From Kribbella aluminosa (GTDB taxonomy: Bacteria; Actinomycetota; Actinomycetes; Propionibacteriales; Kribbellaceae), in the NCBI RefSeq assembly GCF_017876295.1, contig NZ_JAGINT010000001.1, positions 3,658,001 to 3,722,000 of the forward strand: 64,000 bases of DNA, written 5' to 3'. A program made the position numbers and the translations under genes. Of the stretch, positions 1-64,000 are shown one piece after another. Position 1 is the stretch's first letter. Each line of letters opens with the position of its first letter. Below the pieces are notes generated by a model, which did no database searches, was not told where the DNA came from, and saw only the letters and a program-made list of their open reading frames with translations.

Positions 1-2194
1 GCATGTACCCGGCCGCGTTCCCGCGGGGCATGCCGTAGCGGAGCGCCCGGTACTCACGGAGCACCCGGGTGGAGCCGTCGCGGGCGATGGCGGTGATGTC
101 GACGAGGTCGCCCTGGGCGAGGCCACGGGCCCGCATGTCCTCAGCGTTCATCAGGATCAGCGTGCGGAGGTTCTTGACGCCGCGGTACCGGTCGTTGTCG
201 GAGTAGATCGTGGTGTTCCACTGGTCGTGCGACCGCATGGTCTGCAGGATCAGCACGTCGTCGTCCGCGGGCCGTATATCCGGGAGGTCCGCGGTGGAGA
301 ACTCGGCGCGCCCGCTCTCGGTCAGGAAGACGAGCTCGCGGGCGGGCTGCCGGAGCCGGAAGCCGAGCGGGTGCCGGACCCGGCGGTTGAAGTCCTCGAA
401 CCCGTCCAGCGCCCGCGCCATGATGTCGCGGATCCGGTCGTAGTCCTCGACGTACGACGACCACGGGGTCCGGGTTTCCGGCAGCGTGGCCTGGGCGATT
501 CCGGCGATGATCGCGGGCTCGGACAGCAGCAACGGCGACGCGGGGCGTTTGCGGCCGATCGACAGGTGCACCATGCTCATCGAGTCCTCGACCGACACCG
601 ACTGCGGGCCGGCGGCCTGGACGTCGAGCTCGGTCCGGCCGAGGCACGGCAGGATGAGCGCCTTCCGGCCGTGGACGAGGTGGCTGCGGTTCAGCTTCGT
701 ACTGACGTGGGCGGTCAGCTCGCACGAACGCAGGCCTTCGGCGGTCGCGACGGTGTCCGGTGCGGCGAGCGCGAAGTTGCCGCCCATCCCGACGAACACC
801 TTCACCGACCCGTCCCGCATCGCCGCGATCGTCTTGACCGTGTCGAGCCCGTGGTGCCGCGGCGGCGAGATCTCGCAGGCGGCCGCGAGCCGGTCGAGGA
901 ACGTCGTACTCGGCCGGTGGTCGATCCCGCAGGTCCGGTTGCCCTGCACGTTGCTGTGCCCGCGGACCGGCGACGGCCCGGCGCCCTCGCGGCCGAGGTT
1001 GCCGCGGAGCAGCAGCAGGTTGACGATCTCGCGGACGGTGTCGACGCCGTGCTCGTGCTGCGTGACGCCGAGGCACCAGCTGATCAGCGTCCGGCGGGAC
1101 CGCGAGTAGATGGTGGCGGCCCGGCGGATGTCCGCCTCGGTCAGCCCGGACTGCTCGACGAGCTCGGCCCAGTCGGTCTCCTCGCAGATCTTCCGGTACG
1201 CCGCGAAGCCGTCGGTGTAGCGCTCGAGGAACACCTCGTCGAGCGCTTTCCGGTCGGTCTCGGCCTCCTCGAGCACCGCCTTCGCGATCCCGCGGAGCAG
1301 CGCGAGGTCGCCGCCGACCCGGACCTGCAGGTTCAGGGTGCTGGTCGGGGTCGACTTGTTCAGCGCCATGTCGACGAACTCGTGCGGCACGATCGTCCGG
1401 CCGGCGGCGGCCTCGACGAGCGGGTTGATGTGCACGATCTGCGCGCCGCGCCGGTACGCGTCGGACAGCGCGGTCAGCATCCGCGGCGCGTTCGACGCCG
1501 CGTTCACCCCGATGACGAGGATCGCCTCGGCGGTCTCCCAGTCCTTCAGGTCCGCCGTACCCTTGCCGGTCCCGAGGGCCGCCTGGAGCGCGCGGCCGGA
1601 CGCCTCGTGGCACATGTTCGAGCAGTCCGGCAGGTTGTTCGTGCCGTACTCACGCGCGAACAGCTGATAGAGGAACGTCGCCTCGTTGCTGAGCCGGCCA
1701 GACGTGTAGAACGCCGCCTGGTCGGGGGAGTCCAGCGCCTGGAGCTGCGTGCCGATCAGGTCGAACGCGGCCTGCCAGCTGACCGGTACGTAGTGGTCCG
1801 TCGCCGCGTCGTACACCATCGGCTCGGTCAGCCGGCCGACGTCCTCCAGCGCGAAGTCCGTCCAGCTCTCCAACTCGGTGACGGTGTGCGCGGCGAAGAA
1901 CTCGCGGCCGGCGCGTTTCGGCGTCATCTCCCAGACGACGTGCTTGACACCGTTCTCGCAGAGGTCGAGCTTGAGGCCGTCGATCGCGTCCGGCCAGGCG
2001 CACCCGGGGCAGTCGAAGCCGCCGTTCTCGTGGTTCATCTTGAGCATCGCGCGCGGCCCGGAGGTGATCGCGTGCTCCCGGCCGAGAACCTTGGCCACCG
2101 ACATCGCCGCACCCCAGCCCGCGGACGGGTGGTGGTAGTCCTTCTGGGACCACTCCGCCTCGGTCGTCGGTCCGTCGCCGCCCTGGTCGCTCAT
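1..2194 (-). CDS. FdhF/YdeP-type molybdopterin oxidoreductase (3' end outside window)
   Basis: Molybdopterin-dependent oxidoreductase of the formate dehydrogenase H-like FdhF/YdeP family; the true electron donor is not known for most members. The first 731 residues are visible and the reading frame is still open at base 1. Residues about 52-70 read MNHENGGFDCPGCAWPD, the family signature with two cysteines, followed by LCENG near 78 and SNMCHEASG further on. The downstream molybdopterin-binding blocks (RGHSNVQGNRT, VEDSMSMVHLS) are present. The ATG at 2194 is preceded by a GGAGGGAGCGGGAG purine tract. It lies 26 bases downstream of the PucR gene on the same strand, so the two are probably co-transcribed. 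No FdhD or cofactor gene is visible; such genes could lie beyond the edge. Family assignment is firm, substrate is not. Confidence 0.93.
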   Translation of the reverse strand, partial: MSDQGGDGPTTEAEWSQKDYHHPSAGWGAAMSVAKVLGREHAITSGPRAMLKMNHENGGFDCPGCAWPDAIDGLKLDLCENGVKHVVWEMTPKRAGREFFAAHTVTELESWTDFALEDVGRLTEPMVYDAATDHYVPVSWQAAFDLIGTQLQALDSPDQAAFYTSGRLSNEATFLYQLFAREYGTNNLPDCSNMCHEASGRALQAALGTGKGTADLKDWETAEAILVIGVNAASNAPRMLTALSDAYRRGAQIVHINPLVEAAAGRTIVPHEFVDMALNKSTPTSTLNLQVRVGGDLALLRGIAKAVLEEAETDRKALDEVFLERYTDGFAAYRKICEETDWAELVEQSGLTEADIRRAATIYSRSRRTLISWCLGVTQHEHGVDTVREIVNLLLLRGNLGREGAGPSPVRGHSNVQGNRTCGIDHRPSTTFLDRLAAACEISPPRHHGLDTVKTIAAMRDGSVKVFVGMGGNFALAAPDTVATAEGLRSCELTAHVSTKLNRSHLVHGRKALILPCLGRTELDVQAAGPQSVSVEDSMSMVHLSIGRKRPASPLLLSEPAIIAGIAQATLPETRTPWSSYVEDYDRIRDIMARALDGFEDFNRRVRHPLGFRLRQPARELVFLTESGRAEFSTADLPDIRPADDDVLILQTMRSHDQWNTTIYSDNDRYRGVKNLRTLILMNAEDMRARGLAQGDLVDITAIARDGSTRVLREYRALRYGMPRGNAAGYM

Positions 2195-2220
2195 CGTCTC
2201 CCGCTCCCTCCGTGCTGCGT

Positions 2221-3468
2221 CTAGAGACGAGTCTGCACCTGCCGGTCGCCGAGGGCCGAGAGGTTGTCGACACCGACAGCGGGTGTCGTGAGTGGCAACA
2301 GGCGGACGGCGTACGCCGCGGCGGCCAGCTCGGACGCCTGACGCGGATCGGTCAGTGACCGCCCGGTCAGCTCCTGGAGCCGGCGCAGGCGGTACCGGAT
2401 CGTGTTCGGGTGGCAGTGCAGGGCGGCACCGGCCGCCTCCGCGGATCCGCCGTGGTCGAGGTGCGCGTCGAAGGTGTCGAGCAGTACGGCGCGGTCCTCG
2501 GCCGGCAACGTCAGCACCGGGCCGAACACCTGCTGCGCGATTCGCCGGCCCTCGCGCGGATCCATCGCCATCATCCCGGCCAGCGGGCTGGAGTCGAACA
2601 CCTGCACCTCGGCCCGGCCGACCGGCAGCGTGACCAGCGCGGTCCGGGCGAGTTGCAGTGCCCGCGGTGTCTCGGACGGCGAGTCGTACGGCGGACTCAC
2701 CCCGGTCCGCGCCGTCGCCGACCCCTGCAGCAGGCTGAGGATCGACGGGCCGGAGCTGTCCGGGACCGATACCAGGCCGAGCTGCAGGGCCGGTGTCAGC
2801 CGCCAGCCGGAGACCACACCGTGCTCGGCGAGCTGCTGCTCGATCCCGGGCAGACTCTCCTCGGCCAGACCCTTGGTCTCGGCGGCGACCACGACCAGTT
2901 GGCTGTTCGGAGGGAACCCCAGCAGCGCGGCTGCCTCCCACGGACCTCCCTGCGGGCCGGGCTGACCGCCCAGCAGCGCCTCGACGAGCGCCGACCGCTG
3001 GTGCTGCTGGGCGACCAGGATCGCGGCGGTGGTCGCGCGGTACTCCTCGGTGGCGGCGAGCGACTGCTCGTCGCTCAGCCGCCACAGGACGCTGGCTGCG
3101 GTCAGGAGCCCGTCGGCTTCGTCAGGCTCCCAGCTGCGCCGCACGTGCCCGACGAGGCGTTCCCAGAGCACTTCGAAGCCGATGCGGAACGCCTGCAGGA
3201 CCTCAGGCAACGGGACACTCTGCTCGGCGCGCCGCCGGCCGGTGTACTGCGCCGGCCGGATGTCGAGGGACGTGTCGGGACGCCGCAGTACGCCGATGGT
3301 CGTGTGGATGTTTCCTTTGACCGATTTGTGGATCTCGGCGTCCGCCACGACATCCGTGTCCCGGTAGAACGGGATCTTCCGGCGGATCGCCGTACACGTT
3401 TCGTCGGTCAACTCGTCCAGGTGCGCGTCCGCCCAGTTCGCGAGTGCCTCAAGTCCCGTCCTGCTCAT
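2221..3468 (-). CDS. PucR/CdaR-family transcriptional regulator
   Basis: DNA-binding regulator of 415 residues. The N-terminal half is a helical sensor-type region; the middle (ALVEALLGG onward) is a GGDEF-like CdaR regulatory domain; the C-terminus carries the PucR helix-turn-helix, recognisable as HCHPNTIRYRLRRLQELTGR near residues 355-375 followed by DPRQASEL. It sits immediately upstream of the FdhF-like oxidoreductase gene with a 26-base gap, so it likely controls that gene and itself; effector unknown. It is a clear paralogue of the regulator at 21858-23006: both share ALVEALL, SPPYD and the same C-terminal block. Confidence 0.93.
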   Translation of the reverse strand: MSRTGLEALANWADAHLDELTDETCTAIRRKIPFYRDTDVVADAEIHKSVKGNIHTTIGVLRRPDTSLDIRPAQYTGRRRAEQSVPLPEVLQAFRIGFEVLWERLVGHVRRSWEPDEADGLLTAASVLWRLSDEQSLAATEEYRATTAAILVAQQHQRSALVEALLGGQPGPQGGPWEAAALLGFPPNSQLVVVAAETKGLAEESLPGIEQQLAEHGVVSGWRLTPALQLGLVSVPDSSGPSILSLLQGSATARTGVSPPYDSPSETPRALQLARTALVTLPVGRAEVQVFDSSPLAGMMAMDPREGRRIAQQVFGPVLTLPAEDRAVLLDTFDAHLDHGGSAEAAGAALHCHPNTIRYRLRRLQELTGRSLTDPRQASELAAAAYAVRLLPLTTPAVGVDNLSALGDRQVQTRL

Positions 3469-3589
3469 CGATTGCCTCCCTCGGCCCCACCAGCATGCCC
3501 CAACACCAACGACGCCGCCCTCCAGACGTCATGCCGGACCCCGTCGCGCCGGATCGGAATCCGGACCGGACCGAAAAGTTGCCGCTATC

Positions 3590-3850
3590 GTGGTCTTCGT
3601 CCCGTTGACACTGATCGGAACCGCGGCCGGCTACCTCGGCTGGACAGCGGTCAGCCGCCGGTCTGCGGCCGCGCTCAAGGTGGTCGTGCCGGTGGTGCTC
3701 GTACTGTCGATGATCCCGGACCTGCTGCTGGCCACCAAGTTCATCCCAGCCACCTCCGGGACGGGCGTCGCGGGCCTGATGCTGATGCACGTGGTCGTGA
3801 CCGCCGTCGCCGTACCGGCGTACTCGCTCACCTCGCGGGCGGGTGCCTGA
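3590..3850 (+). CDS. Small membrane protein, DUF6069-like, possibly truncated
   Basis: Encodes about 86 residues with two to three hydrophobic segments (TLIGTAAGYLGW, VVVPVVLVLSMIPDLLLA, GLMLMHVVVTAVAVPAY). The order of segments and the GLMLMHVVV-AVAVPA ending resemble the C-terminal two thirds of small DUF6069 membrane proteins. Those normally start with one more membrane helix, so this copy could be 5'-truncated or could use a GTG at 3590. The gene is divergent from PucR and its 3' end overlaps the PIG-L gene by 23 bases in convergent orientation. Function unknown. Family assignment is by recall of pattern and moderate at best. Confidence 0.5.
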   Translation: MVFVPLTLIGTAAGYLGWTAVSRRSAAALKVVVPVVLVLSMIPDLLLATKFIPATSGTGVAGLMLMHVVVTAVAVPAYSLTSRAGA

Positions 3851-4649
3851 GGGAGGCGAACAGGTCGTCCAACGGTGCGCCTGGAGTGCGGCCGTGTTCG
3901 ACGTACCACTCGCGACCGAGCATCGATCGGAAGAGCCAGCGCGGGAGCTTGAGGAGCAGGCCCAGGGTGCGTGCCCCTTCGTCGGCGCTCGCCTGGCTCG
4001 CGTGCGCTTCGAACGACGCGCGCTTCTGCCGGGTGTACCGCCGTACGTCGACCCGATGCGTGATCGCGGCGCTGGGGGCGTAGGCGTGGTCGTACGCCGC
4101 CGTGGACACCGCGGGCAGGACGCCGGGGATCGCCGTCACGATCCGGATCAGCCGGCGGATCAGCCGCCGGTCGATCGTCGACTCGAGCACCAGCGGGGTC
4201 CCCGCCTGCTCAGCGGCGTACGTGCCGACGGTGTACACCTGCCGGTGATCGGGGTGCCCGTAGCCGCCGGCCGGGTCGTAGATCGTCAGCGCGTCGGCCT
4301 GCTCCTCCTGCAGGAGCTCGATCAACGGCTGCGCCGCCTCCGCGGCCGGGAGCGTGCTGAAACCGCCCTCCGCGGGCGGGCCCGACGATCCGGAGTCCTT
4401 GAACCCGAACCGCACCACCCGCGCACAGCCGAGCGCGGTCGCGGACCGCTCCAGCTCGTCCCGCCGGAACGCCGCCAGCCCGGGACCGGCGCGGTACGAC
4501 GAAGCCGACGCACCCGCCTCGCCGTCCGTGGCGACCGCGAGCACGACGCGGTGCCCTTCCGCGGCGAGCCGCGCGAGGGTGCCGCCCATCAGCAAGGCCT
4601 CGTCGTCCGGGTGTGCGTGGAACGCCACCAGCGTGTAAGGCCTGGCCAT
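3828..4649 (-). CDS. PIG-L family deacetylase (LmbE-like)
   Basis: Zinc-dependent N-acetylglucosaminyl-type deacetylase of about 273 residues. The metal-binding AHPDDE motif is at residues 11-16 and the second metal site GYGHPDHRQV is near the middle. Family members remove acetyl groups from GlcNAc-linked substrates (mycothiol pathway, glycolipids, antibiotics); which one applies here is not shown. The ATG at 4649 puts AHPDDE close to the N-terminus as usual; an in-frame ATG at 4661 is the alternative. The gene is divergent from the YbhN/glycosyltransferase operon and shares its 81-base promoter region, so a role in the same glycoconjugate pathway is plausible. Confidence 0.92.
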   Translation of the reverse strand: MARPYTLVAFHAHPDDEALLMGGTLARLAAEGHRVVLAVATDGEAGASASSYRAGPGLAAFRRDELERSATALGCARVVRFGFKDSGSSGPPAEGGFSTLPAAEAAQPLIELLQEEQADALTIYDPAGGYGHPDHRQVYTVGTYAAEQAGTPLVLESTIDRRLIRRLIRIVTAIPGVLPAVSTAAYDHAYAPSAAITHRVDVRRYTRQKRASFEAHASQASADEGARTLGLLLKLPRWLFRSMLGREWYVEHGRTPGAPLDDLFASLRHPPAR

Positions 4650-4690
4650 GCCTGCGAGCATGACATGCTGGGTAGAGGGTGGGCCAGTTC

Positions 4691-4708
4691 TTCTCAGCAC
4701 CCTCTCAG
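4691..4708 (+). promoter_or_regulatory. Direct repeat TTCTCAG-N5-TCTCAG, probable response-regulator site
   Basis: TTCTCAG (4691-4697), five bases, TCTCAG (4703-4708): half-sites repeat with an 11-base period, the spacing expected for tandem binding of an OmpR-type response regulator. The repeat lies 22 bases before the first gene of the operon that encodes such a regulator (7536-8195), so autoregulation is a simple reading. The same element with identical spacing occurs at 42100-42117. Confidence 0.5.
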
Positions 4709-4730
4709 CACGGGAGCGACAGGCTAGGTA

Positions 4731-5735
4731 ATGATGAACGAGCGAGAACGGCTTTCGGGTTGGCGACGGCGGCTGCTGACGTCCGTCCTGAGTGCGCTGG
4801 TAACGGGGGCCCTCGTGGTGTTCCTGCCACGAGCGGTCGGGTCGACCTGGCGTGAGGTGGGCAACATCCTCGCACGGGTGTCGGTCGGGTCGCTGATTCT
4901 GCTCGCTGTTGTGTGGCTCGCCGGGTTGTGGGCACATTCGTTCGTCCTGGCCGCGTCCTTGCCCGGGCTGTCGAAGCGCCGCGCGCTCACGCTGAGCCTG
5001 ACCGGCAGCGCGGTGGCAAACGTTCTCCCACTCGGTGGCGCCGTCGGTACGGCGCTGAACTTCACGATGGTCCGGCGCTGGGGTTTCACCCGGAATGCGT
5101 TCGGCAGCTACATCACCGTGACGACGCTGCTGAACGTGGTGTCCAAGCTCGGGGTGATCGCGATCGCGCTCGGCCTGGTGCCGATCCTGCACAGTGCTGC
5201 GGCGTTCGGGCCGAGCAGCCTGCTCTTCCTGCCGGTGCCGGTCGCCGTCCTGCTGGGCGTCTGGATCCTCGCCGACGAGCGGGCCGCCAAGATCGTCGGC
5301 CGCCAGTTGGACAAGGTGTTCCGGCGTTCGCGTCTCGAGGAACGGCTTCCCCGGTTCCGGCGGACGACGCTGCACCTGATGCGCACCGGCTGGCGGCCGA
5401 TGACCGGCGGGATGGTCGCGTACCTCGCACTGCAGCTGGCGTTGCTGTGGCTGTGCTTCCAGGTGCTGCACGTTCCGCTCGGCCTGGCGGTGCTGTTCAC
5501 GGCGCTGGCGGTGGAGCGGTTGCTGACCCTCGTGGCGATCACGCCGGGCAGCGCGGGTGTCGTCGAGATCGGTACGACGGCCGCGCTGGTCGCGCTCGGC
5601 GGTGACCCCGCAGGCGTTGCTGCGGGGTTGCTGCTGTTCCGCGGTTTCACGTTCCTGATGGAGATCCCGGTGGGCGGTGTGATGCTGGCGATCTGGACCT
5701 CCTTGCAGCGCCGGGCACAGGCGGTGGCGGCATGA
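4731..5735 (+). CDS. YbhN/LPG-synthase-type integral membrane protein
   Basis: Polytopic membrane protein of 334 residues with about eight hydrophobic helices, of the UPF0104/lysylphosphatidylglycerol synthase transmembrane family (YbhN). Only the membrane flippase-like part is present; there is no C-terminal aminoacyl-transferase domain, so it is not a complete MprF. Characteristic features are TGSAVANVLPLGGAVGTALN near residue 85-105 and the TPGSAGVVEIG block near 280. Such proteins are often next to glycosyltransferases and are thought to move or modify lipid-linked substrates. It is the first gene of a tightly packed operon and overlaps the next gene by 4 bases (ATGA). Confidence 0.88.
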   Translation: MMNERERLSGWRRRLLTSVLSALVTGALVVFLPRAVGSTWREVGNILARVSVGSLILLAVVWLAGLWAHSFVLAASLPGLSKRRALTLSLTGSAVANVLPLGGAVGTALNFTMVRRWGFTRNAFGSYITVTTLLNVVSKLGVIAIALGLVPILHSAAAFGPSSLLFLPVPVAVLLGVWILADERAAKIVGRQLDKVFRRSRLEERLPRFRRTTLHLMRTGWRPMTGGMVAYLALQLALLWLCFQVLHVPLGLAVLFTALAVERLLTLVAITPGSAGVVEIGTTAALVALGGDPAGVAAGLLLFRGFTFLMEIPVGGVMLAIWTSLQRRAQAVAA

Positions 5736-6799
5736 GGATCGCGTTGGTCAGCGACGTCTACCTGCCGCGGCTCGGTGGTATCGAGCTGCAGGTGCACGAT
5801 CTCGCCGTACACCTGATCCGGGCCGGTCACGACGTCACGGTCTACACGCTCAACCAGGGGCGCACCTCCGACGTACCCGTGGTCCGGCTGCCGGCGGTGG
5901 CCGGCATGCCGTCGCCGTCGGCGGTTGACCGGCTGCGGTCCGAGCTGCCGTCGTTCGACATCGTGCATGCGCACTCGTCGATCGTGTCGCCGCTGGCCTG
6001 GCGGGCTGCCCGGCTGGCGCGGGCCGCGCTGATCACCGTGCATTCGTTGCCCGGGCCGACGATGCCGTGGCCGCTGGCGCAGCTCGATCGGTACGTCGGG
6101 AACGTCGGATGGACGGCGGTCAGTGGGGCGGTCGCGAATGTGATCCGCCGAGCGCTGCCGGGGCGTGCGGTCGACGTACTGCACAACGGGGTCGACCCGG
6201 CCGCCTGGCGTCCGGCGCAGCGTCCGCAGCACCCGTTGACGATCGTGAGCACGATGCGGCTGGCCCGCCGGAAGCGTCCGCTCGCGTTGCTGGACACGCT
6301 CGCGGCGATCCGCGACCTCGTACCGTCGAACGTGCCGCTCCGCGGCGTGATCGCCGGGGCCGGGCCGCGTGAGCGCGCACTCGACGCCCGGCGGCGGGAC
6401 TTCGCCCCGTGGGTGGAGCTTCCCGGCCGGTTGACGCGGTACGAGTTGCAGCAGCTGTACGCCTCCGCCGACGTCTACCTCGCGCCCGCGGAGCTGGAGT
6501 CGTTCGGTGTCGCGGCGCTCGAAGCGCGGTGTGCCGGGCTGCCGGTGGTCGCGATGTCGACGGGTGGCGTCGGCGAGTTCATCCGCAACGGCATCGAGGG
6601 GTACCTCGTCGACACGGACCAGGAGATGGCCCGGACCACAGCGGCGCTGCTGACGAATCCCGCGGTCCTGCATCGGCTGCAGCAGTACAACCAGCACACT
6701 CTGCCGAGCATGACCTGGGAGCGGGTGATCGCTCAGCATGTGTCGGCGTACCAGTCTCAGCTTGTCCGCAGAGAGGGATCCCTAGCCTCGGCATCATGA
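5732..6799 (+). CDS. Glycosyltransferase family 4
   Basis: GT-B fold retaining glycosyltransferase of 355 residues. The N-terminus MRIALVSDVYLPRLGGIE is the typical GT4 acceptor-domain start with a glycine-rich loop; HAHSS is near residue 74, and the C-terminal nucleotide-sugar site appears as APAELESFGVAALEARCAGLPVV (near 250-272) including the conserved E-x7-E pattern. Likely product is a glycolipid or phosphoinositol mannoside-like glycoside; donor and acceptor cannot be read from sequence. It overlaps the YbhN-like gene upstream and the ApbE gene downstream by 4 bases each, arguing for translational coupling. Confidence 0.92.
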   Translation: MRIALVSDVYLPRLGGIELQVHDLAVHLIRAGHDVTVYTLNQGRTSDVPVVRLPAVAGMPSPSAVDRLRSELPSFDIVHAHSSIVSPLAWRAARLARAALITVHSLPGPTMPWPLAQLDRYVGNVGWTAVSGAVANVIRRALPGRAVDVLHNGVDPAAWRPAQRPQHPLTIVSTMRLARRKRPLALLDTLAAIRDLVPSNVPLRGVIAGAGPRERALDARRRDFAPWVELPGRLTRYELQQLYASADVYLAPAELESFGVAALEARCAGLPVVAMSTGGVGEFIRNGIEGYLVDTDQEMARTTAALLTNPAVLHRLQQYNQHTLPSMTWERVIAQHVSAYQSQLVRREGSLASAS

Positions 6800-7539
6800 G
6801 GCGGACCTGGGTCGAGCAGGTGATGGGGATGCCCGTCAGCCTGCTGGCCCGGGGAGAGTACGCGGAGTCCGCCGAGGTGGAGGCTGCGGTCAAGGAGCTG
6901 TACGTCGAGCTGAGCGACGTCGACCGGGTGTTCTCGACGTACAAGCCGGACAGCGAGGTCAGCCGGCTGGGGCGCGGCGAGGTCGGGTGGGACGAGGTCG
7001 ACCCCGACGTCCGCGTTGTCGCCGAGCGGTGCGCTGCGGCGCGGGAGCTGACCGGCGGCCTGTTCGACGCGGACCTGCCGGCCGGCGGGTGGGATCCGTC
7101 CGGGCTGGTGAAGGGCTGGGCGGTCGAGCGTGTGGGGGGCCTGCTGCGGGCGGTGGACGGCGTCGACTGGTGCCTGAACGCGGGCGGCGACGTCCTCGTG
7201 ATCTGCCCGAGCGCGGAGCCGTTCACGATCGGCATCCAGGACCCGCACGATCCGGGCCGGGTGGTCGCGAGCCTGGCACGGACCGGGGGAGCGGTCGCGA
7301 CCAGCGGTACGGCGGCGCGGGGCGCGCACCTGTACGACCCGCGGACCGGTCGCCCGGCGACGAGCCGGTGGCTGTCGGTCTCGGTGAGCGGGGCCTCGCT
7401 GGAGTACGCCGACGTCCTCGCCACGGCGGCGTACGTCGCCGGGGACGGCTGGCCCGAGGTCCTGCTGCCTGGGTACGACGGACTCGGAGTGCTTGCTGAC
7501 GGCAACCTTCAGGCGACGCCCGGGTGGGGCGTGGCGTGA
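6796..7539 (+). CDS. apbE: FAD:protein FMN transferase (ApbE), cytosolic short form
   Basis: Transfers FMN from FAD to a Ser/Thr in the D-x-x-S/T-G-A-T/S motif of target flavoproteins. The protein is 247 residues, shorter than the exported lipoprotein forms (about 300-350), and starts MRRTWVEQVMGMPVS with no signal peptide or lipobox. Family blocks are present: LNAGGDVLV, GGAVATSGTAARG, HLYDPRTGRPA. Two proteins carrying perfect target motifs are encoded 3.3 kb downstream in the same run of genes (10872-11800), which makes them the obvious substrates. The start overlaps the glycosyltransferase stop (ATGA) and the stop overlaps the response-regulator start (GTGA). Confidence 0.94.
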   Translation: MRRTWVEQVMGMPVSLLARGEYAESAEVEAAVKELYVELSDVDRVFSTYKPDSEVSRLGRGEVGWDEVDPDVRVVAERCAAARELTGGLFDADLPAGGWDPSGLVKGWAVERVGGLLRAVDGVDWCLNAGGDVLVICPSAEPFTIGIQDPHDPGRVVASLARTGGAVATSGTAARGAHLYDPRTGRPATSRWLSVSVSGASLEYADVLATAAYVAGDGWPEVLLPGYDGLGVLADGNLQATPGWGVA

Positions 7540-8195
7540 GCGGGCGGATCCTCCTGATCGAGGATGACGCGGACCTGGCCGGCATGCTCGACCGGGTGCT
7601 CAGCGACGAGGGGTACGCCGTGAAGCGCGCCGCGGACGGGCATACCGGCCTGCACGTCGCGCTGACCCGGCCGTTCGACGCGATGATCGTCGACCGGGGA
7701 CTGCCTGCGGTGGAGGGCCTGGACCTGATTGCGCGGTTGCGCAGCCGGGGCGTCGGTACGCCGATCCTCGTGCTGTCGGCGCGGAACAGTGCCGGGGACC
7801 GCGTCGACGGGCTCGACGCCGGCGCGGAGGACTACCTGACCAAGCCGTTCGAGCTGACCGAGTTGCTGGCTCGCGTCCGGGCGTTGCTGCGGCGGCACCT
7901 CGATCATGCGGTGCAACTCGCCGTACCGGGTGGCCTGCTCGACCTCTCGACGCGCACTGTCCAGCAGGCGTCCGGCGGACGTGTGGAGCTGTCCGAGCGG
8001 GAGGCAGCGCTGCTCGGTCTACTGGCGGCCCGTCCCGGAGTCGTGTTCAGCCGGGCGGACCTGCTGGACCGGGTCTTCGACGATGCGGAGTCCGAGACGG
8101 TCGTGGACACGTACGTGCACTACTGCCGACGGAAGCTCGGGCAGGGCGTGATCAGTACGGTGCGCGGCCTCGGCTATCGGCTGGGTGGTCCATGA
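7536..8195 (+). CDS. OmpR-family response regulator
   Basis: Receiver plus winged-helix DNA-binding response regulator, 219 residues from a GTG that overlaps the ApbE stop codon. Receiver acidic pair is IEDDADL at the N-terminus, the phospho-acceptor aspartate is in MIVDRGLP near residue 52, the conserved Thr/Ser and Lys are in LVLSARN and LTKPFE. The C-terminal domain has the trans-activation fold with TYVHYCRRKLG and the terminal VRGLGYRLG typical of OmpR/PhoB. It is paired with the kinase that follows with a 4-base overlap. Likely target sites are the TTCTCAG-N5-TCTCAG repeats described separately (inference). Confidence 0.96.
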   Translation: MSGRILLIEDDADLAGMLDRVLSDEGYAVKRAADGHTGLHVALTRPFDAMIVDRGLPAVEGLDLIARLRSRGVGTPILVLSARNSAGDRVDGLDAGAEDYLTKPFELTELLARVRALLRRHLDHAVQLAVPGGLLDLSTRTVQQASGGRVELSEREAALLGLLAARPGVVFSRADLLDRVFDDAESETVVDTYVHYCRRKLGQGVISTVRGLGYRLGGP

Positions 8196-9412
8196 GCGGC
8201 CGGCCGATAGGCGACGAGGTCCTGGTACGGCGTGCGGCGCGGGGCGTCGCCGTACAGGCCGCGGCGCTGGTCGCGCTGGCGATGCTGCTGCTGATCGTGC
8301 TGGTCACCGTGGTGATGATCCACGGGCAGTCCGTCGCTGCCGACGACCTGCTCAGGGCCGCGCTCGCCAGCGCGGACGACGTGGTCGATCCGCCGGTGGG
8401 CACCTGGCTGGTGATGAGCAACTCGGCGTCACCCGGTCTACCGGACGACCTTCGGCCGGACCTGGAGGCGCTGCGGACCGAGGCCGCCAACCACATCCAG
8501 GTGACCACGGTCGAGGACGACGACGGCGAGTACCGGATCGCGACCGGGTTGGTGAAGGGCCGTCCGGTGCAGGCGGTGCTCGACCTCGCGTCCCAGCACA
8601 AGGAACAGGCCCGCATGCTGCAGGCGATGGGACTGGCCACGGTGCTGGCGCTGCTGCTCGCCGGGTTGCTCGGCGTGCTGGTCGGGCGTCGCGCCGTACG
8701 GCCGTTGGCGCAGGCGTTGACGTTGCAGCGTGCGTTCGTGGCGAATGCGGGACATGAGTTGCGGACTCCGCTGACGTTGCTCAGTACGCGGGCTCAGCTG
8801 CTCGGGCGGTCGCTGCATCGCGACGGTGCGAGCGAGCAGGTCCTGGACGACGCGGACGGAGTGGTCCGCGACACGCGGCGGTTGACCGAGGTCGTCGACG
8901 ACCTGCTCGCGGCCGCCGATCCGCGGCGGGCGGAGGAGCCGGAGCCGGTCGACCTGGTCGTCCTCGCGCAGGACGTCGCCGAGGCGGCGAGTGCGCATGC
9001 CCAGCAGGTGGGTGTCCGGGTACGGTCGGCTGCGGATCGTGACAGTGCGCCCGCGCTCGGTTCGGCGAGCGCGATCCGGCGGGCGGCGATCGCGCTCGTT
9101 GACAACGCGATCGATCACACGCCTAGTGGTGGTGAGGTGCGGATCGCCGTCCGGAGGGAGCGCCGGGACGTGATCGTGTCGGTCAGCGACACCGGGCCCG
9201 GGATCGGTCCGGAGGCGGCGCAGCGGGTGCTGCGGCGGTTCGACTCGAGCGGTCAGCGGCGCGGGAGGGCGCACTACGGGCTCGGTCTGGCGCTCGCGCA
9301 CGACGTCGCGAACCGGTTCGGCGGGCAGTTGCGGCTGGCGCCGAGCGAGGTCGGGGCGACGTTCGAACTGGTGCTTCCGGCGCTCCGCGAGGACGGTCCA
9401 AGGAAGAGCTAA
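8192..9412 (+). CDS. Sensor histidine kinase (HisKA/HATPase), membrane-bound
   Basis: Orthodox membrane kinase, 406 residues. Two membrane helices (about residues 20-45 and 148-170) bracket a roughly 100-residue extracytoplasmic sensor loop; a short linker leads to the phospho-acceptor H-box FVANAGHELRTPL near residue 188. The ATP-binding part has the N-box VDNAIDHTPSGG and G-boxes DTGPGIGP and YGLGLAL. No PAS or other recognisable input domain is seen, so the stimulus is unknown; its position between ApbE and the flavocytochrome suggests an envelope or redox cue. Partner is the response regulator immediately upstream. Confidence 0.95.
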   Translation: MSGRPIGDEVLVRRAARGVAVQAAALVALAMLLLIVLVTVVMIHGQSVAADDLLRAALASADDVVDPPVGTWLVMSNSASPGLPDDLRPDLEALRTEAANHIQVTTVEDDDGEYRIATGLVKGRPVQAVLDLASQHKEQARMLQAMGLATVLALLLAGLLGVLVGRRAVRPLAQALTLQRAFVANAGHELRTPLTLLSTRAQLLGRSLHRDGASEQVLDDADGVVRDTRRLTEVVDDLLAAADPRRAEEPEPVDLVVLAQDVAEAASAHAQQVGVRVRSAADRDSAPALGSASAIRRAAIALVDNAIDHTPSGGEVRIAVRRERRDVIVSVSDTGPGIGPEAAQRVLRRFDSSGQRRGRAHYGLGLALAHDVANRFGGQLRLAPSEVGATFELVLPALREDGPRKS

Positions 9413-9436
9413 GAATCCGCGGGCATCGTCGGGGGC

Positions 9437-10858
9437 ATGACCCACCGCGGAGCCGCTCCTGCGATCAGCAGGCCGCGGATGCCGCACGTACGGCGCCGGA
9501 CGCCGCGGACGCCGGCGTGGTGGCGGGACGCGGCCGGCATCGCGTGCTGGGCGAGCGTGCTGGTGGTCGTCGCGCTGTGGGTCTCGGGGCGCGGGCTGCA
9601 GAGCCTGCTCAGCGGTCCGGCGGACCTGCTGACGTCACTCGGCCGCCTCACCGGGCTGGTGTCGGCCGACCTGTTGCTCGTGCAGGTGATCCTGATGGCC
9701 CGGGTGCCGATGATCGAGCGGAGCTACGGGCAGGACGAGCTGGCCCGGCGGCATCGGCTGGTCGGGTTCTGGTCGTTCAACCTGCTACTCGTACACGTAG
9801 TGCTGATCCTGGTCGGATACACGCTCCGCGATCACAACGACCTGCTGCACGAGACGTGGACGGTGGTCACGACGTACGGCGGGATGCTGCTCGCGACAGC
9901 GGCGGCGATCGCGCTGACGGTGGTCGTGGTGACGTCGATCCGGGCGGCCCGGAAGGTACTGCGGTACGAGTCGTGGCACCTGCTGCACCTGTACGCGTAC
10001 GTCGGCGTCGGGCTGTCCGTGCCGCATGAGATCTGGACCGGAGCGGACTTCTCGACGTCGCGGCCGGCGCAGGTCTACTGGTGGTCGGCGTACGGCGTCG
10101 CGGCCGGGGCGATCGTGCTGTACCGATTGCTGTTGCCGGCCTGGCGGACGGTGCGGTACGGGCTCACGGTGCGTGAGGTGATCCAGGAAGCGCCCGGTGT
10201 GGTGACGGTGCTGATCGGCGGGCGCGAGCTGCATCGGATGCCGGTGCGGGCCGGGCAGTACTTCGTATTCCGGTTCCTCGACGGACCGGGATGGTCGCGC
10301 GGGAATCCGTACTCGTTGTCGGCGTCGCCGGCTCCGGATCGACTTCGGGTGACGGCGAAGGCGGCCGGTGACGGCAGCGGTCGCCTGGCGCGGCTGCGTC
10401 CGGGAACGCGGGTCGCGGTCGAGGGACCGTACGGGCGGCTGACCGCGGAGCGGCGGGTGACGGAGCGAGTCGCGATGTTTGCCTGCGGCATCGGTATCAC
10501 GCCGCTGCGGGCGTTGCTCGAGGAGCTCGAGTACCGGCCGGGGGAGGCGGTGCTCGTGTATCGCGCGCACAGTGCCGAGGACCTGGTGTTCCGGGACGAG
10601 CTGGAACAGCTCGCACGACGGCGGGGGATCGCCGTGCACTACCTGCTCGGACCACGGTTGCGACGGCGCCGGTCGTGGTTGCCGGACGGTGCGGCGACGT
10701 GGTCGGACGAGTACGCCGTACGACGGCTGGTGCCGGGGATCACGGCGTACGACGTGTATGTGTGCGGACCCGACCCGTGGATGGACGCGGTCGCGGCTGC
10801 GGTGCTGAAGGCCGGGTTGCCGTCGAACCAGCTGCACCAGGAACGCTTCTCGTGGTGA
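9437..10858 (+). CDS. Ferric-reductase-like transmembrane flavocytochrome / ferredoxin reductase family
   Basis: Membrane electron-transfer protein of 473 residues: a six-helix ferric-reductase-like domain with paired histidines for two b hemes (RRHRLVGFW...LLLVH near 92-112, and SWHLLHLYA, plus SVPHE), followed by a cytoplasmic FAD/NAD(P)H reductase domain. FAD binding is shown by GNPYSLSASP, nucleotide binding by GIGITPLRALLEE and the C-terminal VYVCGPDPWMDAV. It should take electrons from cytosolic NAD(P)H and pass them across the membrane. The two FMN-binding exported proteins encoded next are the natural electron acceptors. Begins 24 bases after the kinase stop. Confidence 0.93.
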   Translation: MTHRGAAPAISRPRMPHVRRRTPRTPAWWRDAAGIACWASVLVVVALWVSGRGLQSLLSGPADLLTSLGRLTGLVSADLLLVQVILMARVPMIERSYGQDELARRHRLVGFWSFNLLLVHVVLILVGYTLRDHNDLLHETWTVVTTYGGMLLATAAAIALTVVVVTSIRAARKVLRYESWHLLHLYAYVGVGLSVPHEIWTGADFSTSRPAQVYWWSAYGVAAGAIVLYRLLLPAWRTVRYGLTVREVIQEAPGVVTVLIGGRELHRMPVRAGQYFVFRFLDGPGWSRGNPYSLSASPAPDRLRVTAKAAGDGSGRLARLRPGTRVAVEGPYGRLTAERRVTERVAMFACGIGITPLRALLEELEYRPGEAVLVYRAHSAEDLVFRDELEQLARRRGIAVHYLLGPRLRRRRSWLPDGAATWSDEYAVRRLVPGITAYDVYVCGPDPWMDAVAAAVLKAGLPSNQLHQERFSW

Positions 10859-10871
10859 AAGGAGAACGTGC

Positions 10872-11357
10872 GTGAGGCGCGGGATCAGACTGCTGATGAC
10901 GGTGGCGACGACGGCGGTTGTCGCGGTGGCGTTCCGCGCCAGCCTGCAACAGCCCACCACAACCACAGGCGCGGCCGCGGTGGTCAGCTCGACGACGCCT
11001 CCGGCCAACCATCACGTCCGGCGCTCCACCCCATCACCCAAGACAAAGCCAACCACCCCGGTGAGAAAGTCGGTTGTGGTTGCAGGCGGTGTGGTGAACA
11101 CGCAGTACGGCCCGGTGCAGGTGGAGGTTTCTGTTGGCGGCGGGAAGATCGCCAAGGCTCACACCCTGCAACATCCGAGCGGTGACGGACGCACCGACCA
11201 GATCAACGGGTACGCCGTACCGCAGCTCGACCAGGAGACCATGACCGCGCAGAACGCGCACATCGACACCGTCTCCGGAGCGACCTTCACCTCCGAGGGC
11301 TACCGCCAATCGCTCCAGTCCGCCCTCGACGCCGCCCACCGAGCGGGCGCCCTGTGA
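10872..11357 (+). CDS. Exported FMN-binding protein 1 (ApbE target)
   Basis: FMN-binding domain protein of 161 residues. The N-terminus MRRGIRLLMTVATTAVVAVAF is a signal anchor with a twin arginine; a Thr/Pro-rich linker (about 28-65) follows, then one FMN-binding domain. The flavinylation motif DTVSGAT spans residues 132-138, with Thr138 the predicted FMN attachment site. Start is a GTG at 10872 preceded by AAAGGAGAAC, 13 bases after the flavocytochrome stop. It should carry covalently bound FMN outside the membrane and accept electrons from the flavocytochrome. It overlaps the next, homologous gene by 4 bases. Confidence 0.92.
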   Translation: MRRGIRLLMTVATTAVVAVAFRASLQQPTTTTGAAAVVSSTTPPANHHVRRSTPSPKTKPTTPVRKSVVVAGGVVNTQYGPVQVEVSVGGGKIAKAHTLQHPSGDGRTDQINGYAVPQLDQETMTAQNAHIDTVSGATFTSEGYRQSLQSALDAAHRAGAL

Positions 11358-11800
11358 CCGCCCACTCCCAGCGACTCCGCCGCAACCTCCTCGTCGGCGG
11401 CAGCACCGGCGTACTGCTCCTTCTCCTCTTCCTCTACCCAACCAGCATCAACCACGTCGACCATCCGGCGACACCGGCAGCCGCACCCGGAGTCGTGAGT
11501 ACGTCGGCCGGCGACGTGACGGTGAACGGCACCTCGGCCGGCACCCGGTACGGCCCCGTGCAGGTCCGGATCACCGTCCGCGCCGGCCGGCTGACGGCCG
11601 TCGACGCGCTCGTCTACCCTTCGTCCGGTGGGCGGGACCGCGAGATCAGCTCGTACGCGCTGCCGCAGCTCGAGCAGGAAGCGCTTGCCGCGCAGAACTC
11701 GCACATCGATACGGTGTCCGGGGCAACATTCACGTCCGACGGGTATCGTCGCTCGCTGCAGTCCGCACTGGACGCAGCGCATTTCCGCAGCGCCGGCTGA
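11354..11800 (+). CDS. Exported FMN-binding protein 2 (ApbE target, tandem paralogue)
   Basis: Second single-domain FMN-binding protein, 148 residues. The N-terminus has LRRNLLVGG before a very hydrophobic helix (GVLLLLLFLYP), then a short linker and the FMN-binding domain. The flavinylation motif DTVSGAT is at residues 119-125, identical to protein 1, and the C-terminal 30 residues are nearly identical (SHIDTVSGATFTSDGYR), so the pair arose by tandem duplication. Start GTG overlaps the preceding stop. Whether the two proteins pass electrons in series or serve different acceptors is unknown. Confidence 0.9.
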   Translation: MTAHSQRLRRNLLVGGSTGVLLLLLFLYPTSINHVDHPATPAAAPGVVSTSAGDVTVNGTSAGTRYGPVQVRITVRAGRLTAVDALVYPSSGGRDREISSYALPQLEQEALAAQNSHIDTVSGATFTSDGYRRSLQSALDAAHFRSAG

Positions 11801-11913
11801 GGGCCGCCGGAGTTCGCTGACGGTCCAGCGGGCCGCGTGAAACGTGCCAGACCGGGGTGCTACCTGATAGACACGGGGACCGGTACGTGTTGCGGACAGG
11901 GAAGCGGCTTCCG

Positions 11914-12378
11914 ATGGTGATGGCATGGCGGTTCGGCGCCGTTGGCGTGGACGCTGTCATGGCCGTGATCCAGGACCCGGCACAGTTCGCGGACTGGATG
12001 GTGGCCGTACCGCCGGAGGTGCGCGCCGGACCGAACTGGCCGCAGAAGGGCAGCGTCGTGCAACGGTACGACGGCCGCGAACCACGCATGCGGCACGCCG
12101 AGAACCGGCACCTGACGGTGGCCCTGGTCGAACGCTGGCGTCCGGAGGACGAACTGATCCTCCGGCTGCGCAGCGGTCTCGGCGGGTGGGTCCGGATCTG
12201 GATCAAGGTGCAACCGCGTCCGGGCGGCGCGCTGATCGAGGTCCGCGCCGAGCCGCTCACCGCGACCGCCCGCCTGCGCTTCACCGGCGCCTCCCGCGGC
12301 CGCGCCGAGGAACGCTGCGTCCAGGTCGCCGAGCGCCTCATCGCGCTGGCCACGACCGAAGAACCCGCAGTGGACTGA
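11914..12378 (+). CDS. SRPBCC (START-like) family protein
   Basis: About 154 residues from the ATG at 11914; in-frame GTG codons at 11857 and 11887 are alternatives. The pattern FGAVGVDAVMAVIQDPAQFADWM at the start, a middle with alternating strands (WVRIWIKV, ALIEVRAEP) and a long C-terminal helix (RAEERCVQVAERLIALA) matches a polyketide-cyclase/SRPBCC helix-grip fold that binds hydrophobic ligands. It is a single gene 113 bases after the FMN-binding pair and convergent with the MDR reductase. Specific function unknown. Confidence 0.7.
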   Translation: MVMAWRFGAVGVDAVMAVIQDPAQFADWMVAVPPEVRAGPNWPQKGSVVQRYDGREPRMRHAENRHLTVALVERWRPEDELILRLRSGLGGWVRIWIKVQPRPGGALIEVRAEPLTATARLRFTGASRGRAEERCVQVAERLIALATTEEPAVD

Positions 12379-12492
12379 CTCCGCAACCCAGGGGCTGGCT
12401 CTGCATGCAGACAGAACCGCCCCGAGCAGGCTGATTGTGGTCCGTGGCGGAGGTTGTGCGTGCGTGCAGGTCCAACCGTCCGCGGATTCACG

Positions 12493-13503
12493 CTAAGGGA
12501 CCAGCACGATCCGTCCGAGCACCTCGCCGGCCTGCAGCTTCCGGTGTGCGAGTACGGCGTCGTCGAGTGGCAGTTGTTCGTGGATGACGATCGGGAGCTG
12601 CCCGTCGGCCGCGGCGGCGAACTGCTCGGCGCGGACGGTACGACGGTCCGCGGGCGGCACCGTGTCCGCGCTGAACGTTGCGAACGACAAGGACTTCCGG
12701 AAGTTCGCCATCAACGCCGTACCGAGCTCGGCGGGCGGCGGTCCGGTGATCGCGCCGACCGCGACCAGCCGACCGTTCGGCCGCAGCATGCCGAGGAACG
12801 ACGGCACGTCCGGCCCCGCGACGACATCGATGATCACGTCGTACGCCGAGGGAGCGGCTCCGGCACCCGAGGTCGTACTGCGCGCGCCACCCGAGCGATC
12901 CGGCGCGTGCGTTGCGCGGCCGGAGCGATCCAGGACGTGTGTGGCGCCGACCTTGCGCAACAGTTCTCCGCGTTCCGCCGACGAGGTCGTCACCGCCACC
13001 GCGGACGCACCTCCCTGGGCGGCGAGGTGGACCGTGAGGATGCCGATGCTGCCGGCCGCACCGCGTACCAGGACGGACTCACCGGGACGGAAGTGCGCAT
13101 GGGCGAGCCCGAAATGCGCGACGACACCGGAACTCCCGAGCGTCACCGAGCCGGCGGCGGACAGCCCGGGCGGCAATGGTACGACGTCCTCGACCGCGGC
13201 GGTCGCCTGTTCGGCGTACCCGCCGCCGAGGCCGGTGAACGCCCAGACCCGCTGCCCGATCCAGGTCCGGTCCGTGTCGGGGCCGACGGCAACCACCGTC
13301 CCCGCGACCTCCGATCCGGGCACCAGCCCTTCGCGGAATCCCCAGGCGGACAACGAGCCGCTGCGGATCAACGCGTCGACGCCTCCGACGCCGATCGCCT
13401 CGACTGCGATCCGGACCTGGCCGGAACCCGGCTCGGGCGCCGGCAACTCGACGACGCTCAGCCCCTCGGGTCCGCCGAACGTCTTGATAGCCACTGCCTT
13501 CAC
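12493..13503 (-). CDS. Zinc-independent MDR alcohol dehydrogenase / quinone oxidoreductase
   Basis: NADPH-dependent medium-chain dehydrogenase/reductase of 336 residues. The N-terminal GroES-like domain begins MKAVAIKTFGGPEGL and contains GVDALIRSG and LVPGSEVAG; the Rossmann part has LVRGAAGSIGILTVHLAA near residue 145. The catalytic zinc ligands of true alcohol dehydrogenases are missing, placing it with quinone oxidoreductases. It is transcribed divergently from a TetR regulator across 67 bases that include a perfect operator palindrome, so it is almost certainly the regulated target. Confidence 0.93.
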   Translation of the reverse strand: MKAVAIKTFGGPEGLSVVELPAPEPGSGQVRIAVEAIGVGGVDALIRSGSLSAWGFREGLVPGSEVAGTVVAVGPDTDRTWIGQRVWAFTGLGGGYAEQATAAVEDVVPLPPGLSAAGSVTLGSSGVVAHFGLAHAHFRPGESVLVRGAAGSIGILTVHLAAQGGASAVAVTTSSAERGELLRKVGATHVLDRSGRATHAPDRSGGARSTTSGAGAAPSAYDVIIDVVAGPDVPSFLGMLRPNGRLVAVGAITGPPPAELGTALMANFRKSLSFATFSADTVPPADRRTVRAEQFAAAADGQLPIVIHEQLPLDDAVLAHRKLQAGEVLGRIVLVP

Positions 13504-13536
13504 TGCTGTCTCCTCTCGACTCCCTCGAGACTAAGT

Positions 13537-13550
13537 GGACGCAAGCGTCC
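13537..13550. promoter_or_regulatory. TetR-type operator palindrome GGACGC-AA-GCGTCC
   Basis: Perfect 6+2+6 inverted repeat in the 67-base divergent region between the MDR reductase (start 13503) and the TetR gene (start 13571). GGACGC-NN-GCGTCC with flanking A/T is a common operator shape for TetR regulators that control NADPH-dependent reductases. Its position would block both promoters. Confidence 0.7.
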
Positions 13551-13570
13551 GTTTGGCTAGAGTGAGAGCT

Positions 13571-14146
13571 GTGAATGATCGTTTGCCTCGGAAACTGCGT
13601 GCCGACGCGGAGGACAACCGCGAGCGGATCCTGGCGGCGGCCCGCACGTTGTTCGCACGCACCGGGCTGACGGTCCCGATGCGGGACATCGCGCGGGAGG
13701 CCGGGGTCGGTCCGGCCACGCTGTATCGCAGGTTCCCGACCAAGCAGGACCTGGCGACCGCGGCGTTCGCCGAACAGGAGCAGGCCTGCCGGCGGATCGT
13801 CGAGGACGGGCTGGCCGCGGACGACCCGTGGGAGGGGTTCTGCCTGGTGATCGAGCGGATCTGCGAGCTGCATGTGCACAACCGCGGGTTCACCGACGCG
13901 TTTCTGGCGACGTACCCGGAGGCGGTGGACAGTAGCGGGAGTCGCGAGCTGACGTTGAAGTCGGTGGGGATCCTGGCGCGGCGTGCGAAGGCGCGGGGCC
14001 GGTTGCGTCGCGACTTCGAGTTGGCGGACCTGGTGATCATGCTGACCGCGCACCGTGGGCTGCACGCGTCCACGCCGGCCGCGCGGCTGGCGGCGTCGCG
14101 GCGGTTCGCAGCCCTTACCGTGCAGGCTTTTCAGGCAAATGCCTGA
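13571..14146 (+). CDS. TetR-family transcriptional regulator
   Basis: Repressor of 191 residues from the GTG at 13571. The HTH is complete: RERILAAARTLFARTGLTV then MRDIAREAGVGPATLYRRFP (about residues 17-60). The C-terminal ligand domain has no assignable ligand. An in-frame GTG at 13535 lies inside the operator and is therefore unlikely to be the start. Divergent from the MDR reductase and probably self-regulating through the palindrome at 13537-13550. Confidence 0.93.
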   Translation: MNDRLPRKLRADAEDNRERILAAARTLFARTGLTVPMRDIAREAGVGPATLYRRFPTKQDLATAAFAEQEQACRRIVEDGLAADDPWEGFCLVIERICELHVHNRGFTDAFLATYPEAVDSSGSRELTLKSVGILARRAKARGRLRRDFELADLVIMLTAHRGLHASTPAARLAASRRFAALTVQAFQANA

Positions 14147-14177
14147 GGCGGTCGTGGAACGTGTCCACGACCGCCTC
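14145..14177. terminator. Strong hairpin between convergent genes
   Basis: A 14-bp perfect stem (14145-14158 with 14164-14177) and a 5-base loop, starting inside the TetR stop codon and ending 18 bases before the antitoxin-like gene's stop. The stem is GC-rich with no long T run, the usual actinobacterial form, and would serve both convergent transcripts. Confidence 0.75.
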
Positions 14178-14194
14178 TCAGCTACGGGCTGCGA

Positions 14195-14407
14195 TCAGCC
14201 TTCGTTGTTCAGGTTGTTGACCTGGTTCTTCGCGACGTCAACGCCCTTGTCGATCTGGTCGCCGTACTTGCCGCCGGTCTTCTCGTCGACGAACTCGCCG
14301 GCCTTGTCCAGGCCCTCGCCGACCTTGTCCTCGTGACCGTCGATCAGGTCCGCGGCCTTGTCCTTCAGGCCTTCGGCCGCGTCCTTGATGTTGTCGAAAA
14401 CACCCAT
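14195..14407 (-). CDS. Antitoxin-like small protein (MT0933/Rv0909 family)
   Basis: Charged helical protein of 70 residues, MGVFDNIKDAAEGLKDKAA at the start and EFVDEKTGGKYGDQIDKG in the second half; the DEKTGGKY core is the hallmark of the MT0933-type antitoxin family. No adjacent gene encodes a recognisable toxin, so a toxin-antitoxin role is not supported here; family members are also abundant stand-alone stress proteins. It lies 20 bases downstream of the disordered-protein gene on the same strand and may be co-transcribed with it. Confidence 0.82.
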   Translation of the reverse strand: MGVFDNIKDAAEGLKDKAADLIDGHEDKVGEGLDKAGEFVDEKTGGKYGDQIDKGVDVAKNQVNNLNNEG

Positions 14408-14427
14408 GCTCTGATCCCCGATCAGTG

Positions 14428-15003
14428 TCAGTAGTTGTTGTTGTCGTCGTTCGACGAGCCGGAGCCGCCACCCGAACGCTCGTTGTCGTTGCCGCTGCCG
14501 TCCGAGCCGTAGCCGCCACCGGACTCCTGACGCTGGCCGTAGCCGCCACCGTTGGAGTCGTTGGAGTCGTTGCCGGAACCGTAGCTGTTGCCACCGTCGT
14601 TCGAGTCGTTGCCCGAACCGTAGCTGCTGCCGCCGTCGCGCGAGTCGTTGCCGGAGTCGTTGCCGTGGCTGCTGCCACCGTCCCGGGAGTCGTTGCCCGA
14701 GTCGTTGCCGTAGCTGCTGCCCGAGTCATTGCTCGAGTCACGGCCTGAATCATTGCTCGAGTCACGGCCTGAATCATTGCCCGAGTCACGGCCTGAATCG
14801 TTGCCCGAGTCGTCGCGCTGGCCGTAGTCGCCGCCCGACTGGTTGCCGGAGCGGTCGGAGTCGCCGCCCTGGTTGTAGTCGTTGCCGCCCTCGTTGCCGC
14901 CGCCGTACGAGTTCCCGCCGGATTCCCCTCCGCTGGAATCCCGGCCACCCTGCTCGCCGTACTGGCTCTCGTTGCGCTGGTCTTCGTCGTAAGGATTGCT
15001 CAT
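14428..15003 (-). CDS. Low-complexity Ser/Gly/Asn/Asp-rich disordered protein
   Basis: A 191-residue protein built almost wholly of S, G, N, D, Y, Q and R, with no hydrophobic core, no cysteine and no signal peptide. After MSNPYDEDQRNESQYGEQGG it has a DSGRDSSN-type 8-residue tandem repeat (24-base DNA units around 14745-14820), then two 15-residue units of the YGNDSGNDSRDGGSS type, then SYGSGNDSND repeats. Tyrosines and arginines are spaced through the polar background, like prion-like phase-separating domains. The frame is supported by uninterrupted repeats with synonymous differences. No family is recognised and function is unknown. The ATG at 15003 is preceded by ACGGGGAGATATCGC. Confidence 0.75.
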   Translation of the reverse strand: MSNPYDEDQRNESQYGEQGGRDSSGGESGGNSYGGGNEGGNDYNQGGDSDRSGNQSGGDYGQRDDSGNDSGRDSGNDSGRDSSNDSGRDSSNDSGSSYGNDSGNDSRDGGSSHGNDSGNDSRDGGSSYGSGNDSNDGGNSYGSGNDSNDSNGGGYGQRQESGGGYGSDGSGNDNERSGGGSGSSNDDNNNY

Positions 15004-15185
15004 GCGATATCTCCCCGTGAGATATGAGTTGTCGCCCGCCCGAAGGTGTCGATCGAAGTCACTCGGAACGACTGGGGCGGTCGTGAGCCGGATGGCACCC
15101 GCCCTTTCCTACCGGAAGGTATGAGGTCGCGCAAGCACTCCGGTCCCGTGTTTTGCGCGCCTTCACGAACCGGCCACCCGAATCC

Positions 15186-15794
15186 TCAGCCGCCACTCAG
15201 CGCGCTCTCAGGCGAGAGGTCCTTGAGGATTCGGCGCAGCCTGTTGGTGGCGCGGAACTGGAGCTGTTTGATGGCGCCGTCGGTGCGATCCATCGCGGTC
15301 GCGGTCTCGTTGATCGACAGGCCGGCGAAGAAGCGCAGCAGCAGGCACTCGCGCTGGTCGTCGGGCAGCCGGCCGAGGGCGGCACGCAGTGCCGCCTCGC
15401 CGACGGAGGCGAGCGCGGCCGCTTCCGGGCCGATCGCCTCGTCGACCTGCGGGTCGACCTCGTCGGTGACGATCGCCAGCCGGCTCCAGCCGGAGCGGTG
15501 ATGGTCGATCACCACGTTCCTGGCGATCGTGACCAGCCAGGCCGCGAAGTTCAGGTGCGCTCGTGGCCGGCGGGCGATCGCGCGGAACGCCCGCAGGAAC
15601 GTCTCGCTGGTCAGGTCCTCGGCCGCACTCCGCGACGAGGTCTTGCTGTAGGTGTACCGGTAGATCGACGGCAGGTACCGGTCGTAGAGCAACCCGAAGG
15701 CCGCTCCGTCTCCCGCTTGCGCGAGCCGGACCAGTTCGTCCTCGTCGTCTTCGGTGTGGACGGTGGCGGTGCGTGCAGCCATGTGTATGGACAT
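15186..15794 (-). CDS. ECF-type RNA polymerase sigma factor
   Basis: Sigma-70 family protein of about 202 residues. Region 2 covers AGDGAAFGLLYDRYLPSIYR through AEDLTSETFLRAFRAI and NFAAWLVTIARNVVIDHHR; region 4 is ALGRLPDDQRECLLLRFFAG and ETATAMDRTDGAIKQLQFRA, ending in LRRIL. Start is uncertain: ATG codons at 15827, 15794 and 15782 and a TTG at 15848 are in frame, none with a strong ribosome site. No anti-sigma gene is adjacent; the next gene on the strand, 182 bases on, is the disordered protein, a possible target or partner. Confidence 0.92.
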   Translation of the reverse strand: MSIHMAARTATVHTEDDEDELVRLAQAGDGAAFGLLYDRYLPSIYRYTYSKTSSRSAAEDLTSETFLRAFRAIARRPRAHLNFAAWLVTIARNVVIDHHRSGWSRLAIVTDEVDPQVDEAIGPEAAALASVGEAALRAALGRLPDDQRECLLLRFFAGLSINETATAMDRTDGAIKQLQFRATNRLRRILKDLSPESALSGG

Positions 15795-16050
15795 GTCCGG
15801 CTCACGCACCACCCGGTGCGAATTCATCGATGTGCATGCGCTTCCCAAGCCCCGTTCTCAGTCAGCTACGCCGTGAACATCACGAAAAGATTACCGAAAG
15901 TCGCCCATCGTGTCACCACCCTTCCGCTGTGTATCCGGATCCGGCGCGAATTTTGTCGCCGGTACCAAGACACTTTGCCTGCAGCAACAGCAGCGGCCGG
16001 AAGCTGCATTGGCAGTGACCGGGTGTGGCCGGTCGGTGCAAGATGGGCGC

Positions 16051-16560
16051 ATGGATCTGTCTCTCGCCACGTCGTACGACGCCTCTCCGGAGGAGGTCTT
16101 CGCGATGATCACCGACATCACGTTCCAGGAGCAGGTCTTCGAGCAGTTGCGGGCGCAGTCGTACGGCGTGCAGGTGGGCGACGACGGTGACGACGTCGCG
16201 GTACAGGTCCACTGGATGGTCTCCGAGGTGCCGGTCGTCGCGCGCCGGTTCGTCGGTCACAAGCTGGAGCTGGCGCAGTCCAAGCGCTGGCATCGTGCGG
16301 GCGTGGACGGTGCCCGGGAGGCCGACGTCGACGGCGGCGTCACCGGCACGGCAGGCGTCGCCGGCGCGACTGTGAAGGTGACCGGTACGACGCGCATCCT
16401 GCCGGTCGGGCGCCGCACCACGCAGGCCTTCGACCTGCGCATCACGGCCTCGCTCCCGGTCGTCCGCGGCACGCTCGAGCAGCTGGTCGCGGACGCGGTC
16501 CGCGCCCGGCTCGAGAACAAGTTCAAGGTCGCCACCCGCTGGCTGTCCGGGTCCCTCTGA
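16051..16560 (+). CDS. DUF2505 family protein
   Basis: About 169 residues, MDLSLATSYDASPEEVFAMI at the start and LEQLVADAVRARLENKFKVA at the end. This is the DUF2505 pattern of actinobacteria, a SRPBCC-like lipid- or ligand-binding fold with no known activity. Divergent from the sigma factor across about 200 bases and convergent with the acyl-CoA dehydrogenase gene, 11 bases apart. Confidence 0.82.
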   Translation: MDLSLATSYDASPEEVFAMITDITFQEQVFEQLRAQSYGVQVGDDGDDVAVQVHWMVSEVPVVARRFVGHKLELAQSKRWHRAGVDGAREADVDGGVTGTAGVAGATVKVTGTTRILPVGRRTTQAFDLRITASLPVVRGTLEQLVADAVRARLENKFKVATRWLSGSL

Positions 16561-16571
16561 CGCCGGTCGGC

Positions 16572-17744
16572 TCAGGTGAAGGCTGACAGGCCGGTGATCG
16601 AGCGGCCGACGATCAGGGTGTTCATCTCGCGGGTGCCTTCGTAGGAGTAGATGGCCTCGGCGTCGGCGACGTAACGGCCGACGTTGTGTTCGAGGAGGAT
16701 GCCGTTGCCGCCGAGGAGTTCGCGGGCGTAACCGACGGTCTCGCGCATGCGGGTGGTGCAGAACGCCTTGGCGAGGGACGCGTGTTCGTCGTAGGCGACG
16801 CCGCCGTCCTGCAGCTGGGACAACCGGGCGCAGAGCGTCGCGGACGCGGTGGTGTTGGCGAGCATCCGGACGAGTAGGTCCTGGACGAGCTGGAAGCCGG
16901 CGATCGGCCGCCCGAACTGTTCCCGGTCCCGCGCGTACGCGAGCGCATGCCGGTACGCACCGCGCGCACATCCGACCGACATCCACGCGACCCCGGCCCG
17001 CGTCATCAGCAGCACCTTGGCCGTGTCCCGGAACGAGTTCGCCCGCGCGAGCCGGTTCGCCTCCGGCACGCGTACGTCGTCCAGCGTGATCAGCGCGTTC
17101 TGTACGACGCGGAGCGCCATCTTGTCCTCGAGCTTCGACGTACTGAATCCAGGCGTGTCCTTCTCGACCACGAACCCCTTCACCTGGCCGTCCTCGACGT
17201 CCCGCGCCCAGATCACGGTGAGGTCCGCGAACGTCGCGTTCCCGATCCACTTCTTCCGCCCGTTCAGCACCCAGGTGTCGCCGTCGCGCCGGGCCGTGGT
17301 CCGCAGTCCGCGGGACGCCCCGGACCCGACCTCGGGCTCGGTCAGCCCGAACGCGCCGATCAGCTCCAGCCGGGCCATCGCCGGCAGCCAGCGCTGCCTC
17401 TGCTCCTCGGATCCGCACAGGTAGATCGACCCCATCGACAGCCCGCTGTGTACGCCGAAGAACGTCGCGATCGACGGGTCCGCCGTACTGAGCTCCATCG
17501 CGATCAGCCCGTCGAGCAGGAAGCTCCGGCCGGGGCAGCCGTAGCCCTCGTACGGCGTACCGACGATGTGCAGGTCGCGCAGCGCCGGGATCAGCTCGAA
17601 CGGGAACGCGGCCCGCGTCCAGTAGTCGTTGATGATCGGCGCGACCTGCTTGTCGCCGAACTCGCGGACCGCGTGCAGCCGCTCGCGGTCGTGCTGCTCG
17701 AGCAGCATCTCCAAGCCGTAGAAGTCGATCGGGTCGGTGGTCAT
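16572..17744 (-). CDS. Acyl-CoA dehydrogenase (glutaryl-CoA dehydrogenase-like)
   Basis: FAD-dependent acyl-CoA dehydrogenase of 390 residues. Blocks GAFGLTEPEVGSGASRGLRT (FAD/substrate loop), KKWIGNATFADLTVIWARD, the FGRPIAGFQLVQDLL helix and the ending YEGTREMNTLIVGRSITG are all present; the E of YEGT lies where the catalytic base of glutaryl-type enzymes sits. It begins MTTDPIDFYGLEMLLEQHDRE. Last gene of a minus-strand cluster with PHA depolymerase, PHA synthase-like and acyl-CoA ligase genes, so it likely feeds acyl chains released from stored polymer into beta-oxidation. Confidence 0.93.
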   Translation of the reverse strand: MTTDPIDFYGLEMLLEQHDRERLHAVREFGDKQVAPIINDYWTRAAFPFELIPALRDLHIVGTPYEGYGCPGRSFLLDGLIAMELSTADPSIATFFGVHSGLSMGSIYLCGSEEQRQRWLPAMARLELIGAFGLTEPEVGSGASRGLRTTARRDGDTWVLNGRKKWIGNATFADLTVIWARDVEDGQVKGFVVEKDTPGFSTSKLEDKMALRVVQNALITLDDVRVPEANRLARANSFRDTAKVLLMTRAGVAWMSVGCARGAYRHALAYARDREQFGRPIAGFQLVQDLLVRMLANTTASATLCARLSQLQDGGVAYDEHASLAKAFCTTRMRETVGYARELLGGNGILLEHNVGRYVADAEAIYSYEGTREMNTLIVGRSITGLSAFT

Positions 17745-17753
17745 GCCAGTCTC

Positions 17754-18557
17754 CTATAAGTTTGGCGCCTCGGAGCGGTCCAGGAAGTCGGTGACGACGG
17801 GCACCAGCGCCGGTGCCTCGGTGACGAGCTCGACGTGCCCGCCGCCGTAGATGTGCAGTTCGGCGTTCGGGATCAGGCCGGCCAGGATGCGGCCGTTGAC
17901 GACCGGGATGATCGGGTCGTCGTCGCCGGTGAGGACGAGCGTCGGCTGCCGGATCAGCGGCAGGAACGGCAGGCTCGTCCAGCACGCGCCGGCCGCCAGC
18001 TGGTACAGGTACCCACGCAGCGAGCCCGCCCGCACCTGCTGGCCGAACACTCTGCGGATCTCCTCCGAGTGCCGCCGCGCGCTGCCGCCGTACAGGTAGC
18101 CGGCCATCCCCGCCGCGTACGACGGGTCGCCGAAGCGCCGCGGCGTGATCATCTTGAACAGCGTGCTCGGTCGCCCGGGCACCATCAGTACACCGGTCCC
18201 GGTGCTGACGAGCACGAGCCGCCGCACCAGCCGCCGATGCTGGAACGCCAGCTGCTGCGCCAGCGCCCCACCCCACGACAGCCCGAGTACGTCGACCTCC
18301 CGGAACCCGAGCTCCGCCAGCATCCGCGCGACGATGCACGCGAGCCGCGGAATCCCGTCCGGCAACAACCCCGCCGGCGAACCGCCCACCCCCGGTACGT
18401 CGAACCGGATTACGGTCCGATCGAGCTCGTCCACCACCGGCTGCAGCACCTCGAGCCCGGCACCGATCCCGCAACACAGCACCAGTGGGGTACGCCGTGC
18501 ATCGCCGAGGCGGACGTCGTACCGGATCTGCCGCCCGGCAACGGTCATCAGCTCCAC
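17754..18557 (-). CDS. Intracellular poly(3-hydroxyalkanoate) depolymerase, alpha/beta hydrolase
   Basis: Alpha/beta hydrolase of about 267 residues. The lipase box is GLSWGGALAQQLAFQH (nucleophile Ser near residue 103), the acid is in LTGDDDPIIP and the base in YGGGHVELV. The overall layout, including LVLVSTGTG and the GSLRGYLYQLAAGACWTS cap, matches medium-chain PHA depolymerases. The GTG at 18557 starts one base after the stop of the synthase-like gene, arguing for coupling. It breaks down the polymer made by the upstream product. Confidence 0.85.
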   Translation of the reverse strand: MELMTVAGRQIRYDVRLGDARRTPLVLCCGIGAGLEVLQPVVDELDRTVIRFDVPGVGGSPAGLLPDGIPRLACIVARMLAELGFREVDVLGLSWGGALAQQLAFQHRRLVRRLVLVSTGTGVLMVPGRPSTLFKMITPRRFGDPSYAAGMAGYLYGGSARRHSEEIRRVFGQQVRAGSLRGYLYQLAAGACWTSLPFLPLIRQPTLVLTGDDDPIIPVVNGRILAGLIPNAELHIYGGGHVELVTEAPALVPVVTDFLDRSEAPNL

Positions 18558-18558
18558 G

Positions 18559-20238
18559 TCACGACTCCCGCACGTAGCTGCCGGGCGCATCCTCGATCGG
18601 ATCGAGGCCGGCTCCACCCAGCGACTTGGGCGCGACCTTCGTCCGCCCACTCCGCCCGGACAGCCACCCGACATAGTCCACCCACCAGGACCCCTGCCCG
18701 GTAGTTGCCGTCCGCAACCACTCCTCGGGGTCCTGGGGATTCGCGTCGTTCACCTGATAGGTCGCCTTCGGATTCCCCGGCGGGTTGACCATCGACGCGA
18801 TGTGCCCGGCCGTCGACAGCACGAACCGGCTGTCACTCCCGAGCAGTTGCGTGCTGCGGTAGCACGACTGCCAGGGGCAGATGTGATCGGTGATCCCGGC
18901 AACGACGTACGACGGCACGGTCACCTGGCCGAGGTCGACGGGGGAGCCGAGCATCGTCGCCGCACCCGGTTCGGTCAGCGAGTTCGTCATCGCCTGCTCG
19001 ACGAACCCACGGTGCAGCGCCGCCGTCATCCGCGTCGTGTCGGCATTCCAGAACAGTACGTCGAACGCGGCCGGCGTCCGCCCCTGCAGATAGTTGTTGA
19101 CCCAGTAGTTCCAGATCAGGTCCGTAGGCCGCAACCAGGCGAACACCTCGGCCAGCGCCCGCCCGTCCAGGAAGCCCTTCGACGCCGACGACGCGATCGC
19201 GGCCGCCGCCATCCGCTCGTCGAGCGCGGCCGACGCGAGTCCCGCCCGGCTCTGATCCAGTACCGATACGGCGAGCGTGAACGTCGCGACCCGGTCGAGT
19301 TCGCCGCGATCGGCGAGATGCCCGAGCAGCATCGACGCGAGGATCCCGCCCGAGCAGGTCGCGAACAGGTGTGCGGAGCCGGACCGCGTGATCCGCCGTA
19401 CGGCGTCCATCGCCGCCAGGATCGCGGCGCCGTACGTGTCGAAGTCCCAGTCGCGGTGCCGGGCGTCCGGGTTCCGCCAGGAGATCGTGAACACCTGCTG
19501 CCCCTGCTGGACGAAGTACTCGACCATGCTGCGGCCGGGCGCGAGGTCGACGACGTAGTACTTGTTGATCACCGGCGGGACGATCAGCAACGGCACGGTC
19601 CGGACCTTCGCGGTCTGCGGCGCATACTGGATCAGCTCCAGCACCTCGTTGCGGAACACCACCGCTCCGGGCGTGACGGCGACCGTCGTGCCGACCTCGA
19701 ACGCGCCCGGGTCGACCATGCTCGGCACCCGCGGCGCGGTCGACAGGTCGCGGATCAGGTTCCGGGCGCCGGCCACCGTACTCAGGCCGGCGGTGTCGAT
19801 CAGCGCCTTCCAGGTGGACGGGTTCAGCACCGGGTTGTTGCTCGGGGCAAGCGCTTCGACGAGGTTGTCGACCACGAAGGTCATCCGCTGCTTGTCCTGC
19901 CAGTTCAGTTCCGCGTCGCTGGGCAGAGCTTCGGCGGTCTCGGCCGCGGCCAGGTAGGCCTGGACGATCCGGCGCAGTACCGGGTTCTGCGTCCAGGCGG
20001 CATCGGTGAACCGGCGGTCCCGGCGGGACGGTGCCCGGTCCGAGTGGCCGAGCGCGATCTGGCCGAGCTCGCCGGCCAGCTGCGTCGCGCGGTGGCCGAG
20101 CGTCCGGGGCCGCGCGGCCAGGCCGGTCGCCATCCGGGCCCAGGCGGCGTTCGGGGCGAAGCGGCGCAGCGGCCCGACCGCCGCGCTGGTCAGCAACAGG
20201 TCGAGCGGGGCGGCGAGTTCATCCGCTGCGGTGGTCAT
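18559..20238 (-). CDS. Poly(3-hydroxyalkanoate) synthase-like protein
   Basis: 559-residue alpha/beta-fold polymerase of the PhaC family. The N-terminal PhaC domain includes [17 protein letters not shown] and [17 protein letters not shown]; the catalytic box is [10 protein letters not shown] with Cys as nucleophile, where most class I/II enzymes have G-x-C-x-G, so the glycine two before Cys is replaced by Ala. The acid and base regions appear as [10 protein letters not shown] and [14 protein letters not shown]. Polymerises 3-hydroxyacyl-CoA into storage granules. Overlaps the acyl-CoA ligase gene by 4 bases and is followed directly by the depolymerase; no phasin gene is seen. Confidence 0.88.
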
Positions 20239-21725
20239 TGCAGGGTCCCTTCCGGTACGACGACCTCGCGGCGCTGGATCTTGCCCGTCGGGCCTTTCGG
20301 CAAGCCGTCGACGATCCAGACCGCCCGCGGGTACTTGTAGGCCGCGATCCGGCCCTTCACGAAGTCGCGCAGTTCCTCGGGCGTCGCCGTCGTACCGTCC
20401 TTGAGCGCGACCGCGGCGCCGATCTCCTCGCCGAGCGTCGGGTGCGGGATGCCGACCACGGCCGCCTCGGCGACCGCCGGGTGCTCGTACAGCACCTCCT
20501 CGACCTCGCGCGGGTACACGTTGTACCCGCCGCGGATCAGCAGGTCCTTCTTCCGGTCGACGATGTAGAAGTACCCGTCCTCGTCCTGGCGGGCCATGTC
20601 GCCGGTGCTCAGCCAGCCGTCGGCGTCGATGGTGGCCGCGGTCTCCGCGGGCTTGTTCCAGTAGGACTTCATCACGTTGTGGCCGCCGATCTGGATCTCG
20701 CCGATGTCACCAGGCTGCACCGGCTTGCGCTCCTCGTCGACGACCCGCATCCGGACGCCCTCGATCGGCGTACCGATCGAACCGGGCTTGCGGACCGCGT
20801 TCGGGTGGTTGAACGACGCGACCGGCGACGTCTCGGACAGGCCGTAACCCTCCAGGATGATGCAGCCGAACGCCTCCTCGAACCCGCGCAGTACCTCGAC
20901 CGGCAGCGCTGCGCCGCCGGAGACACAGCATCGCAAGGTCGAGACGTCGTGTCCGGAGTCCCGCAGACCGAGCATCGCGGCGTACATCGTCGGAACGCCC
21001 TCGAAGACCGTGACCTTGTCGCGCTGGATGACCTCCAGGGCCTTGGCGGGGGAGAAGCGCGGGATCAGCGTGAGGGTGGCGCCGTTGGCGATCGCGGCGT
21101 TCAGGCCGCAGGTCAGGCCGAAGACGTGGAACAGCGGCAGGCAGCCCATCACCACGTCGTCCGGGCCGATCAGGATCAGTGTCCGGGCGGTGACGGCCTG
21201 GTTCGTGTTGAGGCCCGCGTGCGTGAGCTCGGCGCCCTTCGGGCGGCCGGTGGTGCCGGAGGTGTAGAGGATGACCGCGGTGTCGTCGGCGTCGCGGGTG
21301 GCCGGGTTCGCGAGCGGGCGGCGTTCGGCGACCTGTGCGCGGAACTCGCCCGGCACGACCGGTACGAGCTGGGCGCCGGCGTCGGTCGCCTCGCCGGTGA
21401 CCTCGTGCCAGGCGAACAGCACCTTCGCGCCGGAGTCGCCGAGGTAGTACTCGACCTCGCGCCGCTTCAGCAACGGATTCATCGGTACGGCGACCGCGCC
21501 GGCCCGGAGGATCCCGTAGAAGATCATCGCGAACTCCGGGAGGTTCGGCAGCATCAGCCCGACCCGGTCGCCGGGCTGGACGCCGTACTCCTGCAGGAGC
21601 GTGGCGACGCGGGAGGCCGCGTCGTCGAGGGCGGTGTAGGTGAGGACGTCGTCGTCCAGGCGGATCGCGGGGTGGTCCGGGTACATGGCGGCGGACTCGG
21701 AAAGGTTCAGGCTGAGGTTGGTCAT
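20235..21725 (-). CDS. Long-chain fatty-acid-CoA ligase (AMP-binding)
   Basis: Adenylate-forming enzyme of 496 residues that activates carboxylic acids to acyl-CoA. ATP loop is [18 protein letters not shown], the adenylation core GYGLSETSP, the hinge [22 protein letters not shown], and the catalytic lysine lies near the end in [15 protein letters not shown]. Chain length specificity is not readable. It is the first gene of the PHA cluster and would supply acyl-CoA to either polymer synthesis or beta-oxidation. The divergent PucR regulator starts 133 bases away. Confidence 0.94.
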
Positions 21726-21857
21726 CGCGTACTCCGGGGTGGTCGGCTTGCGGTACCTCCAAGATCGGGCCGCCCGCGCCCAAAGGCGATGGGGCGGCGA
21801 CCAACGTCACGGCGCTCCGGGTGTGCGCACGAACAACGACCCTCTTATGCTCCGAAG

Positions 21858-23006
21858 ATGAGTGCACTCGACGGGCTGGTGGACCGGATGAATGTGCGGG
21901 CGGGCGAGCTGGTCGAGGCGATGGCGTCCCGGATCGAGGCCGAGATCGAGTTCTACCGGACCGGTGGGCTGGTGCGCGGCGAGGCGTTGCGGGCGTCGTG
22001 TGGTGCGAACTTCCGGTACATGCTCGAGTCGCTGGCCGGTGCCAGTTCCGATCCGGTGTCGGCGCGCGAGACGGGGCGGTTGCGAGCGGAGCAGGGGGCG
22101 CCGCTCGCGGACGTGATGGCGGCGTACCGGGTCGGCACGCGGTACCTGTGGGACGCGGTGCTCGCCGAGGCGGCATCGGCCGGGCTGACGGATCAGGTCG
22201 TCGTGGAGGCGTCGAGCCGGCTGTGGCAGGTGCAGTCGTCGTACACGGACGCGATGACGGACGCGTACCGCGACGTGCAGTCCCGGCGGTTGCTCGCGCA
22301 GGACCAGGAACGGTCCGCGCTCGTCGAGGCGCTGCTCGAAGGGCGGATGCCGGGCGGCGGGACTGTCTGGGAGGCGGCCGAGTTGCTGCGGCTGCCGTAC
22401 AAAGGCCCGTTCGTGGTCGTTGCGGCCGCGGTACCCGAGGTCGGGCGGCAAGCGCTGCCCGCGGCGGAGGAACGGCTGCGCGCGGTCGGTCTGGCGTCGG
22501 CGTGGCGGCTGCTGCCCGAGCTGCAGATCGGCGTCGTCGCCGTGCCGACCGGGCGGCTCGGCGTACTCGTCGACCTCCTCGGCAGGTCCGCGACCGGACG
22601 GGTGGGCATCAGCCCGCCGTACGACGAACTCGACGGGACCGGCCAGGCCGTGCGGTTCGCCCGGGTGGCGCTGGGGGGACCGAAGACGGTCACGTTGTTC
22701 GACGAGTCACCGCTCACGATGGCGGCCGCGGCGGCGCCGGACGTGATGCAGTACTTCGTCCACAAGGTACTCGGCGGGCTCGACGACCTCGCGCCCGACG
22801 ACCGCGAGGTACTGCTCGAAACCCTGTCGGCGTGGTCGACCCACCACGGCTCGGCGACCGAGACCGGCGAACACCTCTACTGTCACCCGAACACGGTCCG
22901 GCACCGCCTGCACCGCATCGAGGAACGCACCGGCCGATCGCTCACGGACCCGCGCGCCGTGGCCGAGCTTCTCCTTGCTCTGGAGGCGTCCAGGGCCAGC
23001 TCGTGA
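21858..23006 (+). CDS. PucR/CdaR-family transcriptional regulator, paralogue
   Basis: 382-residue regulator starting MSALDGLVDRMNVRAGELVE. Layout equals that of the regulator at 2221-3468: helical N-terminal region, CdaR-type middle domain with ALVEALLEG and ISPPYDELDG, and the C-terminal helix-turn-helix YCHPNTVRHRLHRIEERTGR. Its divergent placement beside the acyl-CoA ligase/PHA operon makes that operon the likely target. The 3' end overlaps the LysR gene by 65 bases in convergent orientation. Confidence 0.93.
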   Translation: MSALDGLVDRMNVRAGELVEAMASRIEAEIEFYRTGGLVRGEALRASCGANFRYMLESLAGASSDPVSARETGRLRAEQGAPLADVMAAYRVGTRYLWDAVLAEAASAGLTDQVVVEASSRLWQVQSSYTDAMTDAYRDVQSRRLLAQDQERSALVEALLEGRMPGGGTVWEAAELLRLPYKGPFVVVAAAVPEVGRQALPAAEERLRAVGLASAWRLLPELQIGVVAVPTGRLGVLVDLLGRSATGRVGISPPYDELDGTGQAVRFARVALGGPKTVTLFDESPLTMAAAAAPDVMQYFVHKVLGGLDDLAPDDREVLLETLSAWSTHHGSATETGEHLYCHPNTVRHRLHRIEERTGRSLTDPRAVAELLLALEASRASS

Positions 23007-23859
23007 TCGCCGAGCGCATCAACTGGGCGGCCGTCGACAGGCTGGCGTCCGCGCTCCAGAGGAGGGACAGCGTACGGCGGCACTCCGGGTGGTCGACGGG
23101 GATCGCGGCCACGGGGTAGTCGGGGACCGTCCGGCGGGCGAAGTCCGGGTTGAAACCGATGCCGAGACCGGAGCGGATCAGTTCCTGGATGACCGCGGCC
23201 TCGTCGCTCTCGCAGACGATCCGCGGCGTCAGCCCGGTCCCCGCGAACAACCGATCGAGCAGCCAGCGCTGCCACTGGCCCTTGCGCGCGATCACGAACG
23301 GCTCGTCGGCGAGATCCTCGACCTTGAGGGATTTGCGTTTCGCGAACGGGTGGTTCAGGTGCGTCGCCACCAGCACCTGCTCGTCGAGCAGTACGGCCGA
23401 CTCCAGCCCGGCGGTCGGGATCGGCTGGGACGCGACGCAGAGGTCGACGTCCTGCGCGCGCAGCCGGCGCGGCATGTCCTCGGCAGGCACCTGCTGCAGC
23501 TCGATCTCGATCGTCGGGTGCGCACGTTTGAAGGCCGCGATCGGCCCGGTCAGCGCGAGGAAGGTCTCGGCCGCGAGCCGGACGCTGCCCGTTCCCTGCG
23601 CGGTCGCCTCCGCGACGGCGCGCTGTCCGGCGTCAAGCTCGCCGAGCGCGCGTTCGACGTACCCACGGAACAGGGCGCCGGCCGGGTTCAGCCGGAGGCG
23701 GTTCGTGCGGTCGAACAACGGCGTACCGAGCTCGCTTTCCAGGCGCGCGATCGTGCGGCTCAGGGAGGGCTGCGCGACGTGCAGCTCGTCGGCCGCCCGG
23801 CTGAGGTGTTCGAGGCGGGCGACGACGACGAACTGGCGGAGCGTGGTGAGGTCCGTCAT
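22942..23859 (-). CDS. LysR-family transcriptional regulator
   Basis: 305 residues with the N-terminal winged helix LRQFVVVARLEHLSRAADELH and AQPSLSRTIARLESELG, then a two-lobed effector domain (VAEATAQGTGSVRLAAE; SDEAAVIQELIRSGLGIGF). Divergent from the small membrane protein and multicopper oxidase genes across 72 bases, which is the usual arrangement for a LysR regulator and its target. Two direct TCATAAC copies (23870-23876 and 23903-23909) lie in that gap. The last 65 bases overlap the 3' end of the PucR gene. Confidence 0.94.
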   Translation of the reverse strand: MTDLTTLRQFVVVARLEHLSRAADELHVAQPSLSRTIARLESELGTPLFDRTNRLRLNPAGALFRGYVERALGELDAGQRAVAEATAQGTGSVRLAAETFLALTGPIAAFKRAHPTIEIELQQVPAEDMPRRLRAQDVDLCVASQPIPTAGLESAVLLDEQVLVATHLNHPFAKRKSLKVEDLADEPFVIARKGQWQRWLLDRLFAGTGLTPRIVCESDEAAVIQELIRSGLGIGFNPDFARRTVPDYPVAAIPVDHPECRRTLSLLWSADASLSTAAQLMRSAITSWPWTPPEQGEARPRRAGP

Positions 23860-23931
23860 GCGGCTTCGGTCATAACGGGATAGCGATATTGGTCTTGGAC
23901 GCTCATAACCTCAGAATCATAGTGTCGAGCC

Positions 23932-24306
23932 ATGATCAGTGGGTGGGTTTTACGCGGACTCGTCACCGCACAGCTCGTGGCGATCGTCGGTCAGCCGGTG
24001 TTCGCCGGCGTGTATCTGAGCGGCGACTTCGACGGCCTGCGGATGCACGCGATGGGCGCGAACCTGACGACGTCGATCGGCTATCTGCAGGTGATCGCGG
24101 CCGTCGTGGTCTGGGTGCGGCTGCGGCAGGTGTGGCCGTTCGTGGCGTCGCTGGGCGTGGTGGCCGCGGAGACCGTGCAGTACTTCGCGGGGCAGGACGG
24201 GGCGCTGTGGTTGCACATCCCGCTCGGCGTGCTGACGGTCGCGGCCGTCGCGATGCTGTTCGTCGCGATCTGGCGTCAGCCGGTGAAGGTGGTCGAACAT
24301 GCCTGA
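23932..24306 (+). CDS. Small four-helix membrane protein
   Basis: 124 residues with about four hydrophobic helices: LRGLVTAQLVAIVGQPVFAG, TSIGYLQVIAAVVVWVRL, PFVASLGVVAAETVQYF and LGVLTVAAVAMLFVAIW. No named family is recognised with certainty. It overlaps the multicopper oxidase start by 8 bases, so the two are translated together, and both are divergent from LysR. It may anchor or assist the oxidase or its electron donor (inference). Confidence 0.75.
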   Translation: MISGWVLRGLVTAQLVAIVGQPVFAGVYLSGDFDGLRMHAMGANLTTSIGYLQVIAAVVVWVRLRQVWPFVASLGVVAAETVQYFAGQDGALWLHIPLGVLTVAAVAMLFVAIWRQPVKVVEHA

Positions 24307-25846
24307 GCGGATGAGTCGCCGGCAGTTGCTCGGCATCGGGGGAGCGCTCGGTGTCGTCGCGGCCGGTGGGTTGTCGGGCGCGGCGGCGCTGTCGCGGCGT
24401 CCGTCGATGACGGGTGCCGTGCTGCGGAGCGCCGTACCGCTGCCACCGGCGTACCAGGTTCCGCTGCCCGTTCCGCGGGTGCTCTCCGGCGCCGATCGGT
24501 ACGACATCGTGCAACGGGAGGTGACGGCCGAGATCCTGCCCGGTGTGACGACCCGGTTGTGGACGTACGGCGGGTCGTTCCCCGGGCCGACCATCGAGTC
24601 GCGCCGCGGCCAGCCGATCACGGTTGCCCACCGCAACGAGTTGCCGGTGCCGTCGGTGGTGCACCTGCACGGCGGCCGGACGCCACCCGCGTCCGACGGG
24701 TACCCGACCGATCTCGTCGTACCGGCCGGGTGGAACGACATGGGCCACGGGATGCACGACCCGCGGGCGGTGACGAGCACGGTCACCCGGACGTACACGT
24801 ACCCGTTGGACCAGCGGCCGACGCTGCTCTGGTACCACGATCACCGGATGGACTTCACCGCGCCGGCCGTCTGGCGCGGGCTGGCCGGGATGCAGGTCGT
24901 CCGCGACGACGCCGAGGAGGCGCTCGGCCTGCCGTCCGGGGCGTACGAGCTGCCGCTGATGATCGCGGACCGGGCGTTCGCCGCCGACGGATCGTTGGAC
25001 TACCCGTCGATCGACCCGACGCTGATGATGCAGCCCGGAGTCAAGGAGCCTTATATCGCGGGGGTTCTCGGTGACGTCGTGCTCGTCAACGGCGCGCCGT
25101 GGCCGGTGCGCGAGGTGGACACGGTCCGGTACCGGCTGCGGATCCTGAACGCCTCGAACGCGCGGCACTACGACCTCGAAGCGGTTCTGGACGATGGGCG
25201 CCGCCTCGACCTGGTCCAGATCGGCGCCGACCAAGGGCTGCTGCACACCCCGGTCACGCACCGGAACCTGCCGATCGCGCCGGCCGAGCGGTACGACGTG
25301 ATCCTGGACTTCGGCCGGGTCCCGGTCGGCAGCATGGTACGGATCGTGAACCGGCTGGGCTCCGGGCGGACCCGGGACGTGCTGGCGTTCCACGTCGTAC
25401 GGAAGTCGGCCGATCCGAGCCGGATCCCGGACGTGCTCTCCGACGACCTGCCGGAGTGGAAGCGGTCGGACGCCGTACGGGTGCGGGACTTCTCGTTCCG
25501 GGCCGGGCAGATGGGGGACGGGCACGGGTGGCTGATCGGCGGCCGGCCGTTCGCGCCGGACCGCACCGATGTCACGACGCGGCTCGGGGACGTGGAGATC
25601 TGGCGGCTGGTGGCGGACGTCCACCATCCCGTCCACCTGCATCTTGCCGGTTTCCGCATCCTGTCGCGCGACGGGGGTGATCCGTTGCCGCACGACGCCG
25701 GGCTCAAGGACACCGTGTCGCTACGGCCGGGGGAGTCCGCCGAGCTCATCACCCGGTTCGACGGCTACCGCGGCCGCTACCTGTTCCACTGTCACAACGC
25801 CGAGCACGAGGACATGGGCATGATGGCGAACCTCGAGATCACCTGA
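24299..25846 (+). CDS. Multicopper oxidase, Tat-exported
   Basis: Three-domain cupredoxin oxidase of 515 residues. The N-terminus has the twin-arginine signal MSRRQLLGIGGALGVVAAG. Copper ligands are complete: VVHLHGG and LWYHDH in domain 1, HPVHLHLAGF and YLFHCHNAEHEDMGMM in domain 3 (type 1, 2 and 3 sites, with Met as the probable axial ligand). It couples one-electron oxidation of a substrate (phenolics, metal ions, bilirubin-type) to reduction of oxygen outside the cell. Overlaps the small membrane protein gene; likely LysR-controlled. Its stop abuts the convergent MuiA-like gene. Confidence 0.94.
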   Translation: MPERMSRRQLLGIGGALGVVAAGGLSGAAALSRRPSMTGAVLRSAVPLPPAYQVPLPVPRVLSGADRYDIVQREVTAEILPGVTTRLWTYGGSFPGPTIESRRGQPITVAHRNELPVPSVVHLHGGRTPPASDGYPTDLVVPAGWNDMGHGMHDPRAVTSTVTRTYTYPLDQRPTLLWYHDHRMDFTAPAVWRGLAGMQVVRDDAEEALGLPSGAYELPLMIADRAFAADGSLDYPSIDPTLMMQPGVKEPYIAGVLGDVVLVNGAPWPVREVDTVRYRLRILNASNARHYDLEAVLDDGRRLDLVQIGADQGLLHTPVTHRNLPIAPAERYDVILDFGRVPVGSMVRIVNRLGSGRTRDVLAFHVVRKSADPSRIPDVLSDDLPEWKRSDAVRVRDFSFRAGQMGDGHGWLIGGRPFAPDRTDVTTRLGDVEIWRLVADVHHPVHLHLAGFRILSRDGGDPLPHDAGLKDTVSLRPGESAELITRFDGYRGRYLFHCHNAEHEDMGMMANLEIT

Positions 25847-27439
25847 TCACTCGCGCCAACCCGTCAGGTCGAGAGCCTTCGCGGTGTCGACCCGGAAGCC
25901 TAGTTTGACGACGGACTCGGCGCCGGGTGCGAGGTCGAGTTTCCAGGTGAGGACGCCGAGGTCGGTGGTCTCGGCCGGCTGCGGGTCGGCGGTGACAGGC
26001 TTGACGGTGATCTCGTGGTCGCGGGCCACCGGGAGCTGGTCGAGGACCGTGATCCTGGCCTGCCGGGGCGTGTGGTTCTCGATGCGCGTCTCGTACTCGA
26101 CCTGCCGGCGGCGGGTCGAGCCGAGCGTCGCCTTGGAAGCTTCGCGGCGTACCAGCTTGCGCTCGACGCGGATGCGGTCGTCGAGGCCGAGCGCGAGTTC
26201 GACGTCCTCGCCCGGCGCCCACAGCGGCAGGGCTGCGGAGCCGACGAAGTCCGCTTCGTGGAAGACGGCGGCCTTGCCGGCCGGGAGCGTGTGGTCGGAC
26301 GAGTTCACCACGGTGGCGCGCAGATGGACGTCGGTGGAGCGGACCGGCGCGGTGATGTAGTCCAGGTCGGCGTCGAGGTCGATCGCGGCGATGGTCGCGC
26401 GGTGGCTCGCTCCGTCGGCCGGTACGGCGACGGGCCGCGGCGGGGTGTAGGTCGCCGCGGTCACGCCCTGCTCGACGGCCGCAGTGAGGTCCGCAAACGC
26501 AGACTGCTCCTGCACCCAGCCGGACATGTCCGCATCGGTAGCTGCGTTCTCGCGTCGATCGGCCTGCATACCGAAGCTCGCGACCGCACCCGGCGCGCGC
26601 GGCGCCGCGCGCACCGGCACCGGTGGGTGGAAGCGGTCGAGGTACCACGGGTCCAGCTCCGGCACCTTCGCGGTCACGGTCGGCCGGGCGGTCGACAGGC
26701 TGAGGTCGCACTCGGGCCAGTCTTCGCCGGTGTACTGCGTGATCAGCCCGTACCAGGTCAACGTCAGCCGATCGCCCTGCAGCCGGACGTCGTACGAGCA
26801 CGCCCACCCTGCCAGCGGAACGACGTACGACAGCTCGATCTGCACCTCCGCCTCGGCGGCCAGCTCCAGCGCGACGGCGGCGGCCTGCCGGTCCGGTGTG
26901 CGCTGCTCGCGCAGTGCCGCGAGTCGACGGTCCAGCGCCCCGAACCGCTGCTCGGCCTCGCGGCGTTGTGCGGCCAGCTCCCGGCGCTTCGCCCGTACGG
27001 CGGACAACCGGCCGGCCAGCGACTCCGTGAACCCGCCGAGCTCCGCGTCCGACTCGCCCGACGCCAGCGCCCGTGCGAAGCTGCCGCCGGCCCGCTTCGC
27101 GAGCTGCCCGAGGAACGTGTCCAGCTGCTCCTGGACGTCGTCCGCGTCCGCGAGCGCGGCCACCGCGTCCTGCGCCTCGTACCACGACCGCTCGACCTCC
27201 GCGACCGACTCGTCCGGCGCCTGTGGATGGTGCCGCGTGATCACGTCCACCCCGAGCACGGTCGCGGGGCCACGCCCGGACACCCGCACGCTGTCGGTCT
27301 CCAACGACAGCGGCAGCGGCTCGACGTACACGGTCCGGTCCCCGCCCGGCACGGTGATCACACCGCGCCGGGTGATCCGTGCGCGGTCCGGATAGACGGT
27401 CACCGCGACGATCGGAGCATCCACCACGAGTTCGCTCAT
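25847..27439 (-). CDS. MuiA-like DUF4139 protein
   Basis: 530 residues: N-terminal DUF4140-type domain (VTVYPDRARITRRGVITVPG), a central coiled coil rich in Arg, Glu and Ala (about 130-205), and a C-terminal DUF4139 beta domain (AGWACSYDVRL, LTWYGLITQYTGEDW, YETRIENHTPRQARI). This is the mucoidy inhibitor A family, whose biochemical role is unknown. No signal peptide. The ATG at 27439 fits the family start MSELVVDAPIVAVTVYPDRA. Confidence 0.87.
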   Translation of the reverse strand: MSELVVDAPIVAVTVYPDRARITRRGVITVPGGDRTVYVEPLPLSLETDSVRVSGRGPATVLGVDVITRHHPQAPDESVAEVERSWYEAQDAVAALADADDVQEQLDTFLGQLAKRAGGSFARALASGESDAELGGFTESLAGRLSAVRAKRRELAAQRREAEQRFGALDRRLAALREQRTPDRQAAAVALELAAEAEVQIELSYVVPLAGWACSYDVRLQGDRLTLTWYGLITQYTGEDWPECDLSLSTARPTVTAKVPELDPWYLDRFHPPVPVRAAPRAPGAVASFGMQADRRENAATDADMSGWVQEQSAFADLTAAVEQGVTAATYTPPRPVAVPADGASHRATIAAIDLDADLDYITAPVRSTDVHLRATVVNSSDHTLPAGKAAVFHEADFVGSAALPLWAPGEDVELALGLDDRIRVERKLVRREASKATLGSTRRRQVEYETRIENHTPRQARITVLDQLPVARDHEITVKPVTADPQPAETTDLGVLTWKLDLAPGAESVVKLGFRVDTAKALDLTGWRE

Positions 27440-27546
27440 ACCGCCGACAGTAGCCGCCGCCTGTGCGGCTCCAGTGCGACTCCGGTGCGGCTCATGGCCG
27501 ACCTCGGGTGCGCGGAGCGGCGGAGTTGGCGCATACTTGGACTCAA

Positions 27547-27774
27547 ATGGAGTCTTCACGCGGGACGACGCGTCGTCATCTGTCCACGAGTCCCTTCAAG
27601 CAGCGGGTGCCCTCCACGCCGAAGACGTTCGAGGTCGGCGACCGGGTCTCCCACGACAAGGAAGGCGTCGGCCGCATCACCGCGGTCGAGGGAGCCGAAG
27701 CCGTGGTCGTCGAGTTCGGCGACGGCCGCCTGCTACGAGTCCCGGCGCCTTTCCAGAAACTCCACGTCCTCTGA
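27547..27774 (+). CDS. Small Tudor/SH3-like basic protein
   Basis: 75 residues from the ATG at 27547. A basic N-terminal tail (SSRGTTRRHLSTSPFKQR) precedes one small beta-barrel: FEVGDRVSHDKEGVGRI, EAVVVEFGDGRLLRVPAPF and KLHVL. The GDRV-H-x-G-x-G pattern is that of CarD/PcrA C-terminal Tudor-type domains, which bind protein or nucleic acid. Single gene; function unassigned. Confidence 0.75.
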   Translation: MESSRGTTRRHLSTSPFKQRVPSTPKTFEVGDRVSHDKEGVGRITAVEGAEAVVVEFGDGRLLRVPAPFQKLHVL

Positions 27775-27956
27775 GTCCTCCTGGCCCTCCTGTCCTCTGA
27801 GTTCTCTGGCGAGGACGGGGACACGGAGGGCGACGACGTGGGGCACGGTGCGTCTGGACCCCGGCATGGTCGATGCTGTGTGCAACCGGTGGTTCGGGTC
27901 CGGCGGGTTGTCCGCGCGCACCTGATGCCCCTCGCGTCGCACTACCTGGAGGTCCT

Positions 27957-28370
27957 GTGTCGTCCAAGTCCCCGAATCCTCATCCGCGCCACCCGGCGGT
28001 GCTCGCCGTCGAAGCCAAGCGCGCGGCCGACGTGCAGTTGCGCATCGCGGACGCGATCACGGCGTTCGCCGGCTCGATGGGCTTCGTCTACGTGCATGTC
28101 GTGCTGTTCGCGGTCTGGATGCTGCTGGTCGAAAAGAACCCTTGGCCCACCCTGACCCTGGTCGTGTCGCTCGAGGCGATCTTCCTGTCCACCTTCGTCA
28201 TGATCGGCCAGAACCGGCAGTCGGCGTTCCAGCAGGCCAAGGCCGACCACGACTTCAACCAGTCGGAGCTGGAGCTCAAGACGAACACCCAGTTGACCCG
28301 CGAGATCCACGCCCTGACCACAGAGCTGCACCGCCGCGTCGTCGACCCGAACAGCCCTGGTCAGGGCTGA
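27957..28370 (+). CDS. DUF1003 membrane protein
   Basis: 137 residues from a GTG at 27957 behind the ribosome site TGGAGGTCC. Two membrane helices (GFVYVHVVLFAVWMLLV and LVVSLEAIFLSTFVMIG) are flanked by soluble helices; RIADAITAFAGSMGF and IGQNRQSAFQQAKADHDF are DUF1003 signatures. The family is often described as cyclic-nucleotide-binding-like membrane proteins without firm evidence. Its 3' end overlaps the secreted dimethylformamidase-like gene by 10 bases, convergent. Confidence 0.85.
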   Translation: MSSKSPNPHPRHPAVLAVEAKRAADVQLRIADAITAFAGSMGFVYVHVVLFAVWMLLVEKNPWPTLTLVVSLEAIFLSTFVMIGQNRQSAFQQAKADHDFNQSELELKTNTQLTREIHALTTELHRRVVDPNSPGQG

Positions 28371-30625
28371 GTCGAGGTTGCCAGCTTCTGCTTCGGAACC
28401 GCGACCCGGACCTTCGCGGCGGTGGTGTTCGCCGGGACGGTGATGGTGCCGCCCGACACCCATTCGGTGACGTTGGCGATCATCGTCGCGACCGCCTGCT
28501 GCGACGCGGCGTCCGGCTCCGGGACCGCCCAGTTCGACGGGCAACGCCGTACCAGGAAGCATCCGTACGCGAAGGTCGACGCGTTGAGGACCCGGGCACC
28601 GGACGGGGCCGTGTAGACGGTCGTGTCCATCGGGGCGGCGCGACCGTTCGTGTGACAGGTCGCGGTGCCGCTCACGAGCGTGGTCTGCCCGGGCTGCTTG
28701 TAGAGCCCTGGCCAGACGTTGTCGACCTCACCGGCGATGAACCCGGGCAGCTTGGTACCCATCGGCACGCCTTTGAACAGCCAGCTGCCCGTCGTGGTGA
28801 GTGTGCCGGCTGTCACCGCACACACGTAGTCCGCACCGAGCAGCGGCTGCGACGCGTACGCATCGCCCTGGTACCGCCAGGTCGTCGAGTTGTAGCCGTC
28901 GGTGTACCGGTCGATGTCCCACGACCGCCGGCTCTCGTCGGTGAACGTGATCAAGCGGTACGCCGTGTTCGCGCCGAGGTTCGCAATGTTCACGCCTTGT
29001 GCGATCGCCTGGCTGATCGCGGCCCGCATCCGCAGCGAGTAGTACTCGTCGTGGCCGGGCAGGAACAGCGTCCCAGCACGGCTCTTCAGCTGGCCGCCGT
29101 ACTGGTCGAGGTCGTTGTCGGTCCAGTACGTGACGTCCAGGCCCTTCGACTCGGCCCAGAACACCAGTCCCTGCTCCAGCGCCAGGTACTGCCCGGAGCC
29201 CTGGCCCTCGTCGTACGGACGGTCGAATGTCAGGCGGCCTGAGCCGGACGCGAGGCTCGTGTAGAAGCTCCTGCCGCCGAACCCGTTGTAGGCCTGCCAG
29301 GTCGCTGTCGCCTGCTGGATCAGGAGATCGTGCTTGGCGCCGGTGTCGTCCCGGACGGTCAGCGGTGCGTACGTCGCCTGCGTGCCGTCGCTGATCTTGA
29401 TCAGGTACGTGCCGGGCGTCCAGCTCTTGTCGACCGGAATGCTGAGCGTCTTGGTCCAGTTCGCCGCGGACACCATGTTGAGCGGCTTGCCGTCGGGCGT
29501 CGTACCGCCGATGGTCTCCTTCGGCTGCGTGACGGTCGGTACGTTGTCCTGCCGCCAGACTTCCCGCGCGCCGAGGCCGGCGTAGTACCCCATCCGGTAG
29601 GCGACGACGCTGACGTTGTTGCCACTCGAGACCTTGAGGTCCACGGTGTCGCCGCAGCTGGCCGAGACCTTCGTCAGGTACGCCGTAATCGTGCCGTTCA
29701 TGGCGGCCGGGATGACCCAGTCGCCGGTGCCGGGCTTGGCGTTCTCGGCGGTGGTGGTCGGCCAGGTCTGTGGGCAGCCGGTGGGGACGCCGGCGAATGC
29801 ATCCGCCGCGACGGCAGGCATGGCGGCCGGCGGTGCGATGAACGTCCGCGTGGTGGAGCCGGTCGTCAGTACGGTGCCGGTCGAGGTGGTCGCGGAGACG
29901 CTGAACGTCATCGTCCCGCCGTACCGCGACAGCTTCACTCCGTTGACCGGAATGCCCAGACGGGCACCGGCCGCGACGTTGAGCGGAGCCTTCGGCTTCC
30001 AGGTCGCGTAGCCGGCGCTGACGGTGAGCGTGCCGTTGATCGTCGTGTACGGGCCGGTCGCGTCGGTCGGCAGCTGCATACGGACCGCGGCCAGGGTTCC
30101 TGCGCTGGTGACGGTCGCCTGGTAGATCAGGTTCGTCGTCTGCGCGGGGATGGGGTTGGACGCGACGACCGCGACCTGTGGGGTGTAGCTGCGGAGAGGT
30201 TGCAGTACGCCGGCGCCGGACGTGATCACCTGGTTCGCCGTACCCATCGACTTGAAGCCGAGGGTCCACGGGCCGCCGGCCGGAAGCCGGATGCCGTACA
30301 TCGGGATCGCCAGGTGGGCGCCGACAGCCACGTTGGTGACCCGGGTCGGGCGCCAGCGCAGTACGGTCCGGGTCACCGAGCTGACGGTGCCGTTGATGGA
30401 CGTGATCCTGCCGGTGGTGCCGGCCGGGATCGCTACCGTGATCTCACGGATCGAGCCTGCCTTCAGCACGGTTGCGCGGTAGGTAAGCGTAGTGGTCCCG
30501 TTCGTTGCCTGCGCCGCGGTGACCGAGACACCGGCCGCGGCGGCGTCGGCCTTTCGGTCGACGAACACGAACGCGACGACGGCGAGCACGCAGGCAAGAG
30601 CTGCCACGAGCAGCTTGCGGAACAT
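28361..30625 (-). CDS. Secreted N,N-dimethylformamidase beta-subunit-like protein
   Basis: 754-residue exported protein. Signal peptide MFRKLLVAALACVLAVVAFVFV is followed by two tandem beta-sandwich domains of about 130 residues each (residues about 35-165 and 170-290; both contain ATV-AG-I/L and TING motifs), then a catalytic-type domain resembling the large subunit of N,N-dimethylformamidase: GYYAGLGAREVW, NGFGGRSFYTSL, TYWTDNDLDQYGG and LFLPGHDEYYSLRMR. The homologous domain is common in secreted actinobacterial proteins of unknown substrate, so hydrolysis of formamides should not be assumed. Start chosen at the signal peptide; a GGGGGGAAAC tract precedes it. Confidence 0.87.
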   Translation of the reverse strand: MFRKLLVAALACVLAVVAFVFVDRKADAAAAGVSVTAAQATNGTTTLTYRATVLKAGSIREITVAIPAGTTGRITSINGTVSSVTRTVLRWRPTRVTNVAVGAHLAIPMYGIRLPAGGPWTLGFKSMGTANQVITSGAGVLQPLRSYTPQVAVVASNPIPAQTTNLIYQATVTSAGTLAAVRMQLPTDATGPYTTINGTLTVSAGYATWKPKAPLNVAAGARLGIPVNGVKLSRYGGTMTFSVSATTSTGTVLTTGSTTRTFIAPPAAMPAVAADAFAGVPTGCPQTWPTTTAENAKPGTGDWVIPAAMNGTITAYLTKVSASCGDTVDLKVSSGNNVSVVAYRMGYYAGLGAREVWRQDNVPTVTQPKETIGGTTPDGKPLNMVSAANWTKTLSIPVDKSWTPGTYLIKISDGTQATYAPLTVRDDTGAKHDLLIQQATATWQAYNGFGGRSFYTSLASGSGRLTFDRPYDEGQGSGQYLALEQGLVFWAESKGLDVTYWTDNDLDQYGGQLKSRAGTLFLPGHDEYYSLRMRAAISQAIAQGVNIANLGANTAYRLITFTDESRRSWDIDRYTDGYNSTTWRYQGDAYASQPLLGADYVCAVTAGTLTTTGSWLFKGVPMGTKLPGFIAGEVDNVWPGLYKQPGQTTLVSGTATCHTNGRAAPMDTTVYTAPSGARVLNASTFAYGCFLVRRCPSNWAVPEPDAASQQAVATMIANVTEWVSGGTITVPANTTAAKVRVAVPKQKLATSTQP

Positions 30626-31638
30626 GTGTTTCCCCCCAGGGAAGGACGGACGGCGGTTTCCCCCTGGGCGGAACAGTAGGTAATGAACTGTCGTTTGGAC
30701 CGTTTCGTTGCCAACCAGAAACCTAAACGGTCCAGACCGCAACAGACCGTACTGACGCCACTCCAGAGCGCGCAGGAATCCCCAACGCTGCAAGGAGTTT
30801 CAGCAGTTCCGATACTCCCCAAGACCGATAACCCCGCCCGCACTCAGGCGCCGGCTATGCGCGATAGGGGACTGCCGCGACGGCCGCATCGACGTACGCC
30901 TGGAGGTACTCCGCGACGTACGAGTGGTGGTGCTCCGCGGGTACGGCCGATGGTGCTGGGCGGGGTACGGCTGATGGTGCTCCACGACGTACGACCTGGG
31001 TCCGTCGGCGACCGGATCCCAGGCCGGCCTCCAGTCCGGTGGCTTAGCCGTCGGCGTGGGGACAACGCAGCCAGCCGTCGCCCAAGCTGCCCGCCCCGTT
31101 CAAACGCCGCCGCCGAGCCAGATCGGTCGTATGTCGTCCAGTACGCAAGCCGTCGCCCCACCCGGCACCCTCGGACACCGCTGCGGTGGCGCGGTGATGA
31201 TGGGCGGGATCACGCTCGGTCCGGTGCTCCGGCCAAACCAGCCCGGAAGCCGGCACTGACGCCGATAACCGGTCGCCGAATAGCACATACAGCAACGCGA
31301 GCCTGTGCTCGGCCTCACCCTGGCAGGTCTCCGGCGTCCGCGAGATCGGCACGTGGACGCCCCTCGCGCCGTCAGCGTCGCCGCAGCGACTGCTACTCGG
31401 CCCGTCCCGCGATCCCGCTGTTCCTCAAGCAGCCACGACCCCCGGGGATAGTCGATCGCGGATTCACCGAAGGCCGATGTGATGGTTTCCCTTGTGAATA
31501 AGGCGATTCGCGGCGCTGGCAGTTTGTAGCTGACGCGGCCAGATCGGGCGCAGCAGGTATGAGGGATCATCGTTATCTGGAGTGTCGTTGATGGTCCGAA
31601 GCAGTGTTGTCGGTCGAGGTCGCTTACAGTCCCCTGTC
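30626..31638. other. One kilobase without an intact gene; decayed minus-strand coding traces
   Basis: No complete gene is convincing. On the minus strand, two stretches look like former coding sequence. Around 31352-31100 a frame runs VPISRTPETCQGEAEHRLAL and LYVLFGDRLSA, then shifts to a frame ending ACVLDDIRPIWLGGGV. Around 31099-30855 a frame reads PTAKPPDWRPAWDPVADGPR and YVVEHHQPYPAQHHRPYP, then shifts to one ending HSYVAEYLQAYVDAAVAAV and a stop at 30855. Composition of these pieces is protein-like but no family is recognised. The first 110 bases are the promoter region of the secreted protein gene. Confidence 0.35.
30696..30734. promoter_or_regulatory. 10-bp inverted repeat upstream of the secreted protein gene
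   Basis: TGGACCGTTT (30696-30705) and AAACGGTCCA (30725-30734) are perfect inverted copies separated by 19 bases, 70-110 bases upstream of the start at 30625. Either an operator pair or a hairpin in the leader. Confidence 0.45.
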
Positions 31639-32049
31639 ATGCAAACCTGCGAATGTGGCGCCTCAGAGGGCTCGCTCGGTCTATGCATCGACTACTACCA
31701 TGCGATTTTGGCCGAGGAGCAGGGCGATCCCGAGATGTATCGGCTTCACGCACCGGTCGTCTGTACGTATTTCCTGCAACACCCCGATCGCGCAGCCAGT
31801 AAGTATCTGGACGGCCAGTTCCGGCAACTCCAACTACTCCTCGATCGCGGCCTTGACGCGCTATTGAAGGTTGCATCGCACCAAGTCGCGCGTAATCGAG
31901 CGGGATCCAGCTACGATCTGGCACCGCTCGCGCCCTATCGGCCGTTGCCGACAAGCGGTCATCCAACCGGGTTCCGCTCTGGCTTCCCGGACCTGCCCTG
32001 TCCGGGCGGGAGCTTCGTTGCTAACGGCCACGCGCATACCACGGACTAA
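31639..32049 (+). CDS. DUF5946-like protein
   Basis: 136 residues from the ATG at 31639. MQTCECGASEGSLGLCIDYY, then YHAILAEEQGDPEMYRLHAP, VCTYFLQHPDRAASKYLDGQ and FRQLQLLLDRGLDALLKVAS. The N-terminal cysteines, the Y-RLH-x6-Y-x-LQHP block and the short length agree with DUF5946, an uncharacterised actinobacterial family. The C-terminal part after residue 95 is proline-rich and atypical. It stands alone in a decayed region with lower GC than its neighbours; function unknown. Confidence 0.65.
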   Translation: MQTCECGASEGSLGLCIDYYHAILAEEQGDPEMYRLHAPVVCTYFLQHPDRAASKYLDGQFRQLQLLLDRGLDALLKVASHQVARNRAGSSYDLAPLAPYRPLPTSGHPTGFRSGFPDLPCPGGSFVANGHAHTTD

Positions 32050-32610
32050 TCCTGGCGCTCGCTGGCGTCACGGTCACGGCCTGGCTCGAAGTCAGCGGCT
32101 GATCAACCAGGTCAGATCGCCACATCGAGGTTCGTCGGCACGTCACCTGCTGACCGCGTCCCCGTCGCACACCGTCCACGCCGTCCACGATGCAACTCCC
32201 AGGGCGCCCTGAGAGCGTGTGATGTCTCAGGACTTCGGCGACGGTCGGGGTTTGTTGGTGTGAGGTCCGGGTGGCCTGGCGTTGCCGACGTGGGTTGGAC
32301 GACATCTACAAACCCAGCGCCCCGACCAATGCCTGCCCGGCCGCGTCACACGCGCGGACGGAGCGTGCGCCGGATCGACTACAAGACCCTCGAATGGACC
32401 ACACCCCGCGGATTCACCTTCCAGGTCGTCCCCACCGGCACCCACCGAGTTCCTCGCGCGGATGGTTCCTCGGATGAGCCTGACCTTGGCTTAGGACTGG
32501 TTGTCTGATGAGGCGGTCGCGGGCCGGAACTACCTTCGCGGACAGCAGCACCACGGCGGCCCTTGCATTACAGCGAGGAGCTGTCGGTGGTCGCCCTCAT
32601 ACTCGGATGT
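32050..32610. other. Intergenic stretch with a probable HNH-protein C-terminal remnant
   Basis: No complete gene. On the plus strand 32368-32508 a frame reads RRIDYKTLEWTTPRGFTFQV then VPTGTHRVPRADG before a stop; the W-T-T/S-P-x-G-F/H-x-Y/F-x-V-x-P pattern resembles the extreme C-terminus of DUF222-HNH nuclease proteins, so this may be the tail of a deleted copy. The rest shows nothing recognisable. Confidence 0.3.
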
Positions 32611-33153
32611 ATGAAGGATCCGCTCAGTCGTGTCATCGTCTGGTCGCTGACCTTGTTTGCGGTGCTTGCGACAGGTGCGGCCGCGCTTGCGACGACCCAG
32701 GCCTGGGCGTCGCGCCATCGGCCGGACAGTCCTCCGCCGGTGTCAAAGGCTGAGGTTGTCAGCGTGCAGCGGTACGCCGGTGCGCCGCCGGTGATTCTGG
32801 TCGTCGGGCCAACCGGTTCGGACGTCGAGGTCGGCGGAACGCAAGACCTGAATCAGCCGTACCCGCTGGAAGGTGACTACATGGACGTGGTCTTCCTCGG
32901 CTCAGGCGCCGCGGTCGTCCCGGCCGCCGGGCGGCACGATCACACCGGGTCCAGCACGATCCTGATGGTGGGGATCTGGCTGGGTTGGTGCGTGGTGATC
33001 GGGGGCTGCCTGCTGGCTGGGCGTTATCTCCGCGACGCCGGCAGGCCATGGTGGCCGCAGAGGCCCGCGCTGCGCTCGGCTAGGGCGCAGGGCGCCGTCA
33101 CGAAGCTCCACCAGCGGGAGGATCGTGCCGGGATACCTCGTGCTCGCAGGTAG
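32611..33153 (+). CDS. Two-helix membrane protein, unassigned
   Basis: About 180 residues from the ATG at 32611. One membrane helix near the N-terminus (VIVWSLTLFAVLATGAAAL), an extracytoplasmic segment of about 80 residues containing VILVVGPTGSDVEVGGTQDL and PLEGDYMDVVFLG, a second helix (STILMVGIWLGWCVVIGGCL) and a basic cytoplasmic tail. The arrangement is like DUF3592-type proteins but similarity is weak. Downstream gene is convergent. Function unknown. Confidence 0.55.
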   Translation: MKDPLSRVIVWSLTLFAVLATGAAALATTQAWASRHRPDSPPPVSKAEVVSVQRYAGAPPVILVVGPTGSDVEVGGTQDLNQPYPLEGDYMDVVFLGSGAAVVPAAGRHDHTGSSTILMVGIWLGWCVVIGGCLLAGRYLRDAGRPWWPQRPALRSARAQGAVTKLHQREDRAGIPRARR

Positions 33154-33208
33154 CCATCGCACGGACGCACACCGCACGGACGCACATCGGGCGGACGAGC
33201 AGTTGGTG

Positions 33209-34141
33209 TCAGGCGGCTGTGGGTACTGCTCCGAGCCGCTCCAGCGCGTCGATGAGCGGGGCGACGTCGTGGACATGAAACGTTCCGGTGCTGTAGTCGG
33301 TGACCTGGTGCCATTGGTCGCCGATGACGTAATACACGTGCGGGCTCACAGCACCAGGGCTGGTATTGAAGAATTCGGCGGCACACGCGGCGAGCATGCC
33401 CAACGCATTGAGCGCCGTCGCGTCGCGCAGCACGTGGACGAGCATCTTGTCACGAGACGGAAGGGCGACAAGGCAGCCGGATGGAGGATTCTCGACGTGC
33501 AGTGAGTCGCGCAGCACCGTGTCGAAGACGAGTGCCCTGGACGCGGTGAACATGCCACCCGTGAGAATGCTCAGCTCGGCACCGCCGAGCCGGAGAGTCT
33601 CGACCTCGTCGTGGAGGCGGCGTAGATTCGCCAGGCCGATCCGGGTGGCCTCCGCCAACGACACTCCGAGCCTGTCGACATCGAAGTACATCGCGACAGC
33701 GCGACCTGCGTACACGGCGGGCGCCGTGACCAGGCCGGGCACGAACTCCGGTGCGTCCTGGACCATGCCGGGATCGTGGGCGGCCGCGCAGACGAGTCTG
33801 AGGTAGAGCTGGTTCTCCAGGTCGTCCGGTGGGGTCAGCAGTTGGTCGATCATCGGCATCTGGTCGAAGTGATCGCTGACCTCGGCGTGCCACTGCTGTC
33901 GTGGTAGGCCTGCGACCTTGAGCGCAAGGTTCCCCAGGCCGGCGGTGGGCCCGTCGCCGGCCGGCACGAGAGACCCAGCGCCGTCGTACCGCATCGCGAT
34001 GCCGCGCCTCGCAACTGCTGCTTCCGCGAGGCGCACCAACCGGGCAGCCTGCTGGACCGTGAGCGGCTTGAGCACCGGATCCGGCCGCTGGTCGTCCGTT
34101 GCCTGGCGCCCGCCGTGTGAACGGTTGTTTCTGATAGTCAT
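33209..34141 (-). CDS. Uncharacterised protein with DUF1444-like layout
   Basis: 310 residues, soluble. The ATG at 34141 is fixed by a very good ribosome site, AAGGAGG, seven bases upstream. Features: LKPLTVQQAARLVRLAEAAV, AVYAGRAVAMYFDVDRLGVS, IGLANLRRLHDEVETLRLGG, CLVALPSRDKMLVHVLRD and VYYVIGDQWHQVTDYSTGTF. The D-x-x-D/E then NLRRL then SRD order resembles DUF1444 proteins, but this is a weak similarity from memory. Stands alone; no partner genes. Confidence 0.6.
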   Translation of the reverse strand: MTIRNNRSHGGRQATDDQRPDPVLKPLTVQQAARLVRLAEAAVARRGIAMRYDGAGSLVPAGDGPTAGLGNLALKVAGLPRQQWHAEVSDHFDQMPMIDQLLTPPDDLENQLYLRLVCAAAHDPGMVQDAPEFVPGLVTAPAVYAGRAVAMYFDVDRLGVSLAEATRIGLANLRRLHDEVETLRLGGAELSILTGGMFTASRALVFDTVLRDSLHVENPPSGCLVALPSRDKMLVHVLRDATALNALGMLAACAAEFFNTSPGAVSPHVYYVIGDQWHQVTDYSTGTFHVHDVAPLIDALERLGAVPTAA

Positions 34142-34592
34142 CGAATCCTCCTTGCCCAAGAACGTACGGCGAGCGAGCCGGGGGCGGCGGATGATTTTGC
34201 GATCTGTGGATAAGTCGGGCGGGCCGCAGACTTCGTGGAGCGTTACAACCTCGAGGGGCGACAGCGACGAGGCTCCGCCCGCGTGACGATCGTTCTCCGC
34301 GACCCCCTGTAGCTCACGCCGGACGGCCGGAATCCGCTGTGGGTCTCGGCCGTCACACGGTGGTCAGGTCGGTCAGGTCGTTCAGCAGCCACCGATCGCC
34401 CTGCCGCTGAACTTCGCCTGTAACCGGATCCGATTCACCGACGCCGGCTGAGAGCGAGCGGAAAGCGGGGGAAGAGCGGCGGGAGAGTGCGGAGGGTGAC
34501 GCTGAGCGTGTCTTCTCCCGTGGATGGTCCTCGGGACGTAGGAGGGGAGTTACGAATACGCTTCAGCCTGCGCAAGCCGAGCAAGCCGCTGG
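34142..34592. other. Gap with a C-terminal gene stump and a DnaA-box-like sequence
   Basis: TGTGGATAA, the reverse complement of the DnaA box TTATCCACA, is at 34205-34213. On the minus strand 34455-34353 a frame reads SAGVGESDPVTGEVQRQGDR then WLLNDLTDLTTV and a stop; the QRQGDRWLLNDLTDLT part looks like the last strand of an NTF2-like or lipoprotein domain whose 5' part is missing. Nothing else is recognisable. Confidence 0.3.
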
Positions 34593-34794
34593 CGGCGACC
34601 GCACCCTTCTACAGCTACGGCGTGCACAAGATCTACGACCAGTACGGCATGCACCGGGTGTTCGACAACCAGTACGGCGGCGCCGGATCCTGGATCTGAA
34701 AGGGCGCCGACGGTACCGGCTGTGCCTGGTACAACGCGCAGTACGCCTACAAGGACTACGACCTGACCCCGATCAACTCGGTGAAGTTCGTCAA
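34593..34794 (+). pseudogene. Remnant of small secreted protein, TGA in mid-frame
   Basis: The frame reads KPLAATAPFYSYGVHKIYDQ, YGMHRVFDNQYGGAGSWI, a TGA at 34697-34699, then KGADGTGCAWYNAQYAYKDY and DLTPINSVKFVKG. Coding character is continuous across the stop, and a later Cys (GTGCAW) suggests that the stop replaced a partner cysteine codon (TGC or TGT). The signal peptide is missing and the 3' end runs into unrelated sequence, so this is a dead gene. Related small secreted actinobacterial proteins are of unknown function. Confidence 0.5.
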
Positions 34795-34803
34795 GGGCTC
34801 TCA

Positions 34804-34990
34804 GGGGGTCGGGGCGCCCGCCGCATCGAGCTTGGACGGTTGTCGGCGGACGACGCGGTCCGCCTGCTGGCGTCGATCCTTGGCGTCAAACGCGCGAACC
34901 CCGAGGCGACCGCCGAGCTGGCCGAGGCGTGCGGCTTCCTGCCGCTGGCGCTCCGGCAGGCCGGGGCCAACTGCACGAACCAGCCTTATC
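34804..34990 (+). pseudogene. Remnant of NB-ARC/AfsR-like regulator ATPase domain
   Basis: The frame reads ARRIELGRLSADDAVRLLAS, ILGVKRANPEATAELAEACG, FLPLALRQAGAN. This is the GLPLAL region of the STAND ATPase module in SARP/AfsR-type regulators, which follows the nucleotide-binding site in an intact protein. Everything before and after is absent. It abuts the remnant at 34593-34794 directly, so a deletion joined two dead genes. Described here as a fragment only. Confidence 0.6.
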
Positions 34991-35052
34991 CGTCCGTCCA
35001 GGACCGGGTGCTGCGGCTCCCGGCACGGATCTCGCCGTGGTCGGGGACGCGC

Positions 35053-35862
35053 TCAGTTGCCTGGCGTAGCCAGCGCGGTGACGGAGGCTGCGGCGGCTTC
35101 GTAGGTGAGCGGCGGTTCGGGGTTCCAGGGCAGCACCTGGCCGGTGACCTCGGACCATGCCGGGATCTCGGCCAGTTTCTCGGCGCTCAACGAGTTCGGC
35201 CGCTGGTCGTACAGCAGGAAGTCGGCGGCGTGGTCGCGGGGCAAGTCGGTCCACTTCACGACTTCCCAACCGCCCGCCGTGGTGGTCGAGGTGAACGGGA
35301 CACCCGCGTCGCGGAGCAGCCGGAGCGAGGGCCAGTACGCCGGGTTCGCGACGTACGCGTCGGTCGGGGTGCCGCCGGAGAGCGCGACGACCTGCTTGTC
35401 CGTGGGCAGCTTCTCGAGTGCCGCCGCCAGCGCATCGGCGGGGTCCGCGACGTCGGCGCCCAGAGCCGTCGCGAGTTCGTGGAAGCGGTCGATGACCGAC
35501 GGGAGGGTCCGGTCGCCGGCGATGCCGATCAGTACGACCGGCGCGACGTCGGCGATCACGTCGGCCGAGACGCCGTACACCTCGCCGCCGTACGTGACGC
35601 TGACGATCAGGTCCGGGCGCAGTTCCGCGATCAGGTCTGTGTCGACGGTGTCACCCGAGCCGACGTACGGCGCGTCCACACCGGCGACCGGTGCCGATCC
35701 GGTGTCGGCGTGGTGCTGTGAACCGAAGTACCCGACGACCGGTACGCCGAGTGCCGCCAACGTCTGCGCGGCCTGCGCGTAGGCCAGGATCCGGGTCGGG
35801 CGGGCGGCTGCGGTGACGTGCTGCTGCCGGTCGTCGTCGAAGGACCAACCGTCGACTGCCAT
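35053..35862 (-). CDS. Substrate-binding protein, siderophore/B12 type (FhuD/TroA-like), no signal peptide
   Basis: 269 residues with the fold markers of class III periplasmic-type binding proteins: WSFDDDRQQHVTAAARPTRI at the start, TDLIAELRPDLIVSVTYGGE, a long central helix (SVIDRFHELATALGADVADP) and LLRDAGVPFTSTTTAGGWEV. The typical signal peptide and lipobox are lacking, and no in-frame upstream extension provides one. No permease or ATPase gene is adjacent. Either a cytosolic binding protein or an orphan; ligand unknown, ferric siderophore being the family default. Confidence 0.75.
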   Translation of the reverse strand: MAVDGWSFDDDRQQHVTAAARPTRILAYAQAAQTLAALGVPVVGYFGSQHHADTGSAPVAGVDAPYVGSGDTVDTDLIAELRPDLIVSVTYGGEVYGVSADVIADVAPVVLIGIAGDRTLPSVIDRFHELATALGADVADPADALAAALEKLPTDKQVVALSGGTPTDAYVANPAYWPSLRLLRDAGVPFTSTTTAGGWEVVKWTDLPRDHAADFLLYDQRPNSLSAEKLAEIPAWSEVTGQVLPWNPEPPLTYEAAAASVTALATPGN

Positions 35863-36022
35863 GCGGTCTCCTACCTGCTCGTGAGCTCGAAATGTCCCGA
35901 GCCCATCATGACCGAGAGGCCGCGTCAGGAAACGTTGCGTGACCAGCCCGTGGAACACACGCCCGGCACCTCGGCGGTGAGGATGCCTTCCTTTGTCCGG
36001 GGCCGGCGCTAACGTCGGACGC

Positions 36023-36583
36023 ATGAGTTACGCGGTGCGGATGCTGACCGAGGAGACCTGGCCCGCCTTCGCCGAGCTGGTGGAGGCGAACAACGGGGTC
36101 TGGGGCGGCTGCTGGTGCATGGGGTTCCACGTCAAGCTCGGCAAGGACCGGACCGCCGAGCAGAACCGGGCCGGCAAGGAGCAGCTGGTCCGCGAACGGC
36201 GGACGCACAACGCGCTGGTGTTCGACGGGGACGGGTGCCTCGGGTGGTGTCAGTTCGGTGCGCCGGAGGAGCTGCCGGAGATCAAGAGCCGGCGGCTGTA
36301 CGAGAAGGAGCTGGTCGCGCTGCCCGACTGGCGCATCACCTGCTTTTTCACCGGTAAAGGGCTCCGCGGTCGCGGCGTCGCGGACGCCGCGCTGGGTGGG
36401 GCGCTCGCGGAGATCGCGCGCAACGGCGGTGGGGTCGTCGAGGGGTATCCCGAGGAGACCGACGACCGCAAGGTGTCCGGGTCGTTCCTGCACACCGGGC
36501 CGATGGCCGCGTTCGAGGACCACGGGTTCACCCGGACGCGGCGGATCTCGCCGCATCGCTGGGTGGTGACGCTGACCGTCTAG
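36023..36583 (+). CDS. GNAT family N-acetyltransferase
   Basis: 186 residues, MSYAVRMLTEETWPAFAELV then GGCWCMGFHVK. The acetyl-CoA loop is in the middle: CFFTGKGLRGRGVADAALGG, with Q/R-x-x-G-x-G/A replaced by KGLRGRGVA. The ending GFTRTRRISPHRWVVTLTV is usual for a family of actinobacterial acetyltransferases with a Cys-Trp-Cys motif. Substrate unknown. Its stop overlaps the convergent MFS gene by 4 bases. Confidence 0.85.
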   Translation: MSYAVRMLTEETWPAFAELVEANNGVWGGCWCMGFHVKLGKDRTAEQNRAGKEQLVRERRTHNALVFDGDGCLGWCQFGAPEELPEIKSRRLYEKELVALPDWRITCFFTGKGLRGRGVADAALGGALAEIARNGGGVVEGYPEETDDRKVSGSFLHTGPMAAFEDHGFTRTRRISPHRWVVTLTV

Positions 36584-38184
36584 TTCTGTTGTTCGACGAC
36601 TGTCTCGTCCTGGAGCGGCTTGCGTTCGCGTCTGCGGGGGAGCATCGCGGCGGGTATCAGCGTGAGCAGGACCAGCGCCCACGCCACCCAGTAGGTGTGC
36701 GCGAACGACGAGGCCGCGTCGACCAGGCCGCGGCCGACCGCGGCGGGGTCGAGGTGCAGCTGGGCGACGTTCTCCGGGCGGGTGTTGGTGAGGATCGCGG
36801 CCTGCGTCTCGCGGAGTCCGCCGTTCAGGCCGGGGATGTTCTGGGTGCCGGGGATGATCGGGGAGTTGTTCAGGTGGTTGGTGAGGATGACCGACATCGT
36901 CGCGACACCGCAGGACGACGCGATCTGCTGGGTGATGTTCAGCAGCGTCGACCCGCGGGCGACCTGCGATCCGGCCAGCGTCCGCAGCGCCGAGGTGAAC
37001 AGCGGCATCATCGTGCCGCCCATCCCGAGCCCCATCACCACCAGCATCGCGATGATCACGCCGTACGGCGTGGTGGAGGTGATCTGGGTGAGCCCGAACA
37101 TGCCGACCACGATCAGCGCGATCCCGAACGGGACGATCCGCCCGATCGGCAGCTTGTCGACCAGCCGGCCGGCGATCGGCATCGTGATCATCGCGCCGAG
37201 ACCCTGCGGTGCGACCAGCAGGCCCGCGTGCAGCGTGGACTCGCCGCGGATCTGCTGGTAGTACGTCGGGACCAGCAGCAGGCCGCCGAAGAACGCGGCG
37301 CCGAACAGGAACATCGTCGCGATCGAGACCGTGAGGTTGCGGTCCCGGAACAGCCGGAGATCGAGCAGCGGATGCTCCGGCCGGAACGAGTGGAAGACGA
37401 ACGCGACCATCAGGACGACGCCGGCCAGCATCGACACCCAGACCCGCGGTGCGCCGAAGTCGCCGTTCTTCGCCGGCAGCGAGGAGACGCCGAACAGGAA
37501 CAGCGCGAGACCGGGCGACATCAGCGCGACGCCGAGGAAGTCGAACGACTCCGACCGCTGGGCGTGGTCCCGTTCCAGCGCGCGCCACGCGTAGATGAGC
37601 GCGATCACGCCGAGGGGCAGGTTGATCAGGAAGATCCAGTGCCAGCTCGCCACCTGGATCAGCCAGCCGCCGAGGATCGGGCCCAGGATCGGGCCGAGCA
37701 GCATCGGTACGCCGAGAATCGCCATCAGCCGGCCCATCCGGTGCGGACCGGCGGCGCGGGTCATGATCGTCATCCCGAGCGGCATCAGCATGCCGCCGCC
37801 GAGGCCCTGCAGAACCCGGAACCCGATCAGCATGTCGATGCTGGACGCGGTCGCACACAGCGCAGACCCGGCGGTGAACAGGAAGATCGCGGTCATGTAG
37901 AGCCGCTTGGTGCCGAACCGGTCCGCCGCCCAGCCGGTCAGCGGGATCACGGTCGCGAGCGCGAGCGTGTACGCCGTGACGGTCCACGCGACGGTCGAGT
38001 ACGCCACCGGGCTCTGCGGCGTACCGAACTCGTCCTGGAACGTCGGCAGCGCGACGTTGACGACCGTGATGTCGAGGATCGACATGATCGCCCCCAGCAC
38101 CACGACGCCGGCGATCTTCAGCACGGCCGCGTCGATGTTGTCGGGATACTTCGGGACGTCCGGCTGGGTCGCAGACTCGCTCAC
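36580..38184 (-). CDS. MFS drug:H+ antiporter, DHA2 (EmrB/QacA) family
   Basis: 534 residues, 14 predicted membrane helices. Motif C of antiporters appears as VLQGLGGGMLMPLGMTI and the first helix has ILDITVVNVALPTFQ; WAADRFGTKRLY is motif A. These proteins export cationic or lipophilic drugs using the proton gradient. The basic C-terminal tail is RRRERKPLQDETVVEQQN. No regulator of TetR type is adjacent, so control is unknown. Located 50 bases downstream of the DNA ligase gene, same strand. Confidence 0.93.
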   Translation of the reverse strand: MSESATQPDVPKYPDNIDAAVLKIAGVVVLGAIMSILDITVVNVALPTFQDEFGTPQSPVAYSTVAWTVTAYTLALATVIPLTGWAADRFGTKRLYMTAIFLFTAGSALCATASSIDMLIGFRVLQGLGGGMLMPLGMTIMTRAAGPHRMGRLMAILGVPMLLGPILGPILGGWLIQVASWHWIFLINLPLGVIALIYAWRALERDHAQRSESFDFLGVALMSPGLALFLFGVSSLPAKNGDFGAPRVWVSMLAGVVLMVAFVFHSFRPEHPLLDLRLFRDRNLTVSIATMFLFGAAFFGGLLLVPTYYQQIRGESTLHAGLLVAPQGLGAMITMPIAGRLVDKLPIGRIVPFGIALIVVGMFGLTQITSTTPYGVIIAMLVVMGLGMGGTMMPLFTSALRTLAGSQVARGSTLLNITQQIASSCGVATMSVILTNHLNNSPIIPGTQNIPGLNGGLRETQAAILTNTRPENVAQLHLDPAAVGRGLVDAASSFAHTYWVAWALVLLTLIPAAMLPRRRERKPLQDETVVEQQN

Positions 38185-38234
38185 GATCGGTCCCCCCTCG
38201 GGCAGGCTTCTCCTCCCTGCCGAGAGTACGCGCC

Positions 38235-40232
38235 TCAGCGGGGGAGCAGATCGGCGTCCTGGAGCTGCTGCCAGATCTCGGACTGGTCGACGACGGCGAC
38301 GCCGAGCTTCTCCGCCTTGGTGAGTTTGGATGCGCCGACGTCCGCGCCGGTGATCAGCAGGTCGGTGCTCGCCGACACCGACGAAGCGATGGTGGCGCCG
38401 GCCTTCTCACACAGTCGCTGGAACGCCGGGCGGGCGACCTTCTCGCCGGACCGCGGGTCGCTGATCGCGCCGGTGACCACGACCGTCTTCCCGGCCAGCG
38501 GTGCACCGGCGGCGACCACGGGCGGCAGGTCCTCCTCGCGGACGTCGAGGGACACGCCGGCGGAACGGAGCCGTTCGAGCTCCGGGCGTAGCCGGGTCAG
38601 GTGCTCGATCAGTGAGGCGGCGACCTTCGGGCCGATGTCCTCGACCGCGACCAGCCCGTCCACACCCGCGTCCGCGACCTCCTCCAGCGAGCCGAACCCG
38701 GCGCGGCACAGGCGGGCCGCCGTACCCTCCGAGGCCATCGGGATCGCGAGGCCGATCAGCGCGCGGCGCAGGCCGACCTGGCGGCTGCCGTCGATCGACT
38801 CGATCATCCGGGCCGCCGACACCTCGCCGATCCGGTCGAACTCGAGCAGCCGCTCGGCGGTCAGCCGGTAGAAGTCCGACGGGTGCTCGAGGATGCCGGC
38901 GTCCGAGAGCCGCTCGATCCAGACCCCGCCGATCGCATCGATGTCCGCGGCCGCGCGGGACGCCCAGTGGATCAGCCGCCGCACGGTCTGGGCCGGGCAC
39001 GAGACGTTGGTGCAGAACAGCTCGCGGCTGTTGCCCTGCTCGATCAGCGGCTGCTCGCAGGACGGGCAGACGGCCGGCGGCTCGATGTCGCGCTCGGCGC
39101 CGGTGCGCTTCGAGGCGTCGAGTACGCCGGCCACGAACGGGATCACGTCACCGGCCCGGCGGACCAGGACCGTGTCGCCGATCTTGATGTCGCGGGCGCG
39201 GATGACCTCCTGGTTGGCGAGCGTCGCGCGGGTGACCGTCGTACCGCCGACGAAGACCGGCTCGAGCCAGGCGACCGGCGCGACCTTGCCGATCTTGCCG
39301 ACGTCCCAGACCACGTCCAGCAGGAGCGTGGTCTTCTCCTCGGCAGCGAACTTGTACGCCAGCGCGCCGCGGGGCGAGCTGGACCGGGTGCCGGCGGCGG
39401 CGAACGCGTCCCGGTCGGCGAGCCGTAGTACGGCGCCGTCGAGGTCGTAGTCCAGGTCGTTGCGTTGCTGCTCGATCGCGGTGATCGCCTGCTGGGCCGC
39501 GTCCGCGTCCGCGCAGTGCCGCATGCCGGCGACGGTGAAGCCCATCGTCTGCAAGGCCCGCTCGAGGTCGGCGTCGGTGTTCTCCCGCTCGGTCAGCAGG
39601 TCGAACGCGAGGAACTGCAGGCGCCGCTCGGCGACCGTGGCCGGGTCCTTCGCCCGGAGCGTGCCGGCCGCCGCGTTCCGGGGGTTGATCAGCGGCTTGT
39701 CCGGATGGGCGGCGTTGTACGCGGCGAACGTCGAGCGCAGCATGACCGCTTCGCCGCGGACCTCGATCCGGTCCGGTACGTCGAGGCGGTCCGGGACACC
39801 GTCCGCGAGCGCTCGCACCAACGGAGTGACGTCGTCACCGGTGGTCCCGTCGCCGCGGGTCACCGCGCGGGCGAGCTGACCGTGCTCGTACACGAGCGCG
39901 AGCGAGAGCCCGTCCAGCTTCGGCATCACGACCACCGACTGCCCCGGGAACCGCGCGAAGAACGCCTCCACCTGCTCCGGCCGGGTCGCCTTCTCCAACG
40001 ACAACATCGGCCGCGAATGCCGCACCGGCGCATGCAGCACCGTCGGCGCGCCGACCTGCTCCAGCGGATTCGGATCCGGCGTCAGCTCCGGGTGGCTCGC
40101 GATCAGCCCCCGCAGCTCGTCCTCCACCGCGTCGTACTCCGCGTCAGCAACCACCGGCGCACCGCGGTAGTACGCATCCCGCAACCCGGCAACCCGCGCC
40201 GCCAACTCCTGAATCCGCTCCCCAACATCCAC
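38235..40232 (-). CDS. NAD-dependent DNA ligase, divergent (probable second LigA)
   Basis: 665 residues from the GTG at 40232. Domain order is complete: adenylation domain with the lysine in VVMPKLDGLSLALVYEHGQ (the K-x-D-G motif), TRGDGTTGDDVT, OB fold with GKIGKVAPVAWLEPV, a Cys4 zinc finger (CPSCEQPL and LFCTNVSCPAQ), helix-hairpin-helix repeats and a C-terminal BRCT domain (LAGKTVVVTGAI). Primary actinobacterial LigA reads CELKIDGLA at the active site; here the residues before K are VVMP and the length is short, so this is likely the second paralogue, as known in Streptomyces. It seals nicked duplex DNA. Confidence 0.9.
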   Translation of the reverse strand: MDVGERIQELAARVAGLRDAYYRGAPVVADAEYDAVEDELRGLIASHPELTPDPNPLEQVGAPTVLHAPVRHSRPMLSLEKATRPEQVEAFFARFPGQSVVVMPKLDGLSLALVYEHGQLARAVTRGDGTTGDDVTPLVRALADGVPDRLDVPDRIEVRGEAVMLRSTFAAYNAAHPDKPLINPRNAAAGTLRAKDPATVAERRLQFLAFDLLTERENTDADLERALQTMGFTVAGMRHCADADAAQQAITAIEQQRNDLDYDLDGAVLRLADRDAFAAAGTRSSSPRGALAYKFAAEEKTTLLLDVVWDVGKIGKVAPVAWLEPVFVGGTTVTRATLANQEVIRARDIKIGDTVLVRRAGDVIPFVAGVLDASKRTGAERDIEPPAVCPSCEQPLIEQGNSRELFCTNVSCPAQTVRRLIHWASRAAADIDAIGGVWIERLSDAGILEHPSDFYRLTAERLLEFDRIGEVSAARMIESIDGSRQVGLRRALIGLAIPMASEGTAARLCRAGFGSLEEVADAGVDGLVAVEDIGPKVAASLIEHLTRLRPELERLRSAGVSLDVREEDLPPVVAAGAPLAGKTVVVTGAISDPRSGEKVARPAFQRLCEKAGATIASSVSASTDLLITGADVGASKLTKAEKLGVAVVDQSEIWQQLQDADLLPR

Positions 40233-40312
40233 GCCGAGGACCCTACCGGCCCCAGCCGACAACCCAATCCCGTCACGGCCGACCGCAGCACTTCGACCGC
40301 ATTCGTTGCAGT

Positions 40313-40325
40313 TGACACGGTGTCA
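40313..40325. promoter_or_regulatory. Palindrome TGACAC-G-GTGTCA
   Basis: Perfect 6+1+6 palindrome overlapping a -35-like TTGACA (40312-40317), 22 bases before the MerR start at 40347. The gap to the ligase start (40232) is on the other side. It may be the operator of the now broken MerR gene. Confidence 0.4.
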
Positions 40326-40346
40326 GGTGGCAGAGTCCGGGGCGTG

Positions 40347-41001
40347 ATGATGGAGATCGGAGAGTTCGCCCGCCTGGGCGGCGTGTCCGCGCGGATGCTC
40401 CGGCACTACGACCGGATCGGCCTGCTCACCCCGGCCCGCGCCGAGCCGAACGGCAGGCGCTGGTACGACGAGAAGCAGCTCGCGCGGCTGCATCGGCTGG
40501 TCGTGCTCAAGGGGCTGGGCTTCGGGCTCGACGAGGTCGGCGTACTGCTGGCCGAGGGCATCGGTGCGGAGGAGCTGCGCGGGATGTTGCGGCTCCGGGA
40601 GGCCGAGCTCGAGCGCCGGGTGCGGCACGACCGGCACGCGCTGGACCGGGTGACGGCGAGGCTCCGGCTGATCGACGAGGAGACCCGGATGAAGGTACAG
40701 CTCAAGCACCTCGACGCGGTGACCGTTGCCGCGCTGTCCACCACCGTTCCGCGTGACAGCGTGGACCTGGAATCGCTGTTCGGTGCCGGGCCTGGAGACC
40801 CGTCGGCTTCCCGCGAAGACCGTTGCCTCGACGATCCATCAGGGGCCGATGTCCGAGCTGCCGTACGCCGTCCTGCGCGACTGGGCCGGTGAGCGGGACC
40901 TGGCCTGCTGGCGGCACCAGTACCTGGAAGCCGACGGCGACGACCAGGCCCACTGGATCGTGGAGCTCCAGCTCGAGCTCGCCGACGACCACGCCGTCTG
41001 A
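40347..41001 (+). pseudogene. MerR-family regulator, frameshifted and internally deleted
   Basis: The N-terminal part is normal: MEIGEFARLGGVSARMLRHY, LLTPARAEPNGRRWYDEKQL, then the coiled coil, ending VDLESLFG near 40785. Coding then continues in another frame (+1) from about 40787: LETRRLPAKTVASTIHQGPM, SELPYAVLRDWAGERDLACW, and so on to a stop at 41001. That second part is the end of a GyrI-like effector-binding domain. About 60 residues of the domain expected between the two parts are absent, so a deletion as well as a frameshift is likely. Without the deletion it would be a multidrug-sensing MerR. Confidence 0.75.
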
Positions 41002-41067
41002 CCCGCTGCGCCGCGCGGATCTGCCGTAACGTCGTGGATGGACAATCCATCACGAGGGAAGCCGCCC

Positions 41068-42081
41068 ATGCTGAAAGTTCTTCGTGTTGTTGTGGTGACG
41101 TGTGTCCTGCTGGCCGGGGTGACCGGCCCGGCGGTCGCGTCGACGAACGCTGCGTCGGATCCGGCGCGTGCGGCGTTGCGGGGGATCGTGGAGAACGTGG
41201 CCGGGGCCACCGGCAAGCGGTACGCCGTGAAGGACGACGCCGGTCATGTGATGGACACGGTGAAGATCATCCAGGACTCCACCGGCGGGTACCTGGCGGT
41301 CTCCCACCATCTTGCCGCCGACGGGCACTTCCGGGTGAACCTGGCAACCTCCACCGACCTGCTCAACTGGCACTGGGTGCGCGAGCTCGCCGGCAGCAAC
41401 ACCGGGCCCGCCTCGCAGCCGACCATCATCCAGGCGTCGAACGGTGGATTCGTCCTCGCGTGGGAGCAGGAGCAACCCGGCGGCGGCAACAACCACCTCG
41501 CCTTCCGGTACTTCGCCAGCCGCGCGGACCTCCTCGCCGGGAACGTCGGCCGCTCGTACGACGCACCCCGCCGGCTCTCGTCCTGCGCGGAAGGTACGCC
41601 GAACATCTACAGCGTCACGCTGTCGCCGGACATCGACCACTCGACGATCGACATCGGCGGCCACTACTGGTGGAACTGCGACCGCGACCGCCAGCAGCGT
41701 GGCACGCTGACCAACTTCAGCTCCTGGTCCACCAGCGCGCAGCCGAACTTCGACAACGCGCTGCTCTACTGGGGTGTCGGCGGCAACATCGGCGACCGCG
41801 ACAACACGACGTACGGCGGGTACCGGTTCGGGCTGATCGAGGGGCAGTACACGAAGGGCGACTTCGGATCCTGGCGGACGTTCGTGTACGACTACCAGAC
41901 CGGCAACGCCGACCGGACCGCGATCACGACCGACGGCGGCAGTACGGCGTTCGCGAATCCGGCCATCACCAACCTGAAGGCACCGGACGGCCGGCCCGCG
42001 ATTGTCGTTACGCTGTTCATCCCGGGGGAGGGCGCGGCGCCGGGGGAGTCGGGCGAGCTCATTTATTACAAGACATACTGA
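41068..42081 (+). CDS. Secreted five-blade beta-propeller (GH43-like fold) protein
   Basis: 337 residues with a signal peptide (MLKVLRVVVVTCVLLAGVTG, A-V-A cleavage region). Blade motifs VNLATSTDLLNWHWVRELAG, SQPTIIQASNGGFVLAWEQ, TPNIYSVTLSPD and SGELIYYKTY are typical of secreted propellers related to GH43/GH62-type proteins. The catalytic carboxylates cannot be assigned with confidence, so enzymatic activity is unproven. Start at the ATG at 41068 with GAGGGAA upstream. Confidence 0.75.
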   Translation: MLKVLRVVVVTCVLLAGVTGPAVASTNAASDPARAALRGIVENVAGATGKRYAVKDDAGHVMDTVKIIQDSTGGYLAVSHHLAADGHFRVNLATSTDLLNWHWVRELAGSNTGPASQPTIIQASNGGFVLAWEQEQPGGGNNHLAFRYFASRADLLAGNVGRSYDAPRRLSSCAEGTPNIYSVTLSPDIDHSTIDIGGHYWWNCDRDRQQRGTLTNFSSWSTSAQPNFDNALLYWGVGGNIGDRDNTTYGGYRFGLIEGQYTKGDFGSWRTFVYDYQTGNADRTAITTDGGSTAFANPAITNLKAPDGRPAIVVTLFIPGEGAAPGESGELIYYKTY

Positions 42082-42099
42082 TTCAGGACACGCCGACGG

Positions 42100-42117
42100 T
42101 TCTCAGGGTTCTCTCAG
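42100..42117 (+). promoter_or_regulatory. Direct repeat TTCTCAG-N5-TCTCAG, second copy
   Basis: TTCTCAG (42100-42106), five bases, TCTCAG (42112-42117); identical half-sites and spacing to 4691-4708. It lies 60 bases before the GT2 start. Two copies in 64 kb, both before glycosyltransferase operons, suggest control by the same response regulator. Confidence 0.5.
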
Positions 42118-42177
42118 TGATCGCTCGCAAGGATGACACTCGTCCTGCTCAGCGCGCGCACAGGAGAGGCAGGCAGC

Positions 42178-43020
42178 ATGGGTGGGCCGAGGCCGAGGTT
42201 CAGCGTGGTGATCCCCGCGTTCAACGAGGAGCGGTTGATCGCGGAGTGCCTGCGATCACTTGCCCGGCAGGACTTCGCCGGCGGGTACGAGGTCATTGTC
42301 GTCGACAACAACTGCACCGACCGGACCGCGGAGATCGCCCGGAGCTGCGGCGCGATCGTCGTCCCTGAGGAGACGCCCGGAGTGTGCGCGGCGCGGCATC
42401 GCGGGACCCTGTCGGCGAACGGCGAGATCGTGGTGTCGACCGATGCCGACACGGTGTTCGGGACCGGTTGGCTCGCGGGGATCGACCGGACGTTCCGGCA
42501 ATGCGCTGGGCGGGTCGCCGTCGCCGGTCCCTGCCGGTACCCCGAGGGGCCGTGGTGGGGCAAGGTGTACGCGCGGATCCTGTTCGAGGCGGTGTATCTG
42601 ACGTACCGGGTCACCGGGCGGGTCGGGTACGTCACCGCGACGAACATCGCGTTCCGCAAGGACGCCTGGTCCGGGTACGACCTGACCGGCACGCAGGGCG
42701 CCGACGAGCTGGGGCTGCTCCGGCAGCTGCGTTCACGCGGCAAGGTCGCGTTCGACCGCGGCAACCCGACCCTGACGTCCGCGCGCCGGCTCGCGCAGGG
42801 CCTGACGTACAACGTGATCGTGTCGTTCCTGTACTACTACGCCCTCGCCGTCACGCTGAACCGGCTGGCGGGGCGGACCGTGATCGGCACCGCACCGTGC
42901 TTCCGGACCGACCGGCGCTGGCCGGCGTCGCGGCGGTACCGGACGCGGGTGCTCGCGATCGGCTGGCTGGTCGCGGCCGCGGCGGCGACGGTACTGACGG
43001 ACCGGTTGATGGACGGCTGA
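42178..43020 (+). CDS. Glycosyltransferase family 2
   Basis: 280 residues. GT-A fold motifs: FSVVIPAFNEERLIAECLRS at the start, VIVVDNNCTDRTAEIA, STDADTVFGTGWL (metal-binding D-x-D), and GADELGLLRQLRSRGKV. A C-terminal hydrophobic segment (TYNVIVSFLYYYALAV, and VLAIGWLVAAAAATVL) suggests membrane association. Donor and acceptor are unknown. The start ATG at 42178 has AGGAGAGGCAGGCAGC upstream. Its stop overlaps the broken polysaccharide deacetylase sequence that follows, the usual partner gene. Confidence 0.9.
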   Translation: MGGPRPRFSVVIPAFNEERLIAECLRSLARQDFAGGYEVIVVDNNCTDRTAEIARSCGAIVVPEETPGVCAARHRGTLSANGEIVVSTDADTVFGTGWLAGIDRTFRQCAGRVAVAGPCRYPEGPWWGKVYARILFEAVYLTYRVTGRVGYVTATNIAFRKDAWSGYDLTGTQGADELGLLRQLRSRGKVAFDRGNPTLTSARRLAQGLTYNVIVSFLYYYALAVTLNRLAGRTVIGTAPCFRTDRRWPASRRYRTRVLAIGWLVAAAAATVLTDRLMDG

Positions 43021-43434
43021 TCCGTCGGGCAACGAAAACCCTTGCGGGGGTGGCGGCCGGCATCGGTACGGCGTACTGGCTGACGATGTCGCCGTACTCG
43101 CAGCTGTTCGGGTCGTTCCCGTACCGCGGGCGGCGCGACGGTCGGACGGTCGCGTGACGTTCGATGACGGGCCGAACGAGCCGTACTGCGGTACGCGGAC
43201 CGCGCGGCTGGGGTCCGCGGGGCACGTGATCGGGCTGCACGGGTATACGCCCGGCTGGCCGTCCGCGTCACCCGCCCCGGCTCGATGCTGATCTTCCACG
43301 ACGGCCGCGACGGCAAGGGCGGCCCGAGAGCCGCCACCGTCGACTCGGTCAAACTCGTCGTCAACGCCCTCCGCACCAAGGGCTACACCTTCACCACGGT
43401 CGACAACCTCCTCGGCATCCCGTCGTACCACTGA
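43017..43434 (+). pseudogene. Polysaccharide deacetylase, two frameshifts and a deletion
   Basis: Three frames in order spell parts of a NodB-type deacetylase: first LIRRATKTLAGVAAGIGTAY to RTVA (stop at 43155-43157), then LTFDDGPNEPY and AGHVIGLHGYTP in the next frame, then TRPGSMLIFHDGRDGKGG through KGYTFTTVDNLLGIPSYH to a stop. TFDDGP is the metal-binding motif. Roughly 100 residues expected between the second and third parts, including the H-S/T-x-x-H-P site, are missing. The gene is therefore dead although its neighbour GT2 is intact. Confidence 0.8.
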
Positions 43435-43505
43435 ACCCCGTTGTGCATTACTGCGTGAAGCGGCAGGATTGGTGCCACAATCACGCAGGAGGAGGGTGGT
43501 CCGCA

Positions 43506-45155
43506 GTGGCTGCGAAGTGGGAGTTCGTGCTCTGTGATGCGCTCGTCAAGGTGCACCCGGTGCGGGAGCCGCGGGCGGTGGCGACGGGGACGCGGTTTCA
43601 GGCGTTCCTCGGGGAGGCGGCGTCGTTCCAGCTCGCGTACCGGCCGCCGATGGTGCCGGAGTTCCGGGATCCGAGTCCGCTGCAGGTGCGGGTCGAGGGT
43701 CCGGCCGCGGACCTGGTGACGGTGTCGAGTGTGGACCTGGTGCCGTGCTCGTTCCTCGCGCTGCCGGGGCACGACGACGGCTACGAGTTCGACGAGCCGG
43801 GGCTGTACCCGGACCTCCTGCGCCCAGTCCCGAACGGCGAGGCCCCGACGAGGTTCGGCAGCTGGGCCGCGCTCTGGTTCGACGTCCGTACGACGGATCC
43901 CGCGCGGGCCGGCGTCCACGAGTTCGAGATCGTGATGCTCGCGCCGGACGGTGCGGAGCTGCATCGGGTGCCGGTCTCCGTCGAGCTCACCGGGATCGAG
44001 CTGCCGCCGCTGGACATCGTGTCGAGCCACTGGATGCACCTCGACGCGCTCGCGGATCACTACGGCGTCGAGGTGTTCGGCGAGGAGCACTGGGCGATCG
44101 TCGAGCGCTTCATGGCGTCCGCCGTGGAGATGGGTGCGACCTCCCTGCTCGCACCGGTCTGGACGCCGCCGCTCGACACCGCGGTCGGTTCGTACCGGAC
44201 CGTCGTACAGCTGATCGACATCACGACGGCGGCCGACGGGTACGTGTTCGGCTTCGACCGGTTGCGGCGCTGGCTCGACGTGTGCCGGCGTACCGGGATC
44301 ACCGGCGTCGAGGTCGCGCACCTGTTCACCCAGTGGGGCGCGAGGGCCACGCCCGGCATCGTGGTGAACGAGAAACGGGCCTTCGGCTGGGACGTCCCGG
44401 CGACCGACGCGCGGTACAGGGACCTGATGCAGGCGCTGCTCCCCGCGCTGCAGGCGGTGCTCGACGAGGAGTGGGACCGGGAGTACGTCGTCTTCCACAT
44501 CTCCGACGAGCCGTCGGGGGAGGACGGCCTGGCGAGCTACCTCGACGCGAAGGCCGTCGTCGCGGATCTGCTGAAGGGCTGGACGGTCGTCGACGCGCTC
44601 AGCGAGCACTCGTTCTACACTTCGGGCGCCGTCGCATTGCCCGTCGTCGCGACCGACCACGTCGAGCCGTTCCTCGCCGAGCGGCCGGAACAGCTGTGGG
44701 TCTACTACTGCGTCAGCCAGGACCGCGACGTCGCGAACCGCTTCATCGGGATGCCGTCGGCCCGCAACCGGGCGATCGGCCACCAGTTGTTCGCCTCCGG
44801 CGTGGACGGCTTCCTGCACTGGGGTTTCAACTTCTGGTACACCTGGCACTCGATCCGCCGCATCGACCCGTTCGCGGACACCTCCGCCGGCGGCGCGTTC
44901 CCGTCCGGCGACCCGTTCGCCGTCTACCCGGGTCCGGACGGTACGCCGTGGCCGTCGATCCGGCACCGCGTCTTCGCCCAGGCCATGTGGGACCACCGGG
45001 CCCTGCAGGCCATCCGCACGACCCACGGCAACGCCGCCGCCGTGGAGATCGTCGACCCCGATCACACGCTGCGTTTCGACCGCCCCGTCCTGGATCCGCT
45101 GCACTACTACGAGGCACGCCGGCGGATGGTGGAGGCGCTGACAGCTGGGCGGTGA
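43506..45155 (+). CDS. DUF4091 glycoside-hydrolase-like protein
   Basis: 549 residues from the GTG at 43506, behind CAGGAGGAGGGTGG; an in-frame GTG at 43443 is less likely. N-terminal beta domain (FVLCDALVKVHPV, FGSWAALWFDVRTTDPARAG), then a TIM-barrel-like region with HWMHLDALADHYGVEVFGEE, HISDEPSGED and SGVDGFLHWGFNFWYTWHS, the DUF4091 pattern. The acidic residues of HISDEPS are candidate catalytic residues. No signal peptide. Probably acts on sugars taken into the cell; substrate unknown. Confidence 0.87.
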   Translation: MAAKWEFVLCDALVKVHPVREPRAVATGTRFQAFLGEAASFQLAYRPPMVPEFRDPSPLQVRVEGPAADLVTVSSVDLVPCSFLALPGHDDGYEFDEPGLYPDLLRPVPNGEAPTRFGSWAALWFDVRTTDPARAGVHEFEIVMLAPDGAELHRVPVSVELTGIELPPLDIVSSHWMHLDALADHYGVEVFGEEHWAIVERFMASAVEMGATSLLAPVWTPPLDTAVGSYRTVVQLIDITTAADGYVFGFDRLRRWLDVCRRTGITGVEVAHLFTQWGARATPGIVVNEKRAFGWDVPATDARYRDLMQALLPALQAVLDEEWDREYVVFHISDEPSGEDGLASYLDAKAVVADLLKGWTVVDALSEHSFYTSGAVALPVVATDHVEPFLAERPEQLWVYYCVSQDRDVANRFIGMPSARNRAIGHQLFASGVDGFLHWGFNFWYTWHSIRRIDPFADTSAGGAFPSGDPFAVYPGPDGTPWPSIRHRVFAQAMWDHRALQAIRTTHGNAAAVEIVDPDHTLRFDRPVLDPLHYYEARRRMVEALTAGR

Positions 45156-45188
45156 CAACCTCCGCGGGTACGGCGGAGTCCTTCAGTC

Positions 45189-46649
45189 GTGAGGGACTTC
45201 GCTGACCGGCGTCGTACGCGTCCCATCGCGGTCGTGCTCGCACTGACGGTGATCGGGGCGATCCTGCCCGGCGTCGGACTGATGGTCGGCGGGCGGCGCA
45301 AGCTCGGTGCGTTCGTGCTGGCGGTGAGCCTCGCGCTGATCGGGGCCGGTGTGTACGTCGGGATCGCCCGGCCGACCGCGGCGGTGGCGCTGGTCGTGTC
45401 ACCGCGCAAGCTGGTGATCGTCGCGGCCGGGCTGGTACTCGTCGGACTCGGATGGGTCTGGGTCGTGGTGGCTTCCCATGAGCTGGTCCGGCCGCTCACC
45501 ATGAAGCGGGTGCCGCGGCTGGCCGGGGCGTTACTGGTCGGCGTGCTGTGTTTCGCGATCGCCCTGCCGACGACCGCGGGGGTGACGGCCGTACTGTCGC
45601 AGCGGGACCTGATCGGCAGCGTGTTCCTGCCCGGCCTGGACTCCCGGAGCGCGACGCGGCCGACGGTGAACGTGCGTGATCCGTGGGCGAACCGCCCGGA
45701 GCTCGACATCCTGCTGCTCGGCGGTGACGGCGGCGCGAACCGAACCGGCATCCGCACCGACAGCGTGGTCGTCGCGAGCATCGACACGCGCACCGGGGCG
45801 ACGCACCTGATCTCGCTCAGCCGGAACTGGATGCGGATGCCGTTCCCGGTGAACTCCCCGCTGCACAAGGTGTATCCGGACGGGTTCTGGGATCCGACGC
45901 TCGGGGACGTCGAGCAGCCGGAGTACTACCTGGACGCGATGTACGACAACGTACCGAAGGCACATCCGGGGATCCTCGGGCCGACCGACAACGAGGGCGC
46001 CGACGTACTCAAGGAGTCCGTCGGCGCCGCGGTCGGGCTGCCGATCGACTACTACGTACAGCTCAGCGTCGTCGGGTTCGAGAAGATGATCGACGCGCTC
46101 GGCGGCGTGACGGTGAACATCAACTACCCGGTGCCGATCGGCGGCGACTACGGCATCGGTCCCGGTACCCGCGGTCCGCGGAAGCCGTCCGGGTACCTCG
46201 AGCCTGGGCCGAACCAGAAGCTCGACGGGTACCACGCGATGTGGTTCGCCCGCGGCCGGTACGGGCTGGACGACCCGTCGCGGCAGGCGCGGCAGCGGTG
46301 CACGATCCAGGCCCTGGTGCACAGCGCGAACCCGGCGACGGTGGTCACGAGGTACCAGCGGATCGCTGCCGCCGGCAAGCAGTTGCTCCGCACCGACCTC
46401 CCGCAGGAAGTGCTGCCCGCGCTGGTAAAGCTGGCCGTGAAGATGAAGCACGCCGCGATCACGAACGTCGACCTGGACGCCGCCAGGAACTTCCCGACCG
46501 GCCGCGATCCGAACTACCCGGCGATCCGGGCACTCGTACAGCAGGCACTGCATCCGGTCAGCCACCCGGGCAGCCACTCGGCGAGCACCCGGCCCGCCTC
46601 TCCGTCCACGCCGAGCCTCGCCCAGCTCTGCGCCTACCATCCGAACTGA
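45189..46649 (+). CDS. LytR-CpsA-Psr (LCP) family protein
   Basis: 486 residues. Four N-terminal membrane helices (VVLALTVIGAILPGVGLMVG; LGAFVLAVSLALIGAGVYVG; LVIVAAGLVLVGLGWVWVVV; ALLVGVLCFAIALPT) precede the extracellular LCP domain: LLLGGDGGANRTGIRTDSVV, HLISLSRNWMRMPFP (the R-D-x-x-x-x-P region with D replaced by N), GFEKMIDALGGVTVNI and DGYHAMWFARGRYGLDDPSR. LCP enzymes attach teichoic-type or arabinogalactan polymers to peptidoglycan. Starts 33 bases after the DUF4091 gene. Confidence 0.93.
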   Translation: MRDFADRRRTRPIAVVLALTVIGAILPGVGLMVGGRRKLGAFVLAVSLALIGAGVYVGIARPTAAVALVVSPRKLVIVAAGLVLVGLGWVWVVVASHELVRPLTMKRVPRLAGALLVGVLCFAIALPTTAGVTAVLSQRDLIGSVFLPGLDSRSATRPTVNVRDPWANRPELDILLLGGDGGANRTGIRTDSVVVASIDTRTGATHLISLSRNWMRMPFPVNSPLHKVYPDGFWDPTLGDVEQPEYYLDAMYDNVPKAHPGILGPTDNEGADVLKESVGAAVGLPIDYYVQLSVVGFEKMIDALGGVTVNINYPVPIGGDYGIGPGTRGPRKPSGYLEPGPNQKLDGYHAMWFARGRYGLDDPSRQARQRCTIQALVHSANPATVVTRYQRIAAAGKQLLRTDLPQEVLPALVKLAVKMKHAAITNVDLDAARNFPTGRDPNYPAIRALVQQALHPVSHPGSHSASTRPASPSTPSLAQLCAYHPN

Positions 46650-46676
46650 TTTCACGGATTGTCACGCCTTCGTGTC

Positions 46677-46695
46677 GTACTGTAACAGTACTGTT
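46677..46695. promoter_or_regulatory. Overlapping palindromes GTACTGT-A-ACAGTAC / AACAGTACTGTT
   Basis: Two perfect palindromes share the ACAGTAC core: 46677-46691 (7+1+7) and 46684-46695 (12 bp without spacer), ending 18 bases before the aquaporin start. The shape suits a dimeric repressor of the GntR or TetR type; no such gene is adjacent. Confidence 0.55.
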
Positions 46696-46712
46696 CACTG
46701 AAGGAGGCTGTC

Positions 46713-47474
46713 GTGGAATCACCCAGTCCTGCTGCTCGAATCGGTGCGGAGTTTCTCGGGACGTTCTGGCTGGTGTTCGCCGGGTGCGGTGCGGCCGTGC
46801 TGGCCGGCGTCGTGCTCACCCCGGACAAGGTGCCGGTCGGCATCGGCTATCTCGGTGTCGCGCTGGCGTTCGGCCTGACGGTGCTGACGATGGCGTTCGC
46901 CGTCGGTCACGTCTCCGGCGGGCATTTCAATCCCGCGGTCACGATCGGCCTGGCGGTCGCCAAGCGGATCGAGTGGAAGTGGGTCCCGACGTACATCGTC
47001 ACCCAGGTCGTCGCCGGTACCGTGGCCGGCGCCATCCTGCTGGTCATTGCCAACGGCAAGCAAGGCTTCAGCGCCGTCGACAGCGGCTTCGCCAGCAACG
47101 GGTACGGCGACCGGTCGCCCGGCGGGTACTCCCTGCTGGCCTGTGCGGTGGTCGAGATCGTGCTGACCGCCTTCTTCCTGTACGTCATCCTCGGCGCGAC
47201 CGACGACCGGGCGCCGAAGGGGTTCGCCCCGATCGCGATCGGGCTCAGCCTGACGCTGATCCACCTGGTCGGCATCCCGGTCACCAACACGTCGGTCAAC
47301 CCGGCCCGCTCGCTCGGCGTGGCCTGGTTCGCCGGTGGCGCGGCGCTCGGGCAGGTCTGGTTGTTCATCGTCGCCCCGATCGTCGGGGCCGCGATCGCGG
47401 GCGTGAGCTACGCCGCGATCACCGGCGCCCGCGTCGGGGAAGAGGTCGACCTGGGGGTTGCGAACAACCCGTAA
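46713..47474 (+). CDS. Aquaporin / MIP family channel
   Basis: 253 residues, six membrane helices. Both NPA loops are present: [14 protein letters not shown] and [13 protein letters not shown], plus the helix-1 motif [21 protein letters not shown] and VNPARS with Arg in the second loop give the water-selective filter. GTG start at 46713 with GAAGGAGGC eight bases upstream. A strong palindrome covers the promoter, so expression is probably switched by a repressor. Convergent with the Lrp gene, 5 bases apart. Confidence 0.95.
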
Positions 47475-47479
47475 ACGCG

Positions 47480-47929
47480 TCAGCCGAGCCTGGTCCACTG
47501 TTCTAGGACCACGAGCGTCTTCGTTCCGGCGATCCCGTCGCCGGAGCGGAGCTTGCTCACCACCCGGCGCAGGTCGTCGACGCCCTCGACCCGGATCCGT
47601 ACCAACGCGTCCGGGTCACCGGCCAGCGTCAGCACTTCCTCGACCTCGGGGATCTGCGCGACGAACTCCATGATCTGCGCGAGGTCGAGGTCGTCGGCGA
47701 AGTGCAGCTCGGTCATCGCCTCGATGCCGGTGGCGATCCGGCCGTGGTTGATCTTCACCGTGTAGCGCTCGATCACGCCGAGCTTCTCCAGCCGCGCGAT
47801 CCGGCGCTGCACGGGCGCCACGGTGAGCCCGACCGCGGCTGCGATCTCGCGCAGCGGCCGGCGGGCGTTGTCCCGGAGCAGGTCGAGGATCACGCGGTCG
47901 GTACGGTCGAGGGTCGCCTGGTCGGTCAC
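47480..47929 (-). CDS. Lrp/AsnC-family transcriptional regulator
   Basis: 149 residues. The N-terminal HTH reads LDRTDRVILDLLRDNARRPL, REIAAAVGLTVAPVQRRIAR, LEKLGVIERYTVKI; the C-terminal RAM domain has VEEVLTLAGDPDALVRIRV. GTG start at 47929. Divergent from the 1147-residue indolepyruvate ferredoxin oxidoreductase gene, which is the probable target since both act in amino acid metabolism. Confidence 0.95.
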   Translation of the reverse strand: MTDQATLDRTDRVILDLLRDNARRPLREIAAAVGLTVAPVQRRIARLEKLGVIERYTVKINHGRIATGIEAMTELHFADDLDLAQIMEFVAQIPEVEEVLTLAGDPDALVRIRVEGVDDLRRVVSKLRSGDGIAGTKTLVVLEQWTRLG

Positions 47930-47964
47930 GCAACAAAATGTACGCCGGACAGTGGGTATGTTGC
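47930..47964. promoter_or_regulatory. Inverted repeat GCAACA-N23-TGTTGC in Lrp/IOR divergent region
   Basis: GCAACA (47930-47935) adjoins the Lrp start and TGTTGC (47959-47964) lies 29 bases away, inverted. Short arms, so only a suggestion of a regulator site in the divergent promoter. Confidence 0.3.
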
Positions 47965-48084
47965 GCCCGCGGGCGGTGGACCGGCGTACCGGTTGCGAAT
48001 TGTCGCCAAACTGGACGACCAGTGTTGTGACCCCGCCCACCAGGCCTCACGCTCGGGGCAACCGTCGCCGACCCTGGGAGAACC

Positions 48085-51000
48085 ATGACCGAGTTGCTCG
48101 ATCGCCCGGTCGGCACGCCGGCGCCGTACGACCTCGGCGACCGTTTCCGTACGGCGGGGCCGCCGACCTTGCTGACCGGCGTCCAGGCGATCGCCCGGCT
48201 GCTCGTCGAGCACCGCGCGCTCGACCGGCGCCGCGGGCTGCGGACCGCGTCGTTCGTCTCCGGTTACCAGGGCAGTCCGCTCGGCGGCCTGGACAAGCTG
48301 CTCGGCGGTATGCCGGACGTCCTCGACGCGAACGACATCCGGTTCGTCCCCGGCCTGAACGAAGAGCTCGCCGCCACGTCGGTGTGGGGGAGCCAGATCG
48401 AGCTGCCGCTCGGCACCGCGACCCACGACGGCGTCACCGGTTTCTGGTACGGCAAGGGCCCCGGCGTCGACCGCGCCACCGACGCGCTGCGGCACGCCAA
48501 CCTGTACGGCGTGAACCCGCGCGGCGGGGCCGTCCTCCTCGTCGGCGACGACCCGGCGTCGAAGTCCTCGACCGTACCGGCCGTCAGCGAGCGCTCCCTG
48601 GCCGCGCTCGGTATCCCGGTGCTCTTCCCGCGGAACGCCGCGGAGATCGTGACGCTCGGGCTGCACGCGATCGAGCTGTCCCGGACGACCGGCTGCGTGG
48701 TCGCGCTCAAGATCGTCGCGGACGTCGCCGACGGCGCCTGGGTGGTCGACGCGGCCGCAGCCGACGTATGCCCGGTCGCGCCCGCGATCGAGTGGGACGG
48801 CAGACCGTACAGCTACCAGCAGCGCCCGATGATCATCCGCCCGGACGCGATCGTCCGCGCCGAGGCCGACCTGGTCGGCCCGCGGACCGAGCTCGTCCGG
48901 GCGTACGCCGTGGCGAACGGACTGGACGTCCTGGACGTGGACCCGGCCGCCGCGCGGGTCGGGTTCGTTGCCTCGGGCAGCTGTTACGACTCGATGCGGC
49001 AGGCAATGACCGACCTGGGCGTCACCGACGAAGCGCTCGCCCAGGCAGGGATTCGGGTACTGCGTCTCGGCCTGATGAGTCCCGTTGCCGCAGGCACCAT
49101 TCGCTCGTTCGCCGAGGGCCTGGACCGGATCGTGGTGGTCGAGGACAAGACCGCGTTCGTCGAGACCCAGGTCCGCGAGATCCTCTACGGTACGCCGGAC
49201 GCGCCGCAGATCCTCGGCAAGCGCGACGTGTCCGGCCGGATGCTGATCCCCGCCGACGGCGAGCTCACCTCGGGCCGCCTGCTCGGCCCGCTCCGGCAGG
49301 TGCTGCAGGACCTGGTCGCGATCACTCCGCCCGCCCCGCAGCGGACGCAGCTCCCGCTGCTGTCGACCAGCCGGTCGGCGTACTTCTGCAGCGGCTGCCC
49401 GCACAACCGCTCGACGGCGCTGCCGGAGGGCTCGATGGGCGGCGGCGGGATCGGTTGCCACGCCATGGTGACGATCTCCGACCGCGAGGACAGCGCGGTC
49501 ACCGGCGTCACGCAGATGGGTGGCGAGGGCGCGCAGTGGATCGGGCAGGCCTGGTTCACCGACGCCGGGCACATCTTCCAGAACGTCGGCGACGGTACGT
49601 TCTTCCACTCCGGGCAGCTCGCCGTACAGGCATGTATCGCCGCCGGCGTGAACATCACCTACAAGCTGCTCTACAACGAGGTCGTCGCGATGACCGGCGC
49701 CCAGGACGCCGAAGGCGCGCTCACCGTGCCGCAGCTGACGCACAAGCTGCGAGCCGAGGGCGTGCAGAAGATCATCGTCTGCGCCGAGGACCCGAACCGG
49801 CACCGCCGCCGCGATCTCGCGCCCGGGACGCTGCTGTGGGACCGCGACCGCCTCGACCAGGCACAGCGCATGCTCCGGGACACCTCCGGTGTCACCGTGC
49901 TGATCTACGACCAGCACTGCGCCGCGGACGCGCGCCGGCAGCGCAAGCGCGGCAACCTGCCCGCCCGTACCCAGCGCGTCGTGATCAACGAGGCTGTCTG
50001 CGAGGGGTGCGGCGACTGCGGTGTGAAGAGCAACTGCCTGTCGGTGCAGCCGGTCGAGACGGAGTACGGGCGGAAGACCCGCATCGACCAGACCTCCTGC
50101 AACACCGACTACAGCTGCCTCGACGGGGACTGCCCGTCGTTCGTGACCGTGGAGACTGCGTCGACCCGCAAACGTACGTCGTTCCCGGAGCCGCCGCAGG
50201 TCGTCCCGAGCAACGCCGAAGAGCGGGTGACCGGTACGCAGAACGTCTTCATGGTCGGTATCGGCGGCACCGGCATCGTCACGGTCAATCAGGTACTGGC
50301 GACGGCCGCGCTGCGGGCCGGGTACTCCGTCGAATCTCTCGACCAGACAGGCCTGAGCCAGAAGGCGGGACCGGTCACCGGCCACCTGCGGTTCGCCGAC
50401 GGCGAGCTGGAGCCCGCCAACCGGCTCACGCCCGGCTCCGCGGACTGCTTCCTCGGCTTCGACCTGCTCACCCTCGCCGAGGACCGGAACCTTGCCTATG
50501 GCAACAGTGCGCTGACCCGGACCGTCGTCTCGACCAGCCGGACCGCGACCGGCGCGATGGTGTACGACCCGGACGTCCGGCATCCCGACGAGGCCGGCCT
50601 GCTGGATCGGGTCCGCACCGCCACCGCCGAGCTGTTCGACTTCGACGCGCTCGAGGCCGCCGAGCGGATCTTCGGCAACACCCTCGCGGCGAACTTCCTG
50701 CTCGTCGGCGCGGCGTACCAGACCGGTGCCCTGCGGCTGCCGGCGGCCGCAATCGAGGAGGCCATCGAGATCAACGGGACTGCGGTCGCAGCGAACATCG
50801 CCGCCTTCCGCTGGGGCCGGACGGCGGTCACCGCCCCCGCCGCGTTCCGTGCACCGGAAGCTCCGACCTCGGTCCGTGAGGTTCCCGCCTCGGTCGCCTC
50901 CTCCGGTCTCGAAGGCGAGGTACTGCGGCTGGTCGCCCAGCGCGCCACCGACCTGGTCGCCTACCAGAATGTCAAGCTTGCGGATGCGTACGTCGACGTG

Positions 51001-51528
51001 GTCGCAGGGGTCGCAGCCGCCGAGCAGGCCGTGACCACGGAGACCAGGTTCAGCGAAGCCGTCGCGCGGAACCTCTTCAAGCTGATGGCGTACAAGGACG
51101 AGTACGAGGTCGCTCGGCTCCTCACCGACCCCGGGTTCCTCGCGACGACGGATGGTCCGGTCTCCTTCAAGCTGCACCCGCCGATCCTGCGGGCGTTGGG
51201 CCGCAAGAAGAAGCTCTCCTTCGGCCCCCGGACCCACGGTGCTCTGCGCGCCCTGGCCCACCTGAAGCCTTTCCGCGGCACCCGCGCCGACGTGTTCGGG
51301 TACGCCCACGTCCGCAAACTCGAGCGCGCCCTGCGGGATCACTACCGCGCGCTGGTCATCGACCTGGCCGGCACGCTCGACACCACGTCGTACGACCGCG
51401 CTGTCCAGTTGGCCGAGCTCCCCGACCTGATCCGCGGTTACGAGACCGTGAAGCTCCGCAACATCGAGCGCTACACCGCTGCTCTGCAGGACCTCGGCGC
51501 TGAAGTGGGGCCCGCTCTTCGTCCCTGA
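48085..51528 (+). CDS. Indolepyruvate ferredoxin oxidoreductase, fused single chain
   Basis: 1147 residues, all subunits fused, as in actinobacterial and proteobacterial enzymes. Order: pyrimidine-binding/transketolase-type region (FVSGYQGSPLGGLDKLLGG at the start), TPP-binding region with MGGGGIGCHAMVTISDRED and TQMGGEGAQWIGQAWF, a ferredoxin-type cysteine cluster (VCEGCGDCGVKSNCLSV, TSCNTDYSCLDGDCPSF) and the gamma-type domain (MVGIGGTGIVTVNQVLATAA). It decarboxylates aryl-2-oxo acids from aromatic amino acids to aryl-acetyl-CoA while reducing ferredoxin. Divergent from Lrp, its likely regulator. Confidence 0.93.
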   Translation: MTELLDRPVGTPAPYDLGDRFRTAGPPTLLTGVQAIARLLVEHRALDRRRGLRTASFVSGYQGSPLGGLDKLLGGMPDVLDANDIRFVPGLNEELAATSVWGSQIELPLGTATHDGVTGFWYGKGPGVDRATDALRHANLYGVNPRGGAVLLVGDDPASKSSTVPAVSERSLAALGIPVLFPRNAAEIVTLGLHAIELSRTTGCVVALKIVADVADGAWVVDAAAADVCPVAPAIEWDGRPYSYQQRPMIIRPDAIVRAEADLVGPRTELVRAYAVANGLDVLDVDPAAARVGFVASGSCYDSMRQAMTDLGVTDEALAQAGIRVLRLGLMSPVAAGTIRSFAEGLDRIVVVEDKTAFVETQVREILYGTPDAPQILGKRDVSGRMLIPADGELTSGRLLGPLRQVLQDLVAITPPAPQRTQLPLLSTSRSAYFCSGCPHNRSTALPEGSMGGGGIGCHAMVTISDREDSAVTGVTQMGGEGAQWIGQAWFTDAGHIFQNVGDGTFFHSGQLAVQACIAAGVNITYKLLYNEVVAMTGAQDAEGALTVPQLTHKLRAEGVQKIIVCAEDPNRHRRRDLAPGTLLWDRDRLDQAQRMLRDTSGVTVLIYDQHCAADARRQRKRGNLPARTQRVVINEAVCEGCGDCGVKSNCLSVQPVETEYGRKTRIDQTSCNTDYSCLDGDCPSFVTVETASTRKRTSFPEPPQVVPSNAEERVTGTQNVFMVGIGGTGIVTVNQVLATAALRAGYSVESLDQTGLSQKAGPVTGHLRFADGELEPANRLTPGSADCFLGFDLLTLAEDRNLAYGNSALTRTVVSTSRTATGAMVYDPDVRHPDEAGLLDRVRTATAELFDFDALEAAERIFGNTLAANFLLVGAAYQTGALRLPAAAIEEAIEINGTAVAANIAAFRWGRTAVTAPAAFRAPEAPTSVREVPASVASSGLEGEVLRLVAQRATDLVAYQNVKLADAYVDVVAGVAAAEQAVTTETRFSEAVARNLFKLMAYKDEYEVARLLTDPGFLATTDGPVSFKLHPPILRALGRKKKLSFGPRTHGALRALAHLKPFRGTRADVFGYAHVRKLERALRDHYRALVIDLAGTLDTTSYDRAVQLAELPDLIRGYETVKLRNIERYTAALQDLGAEVGPALRP

Positions 51529-51598
51529 TGAGAGCCCGTTCGGTCAGAGGTCATGTCTACGTTGCCTGCAGGACGCCGGAAGGTGTTTGGTTTCCCAC

Positions 51599-53134
51599 AT
51601 GACTGACGCCGCAATTACCGCCATCACCAGGAGGGGTCTGTTGACCGCAGCCGGTGCGGGGACGATCGTCGCCTTGGCGCCGATCAGCTTCGCCGCTGCC
51701 GCGACCGGCTCGAAGACCCAGGTGGTGGAGGGACATATCGCACCAGGGCCGACGGACTTCGTGTACCTGCCGGTCAACGTCCCGCGAGGTGTGCAACAGA
51801 TCTCGGTGAGCTACAGCTACTCCAAGCCTGCGGTCCCGTCCGGTACGCCGGGGAACTCGTGCGACATCGGGATCTTCGACGCGCGGGGCTTCGACTTCAA
51901 CGGGTCCGGGTTCCGCGGCTGGTCCGGTGGTTTCCGTACTGCTTTCAGCATCAGTCGTACCGAGGCGACCCCGGGGTACCTGCCCGGTGACGTGATGCCG
52001 GGGACCTGGCACGTCGTGCTCGGCCCGTACCAGGTGGCGCCGCAGGGCCTCGACTACCACGTCGAGGTCACGCTCACGTACGGCGACCCGGGCGCGGCGT
52101 ACGTACCGGCGTACCCGCCGACCCGGGCGAAGGGCCGCGGCCGGGACTGGTACCGCGGCGACTGCCACCTGCACACCGTGTACTCCGACGGACGCAACCA
52201 GCCCGCGGACGTGGCCGCCGGTGCGCGGGCGGCCGGGCTGGACTTCATCGTGTCGACCGACCACAACACCAGCGCCTCGCACGGCGCGTGGGGTCCGCTC
52301 GCCGGCGACGACCTGCTGATCGTGACGGGCGAGGAGGTCACCACCCGCAACGGGCATTGGCTGGCCCTCGGTACAAAGCCGGGCCAGTGGCTGGACTGGC
52401 GGTTCCGGTCGCGCGACGGCGTGTTCGACCGCATCCAGCAGCAGGTCCACAAGGCCGGCGGGCTGTGCGTGTCGGCGCACCTGTACTGCCCGTGGATCGC
52501 GAGCGAGTGGAAGTTCGGGTTCGAAGGACTCGACGCCACCGAGGTGTGGACCGGCCCCTGGGGCTGGGACGACGACGCCGCGGTCTCGACCTGGGCGAAC
52601 CTGCTGGCCGCCGCGGTCCGGGAGAAGAAGCCGTGGCTGCCCGCGATGGGCAACAGCGACGCGCACAACCCCGGCAACGTCATCGGCCTGCCGCACAACG
52701 TGGTGCTCGCCGACGACCTGTCCAAGGACGCGGTCCTCGCCGGTCTGCGGGCCGGGCGGTCGTGGATCGCCGAGTCCTCGAAGGTCTCGCTCGACTTCAC
52801 CGCGACCTCGGCGTACGGCCGGAAGGCGGGGATCGGTGAGCGGCTGGCGGCCCAGCCCACGGAGCAGATCACCGTCAGCGCGAAGGTCAGCGGCGTACCG
52901 AACGGCACTGTGCGGATCCTCACCGACGAGGGGCAGATGCTGCAGAGCAGCCTCGACGGCACGGGCGCCGGCACCGTCACCTGGCTGACCACGCCCCTCA
53001 GCGCCGCGTTCGTCCGCGCCGAGATCCGGCACCCGCTCGCCGACGGCACGCCCGGCCACACCTCGATGGACCCGGCTCTGACGTTCGGCCCGATGGCCGC
53101 ACTCACCAACCCGATCTTCCTCGGACGCCGCTAG
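51599..53134 (+). CDS. CehA/McbA-type PHP metallohydrolase, exported
   Basis: 511 residues. N-terminus ITRRGLLTAAGAGTIVALAP is a twin-arginine signal. A beta-sandwich domain (VNVPRGVQQISVSYSY) precedes the PHP domain: RGDCHLHTVYSDGRNQPADV (H-x-H and D), FIVSTDHNT, VTGEEVTTRNGHWLALG and MGNSDAHNPGNVIG supply the metal ligands. The CehA/McbA relatives hydrolyse phosphate or carbamate esters; the substrate is unknown. ATG at 51599. Confidence 0.9.
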   Translation: MTDAAITAITRRGLLTAAGAGTIVALAPISFAAAATGSKTQVVEGHIAPGPTDFVYLPVNVPRGVQQISVSYSYSKPAVPSGTPGNSCDIGIFDARGFDFNGSGFRGWSGGFRTAFSISRTEATPGYLPGDVMPGTWHVVLGPYQVAPQGLDYHVEVTLTYGDPGAAYVPAYPPTRAKGRGRDWYRGDCHLHTVYSDGRNQPADVAAGARAAGLDFIVSTDHNTSASHGAWGPLAGDDLLIVTGEEVTTRNGHWLALGTKPGQWLDWRFRSRDGVFDRIQQQVHKAGGLCVSAHLYCPWIASEWKFGFEGLDATEVWTGPWGWDDDAAVSTWANLLAAAVREKKPWLPAMGNSDAHNPGNVIGLPHNVVLADDLSKDAVLAGLRAGRSWIAESSKVSLDFTATSAYGRKAGIGERLAAQPTEQITVSAKVSGVPNGTVRILTDEGQMLQSSLDGTGAGTVTWLTTPLSAAFVRAEIRHPLADGTPGHTSMDPALTFGPMAALTNPIFLGRR

Positions 53135-53469
53135 TACTACAGCCGGACTTCGTGATGTCGCCCCGGTCCGGACGTGCAGCACTCAGCAACCGGTGGCCGC
53201 CGTCCAGGATCAACCGCCGGCATCGGCGCCCGCCGCCAGTGCAGCGGGGTTGGTGAGTGCGGGAGATCCGCCGGGGACCGTGTCCGCGGATCCCGGCGCT
53301 GCTCCGGCACCATTTCGGCACGGCGAGTTGGGGAGGATTTCCCGCCCGATTCGGCACAACATCCTCCCCAACCCGGACCTACGTCCGGCCGCGAGCTCCG
53401 CCGTCCACCCACGCGGTGGGGTGTGTAGCGGCGAGCTGGTCTACCGCTGCTGCGCCACCCTCGTCGCCG
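53135..53469. other. Intergenic stretch, nothing recognised
   Basis: About 335 bases between the PHP metallohydrolase and the candidate small gene. The region shows no family-like frame, hairpin or promoter that I can support. Confidence 0.6.
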
Positions 53470-53547
53470 TCACCAACGCACGAGAATCAACCACACCCAC
53501 CACAACCACGCCACCGCGCCCGCCAGGCCCACCGCCCACCGAATCAC
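53470..53547 (-). CDS. Candidate 25-residue Trp-rich membrane peptide
   Basis: A GTG-started frame ten bases downstream of the amidase stop codon reads MIRWAVGLAGAVAW then LWWVWLILVRW and stops. That is one hydrophobic helix with six tryptophans and Arg at each end, as in small single-span membrane proteins. The nearby GTTCTGCCG is not a good ribosome site, but position behind the amidase on the same strand would allow coupled translation. GC-rich antisense DNA can produce such frames by chance, so it is only a candidate. Confidence 0.35.
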   Translation of the reverse strand: MIRWAVGLAGAVAWLWWVWLILVRW

Positions 53548-53557
53548 CGGCAGAACG

Positions 53558-54994
53558 CTACCCGGACAGCGCTCCGGGGCCTTCGAGGAGTTCGGCCAGG
53601 CGGAGCGGCGTACGGTCCTCGAACATCGGGCCGATCAGTTGTACGCCGACCGGCAGACCCTCGGGGGAGCGGCCCGCCGGGATCGCCGTGGCCGGGAGGC
53701 CGGGCATGGTCGCGACACCGGCCCAGACGAGCTGGTCGAAGTACGGGTATTGGACGCCGTCGATGTCGAGGGACCGGGCGAGGGAATCGGGGTTGTGGTC
53801 GTGCGGGAACGCGGGCGTCGGGGTGATCGGGCACAGCACGACGTCGAACTCGGCGAAGAGCTGCCGCCAGGCGTGCCGGTGGGCTTCGCGGCGGGCGTCC
53901 GCAGCCATCCAGTCGCGATGGCTGATCGCGATGCTCCGCAGCCGCGTCGCGTCGAGGCTCTGGTCGTTGGCGTCCAGGCCGGCGGCGAGGGTCTGCAGTT
54001 GCCGGTACATGTCGATGGGGAAACGCGCGCCCGCGCCGGAGAAGTGCAACTGGGAGTAGACCGTCGCGGCCTCGGCCAGATCGGGCAGGAGAGGACTGTG
54101 GCGTTCGACTCGCGCTCCGCCGGCTGTGAGGGCGTCGACGACCCGCTTCAGGCCTGCGCGTACGGCGGACCCGGTCGGGATGAGCGGATGCTCCTCGACG
54201 ACCAGGACCCGGAAGTCCGACAGCTGCTGATGGCGGGCGGGTGGCAGCTTCAGGTTGTACGCCACCCCGTGGGTCAGCGGGTCCGGCCCGGCCATGACGT
54301 CGAGGAGGAGGGTGAGGTCTCTGGCGGAGCGAGCCATCGGGCCGACCACGGCCAGGTCGAGTTCGGTCGGCCAGGCCGGCCCGGGCGGTGGCACCATTCC
54401 GCGGTTCGGCGCGAGCCCGAGGGTCGGCTTGTGTGCGTAGACACCGCAGAAGTGTGCGGGCGTGCGCAACGAACCGGCGATGTCCGAGCCGATCGACAGT
54501 ACGCCGAATCCGCACGCCAGCGCTGCCGCCGATCCGCCGGACGAGCCGCCCGCCGTACGCGCGCGATCCCACGGGTTGTTGGTAGTGCCGTAGATCTCGT
54601 TGAAGGACTGCACATCCTGCAGGCCCAGCGGCACGTTGGTCTTGCCGAGGATGACCGCGCCTGCGGCCTTGAGCCGTGACACCTGCAGCGCGTCTTCGGC
54701 CGGCAGATAGTCCCGGTACGCCGGCAGGCCCCAGGTCGTGGGCAGCCCGACGACGTCGTACGACTCCTTGACGGTCACCGGAAGACCCAGCAACGGCTGT
54801 TCCGCGCCGCGTCGCCTGGCGTCGTCGGCACTCTCTGCGGCAGACCGCGCGCGGTCGAAGTCCGTCACACAGATCGCGTTGATCGCCTCGTCGTCCCGCT
54901 CGATCCGCGCGATCGCTTCGTCCGTCAGCTCGGCCGACGTGACCTCACCGGCACGCAACGCGGCGAGGAGCTCTTCTGCTGTAGGAAAGTCCAC
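53558..54994 (-). CDS. Amidase (amidase signature family)
   Basis: 478 residues of the amidase signature family. Catalytic triad: Lys in VTVKESYDVVGLP (near 80), cis-Ser in the SGGSSGGSAA-type loop GGSSGGSAAALACGF, and the nucleophilic Ser in GSDIAGSLRTPAHFCG. Hydrolyses carboxamides; substrate not known. The upstream RibD-type reductase gene is on the same strand about 45 bases away and could be in one operon. No signal peptide. Confidence 0.94.
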   Translation of the reverse strand: MDFPTAEELLAALRAGEVTSAELTDEAIARIERDDEAINAICVTDFDRARSAAESADDARRRGAEQPLLGLPVTVKESYDVVGLPTTWGLPAYRDYLPAEDALQVSRLKAAGAVILGKTNVPLGLQDVQSFNEIYGTTNNPWDRARTAGGSSGGSAAALACGFGVLSIGSDIAGSLRTPAHFCGVYAHKPTLGLAPNRGMVPPPGPAWPTELDLAVVGPMARSARDLTLLLDVMAGPDPLTHGVAYNLKLPPARHQQLSDFRVLVVEEHPLIPTGSAVRAGLKRVVDALTAGGARVERHSPLLPDLAEAATVYSQLHFSGAGARFPIDMYRQLQTLAAGLDANDQSLDATRLRSIAISHRDWMAADARREAHRHAWRQLFAEFDVVLCPITPTPAFPHDHNPDSLARSLDIDGVQYPYFDQLVWAGVATMPGLPATAIPAGRSPEGLPVGVQLIGPMFEDRTPLRLAELLEGPGALSG

Positions 54995-55039
54995 GAATCG
55001 GACCGTACAGACCTGTCGTCGGAGCCACGAAACCCTATT

Positions 55040-55798
55040 TCACGCAACTGTCCTGTAGTGAAGGCGGACGGCCCCGCCGATGTCCGTATGGACCGAGAGC
55101 AACTCCAGGCGGGTAGCCGGCTCGCCGACGCCGAGCGGCGAGCCGTCCGTGATCGACGGAGTACCCACGCCGCCGATCAGGGCGGGCAGGACGGTGACGT
55201 GCAGTTCGTCGATCAGATCTGCTCGCAGTAGTGCGCCGTTGAGTCCGCCTCCTGCGGTCGACAGCACGCACGTGATGCCGAGCTCGGTACCCATTGCCGC
55301 CATCGCCTCGGCCAGCTCGACCCGGTTGTCGCCGGCAACGAGGTAACAGATGCGCTCCCGGCGGAGGTACGCGAGATAGTCGACTGGCGTCGACCGCGAC
55401 ACCAGGACCAGTACGTCCCAGTTCTCGTGGTCTTCCGTCCAGCGCACCCGCCCGCGGCTGTCCACGGCCGTGAACCACATGTGCGGCGGCGACACCAGTC
55501 CGATGATCTCCGGCGGCAGGAAGTGTTCGTACAACTCGGCGGCGTCCCCGTCGTACGCCGGGAGCCCGTCCGGCGTCTCGTCCTCGGCGACCAGGCTGCC
55601 ACTCCCTTCGAGGATCGCGTTGCAGCCGTACTGCGCCCTGACCACCTCCAGGATGTCGACCGGATCAGCGGCCTGCGGAGTGATCGCCGCCCACAACTCC
55701 GAACTCGGCCGACGCATCAGCAACGCATCACGAGCAAGCGCAACCTTCCCGTCGACACTCGCACCCACACTCACCACCACACGTGGCCGTTCAGCCAT
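55040..55798 (-). CDS. RibD C-terminal/dihydrofolate reductase-like protein
   Basis: 252 residues. MAERPRVVVSVGASVDGKVA at the start, VLSTAGGGLNGALLRADLID and ELHVTVLPALIGGVGTPSI; this is the RibD C-terminal (pyrimidine reductase-like, DHFR-fold) pattern with a G-G-x-L-N-G nucleotide loop. It lacks the deaminase half, so it is not a full riboflavin enzyme; such stand-alone proteins are NADPH reductases of unknown substrate. Start at 55798. Downstream neighbour is the amidase gene. Confidence 0.85.
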   Translation of the reverse strand: MAERPRVVVSVGASVDGKVALARDALLMRRPSSELWAAITPQAADPVDILEVVRAQYGCNAILEGSGSLVAEDETPDGLPAYDGDAAELYEHFLPPEIIGLVSPPHMWFTAVDSRGRVRWTEDHENWDVLVLVSRSTPVDYLAYLRRERICYLVAGDNRVELAEAMAAMGTELGITCVLSTAGGGLNGALLRADLIDELHVTVLPALIGGVGTPSITDGSPLGVGEPATRLELLSVHTDIGGAVRLHYRTVA

Positions 55799-55902
55799 CG
55801 CCGCCTCCTGAACTCGCCGGACATCGGTCGTCAAGCTCTACCAGGGCCCACCGACAGAAGAACCTCACCGGCCGAGCTGTCCCGTGGCCTAGAGTCGTTG
55901 TC

Positions 55903-56643
55903 ATGAGTTCGCTCGAGTCCTGGGCTCTGAGGAGCCACACTGCTGACGGGACCACCCACCCGACGTACCGCAAAGGCAGCGGGCCGGGTGTGATCGTGAT
56001 TCACGAGATCCCCGGCATCACGCCTGCCGTGCTCGAATTCGCCGAGGGAGTCGTCAGCAGCGGTTTCACCGTCGTGATGCCGTCGTTGTTCGGGCGGCCT
56101 GGAGCAGCGGCGACCGTGCTCGAGTCGGTGCGCAGTATCGCCAGTATCTGCGTCAGCAGAGAGTTCAGCATGTTCGCGCTGGGGCGCACGACGCCGGTCG
56201 CCGGCTGGCTGCGCTCGTTGGCCAGGGAGTTGCACGAGGAGCTGGGCGGGCCGGGCGTAGGCGTGGTCGGCATGTGCATGACCGGAGGGTTCGCGCTCGC
56301 GATGCTGGCAGATGCTCCGGTCGCGGCGCCGGTTCTCGCACAGCCTGCCTCGCCGGCGCCGCTCGGCAAGGCTCGTGGGGCAGACCTCGGGCTGAGCCCG
56401 GCCGACCTGGCATCGGTCAAGGCGAAGGTCGCCGCGGGATGCCAGGTGCTGGGGCTGCGCTACAAGGACGATCCGGCCGTCGGCACTCGGTTCGACACCC
56501 TGCGGCGTGAGCTCGGCGCGAACTTCATCGCCGTGGAGTTCCCCGGGCGGAAACACGCGACCCTGACCGAACACCGCCAGCAGGCCGGTGTGGACCGGGT
56601 CCTCAGCTTCTTCGACGAGAAGCTGAAGGCAGCGCACAAGTAG
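55903..56643 (+). CDS. Dienelactone hydrolase family protein
   Basis: 246 residues, alpha/beta fold. The nucleophile is Cys in GVVGMCMTGGFALAM (near 122), as in true dienelactone hydrolases; HEIPGITPAVLEFA is the oxyanion region and FPGRKHATLTEHRQ supplies His. May open dienelactones or hydrolyse related esters. Start ATG at 55903. Single gene, divergent from the reductase. Confidence 0.9.
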   Translation: MSSLESWALRSHTADGTTHPTYRKGSGPGVIVIHEIPGITPAVLEFAEGVVSSGFTVVMPSLFGRPGAAATVLESVRSIASICVSREFSMFALGRTTPVAGWLRSLARELHEELGGPGVGVVGMCMTGGFALAMLADAPVAAPVLAQPASPAPLGKARGADLGLSPADLASVKAKVAAGCQVLGLRYKDDPAVGTRFDTLRRELGANFIAVEFPGRKHATLTEHRQQAGVDRVLSFFDEKLKAAHK

Positions 56644-56673
56644 GCGACTGAAGGTCTGTAGTTGCCTGAGGCA

Positions 56674-56714
56674 ATATCCACAGGGTCGTCGCGATCGCGT
56701 GGATCTGTGGATAA
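56674..56714. promoter_or_regulatory. Inverted pair of DnaA-box-like sequences
   Basis: ATATCCACA (56674-56682) and TGTGGATAA (56706-56714) face each other; TATCCACAG and CTGTGGATA are perfect 9-bp inverted repeats 21 bases apart. TGTGGATAA is the exact reverse complement of the DnaA box TTATCCACA. They lie 68-108 bases before the DUF222-HNH start. Confidence 0.5.
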
Positions 56715-56781
56715 CATTTTTCCTTGTTTTGAAGGGGATCCGGCTTTGAAAACTGTCGGAGGCCGTGTCTAGAGTTTGGGC

Positions 56782-58746
56782 ATGGAAGACCTCGGCGAGC
56801 GGCCACCCGAGCTGATGAGCGAGCACGAACTCGTCCGCGCCCTCGACGACGCCGACGCCGACCTCGCCCGCCGGCAGACCCGCCGCCTGCGCATCATCGC
56901 CGCCCTCGACAACACCGGCCACGCCGAAAAGACCGGCGCCCGCAACACCACCCAATACATCCAGTACCGCTACCGCCTCGACCACTACCGCGCCCACCGC
57001 GACGTCCACCTCGCCCGCGCCCTACCCAAATACCCCGCCGTCACCGCCGCACTCCCCGCAGACCTCCCTGGGGACCTCACCGCCGACGTCGTACTACGCC
57101 CCGCCCAAGCCGAAGCCATCATCCTCGAACTCGAAAAAACCCCCAACACCGTCCCGGCCCCCGACCTGGAATGCGCCGAACGCGAACTCGCCGCCCTCAC
57201 CCACCTCCCACCCGCCGAACTCCGCAAAGCCACCGTCGCAGCCCGCAACATCCTCGACACCGACGGCCCCGAACCCGAAGAACACAAAGCCGCCGCCCGC
57301 GAAACCCTCACCCTCGCCTCCATCGACCGCGGCGTGAAATTCAAGGGCTACCTCGCCAACGAAAACGCCGAACTCCTCCGCACCCTCATCACCACCGGAG
57401 CCCGCCCCCACAAAACCCTCGACGGCACCCCCGACCCCCGCTCCCGCGAAAAACGCCAAGCCGACGCCCTCACCACAACCCTGACCCTCGCCGCCACCGC
57501 CCTCGACGCAGGCACCCCACCCCCCACCATCCCCCGCCCCACCCCAAACACCCCCAACCCAAACACCCCCACCACAGCAGACCCCCGCACCGCACCAACC
57601 CCCACGAACAACGCGTCCACACCCAACCCGGCCCACGATGCAACCGCCGACCCGGGGAACTGGACGCCAACCCGTATACACGGCACCGGTGCCACGGCGA
57701 CGACTCCCGCAGGTGCTGGTGTGACAACCCGCTCGGCTGATGACGTGGTACCTGGGTTCGGGGCCAAGGCGAACATCACCGTCACCATCGACCTGCAAGA
57801 CCTCAAAGCAGCCACCGCCGACGCCATCGGCCAAACCGTCAACAGCAACGGCCTGTCCGCAGCCACCATCCGCCGCCTCGCCTGCGACGCCAACATCATC
57901 CCCATCGTGCTCGGCTCACAGTCCGAACCCCTCGACGTCGGCCGCCGCGAACGCCTCGTCACCAAAGCCATCCGCCGCGCCCTGAACACCCGCGACCGCG
58001 GCTGCGTTGTCTGCGCAGCCCCACCCGTAATGTGCGACGCACACCACCTCATCTCCTGGATAGACGGCGGCCCGACAGCCCTGTCAAACCTCGTCCTGCT
58101 CTGCCGCCGGCACCACACCGACCTCCACGCCGGCCACTGGAACATCACCATCACCAGCAACACCGTCCACGTCGCCCGCCCCACCTGGGCCGACCCACCA
58201 CCCCACCCAGGCCCACCCCCGGACACCGCATCACCACCAGCACCACCACCTGCACCAGTACCGACACCACCACCTGCATCACCACCTGCACCTGCACCGG
58301 CACCATCACCGGCACCACCTGCATCACCGCCGGCACCATCACCGGCCCCGGCCCCGGAATCACCACCCGGCCACTCCGGCGCCGGTCGAACGCCCACGGC
58401 CGACGTACGTCTCGATGGACGAGGCGAGGACCGCGCACCCGCGCCCCAACCGTCCACAGCCCCGCGAACGGACAGCCAAGACCAGGAAGGCTTGCGCGCC
58501 GCAACATATCTGGCGATCTGGGGCGAGCCCCCGCCACCCGACTACCAGGACAATCCACGACGCGGGCACGCGGAGTTCACGCCCGTCGATCCCTGGGGCG
58601 GGACCGCCGATGCTACGCAAGCCCCCAGCCACCTCGCTGACCCGCGCGACGTCACCCCCGAACACCACGCGGACGGCTGTACTGAGCCATGCGCTCGTCC
58701 TGCCTCTCCGGGTCTCCTTGTGTCGGTGGGACCGAGCGACCCGTAG
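56782..58746 (+). CDS. DUF222 (13E12 repeat) HNH endonuclease domain protein
   Basis: 654 residues. N-terminal DUF222 domain (about 1-230; ELVRALDDADADLARRQTRR, VVLRPAQAEAIILELEKTP), a Thr/Pro-rich linker near 250-310, the HNH domain CVVCAAPPVMCDAHHLISWI then NLVLLCRRHHTDLH (about 410-445), and a long proline-alanine tail (about 475-535). The HNH core residues His-His, Asn and His are intact, so nuclease activity is possible. The family is repeated in actinobacteria and, as REP13E12, is the integration site of phage phiRv1 in mycobacteria. DNA of the N-terminal part uses very C-rich codons, unlike neighbours. Confidence 0.92.
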   Translation: MEDLGERPPELMSEHELVRALDDADADLARRQTRRLRIIAALDNTGHAEKTGARNTTQYIQYRYRLDHYRAHRDVHLARALPKYPAVTAALPADLPGDLTADVVLRPAQAEAIILELEKTPNTVPAPDLECAERELAALTHLPPAELRKATVAARNILDTDGPEPEEHKAAARETLTLASIDRGVKFKGYLANENAELLRTLITTGARPHKTLDGTPDPRSREKRQADALTTTLTLAATALDAGTPPPTIPRPTPNTPNPNTPTTADPRTAPTPTNNASTPNPAHDATADPGNWTPTRIHGTGATATTPAGAGVTTRSADDVVPGFGAKANITVTIDLQDLKAATADAIGQTVNSNGLSAATIRRLACDANIIPIVLGSQSEPLDVGRRERLVTKAIRRALNTRDRGCVVCAAPPVMCDAHHLISWIDGGPTALSNLVLLCRRHHTDLHAGHWNITITSNTVHVARPTWADPPPHPGPPPDTASPPAPPPAPVPTPPPASPPAPAPAPSPAPPASPPAPSPAPAPESPPGHSGAGRTPTADVRLDGRGEDRAPAPQPSTAPRTDSQDQEGLRAATYLAIWGEPPPPDYQDNPRRGHAEFTPVDPWGGTADATQAPSHLADPRDVTPEHHADGCTEPCARPASPGLLVSVGPSDP

Positions 58747-59076
58747 CGCTGGGTGGATGTTGACGGGGAGCGGCTCGCGAGGGGGTAGGCGGTCCACGGC
58801 CACGGCGCTGGTGGCCGAGACGCGCGAGCTGCCCGGCGTCGCGATGAACCGCGCCCTCGATCTGCTCGCTGTTGCGGCAGCTGTCCGTGGCGTCGTGGTT
58901 CGGCGCGCGCGCAGTTGCGCGTGGTGGGCGCGGCTTCGGCGTGTTCGGCGCACACGATCGGTGGCCGGGCGGTCCACTCGGCGGGGGACGGTGAAGGATT
59001 GCGGGGCCGCGTCGATGGTGATCGCGGATGGGTGCAGGGGGTGCGTGGTTGCGCCTCGGTTCGGCGCGTACTTCGG

Positions 59077-59122
59077 CGTTCGGAGTCAAGTCTCTTGAAC
59101 GTTCGGAGTCAAGTCTCTTGAA
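59077..59122. repeat. 23-bp perfect tandem duplication
   Basis: Two exact head-to-tail copies (59077-59099 and 59100-59122) of a unit that includes CGGAGTCAAGTCTCTTGAA. A degraded third CAAGTGTCTTGAC is at 59167-59179. AT-richer than its surroundings. Origin unknown. Confidence 0.9.
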
Positions 59123-59358
59123 GTGGTGTACGGCGTTCGATCCTGCACAATGCCGGAGGGGCTGACCAAGTGTCTTGACGAGAGGCGGGTGCGCCGTGAC
59201 GTCCAGAGGAAGTGGTCGCCGCGCCGCCGGTGCTCGAACTACTGCAGTGCGCCGGCCGGACGGGCGCGTCGTTCAGCGAGTGCTCGGCGGGGCAGACCGT
59301 CGAATGCGCGCAGCGCGGCCAGGGAGAGCAAGCCGCCCCGGAACACTACAATCCCCGG

Positions 59359-59484
59359 CTGCGGCACCTGCGGCACCTGCGGCACCTGCGGCACCTGCGG
59401 CACCTGCGGCACCTGCGGCACCGGCGGCACCTGCGGCACCTGCGGCACCTGCGGCACCTGTGGCACCTGGGGCACCTGCGGTGC
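59359..59484. repeat. 9-bp tandem array, about 14 units
   Basis: The unit CTGCGGCAC is repeated about 14 times, ten exact in unbroken phase except for one T-to-G variant unit at 59422 and three altered units at the right end (CTGTGGCAC, CTGGGGCAC, CTGCGGTGC). Being a multiple of three, it gives open frames in all phases. Consistent with slippage at a simple repeat; coding use is not supported. Confidence 0.92.
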
Positions 59485-59909
59485 GCGGTGGGTACGGGGT
59501 ACGGCGTGGGTGCCGAGGGGGCTCGATGTCGAGCTGGGGGGTCCTCATCGCGGCGTGTGTGGTTTGTGGGAAATGAGTGCGACCGACCGGCGGGAACACA
59601 TCTTCGACACCATCGAGTGTGCGGCGCGGGTCTGCGTGCGTTGCGGGTGCCGCGTGCTCCGGCACGGCGTACAGCATGAGGCAAGCTTTACTGCTGCGCG
59701 CCGGCCGGACCGGTACGGGCGTGGTCCGTGATCGTGCCTGATCCTCGGTGCGTACTTGTCGCTGGATCTGGCGGCCGTTGGCGGTGGACTCCTGCTGCCG
59801 CGGTGACAGCCGTACCGCTCGGAATGCTGCTCGCGGGTTGTCCGGAGTTGACACTTCGGTGCGGAGATCTTCGCCAGTCGGTCACGGTTTGTTAAGACAA
59901 AGTGGCGTG

Positions 59910-59929
59910 CTCTGGCAACGTTGCCAGAG
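59910..59929. promoter_or_regulatory. Perfect 20-bp palindrome, LacI-type operator
   Basis: CTCTGGCAAC followed by its exact complement GTTGCCAGAG, with the central CG expected of LacI/PurR family operators. It sits 90-110 bases before the importer's first gene. No LacI gene is in the window, so the regulator is elsewhere or just beyond the end. Confidence 0.75.
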
Positions 59930-60018
59930 GCAGCATTGCCCGGGGCGGCGCTGTGAGGATAGCGTTCGCCAAATTGCCGCTGCGCGTGCTGAGCGTGGCG
60001 CTCGATCAGGAGGCTTGT

Positions 60019-61176
60019 GTGAAGCTCACGTCTGCCGTCGGGGTCACCGCGGCGATCGCCGCCACGGCCATCGGCCTCGCCGGATGTGCTCAGAAGAGCA
60101 CCGGCTCTGCGGACACCGGTGGGGATTCCGGGACGAAGACCGTCCGGGTCTTCCTCAGCGGCGACACCAATGTCCAGACGCTGTGGGAGAAGGACCTCGC
60201 CCCGGCGTTCGAGAAGGCGAACCCGGGCTACAAGGTCGACGTCACCCTCGACCTGCACGGTGAGCACGACGCCCAGACGATGGCGAAGCTGGCGAGCTCG
60301 GTCGCGCAGAAGAAGGATCCCGGGTTCGACGTCGTCGACGGCGGCTTCGTGGCCAAGGCCTCGGCCGCGAACCTGCTGCAGCCGGTCGACGCGAGCAAGA
60401 TCCCCGCACTGTCGGACATTCCGGCGGACGTCGTGAAGGCCGGCGGCACGGGCGGTATCCCGTACCGCGGCTCGTCGGTCCTGCTGGCGTACGACACGAA
60501 GACCGTGCCGACACCGCCGAAGACGCTCGACGAGCTGCTCGCGTGGGTCAAGGCGAACCCGGGCAAGTTCACGTACAACTCGCCGAAGTCCGGCGGCTCG
60601 GGCGGCGCGTTCGTGGCCACGGTGCTCGACAAGTACGTGCCGGCCGACGCGCGGGAGAAGATGACGGTCGGGTACGAGAAGGACCTCGAATCCAACTGGG
60701 ACAAGGGTTTCGCCGAGCTCAAGGGCCTGAACCAGTACGTGTACCAGAAGGGCGTCTACCCGAACGGTAACCAGCAGACGCTGGACCTGCTGGCCCACGG
60801 GCAGATCTCGATGGCCCCGGTCTGGTCCGACCAGTTCACGACCGGTGTCGCCAACGGCGCGATCCCGGCGACCGTCAAGGCCGCGCAGATCTCCGACCCG
60901 TCGTTCACCGGCGGCGCGGCGTACCTCGGCATCCCGGCGAACACCCCGAACGGCGACGCCGCGCTGAAGCTGGTGAACTTCGTCCTCGAGCCGGCCCAGC
61001 AGGCCTCGATCGTCAAGGACATCTCGGGCTACCCGGCGATCTCGTCGGACAAGCTGCCGGCCGAGGTCGCGGCGAAGTTCGCGAACGCCGACACCCGGAA
61101 CCTGCGCAAGGGCTACTACGACCAGATGGGCAAGGACCTCAACAAGCTCTGGGACGAGAAGGTGCCCGGCAAGTGA
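60019..61176 (+). CDS. ABC transporter substrate-binding lipoprotein
   Basis: 385 residues. Lipoprotein signal with the lipobox IGLAGCAQ (cleaved before Cys, near residue 23). After a Gly/Ser/Thr-rich linker come VRVFLSGDTNVQTLWEKDL, a GIPYRGSSVLLAYDTKTV crossover and VYPNGNQQTLDLLAHGQISM. Overall it belongs to the extracellular solute-binding group 1/phosphonate-iron-polyamine type. GTG at 60019 follows CAGGAGGCTT. First gene of a four-gene importer; ligand unknown. Confidence 0.92.
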   Translation: MKLTSAVGVTAAIAATAIGLAGCAQKSTGSADTGGDSGTKTVRVFLSGDTNVQTLWEKDLAPAFEKANPGYKVDVTLDLHGEHDAQTMAKLASSVAQKKDPGFDVVDGGFVAKASAANLLQPVDASKIPALSDIPADVVKAGGTGGIPYRGSSVLLAYDTKTVPTPPKTLDELLAWVKANPGKFTYNSPKSGGSGGAFVATVLDKYVPADAREKMTVGYEKDLESNWDKGFAELKGLNQYVYQKGVYPNGNQQTLDLLAHGQISMAPVWSDQFTTGVANGAIPATVKAAQISDPSFTGGAAYLGIPANTPNGDAALKLVNFVLEPAQQASIVKDISGYPAISSDKLPAEVAAKFANADTRNLRKGYYDQMGKDLNKLWDEKVPGK

Positions 61177-62072
61177 CCCGCGCGCGGGAGGGGCAGACCC
61201 GCGGCCTGTTCATGGCGCTGCCGCCGATCGTGCTGATCGCGCTGTTCATCGGGTTCCCGATCGTGCTCGCGTTCGGCTTCAGTTTCGGCTTCACCGGCGG
61301 TCTCAACAAGACGATCGCGCTGATCGGCCAGAACGTGCATCACGCGAGCGGCGGTACGCCGACGTTCGGCGCGTACGCCGATCTCTTCTCGGACCAGCGC
61401 TTCCTCGGCGACCTGGTCGTGACGGTCGTCGTCACACTCGTCAGTACCACCGTCGTCATCCTGCTCGCGACGACGATCGGGCTGTACCTGAAGTGCCGCG
61501 GCGGCGTCCTGGGCAAGGTGCTGTCCGCGCTCGCGGTGATCCCGCTGTTCATCCCGGTGGTGATCGCGTCCTGGGCGATCCTCGGGTTCTACTCGGCCGA
61601 CGGGTTCCTGCGCAGCGTGGCGGCGCAGTTCGGGGTCGAGTTCCCGATCTGGTCGTTCACGATGGTCACGGTGATCATCGGCTCGGTGTGGACCTCGCTG
61701 CCGTTCGCGACGTTGCTGGTCTCGTCGGGGCTGCAGGCCGTGCCGCAGGCGATGATCGACGCCGCGCGGGACGCCGGCGCCTCGTTCTTCCGGGTCGTCA
61801 CGTCGGTACTGGTTCCGATGGCGGGTGTACCGATCGTGATCGCGACGACGTTCACGGCGATCGGTACGCTCGGCTCGTTCACGGTGCCGTACTTCACCGG
61901 CCCGAACTCGCCGAACATGCTCGGCGTGGACATGTCGAACTACTTCTCGGCGTTCAACCAGCCGCAGCAGTCGGTGGTGATGGCGTTCGTGGTGTTCGCG
62001 ATCGCGTCCGGGATCGCCGCGGTGTACGTGTGGGCGAACTTCCGCTCGGCCAAGGAAAGCGGGGCGGTCTGA
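61173..62072 (+). CDS. ABC transporter permease 1
   Basis: 299 residues, six membrane helices. The cytoplasmic EAA loop is DAARDAGASFFRVVTSVLVP (about 190-210), which docks the ATPase. Order and similarity place it in the PotB/PhnU/AfuB-type family of importers. Starts by overlapping the binding-protein stop by 4 bases and ends in a TGATG overlap with permease 2. Confidence 0.92.
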   Translation: MTRAREGQTRGLFMALPPIVLIALFIGFPIVLAFGFSFGFTGGLNKTIALIGQNVHHASGGTPTFGAYADLFSDQRFLGDLVVTVVVTLVSTTVVILLATTIGLYLKCRGGVLGKVLSALAVIPLFIPVVIASWAILGFYSADGFLRSVAAQFGVEFPIWSFTMVTVIIGSVWTSLPFATLLVSSGLQAVPQAMIDAARDAGASFFRVVTSVLVPMAGVPIVIATTFTAIGTLGSFTVPYFTGPNSPNMLGVDMSNYFSAFNQPQQSVVMAFVVFAIASGIAAVYVWANFRSAKESGAV

Positions 62073-62938
62073 TGGCCGAGGCAACAGCCGGACCCACGGC
62101 GGTTCCGGGGGAGGGCGCGGTGCGGATTGCGCGGCGCGCGGTCAGCGGCGCGGTCGCGACGATCTTCGCGCTGGCCCTCGCGATCTTCATCATCGGTCCG
62201 CTCGGATGGCTCGCGGTGCACGCGTTCGCGAAGAGCTGGACGTACCCGAACCTGCTGCCCGACGGCTGGACCCTGCACTGGTGGAGCGTCGTGTCGCAGG
62301 ACCACGCGCTCGGGGTCGCCGTACAGAACTCGTTGTTCTTCGCACCGATCACGGTGCTGGCCTCCGCGGTGGTCTGCCTGCCGGCCGCGTACGCGTTCGC
62401 GCGGTTCTCGTTCCCGGGCCGCCGGTTCTTCCTGATCGGGCTGTTCGCCGCGAACGCGTTCCCGAAGATGGGGCTGTTCGTGTCGCTGGCGGCGCTGTTC
62501 TACGCGCTCAACCTGATGAACACGATCCTCGGCATCCTGATCGTGCACGTGCTCGGCACCGTCGTGTTCATGACCTGGATCCCGGCCGCCGCGTTCGCCG
62601 CCGTACCGCGCAGTCTCGAGGAGGCCGCGCGGGACGCCGGGGCGTCGAAGCTGCGGACCTTCTTCAGCGTGACGCTGCCGATGGCGCTGCCGGGCATCCT
62701 GGTGGCGGCGATCATGAGTTTCCTCGCGTCGTTCGACGAGGCGCAGGGCACGTACCTCGTGGGCGCACCGGACTACATGACGATGCCGACCGAGATGTAC
62801 AGCCTGGTGCTCAACTATCCGACCCAGGTGGCGGCGGTGTTCTCGATCCTGCTCGCCATTCCTTCCGTCGCGCTGCTGCTGGCCGCGCAGAAGCACATCG
62901 TCGGCGGCCAGCTCGCCGAGGGCTTCCAGATCAAGTAG
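62072..62938 (+). CDS. ABC transporter permease 2
   Basis: 288 residues with six membrane helices; EAA loop EEAARDAGASKLRTFFSVTL. Pairs with permease 1 to form the heteromeric channel. The ending VGGQLAEGFQIK is cytoplasmic. TGATG start overlap with the preceding gene; the ATPase gene follows after 7 bases. Confidence 0.92.
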   Translation: MAEATAGPTAVPGEGAVRIARRAVSGAVATIFALALAIFIIGPLGWLAVHAFAKSWTYPNLLPDGWTLHWWSVVSQDHALGVAVQNSLFFAPITVLASAVVCLPAAYAFARFSFPGRRFFLIGLFAANAFPKMGLFVSLAALFYALNLMNTILGILIVHVLGTVVFMTWIPAAAFAAVPRSLEEAARDAGASKLRTFFSVTLPMALPGILVAAIMSFLASFDEAQGTYLVGAPDYMTMPTEMYSLVLNYPTQVAAVFSILLAIPSVALLLAAQKHIVGGQLAEGFQIK

Positions 62939-62945
62939 AGGCACC

Positions 62946-64000
62946 GTGACCACCAACTCAACTGTGACCACTGCGACCGAGGTAGCCGCCGGGCGGGCCG
63001 CGGCCGGGCTCGAGATCAGCGGTCTGCACAAGTCGCTCGGCGGCCGGACCATCATCGACAGCCTCGACCTCACGGTCGAGGCGGGCGAGCTCGTCTCGCT
63101 GCTCGGGCCGTCCGGCTGCGGCAAGACCACGACGCTGCGGATGATCGCGGGCTTCCTCACCCCGGACGCGGGCTCGATCCAGGTCGGCGGCCGCGAGGTC
63201 GTACGGCTCGGCCCCGAGCGGCGCCCGAGCGCGATGGTGTTCCAGAACTACGCGCTCTGGCCGCACATGACGGTCGCGAAGAACGTCGGCTTCCCGCTCA
63301 AGCTGCGCAAGCTGCCCAGGAAGGAGGTCGCCGACCGGGTCGACGCGGCGCTCGCGCTGGTCAACCTGATGCACCACAAGGACTCGCGTCCGGCGCGGAT
63401 CTCCGGCGGCGAGCAGCAGCGTACGGCGCTGGCCCGCGCGCTCGTCCAGGAGCCGGAGCTGCTGCTGCTCGACGAGCCGCTGAGCAACCTCGACGCGAAG
63501 CTGCGGGTCAAGGTCCGCGAGGACATCCGCGAGATCCAGCAGCGGCTCGGCATCACCACCGTCGTGGTCACGCACGACCAGGAGGAGGCGATGTCGATGT
63601 CGGACCGGATCGCGGTGATGAACGACGGCCGGATCGAGCAGTTCAGCACCTCCGTGGATCTCTACAGCACGCCCGCGACCGAGTTCGTCGCGACGTTCAT
63701 CGGGAGCCTGAACCGGTTCGAGGGACGGATCGAGGCGGGCCGGATCGCGAGCGGTTCAGGAGTCGTCGGAATCCGTCCGGAGGACGTCCGGTTCTCGGCC
63801 GACGGTGCTGACGACAAGGATGGCTGGGTGCCGGCGACGGTCGAGCGGGTGGTGCCGCGCGGGCATTTCGCGGAGCTGTACGTCAAGCGCGAGGACGCCG
63901 AGCTCCGTGCGTACGTCACCGGCGCGTTGCCACCGGTCGGAGCGCGCGGGCACGCGCGGGTCGAGAAGTGGCTCGAGTTCGAGGACGGCAAGCTCGTACG
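62946..64000 (+). CDS. ABC transporter ATP-binding protein (3' end outside window)
   Basis: At least 351 residues. Walker A GPSGCGKTTTLR, Q-loop VFQNYALWPHMTVAKNV, signature ISGGEQQRTALARALVQEPE, Walker B LLLLDEPLSNLDAKLR, switch His VVTHDQEE. The C-terminal TOBE domain begins near GIRPEDVRF. This is the ugpC/potA/afuC type. GTG at 62946 after GAGGCACC. Energises the importer coded by the three upstream genes. Confidence 0.94.
   Translation, partial: MTTNSTVTTATEVAAGRAAAGLEISGLHKSLGGRTIIDSLDLTVEAGELVSLLGPSGCGKTTTLRMIAGFLTPDAGSIQVGGREVVRLGPERRPSAMVFQNYALWPHMTVAKNVGFPLKLRKLPRKEVADRVDAALALVNLMHHKDSRPARISGGEQQRTALARALVQEPELLLLDEPLSNLDAKLRVKVREDIREIQQRLGITTVVVTHDQEEAMSMSDRIAVMNDGRIEQFSTSVDLYSTPATEFVATFIGSLNRFEGRIEAGRIASGSGVVGIRPEDVRFSADGADDKDGWVPATVERVVPRGHFAELYVKREDAELRAYVTGALPPVGARGHARVEKWLEFEDGKLV

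Follow-up and report, generated by a model that had tools for sequence, protein, structure and literature searches.

How does an anchored, exported protein acquire covalent FMN when the enzyme expected to attach it carries no export signal? The question is raised by an operon of the soil bacterium Kribbella aluminosa within a 64,000-nucleotide stretch of contig NZ_JAGINT010000001.1, which is the whole of the DNA analysed (the window; positions are counted from its first letter). Judged from its N-terminus, the ApbE flavin transferase encoded there seems to be cytosolic while its targets sit outside, and because enzyme and targets seem to lie on opposite sides of the membrane, the timing and place of flavin attachment become a testable puzzle. 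A first-pass annotation had proposed an electron route that the anatomy supports but overlooked this main problem, an ApbE lacking a leader whose targets are exported. We consider it somewhat probable that the operon as a whole is an MsrQ-like (NOX-like) flavinylated electron-export operon with its own two-component switch, in which flavinylation takes place before or during export.

Gene content and conservation

Open reading frame calls and Pfam searches bore out the gene set first annotated, with all genes running in a single direction:

4731 to 5735, + strand: YbhN-like membrane protein (LPG_synthase_TM, lysylphosphatidylglycerol synthase TM region; PF03706, E 2e-22)
5732 to 6799, + strand: GT4 glycosyltransferase (PF00534, E 5e-23; PF13439, E 2e-17)
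6796 to 7539, + strand: ApbE flavin transferase without signal peptide (PF02424, E 2e-35, over the Pfam cut-off)
7536 to 8195, + strand: OmpR-type response regulator, RR (PF00072 and PF00486; GTG start read from sequence)
8192 to 9412, + strand: sensor histidine kinase, HK (HisKA and HATPase_c)
9437 to 10858, + strand: NOX/MsrQ-like flavocytochrome, FRD, with ferric-reductase membrane domain and FAD/NAD(P)H domain (PF01794, PF00175)
10872 to 11357, + strand: FMN-binding protein 1, FMN1, with N-terminal anchor (PF04205, E 1.1e-9; hydropathy 2.24)
11354 to 11800, + strand: FMN-binding protein 2, FMN2, with N-terminal anchor and RRNLL (PF04205, E 3.7e-8; hydropathy 2.31)

The claim that these genes are packed with 4-base overlaps holds for five of the seven joints (YbhN/GT4, GT4/ApbE, ApbE/RR, RR/HK and FMN1/FMN2) and is slightly overstated, since HK/FRD and FRD/FMN1 are short gaps of 24 and 13 bases. 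A search of 36 other genomes of the genus found the order ApbE-RR-HK-FRD-FMN1-FMN2 intact in all 14 orthologous loci. Because this order is constant and both FMN_bind matches, like that of ApbE, exceed their Pfam cut-offs, the locus is beyond chance, and its core is of a known type, the Actinobacterial MsrQ-like flavinylation cluster. Our evidence is at the level of genes, order, motifs, four histidines, an absent leader and conservation; from it we infer all of the operon's biochemistry, when flavin is attached relative to export, the operator, the sensed signal and the electron acceptor.

The flavocytochrome and its FMN-binding partners

The flavocytochrome matches PDB 8qq7 and 8qta, which we take to be Streptococcus NOX, across both halves (E 1.2e-19). 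H106, H120, H184 and H197 are invariant in 12 of 12 aligned relatives, in pairs spaced 14 and 13 residues apart, as would be predicted for the heme-binding His pairs of MsrQ-like clusters. This anatomy backs the first-pass route from NAD(P)H to FMN outside the membrane, and suggests FAD and two hemes as the intermediate carriers. As in MsrQ-like clusters, the PF01794 protein lies near FMN_bind and apbE genes, and it has the C-terminal NAD-binding domain PF00175 (E 2.5e-7) that most, not all, cluster members have.

Each FMN-binding protein carries, inside its FMN_bind domain, a motif of the form D-x-x-S/T-G-A-T/S, and both are predicted to be ApbE substrates. The motif is DTVSGAT in both, with the final threonines numbered as in the earlier annotation:

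11265 to 11285, + strand: candidate flavinylation motif DTVSGAT, Thr138 of FMN1 (from sequence)
11708 to 11728, + strand: candidate flavinylation motif DTVSGAT, Thr125 of FMN2 (from sequence)

MsrQ-like clusters are expected to have a leader or lipidation site on one target gene or more, and by hydropathy FMN1 and FMN2 both carry a leader; an N-terminal anchor was found in 119 of 119 FMN-binding proteins with a placed start, starts having been picked to maximise hydropathy; one of six annotated plasmid proteins (Mesorhizobium) has just 1.26 in its first 45 residues. There are three FMN_bind proteins in the K. aluminosa genome. The anchors are preceded by basic residues and followed by Ser/Thr/Pro-rich linkers. 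By the positive-inside rule the basic flank stays on the cytosolic side, which therefore places the FMN domain outside. Ahead of the hydrophobic stretch, RR occurs in 90 of the 119 proteins and KR in 14, the others having neither, and the FMN2 twin arginine is retained in the Kribbella orthologs listed. Tat was ruled out as a class-wide export route: folded export by Tat is not general, because several anchors bear KR or KK rather than RR. For FMN2 itself, Tat may be the route.

ApbE proteins without a leader

The predicted ApbE model (pLDDT 92.7) gave ApbEs as its top Foldseek matches, with solved ApbEs at TMq up to 0.88, and in fold and conserved residues the protein appears to be a flavin transferase. 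Its first core strand spans residues 2-9, and the N-terminal signal peptide or lipobox of secreted ApbEs is absent. Across 85 loci, none of the 81 cluster ApbEs with a readable N-terminus has a clear hydrophobic leader (top value 1.59), as called by a hydropathy measure rather than SignalP, at a cut-off of 1.8; among the five controls that do bear a leader, this cut-off would overlook one (Phaeobacter Nos, 1.69). Leaders are present on the ApbEs used as controls, from NQR, Nos, EET and E. coli, and the core begins 36-42 residues in for the NQR, EET and E. coli proteins. For three MsrQ-like ApbEs on plasmids, the annotated start likewise gives a leaderless N-terminus. The K. aluminosa genome holds three ApbEs only, even at E <= 10, and none of the three has a leader. 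In literature searches covering listings and passages of openly available papers, we recognised no description of an ApbE that lacks a leader but has exported targets.

A proposed flavinylation ahead of or during export, and its alternatives

With ApbE leaderless and its targets exported, covalent FMN outside needs either flavinylation before or during export or an exit route for ApbE. Under the first of these, the kinase would sense an envelope signal and switch on the RR, which in K. aluminosa may bind the CTCAGC direct repeats ahead of ybhN and of apbE. Cytosolic ApbE, located where FAD is, would flavinylate FMN1 at Thr138 and FMN2 at Thr125, either ahead of export or while it proceeds, and the finished proteins would stay tethered through their N-terminal segment, the FMN domain lying outside. 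The flavocytochrome would then draw electrons from NAD(P)H and relay them, via FAD and a pair of hemes, to the external FMNs and on to a further acceptor, and the operon likely serves as a signal-gated electron outlet, for oxygen shortage or ferric iron reduction. Since FMN would be attached in the cytosol, no FAD exporter would be needed. According to the text of PMC9973259, an external ApbE requires external FAD, and an FAD exporter gene is reported beside some MsrQ-like systems, which counts against an exporter-free reading.

ApbE might instead leave the cell without a classical leader and flavinylate after export, the mechanism being unchanged from characterised systems, whose extracytosolic targets, as described in the texts of PMC12052999 and PMC9973259, are all flavinylated outside; the FMN domain would fold outside first. 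That all 81 readable ApbEs are leaderless, that the operon has no recurring accessory exporter, and that external FAD would still be required make this unlikely. FMN domains facing the cytosol, as part of a membrane redox chain or sensor that is internal and linked to NAD(P)H, would dissolve the conflict with cytosolic ApbE and flavins, but the residues on either side of the anchors speak for an outward-facing FMN domain, and we regard this topology as improbable. We give equally little credence to the flavocytochrome being a superoxide-making NOX with the FMN proteins as side carriers or shield: the best full-length PDB relatives are NOX-like chains (a relation of sequence only), and a flavinylated three-FMN protein is described in the text of PMC12052999 as able to use oxygen, but FMN_bind or ApbE lies near 104 of 116 flavocytochrome loci, and this company at most loci suggests FMN as the main acceptor. 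Very improbably, the real task would be glycoconjugate building by the YbhN/GT4 products, modified by the redox part, as the 4-base overlaps and the resemblance between the ybhN and apbE boxes, here and at locus L040, might suggest; the joining to YbhN/GT4, rightly called unusual at first pass, occurs at 2 of the 15 loci in Kribbella and at none of 89 other flavinylated clusters.

Returning to flavinylation before or during export, we tentatively propose, as a possibility not far short of even, a second way to external flavoproteins, in which electron-export systems that form a large class in Actinobacteria (and in some other groups) would flavinylate inside with leaderless ApbE and cytosolic FAD and then export, with no FAD exporter, and in the kinase-bearing branch the RR family would also go with DUF2231, maybe a further carrier. 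If the Actinobacterial MsrQ-like class does flavinylate before export, external flavin supply has been solved differently, and the passage of a covalent-FMN protein through Sec, YidC or Tat becomes a direct question.

Regulation and accessory genes

The first-pass annotation had called the kinase pair an unusual partner; it is retained in all 14 Kribbella orthologs and turns up again in other genera as well as on plasmids, offering a handle on when cells open the electron outlet. The kinase N-terminal stretch is conserved, with P67, P68, W72, G82 and P84 invariant in a 22-sequence alignment, and the RR has no other match at E <= 1e-40 in its own genome. Its family recurs beside flavinylation clusters outside Kribbella and also at 7 loci away from any flavocytochrome.

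Candidate operator sequences lie before two genes:

4693 to 4709, + strand: direct repeat CTCAGC-N5-CTCAGC, candidate RR operator (exact match; box beginning 38 bases upstream of the ybhN ATG)
6756 to 6772, + strand: imperfect copy with 2 mismatches (box beginning 40 bases upstream of the apbE ATG)

Locus L040 has an exact copy before apbE at the same distance, so that similar boxes precede ybhN and apbE at similar distances in two genomes. This common promoter-proximal box hints at co-regulation of the two genes. The pattern, selected after inspecting sequences, has 8 exact copies in the 8.94-Mb genome versus 1 for a reversed control, one of them before a different RR gene; in genome G030 the box occurs 17-fold. 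Before apbE it is present in L040, L049, L050 and L051 and missing in 10 of 14 orthologs.

For comparisons of clusters with controls, loci with less than 4 kb on either side were dropped, retaining 94 of 136 in groups A-E; part of the neighbourhood ORF calls (RR-family loci, accessory survey, independent pairs) came from a GC-contrast heuristic, which misses genes. Any RR was found near 26/63 clusters (including 11 non-independent Kribbella orthologs) versus 4/31 control loci (p 0.009). DUF2231, a small membrane protein of four helices in which three histidines are invariant, stands beside 11/18 RR-family clusters versus 3/45 without (Fisher p 1.3e-5); among seven phylogenetically independent pairs, 4-5 agree and none disagrees (sign test p 0.0625-0.125). 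The association is suggestive and, if true, makes DUF2231 a candidate partner. Its model (mean pLDDT 74.9) has no PDB relative by Foldseek at E <= 0.001, and we recognised no description of it with flavinylation in literature searches of the scope given above. DUF2231 is absent from the K. aluminosa operon, the genome's single PF09990 match lying elsewhere. Universal stress protein (USP) neighbours occur at 8/18 kinase-bearing clusters, 3/45 without and 0/31 controls, a weak hint of a link, with no clear trend in phylogenetically independent pairs.

DevR/DosR-like RRs occur in 8/104 flavinylated loci versus 1/20 random loci (for example, L137 against 3c3w, E 1.7e-74). Direct DosR control was rejected, as the DosR/OsdR palindrome GGGNCNNNNGNCCC shows no enrichment around the operons, its density being 0.044 per kb at the Kribbella loci against 0.037 per kb at random ones; the sole site near the K. 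aluminosa operon is 1995 bases upstream of where the flavocytochrome starts.

Comparison with known systems

MsrQ-like clusters, as described in the text of Meheust et al. 2021 (PMC8238504), combine a PF01794 protein bearing an NAD domain, an FMN-binding protein and apbE, mainly in Actinobacteria. The Kribbella operon shares all three and differs in its two FMN proteins and embedded RR and kinase. The new element appears to be the leaderless ApbE across MsrQ-like cluster loci with exported FMN-binding targets; in the text of PMC8238504, as distinct from its figures and supplements, we did not find this point. Listeria EET (FmnB, PplA, EetB) likewise uses membrane-held external FMN proteins as electron carriers, but its ApbE (FmnB) is external and receives exported FAD, whereas the Kribbella ApbE has no leader and a NOX-like flavocytochrome serves as electron donor; the text of PMC9973259 treats extracytosolic ApbE, and hence FAD supply outside, as the general case. 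The cytosolic ApbEs of Klebsiella and trypanosomatids, as presented in the text of PMC12052999, also lack a signal peptide, but their targets are intracellular fumarate reductases, whereas the Kribbella targets are membrane-anchored and predicted to face outward. Finally, bacterial NADPH oxidases (8qq7, 8qta) have the same fusion of a heme-membrane domain to an FAD/NAD(P)H domain; the Kribbella flavocytochrome differs in being genetically tied to flavinylated acceptors.

Gene organization and genomic setting

The window lies at G000:C1:3658001-3722000 of a genome of 8.94 Mb. Open reading frames and Pfam matches confirmed the gene row of the first-pass annotation: YbhN, GT4, ApbE, response regulator (RR), kinase (HK), flavocytochrome (FRD) and two FMN-binding proteins (FMN1, FMN2). 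The reported 4-base overlaps are present at five of the seven joints, the others being gaps of 24 bases (HK/FRD) and 13 bases (FRD/FMN1), and the acceptor threonines are as given, Thr138 in FMN1 and Thr125 in FMN2. About 174 kb away there is a second, kinase-free set composed of a flavocytochrome (49% identical), FMN_bind and ApbE. Flanking the operon are:

3846-4691, minus strand: divergent PIG-L deacetylase gene, an MshB/Mca relative under those curated cut-offs, also adjoining the operon in L040, a Kribbella ortholog locus
11857-12378: ORF 3' of FMN2, with no Pfam match, SRPBCC-like by eye only

Recurrence of the kinase pair

Of the 36 other Kribbella genomes searched, 14 contain a close ortholog of the flavocytochrome (at least 74% identity), and synteny comparison showed the order ApbE-RR-HK-FRD-FMN1-FMN2 kept in all 14. 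Outside these orthologs, we listed 89 flavinylated loci, comprising the best loci of a public-genome scan (the best 80 were taken, 6 of which repeat Kribbella loci already in the set) and relatives; an RR of the same family (at least 50% identity) adjoins the cluster in at least 11. Such sets are also paired with an RR and kinase on plasmids of Streptomyces, Microbacterium and Citricoccus, as is a set with an RnfD-like carrier on a Mesorhizobium plasmid; among these plasmid RRs, only that of Citricoccus belongs to the window's family (58%). The joining to a kinase, previously considered unusual, is thus a recurrent arrangement.

On the flavocytochrome tree, carriage of this RR family switches at least 12 times, a figure raised by truncated contigs, so RR attachment is recurrent or often lost. 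The family also occurs at seven loci without a neighbouring flavocytochrome, as same-family RR-kinase pairs (L192:6782-9223 and L193-L198). In the kinase N-terminal stretch, between likely membrane segments, P67, P68, W72, G82 and P84 are invariant in 22 of 22 aligned sequences.

YbhN/GT4 and a candidate operator

Among the 15 Kribbella loci, YbhN and GT4 adjoin the operon in two, the window and L040; they do so in none of the 89 other flavinylated loci listed. Both genomes carry a box, CTCAGC-N5-CTCAGC, a direct repeat with an 11-base period, as is characteristic of OmpR-type operators. It begins 37-38 bases 5' of ybhN (exact in the window, one mismatch in L040) and 40 bases 5' of apbE (two mismatches in the window, exact in L040). 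It also precedes apbE in three further loci, L049, L050 and L051 (1, 0 and 0 mismatches), and was not found there at two mismatches in the other 10 Kribbella orthologs. The pattern, picked after inspection of the sequences, has 8 exact copies in the genome versus 1 for a reversed control pattern, and 17 in another genome, G030. One of the copies in the genome stands 5' of another RR gene, so the operon's RR is no more than a candidate owner of the box. Similar repeats in the window are:

15185-15212: CTCAGC repeat in its exact form plus a third half-site, located where a sigma-factor-like ORF has its 3' end; a search for a likely gene downstream found none
42102-42178: TCTCAG twice, 11 bases apart, 5' of a family 2 glycosyltransferase gene

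DUF2231 in related loci

DUF2231 is absent from the window and is frequent in relatives' sets. Among clusters flanked by at least 4 kb on each side, it was found in 11 of 18 with a kinase versus 3 of 45 without and 0 of 31 control loci, a link that is no more than suggestive once kinship is corrected for; within the fetched stretches it is present in 6 of the 7 RR-kinase loci that are without flavocytochrome. In several Kribbella loci (L078:12495-12986 and orthologs) it lies directly 3' of FMN2 in the same direction. With three His invariant in 11 of 11 aligned sequences and a four-helix model of moderate confidence, DUF2231 is a candidate heme or electron carrier.

Leaderless ApbE and predicted exported targets

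The window ApbE starts at an ATG overlapping the GT4 stop codon, and its model (pLDDT 92.7; TMq up to 0.88 against solved ApbEs) places the first core strand at residues 2-9; in the NQR, EET and E. coli ApbEs the core begins 36-42 residues in. We scored as a leader any 14-residue stretch of mean hydropathy of at least 1.8 within the 70 residues that precede the core. One ApbE, the best match, was taken per locus from 85 loci; four were unreadable, and none of the 81 readable N-termini had such a stretch (maximum 1.59, L131; one row, L124, has a stop codon further inside). Control values were 2.84 (NQR), 2.86 (EET), 2.14 and 1.69 (Nos) and 2.23 (E. coli), so the cut-off would miss one control in five. 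In three plasmid MsrQ-like sets the annotated ApbE starts are likewise consistent with an absent leader, and the Rahnella and Lactococcus ApbEs, whose targets are without leaders, are leaderless as well. All three ApbEs of the genome lack a leader, and a listing to E <= 10 gave no other above cut-off.

An N-terminal hydrophobic segment was present in 119 of 119 FMN-binding proteins with a placed start, starts having been picked to favour such a segment (120 proteins carried the motif; 12 further had no motif match). Five of six annotated plasmid FMN-binding proteins pass 1.8, that of Mesorhizobium scoring 1.26. Some anchors look Tat-like, including that of FMN2 (RRNLL), and others do not. The same split between leaderless ApbE and leader-bearing target holds in a Pseudosulfitobacter PepSY/DUF2271 set. 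Further loci with a leaderless ApbE are:

L250:1295-4945, Pseudosulfitobacter plasmid: ApbE and leader-bearing DUF2271 target, with PepSY and VIT genes
L188:2803-10571, Mesorhizobium plasmid: VIT, FMN-binding protein, ApbE, RnfD-like protein, kinase, RR, PepSY and DUF2231; the partners are similar and the membrane carrier differs
L187 and L190, Lactobacillales plasmids: cassette of FMN-binding protein, ApbE and FAD-binding oxidoreductase
L007:5700-7465 (G000:C2 near 2276000, another contig): the genome's third ApbE, preceded by a small Ser-rich ORF that has a likely anchor; the apbE gene overlaps a membrane protein gene with a weak, under-cut-off cytochrome b561 match; no DxxSGAT motif lies within L007 4400-7600, and the neighbourhood possibly holds an unusual ApbE target

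Where FMN is attached

This topology, missed by the first-pass annotation, is the surprising part of the system. The alternatives are flavinylation before export, exit of ApbE by a nonclassical way, or an inward-facing FMN domain. We favour flavinylation before export, because FAD is cytosolic and because the DxxSGAT motif sits near the C-terminus, a segment that would exit the cytosol late. ApbE exit would, by contrast, necessitate FAD outside the cytosol, as stated in the Listeria work (PMC9973259). The same work reports an FAD exporter gene adjoining some MsrQ-like systems, so the whole class need not flavinylate before export.

Relation to known electron-transfer systems

The electron route proposed at first pass is sound in outline. 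Four His of the flavocytochrome, 14 and 13 residues apart, are invariant in 12 of 12 aligned relatives, its domains are Ferric_reduct and an NAD domain (Pfam), its sequence matches NOX-like structures, and it is accompanied by apbE and FMN_bind. This set is that of the MsrQ-like clusters described by Meheust et al. 2021 (PMC8238504), who count 1797 of them, conserved broadly in Actinobacteria. The route is thus already known in kind, and the operon, judged from its genes and with a function that is predicted, is a real and conserved, kinase-controlled variant of this known electron-export class.
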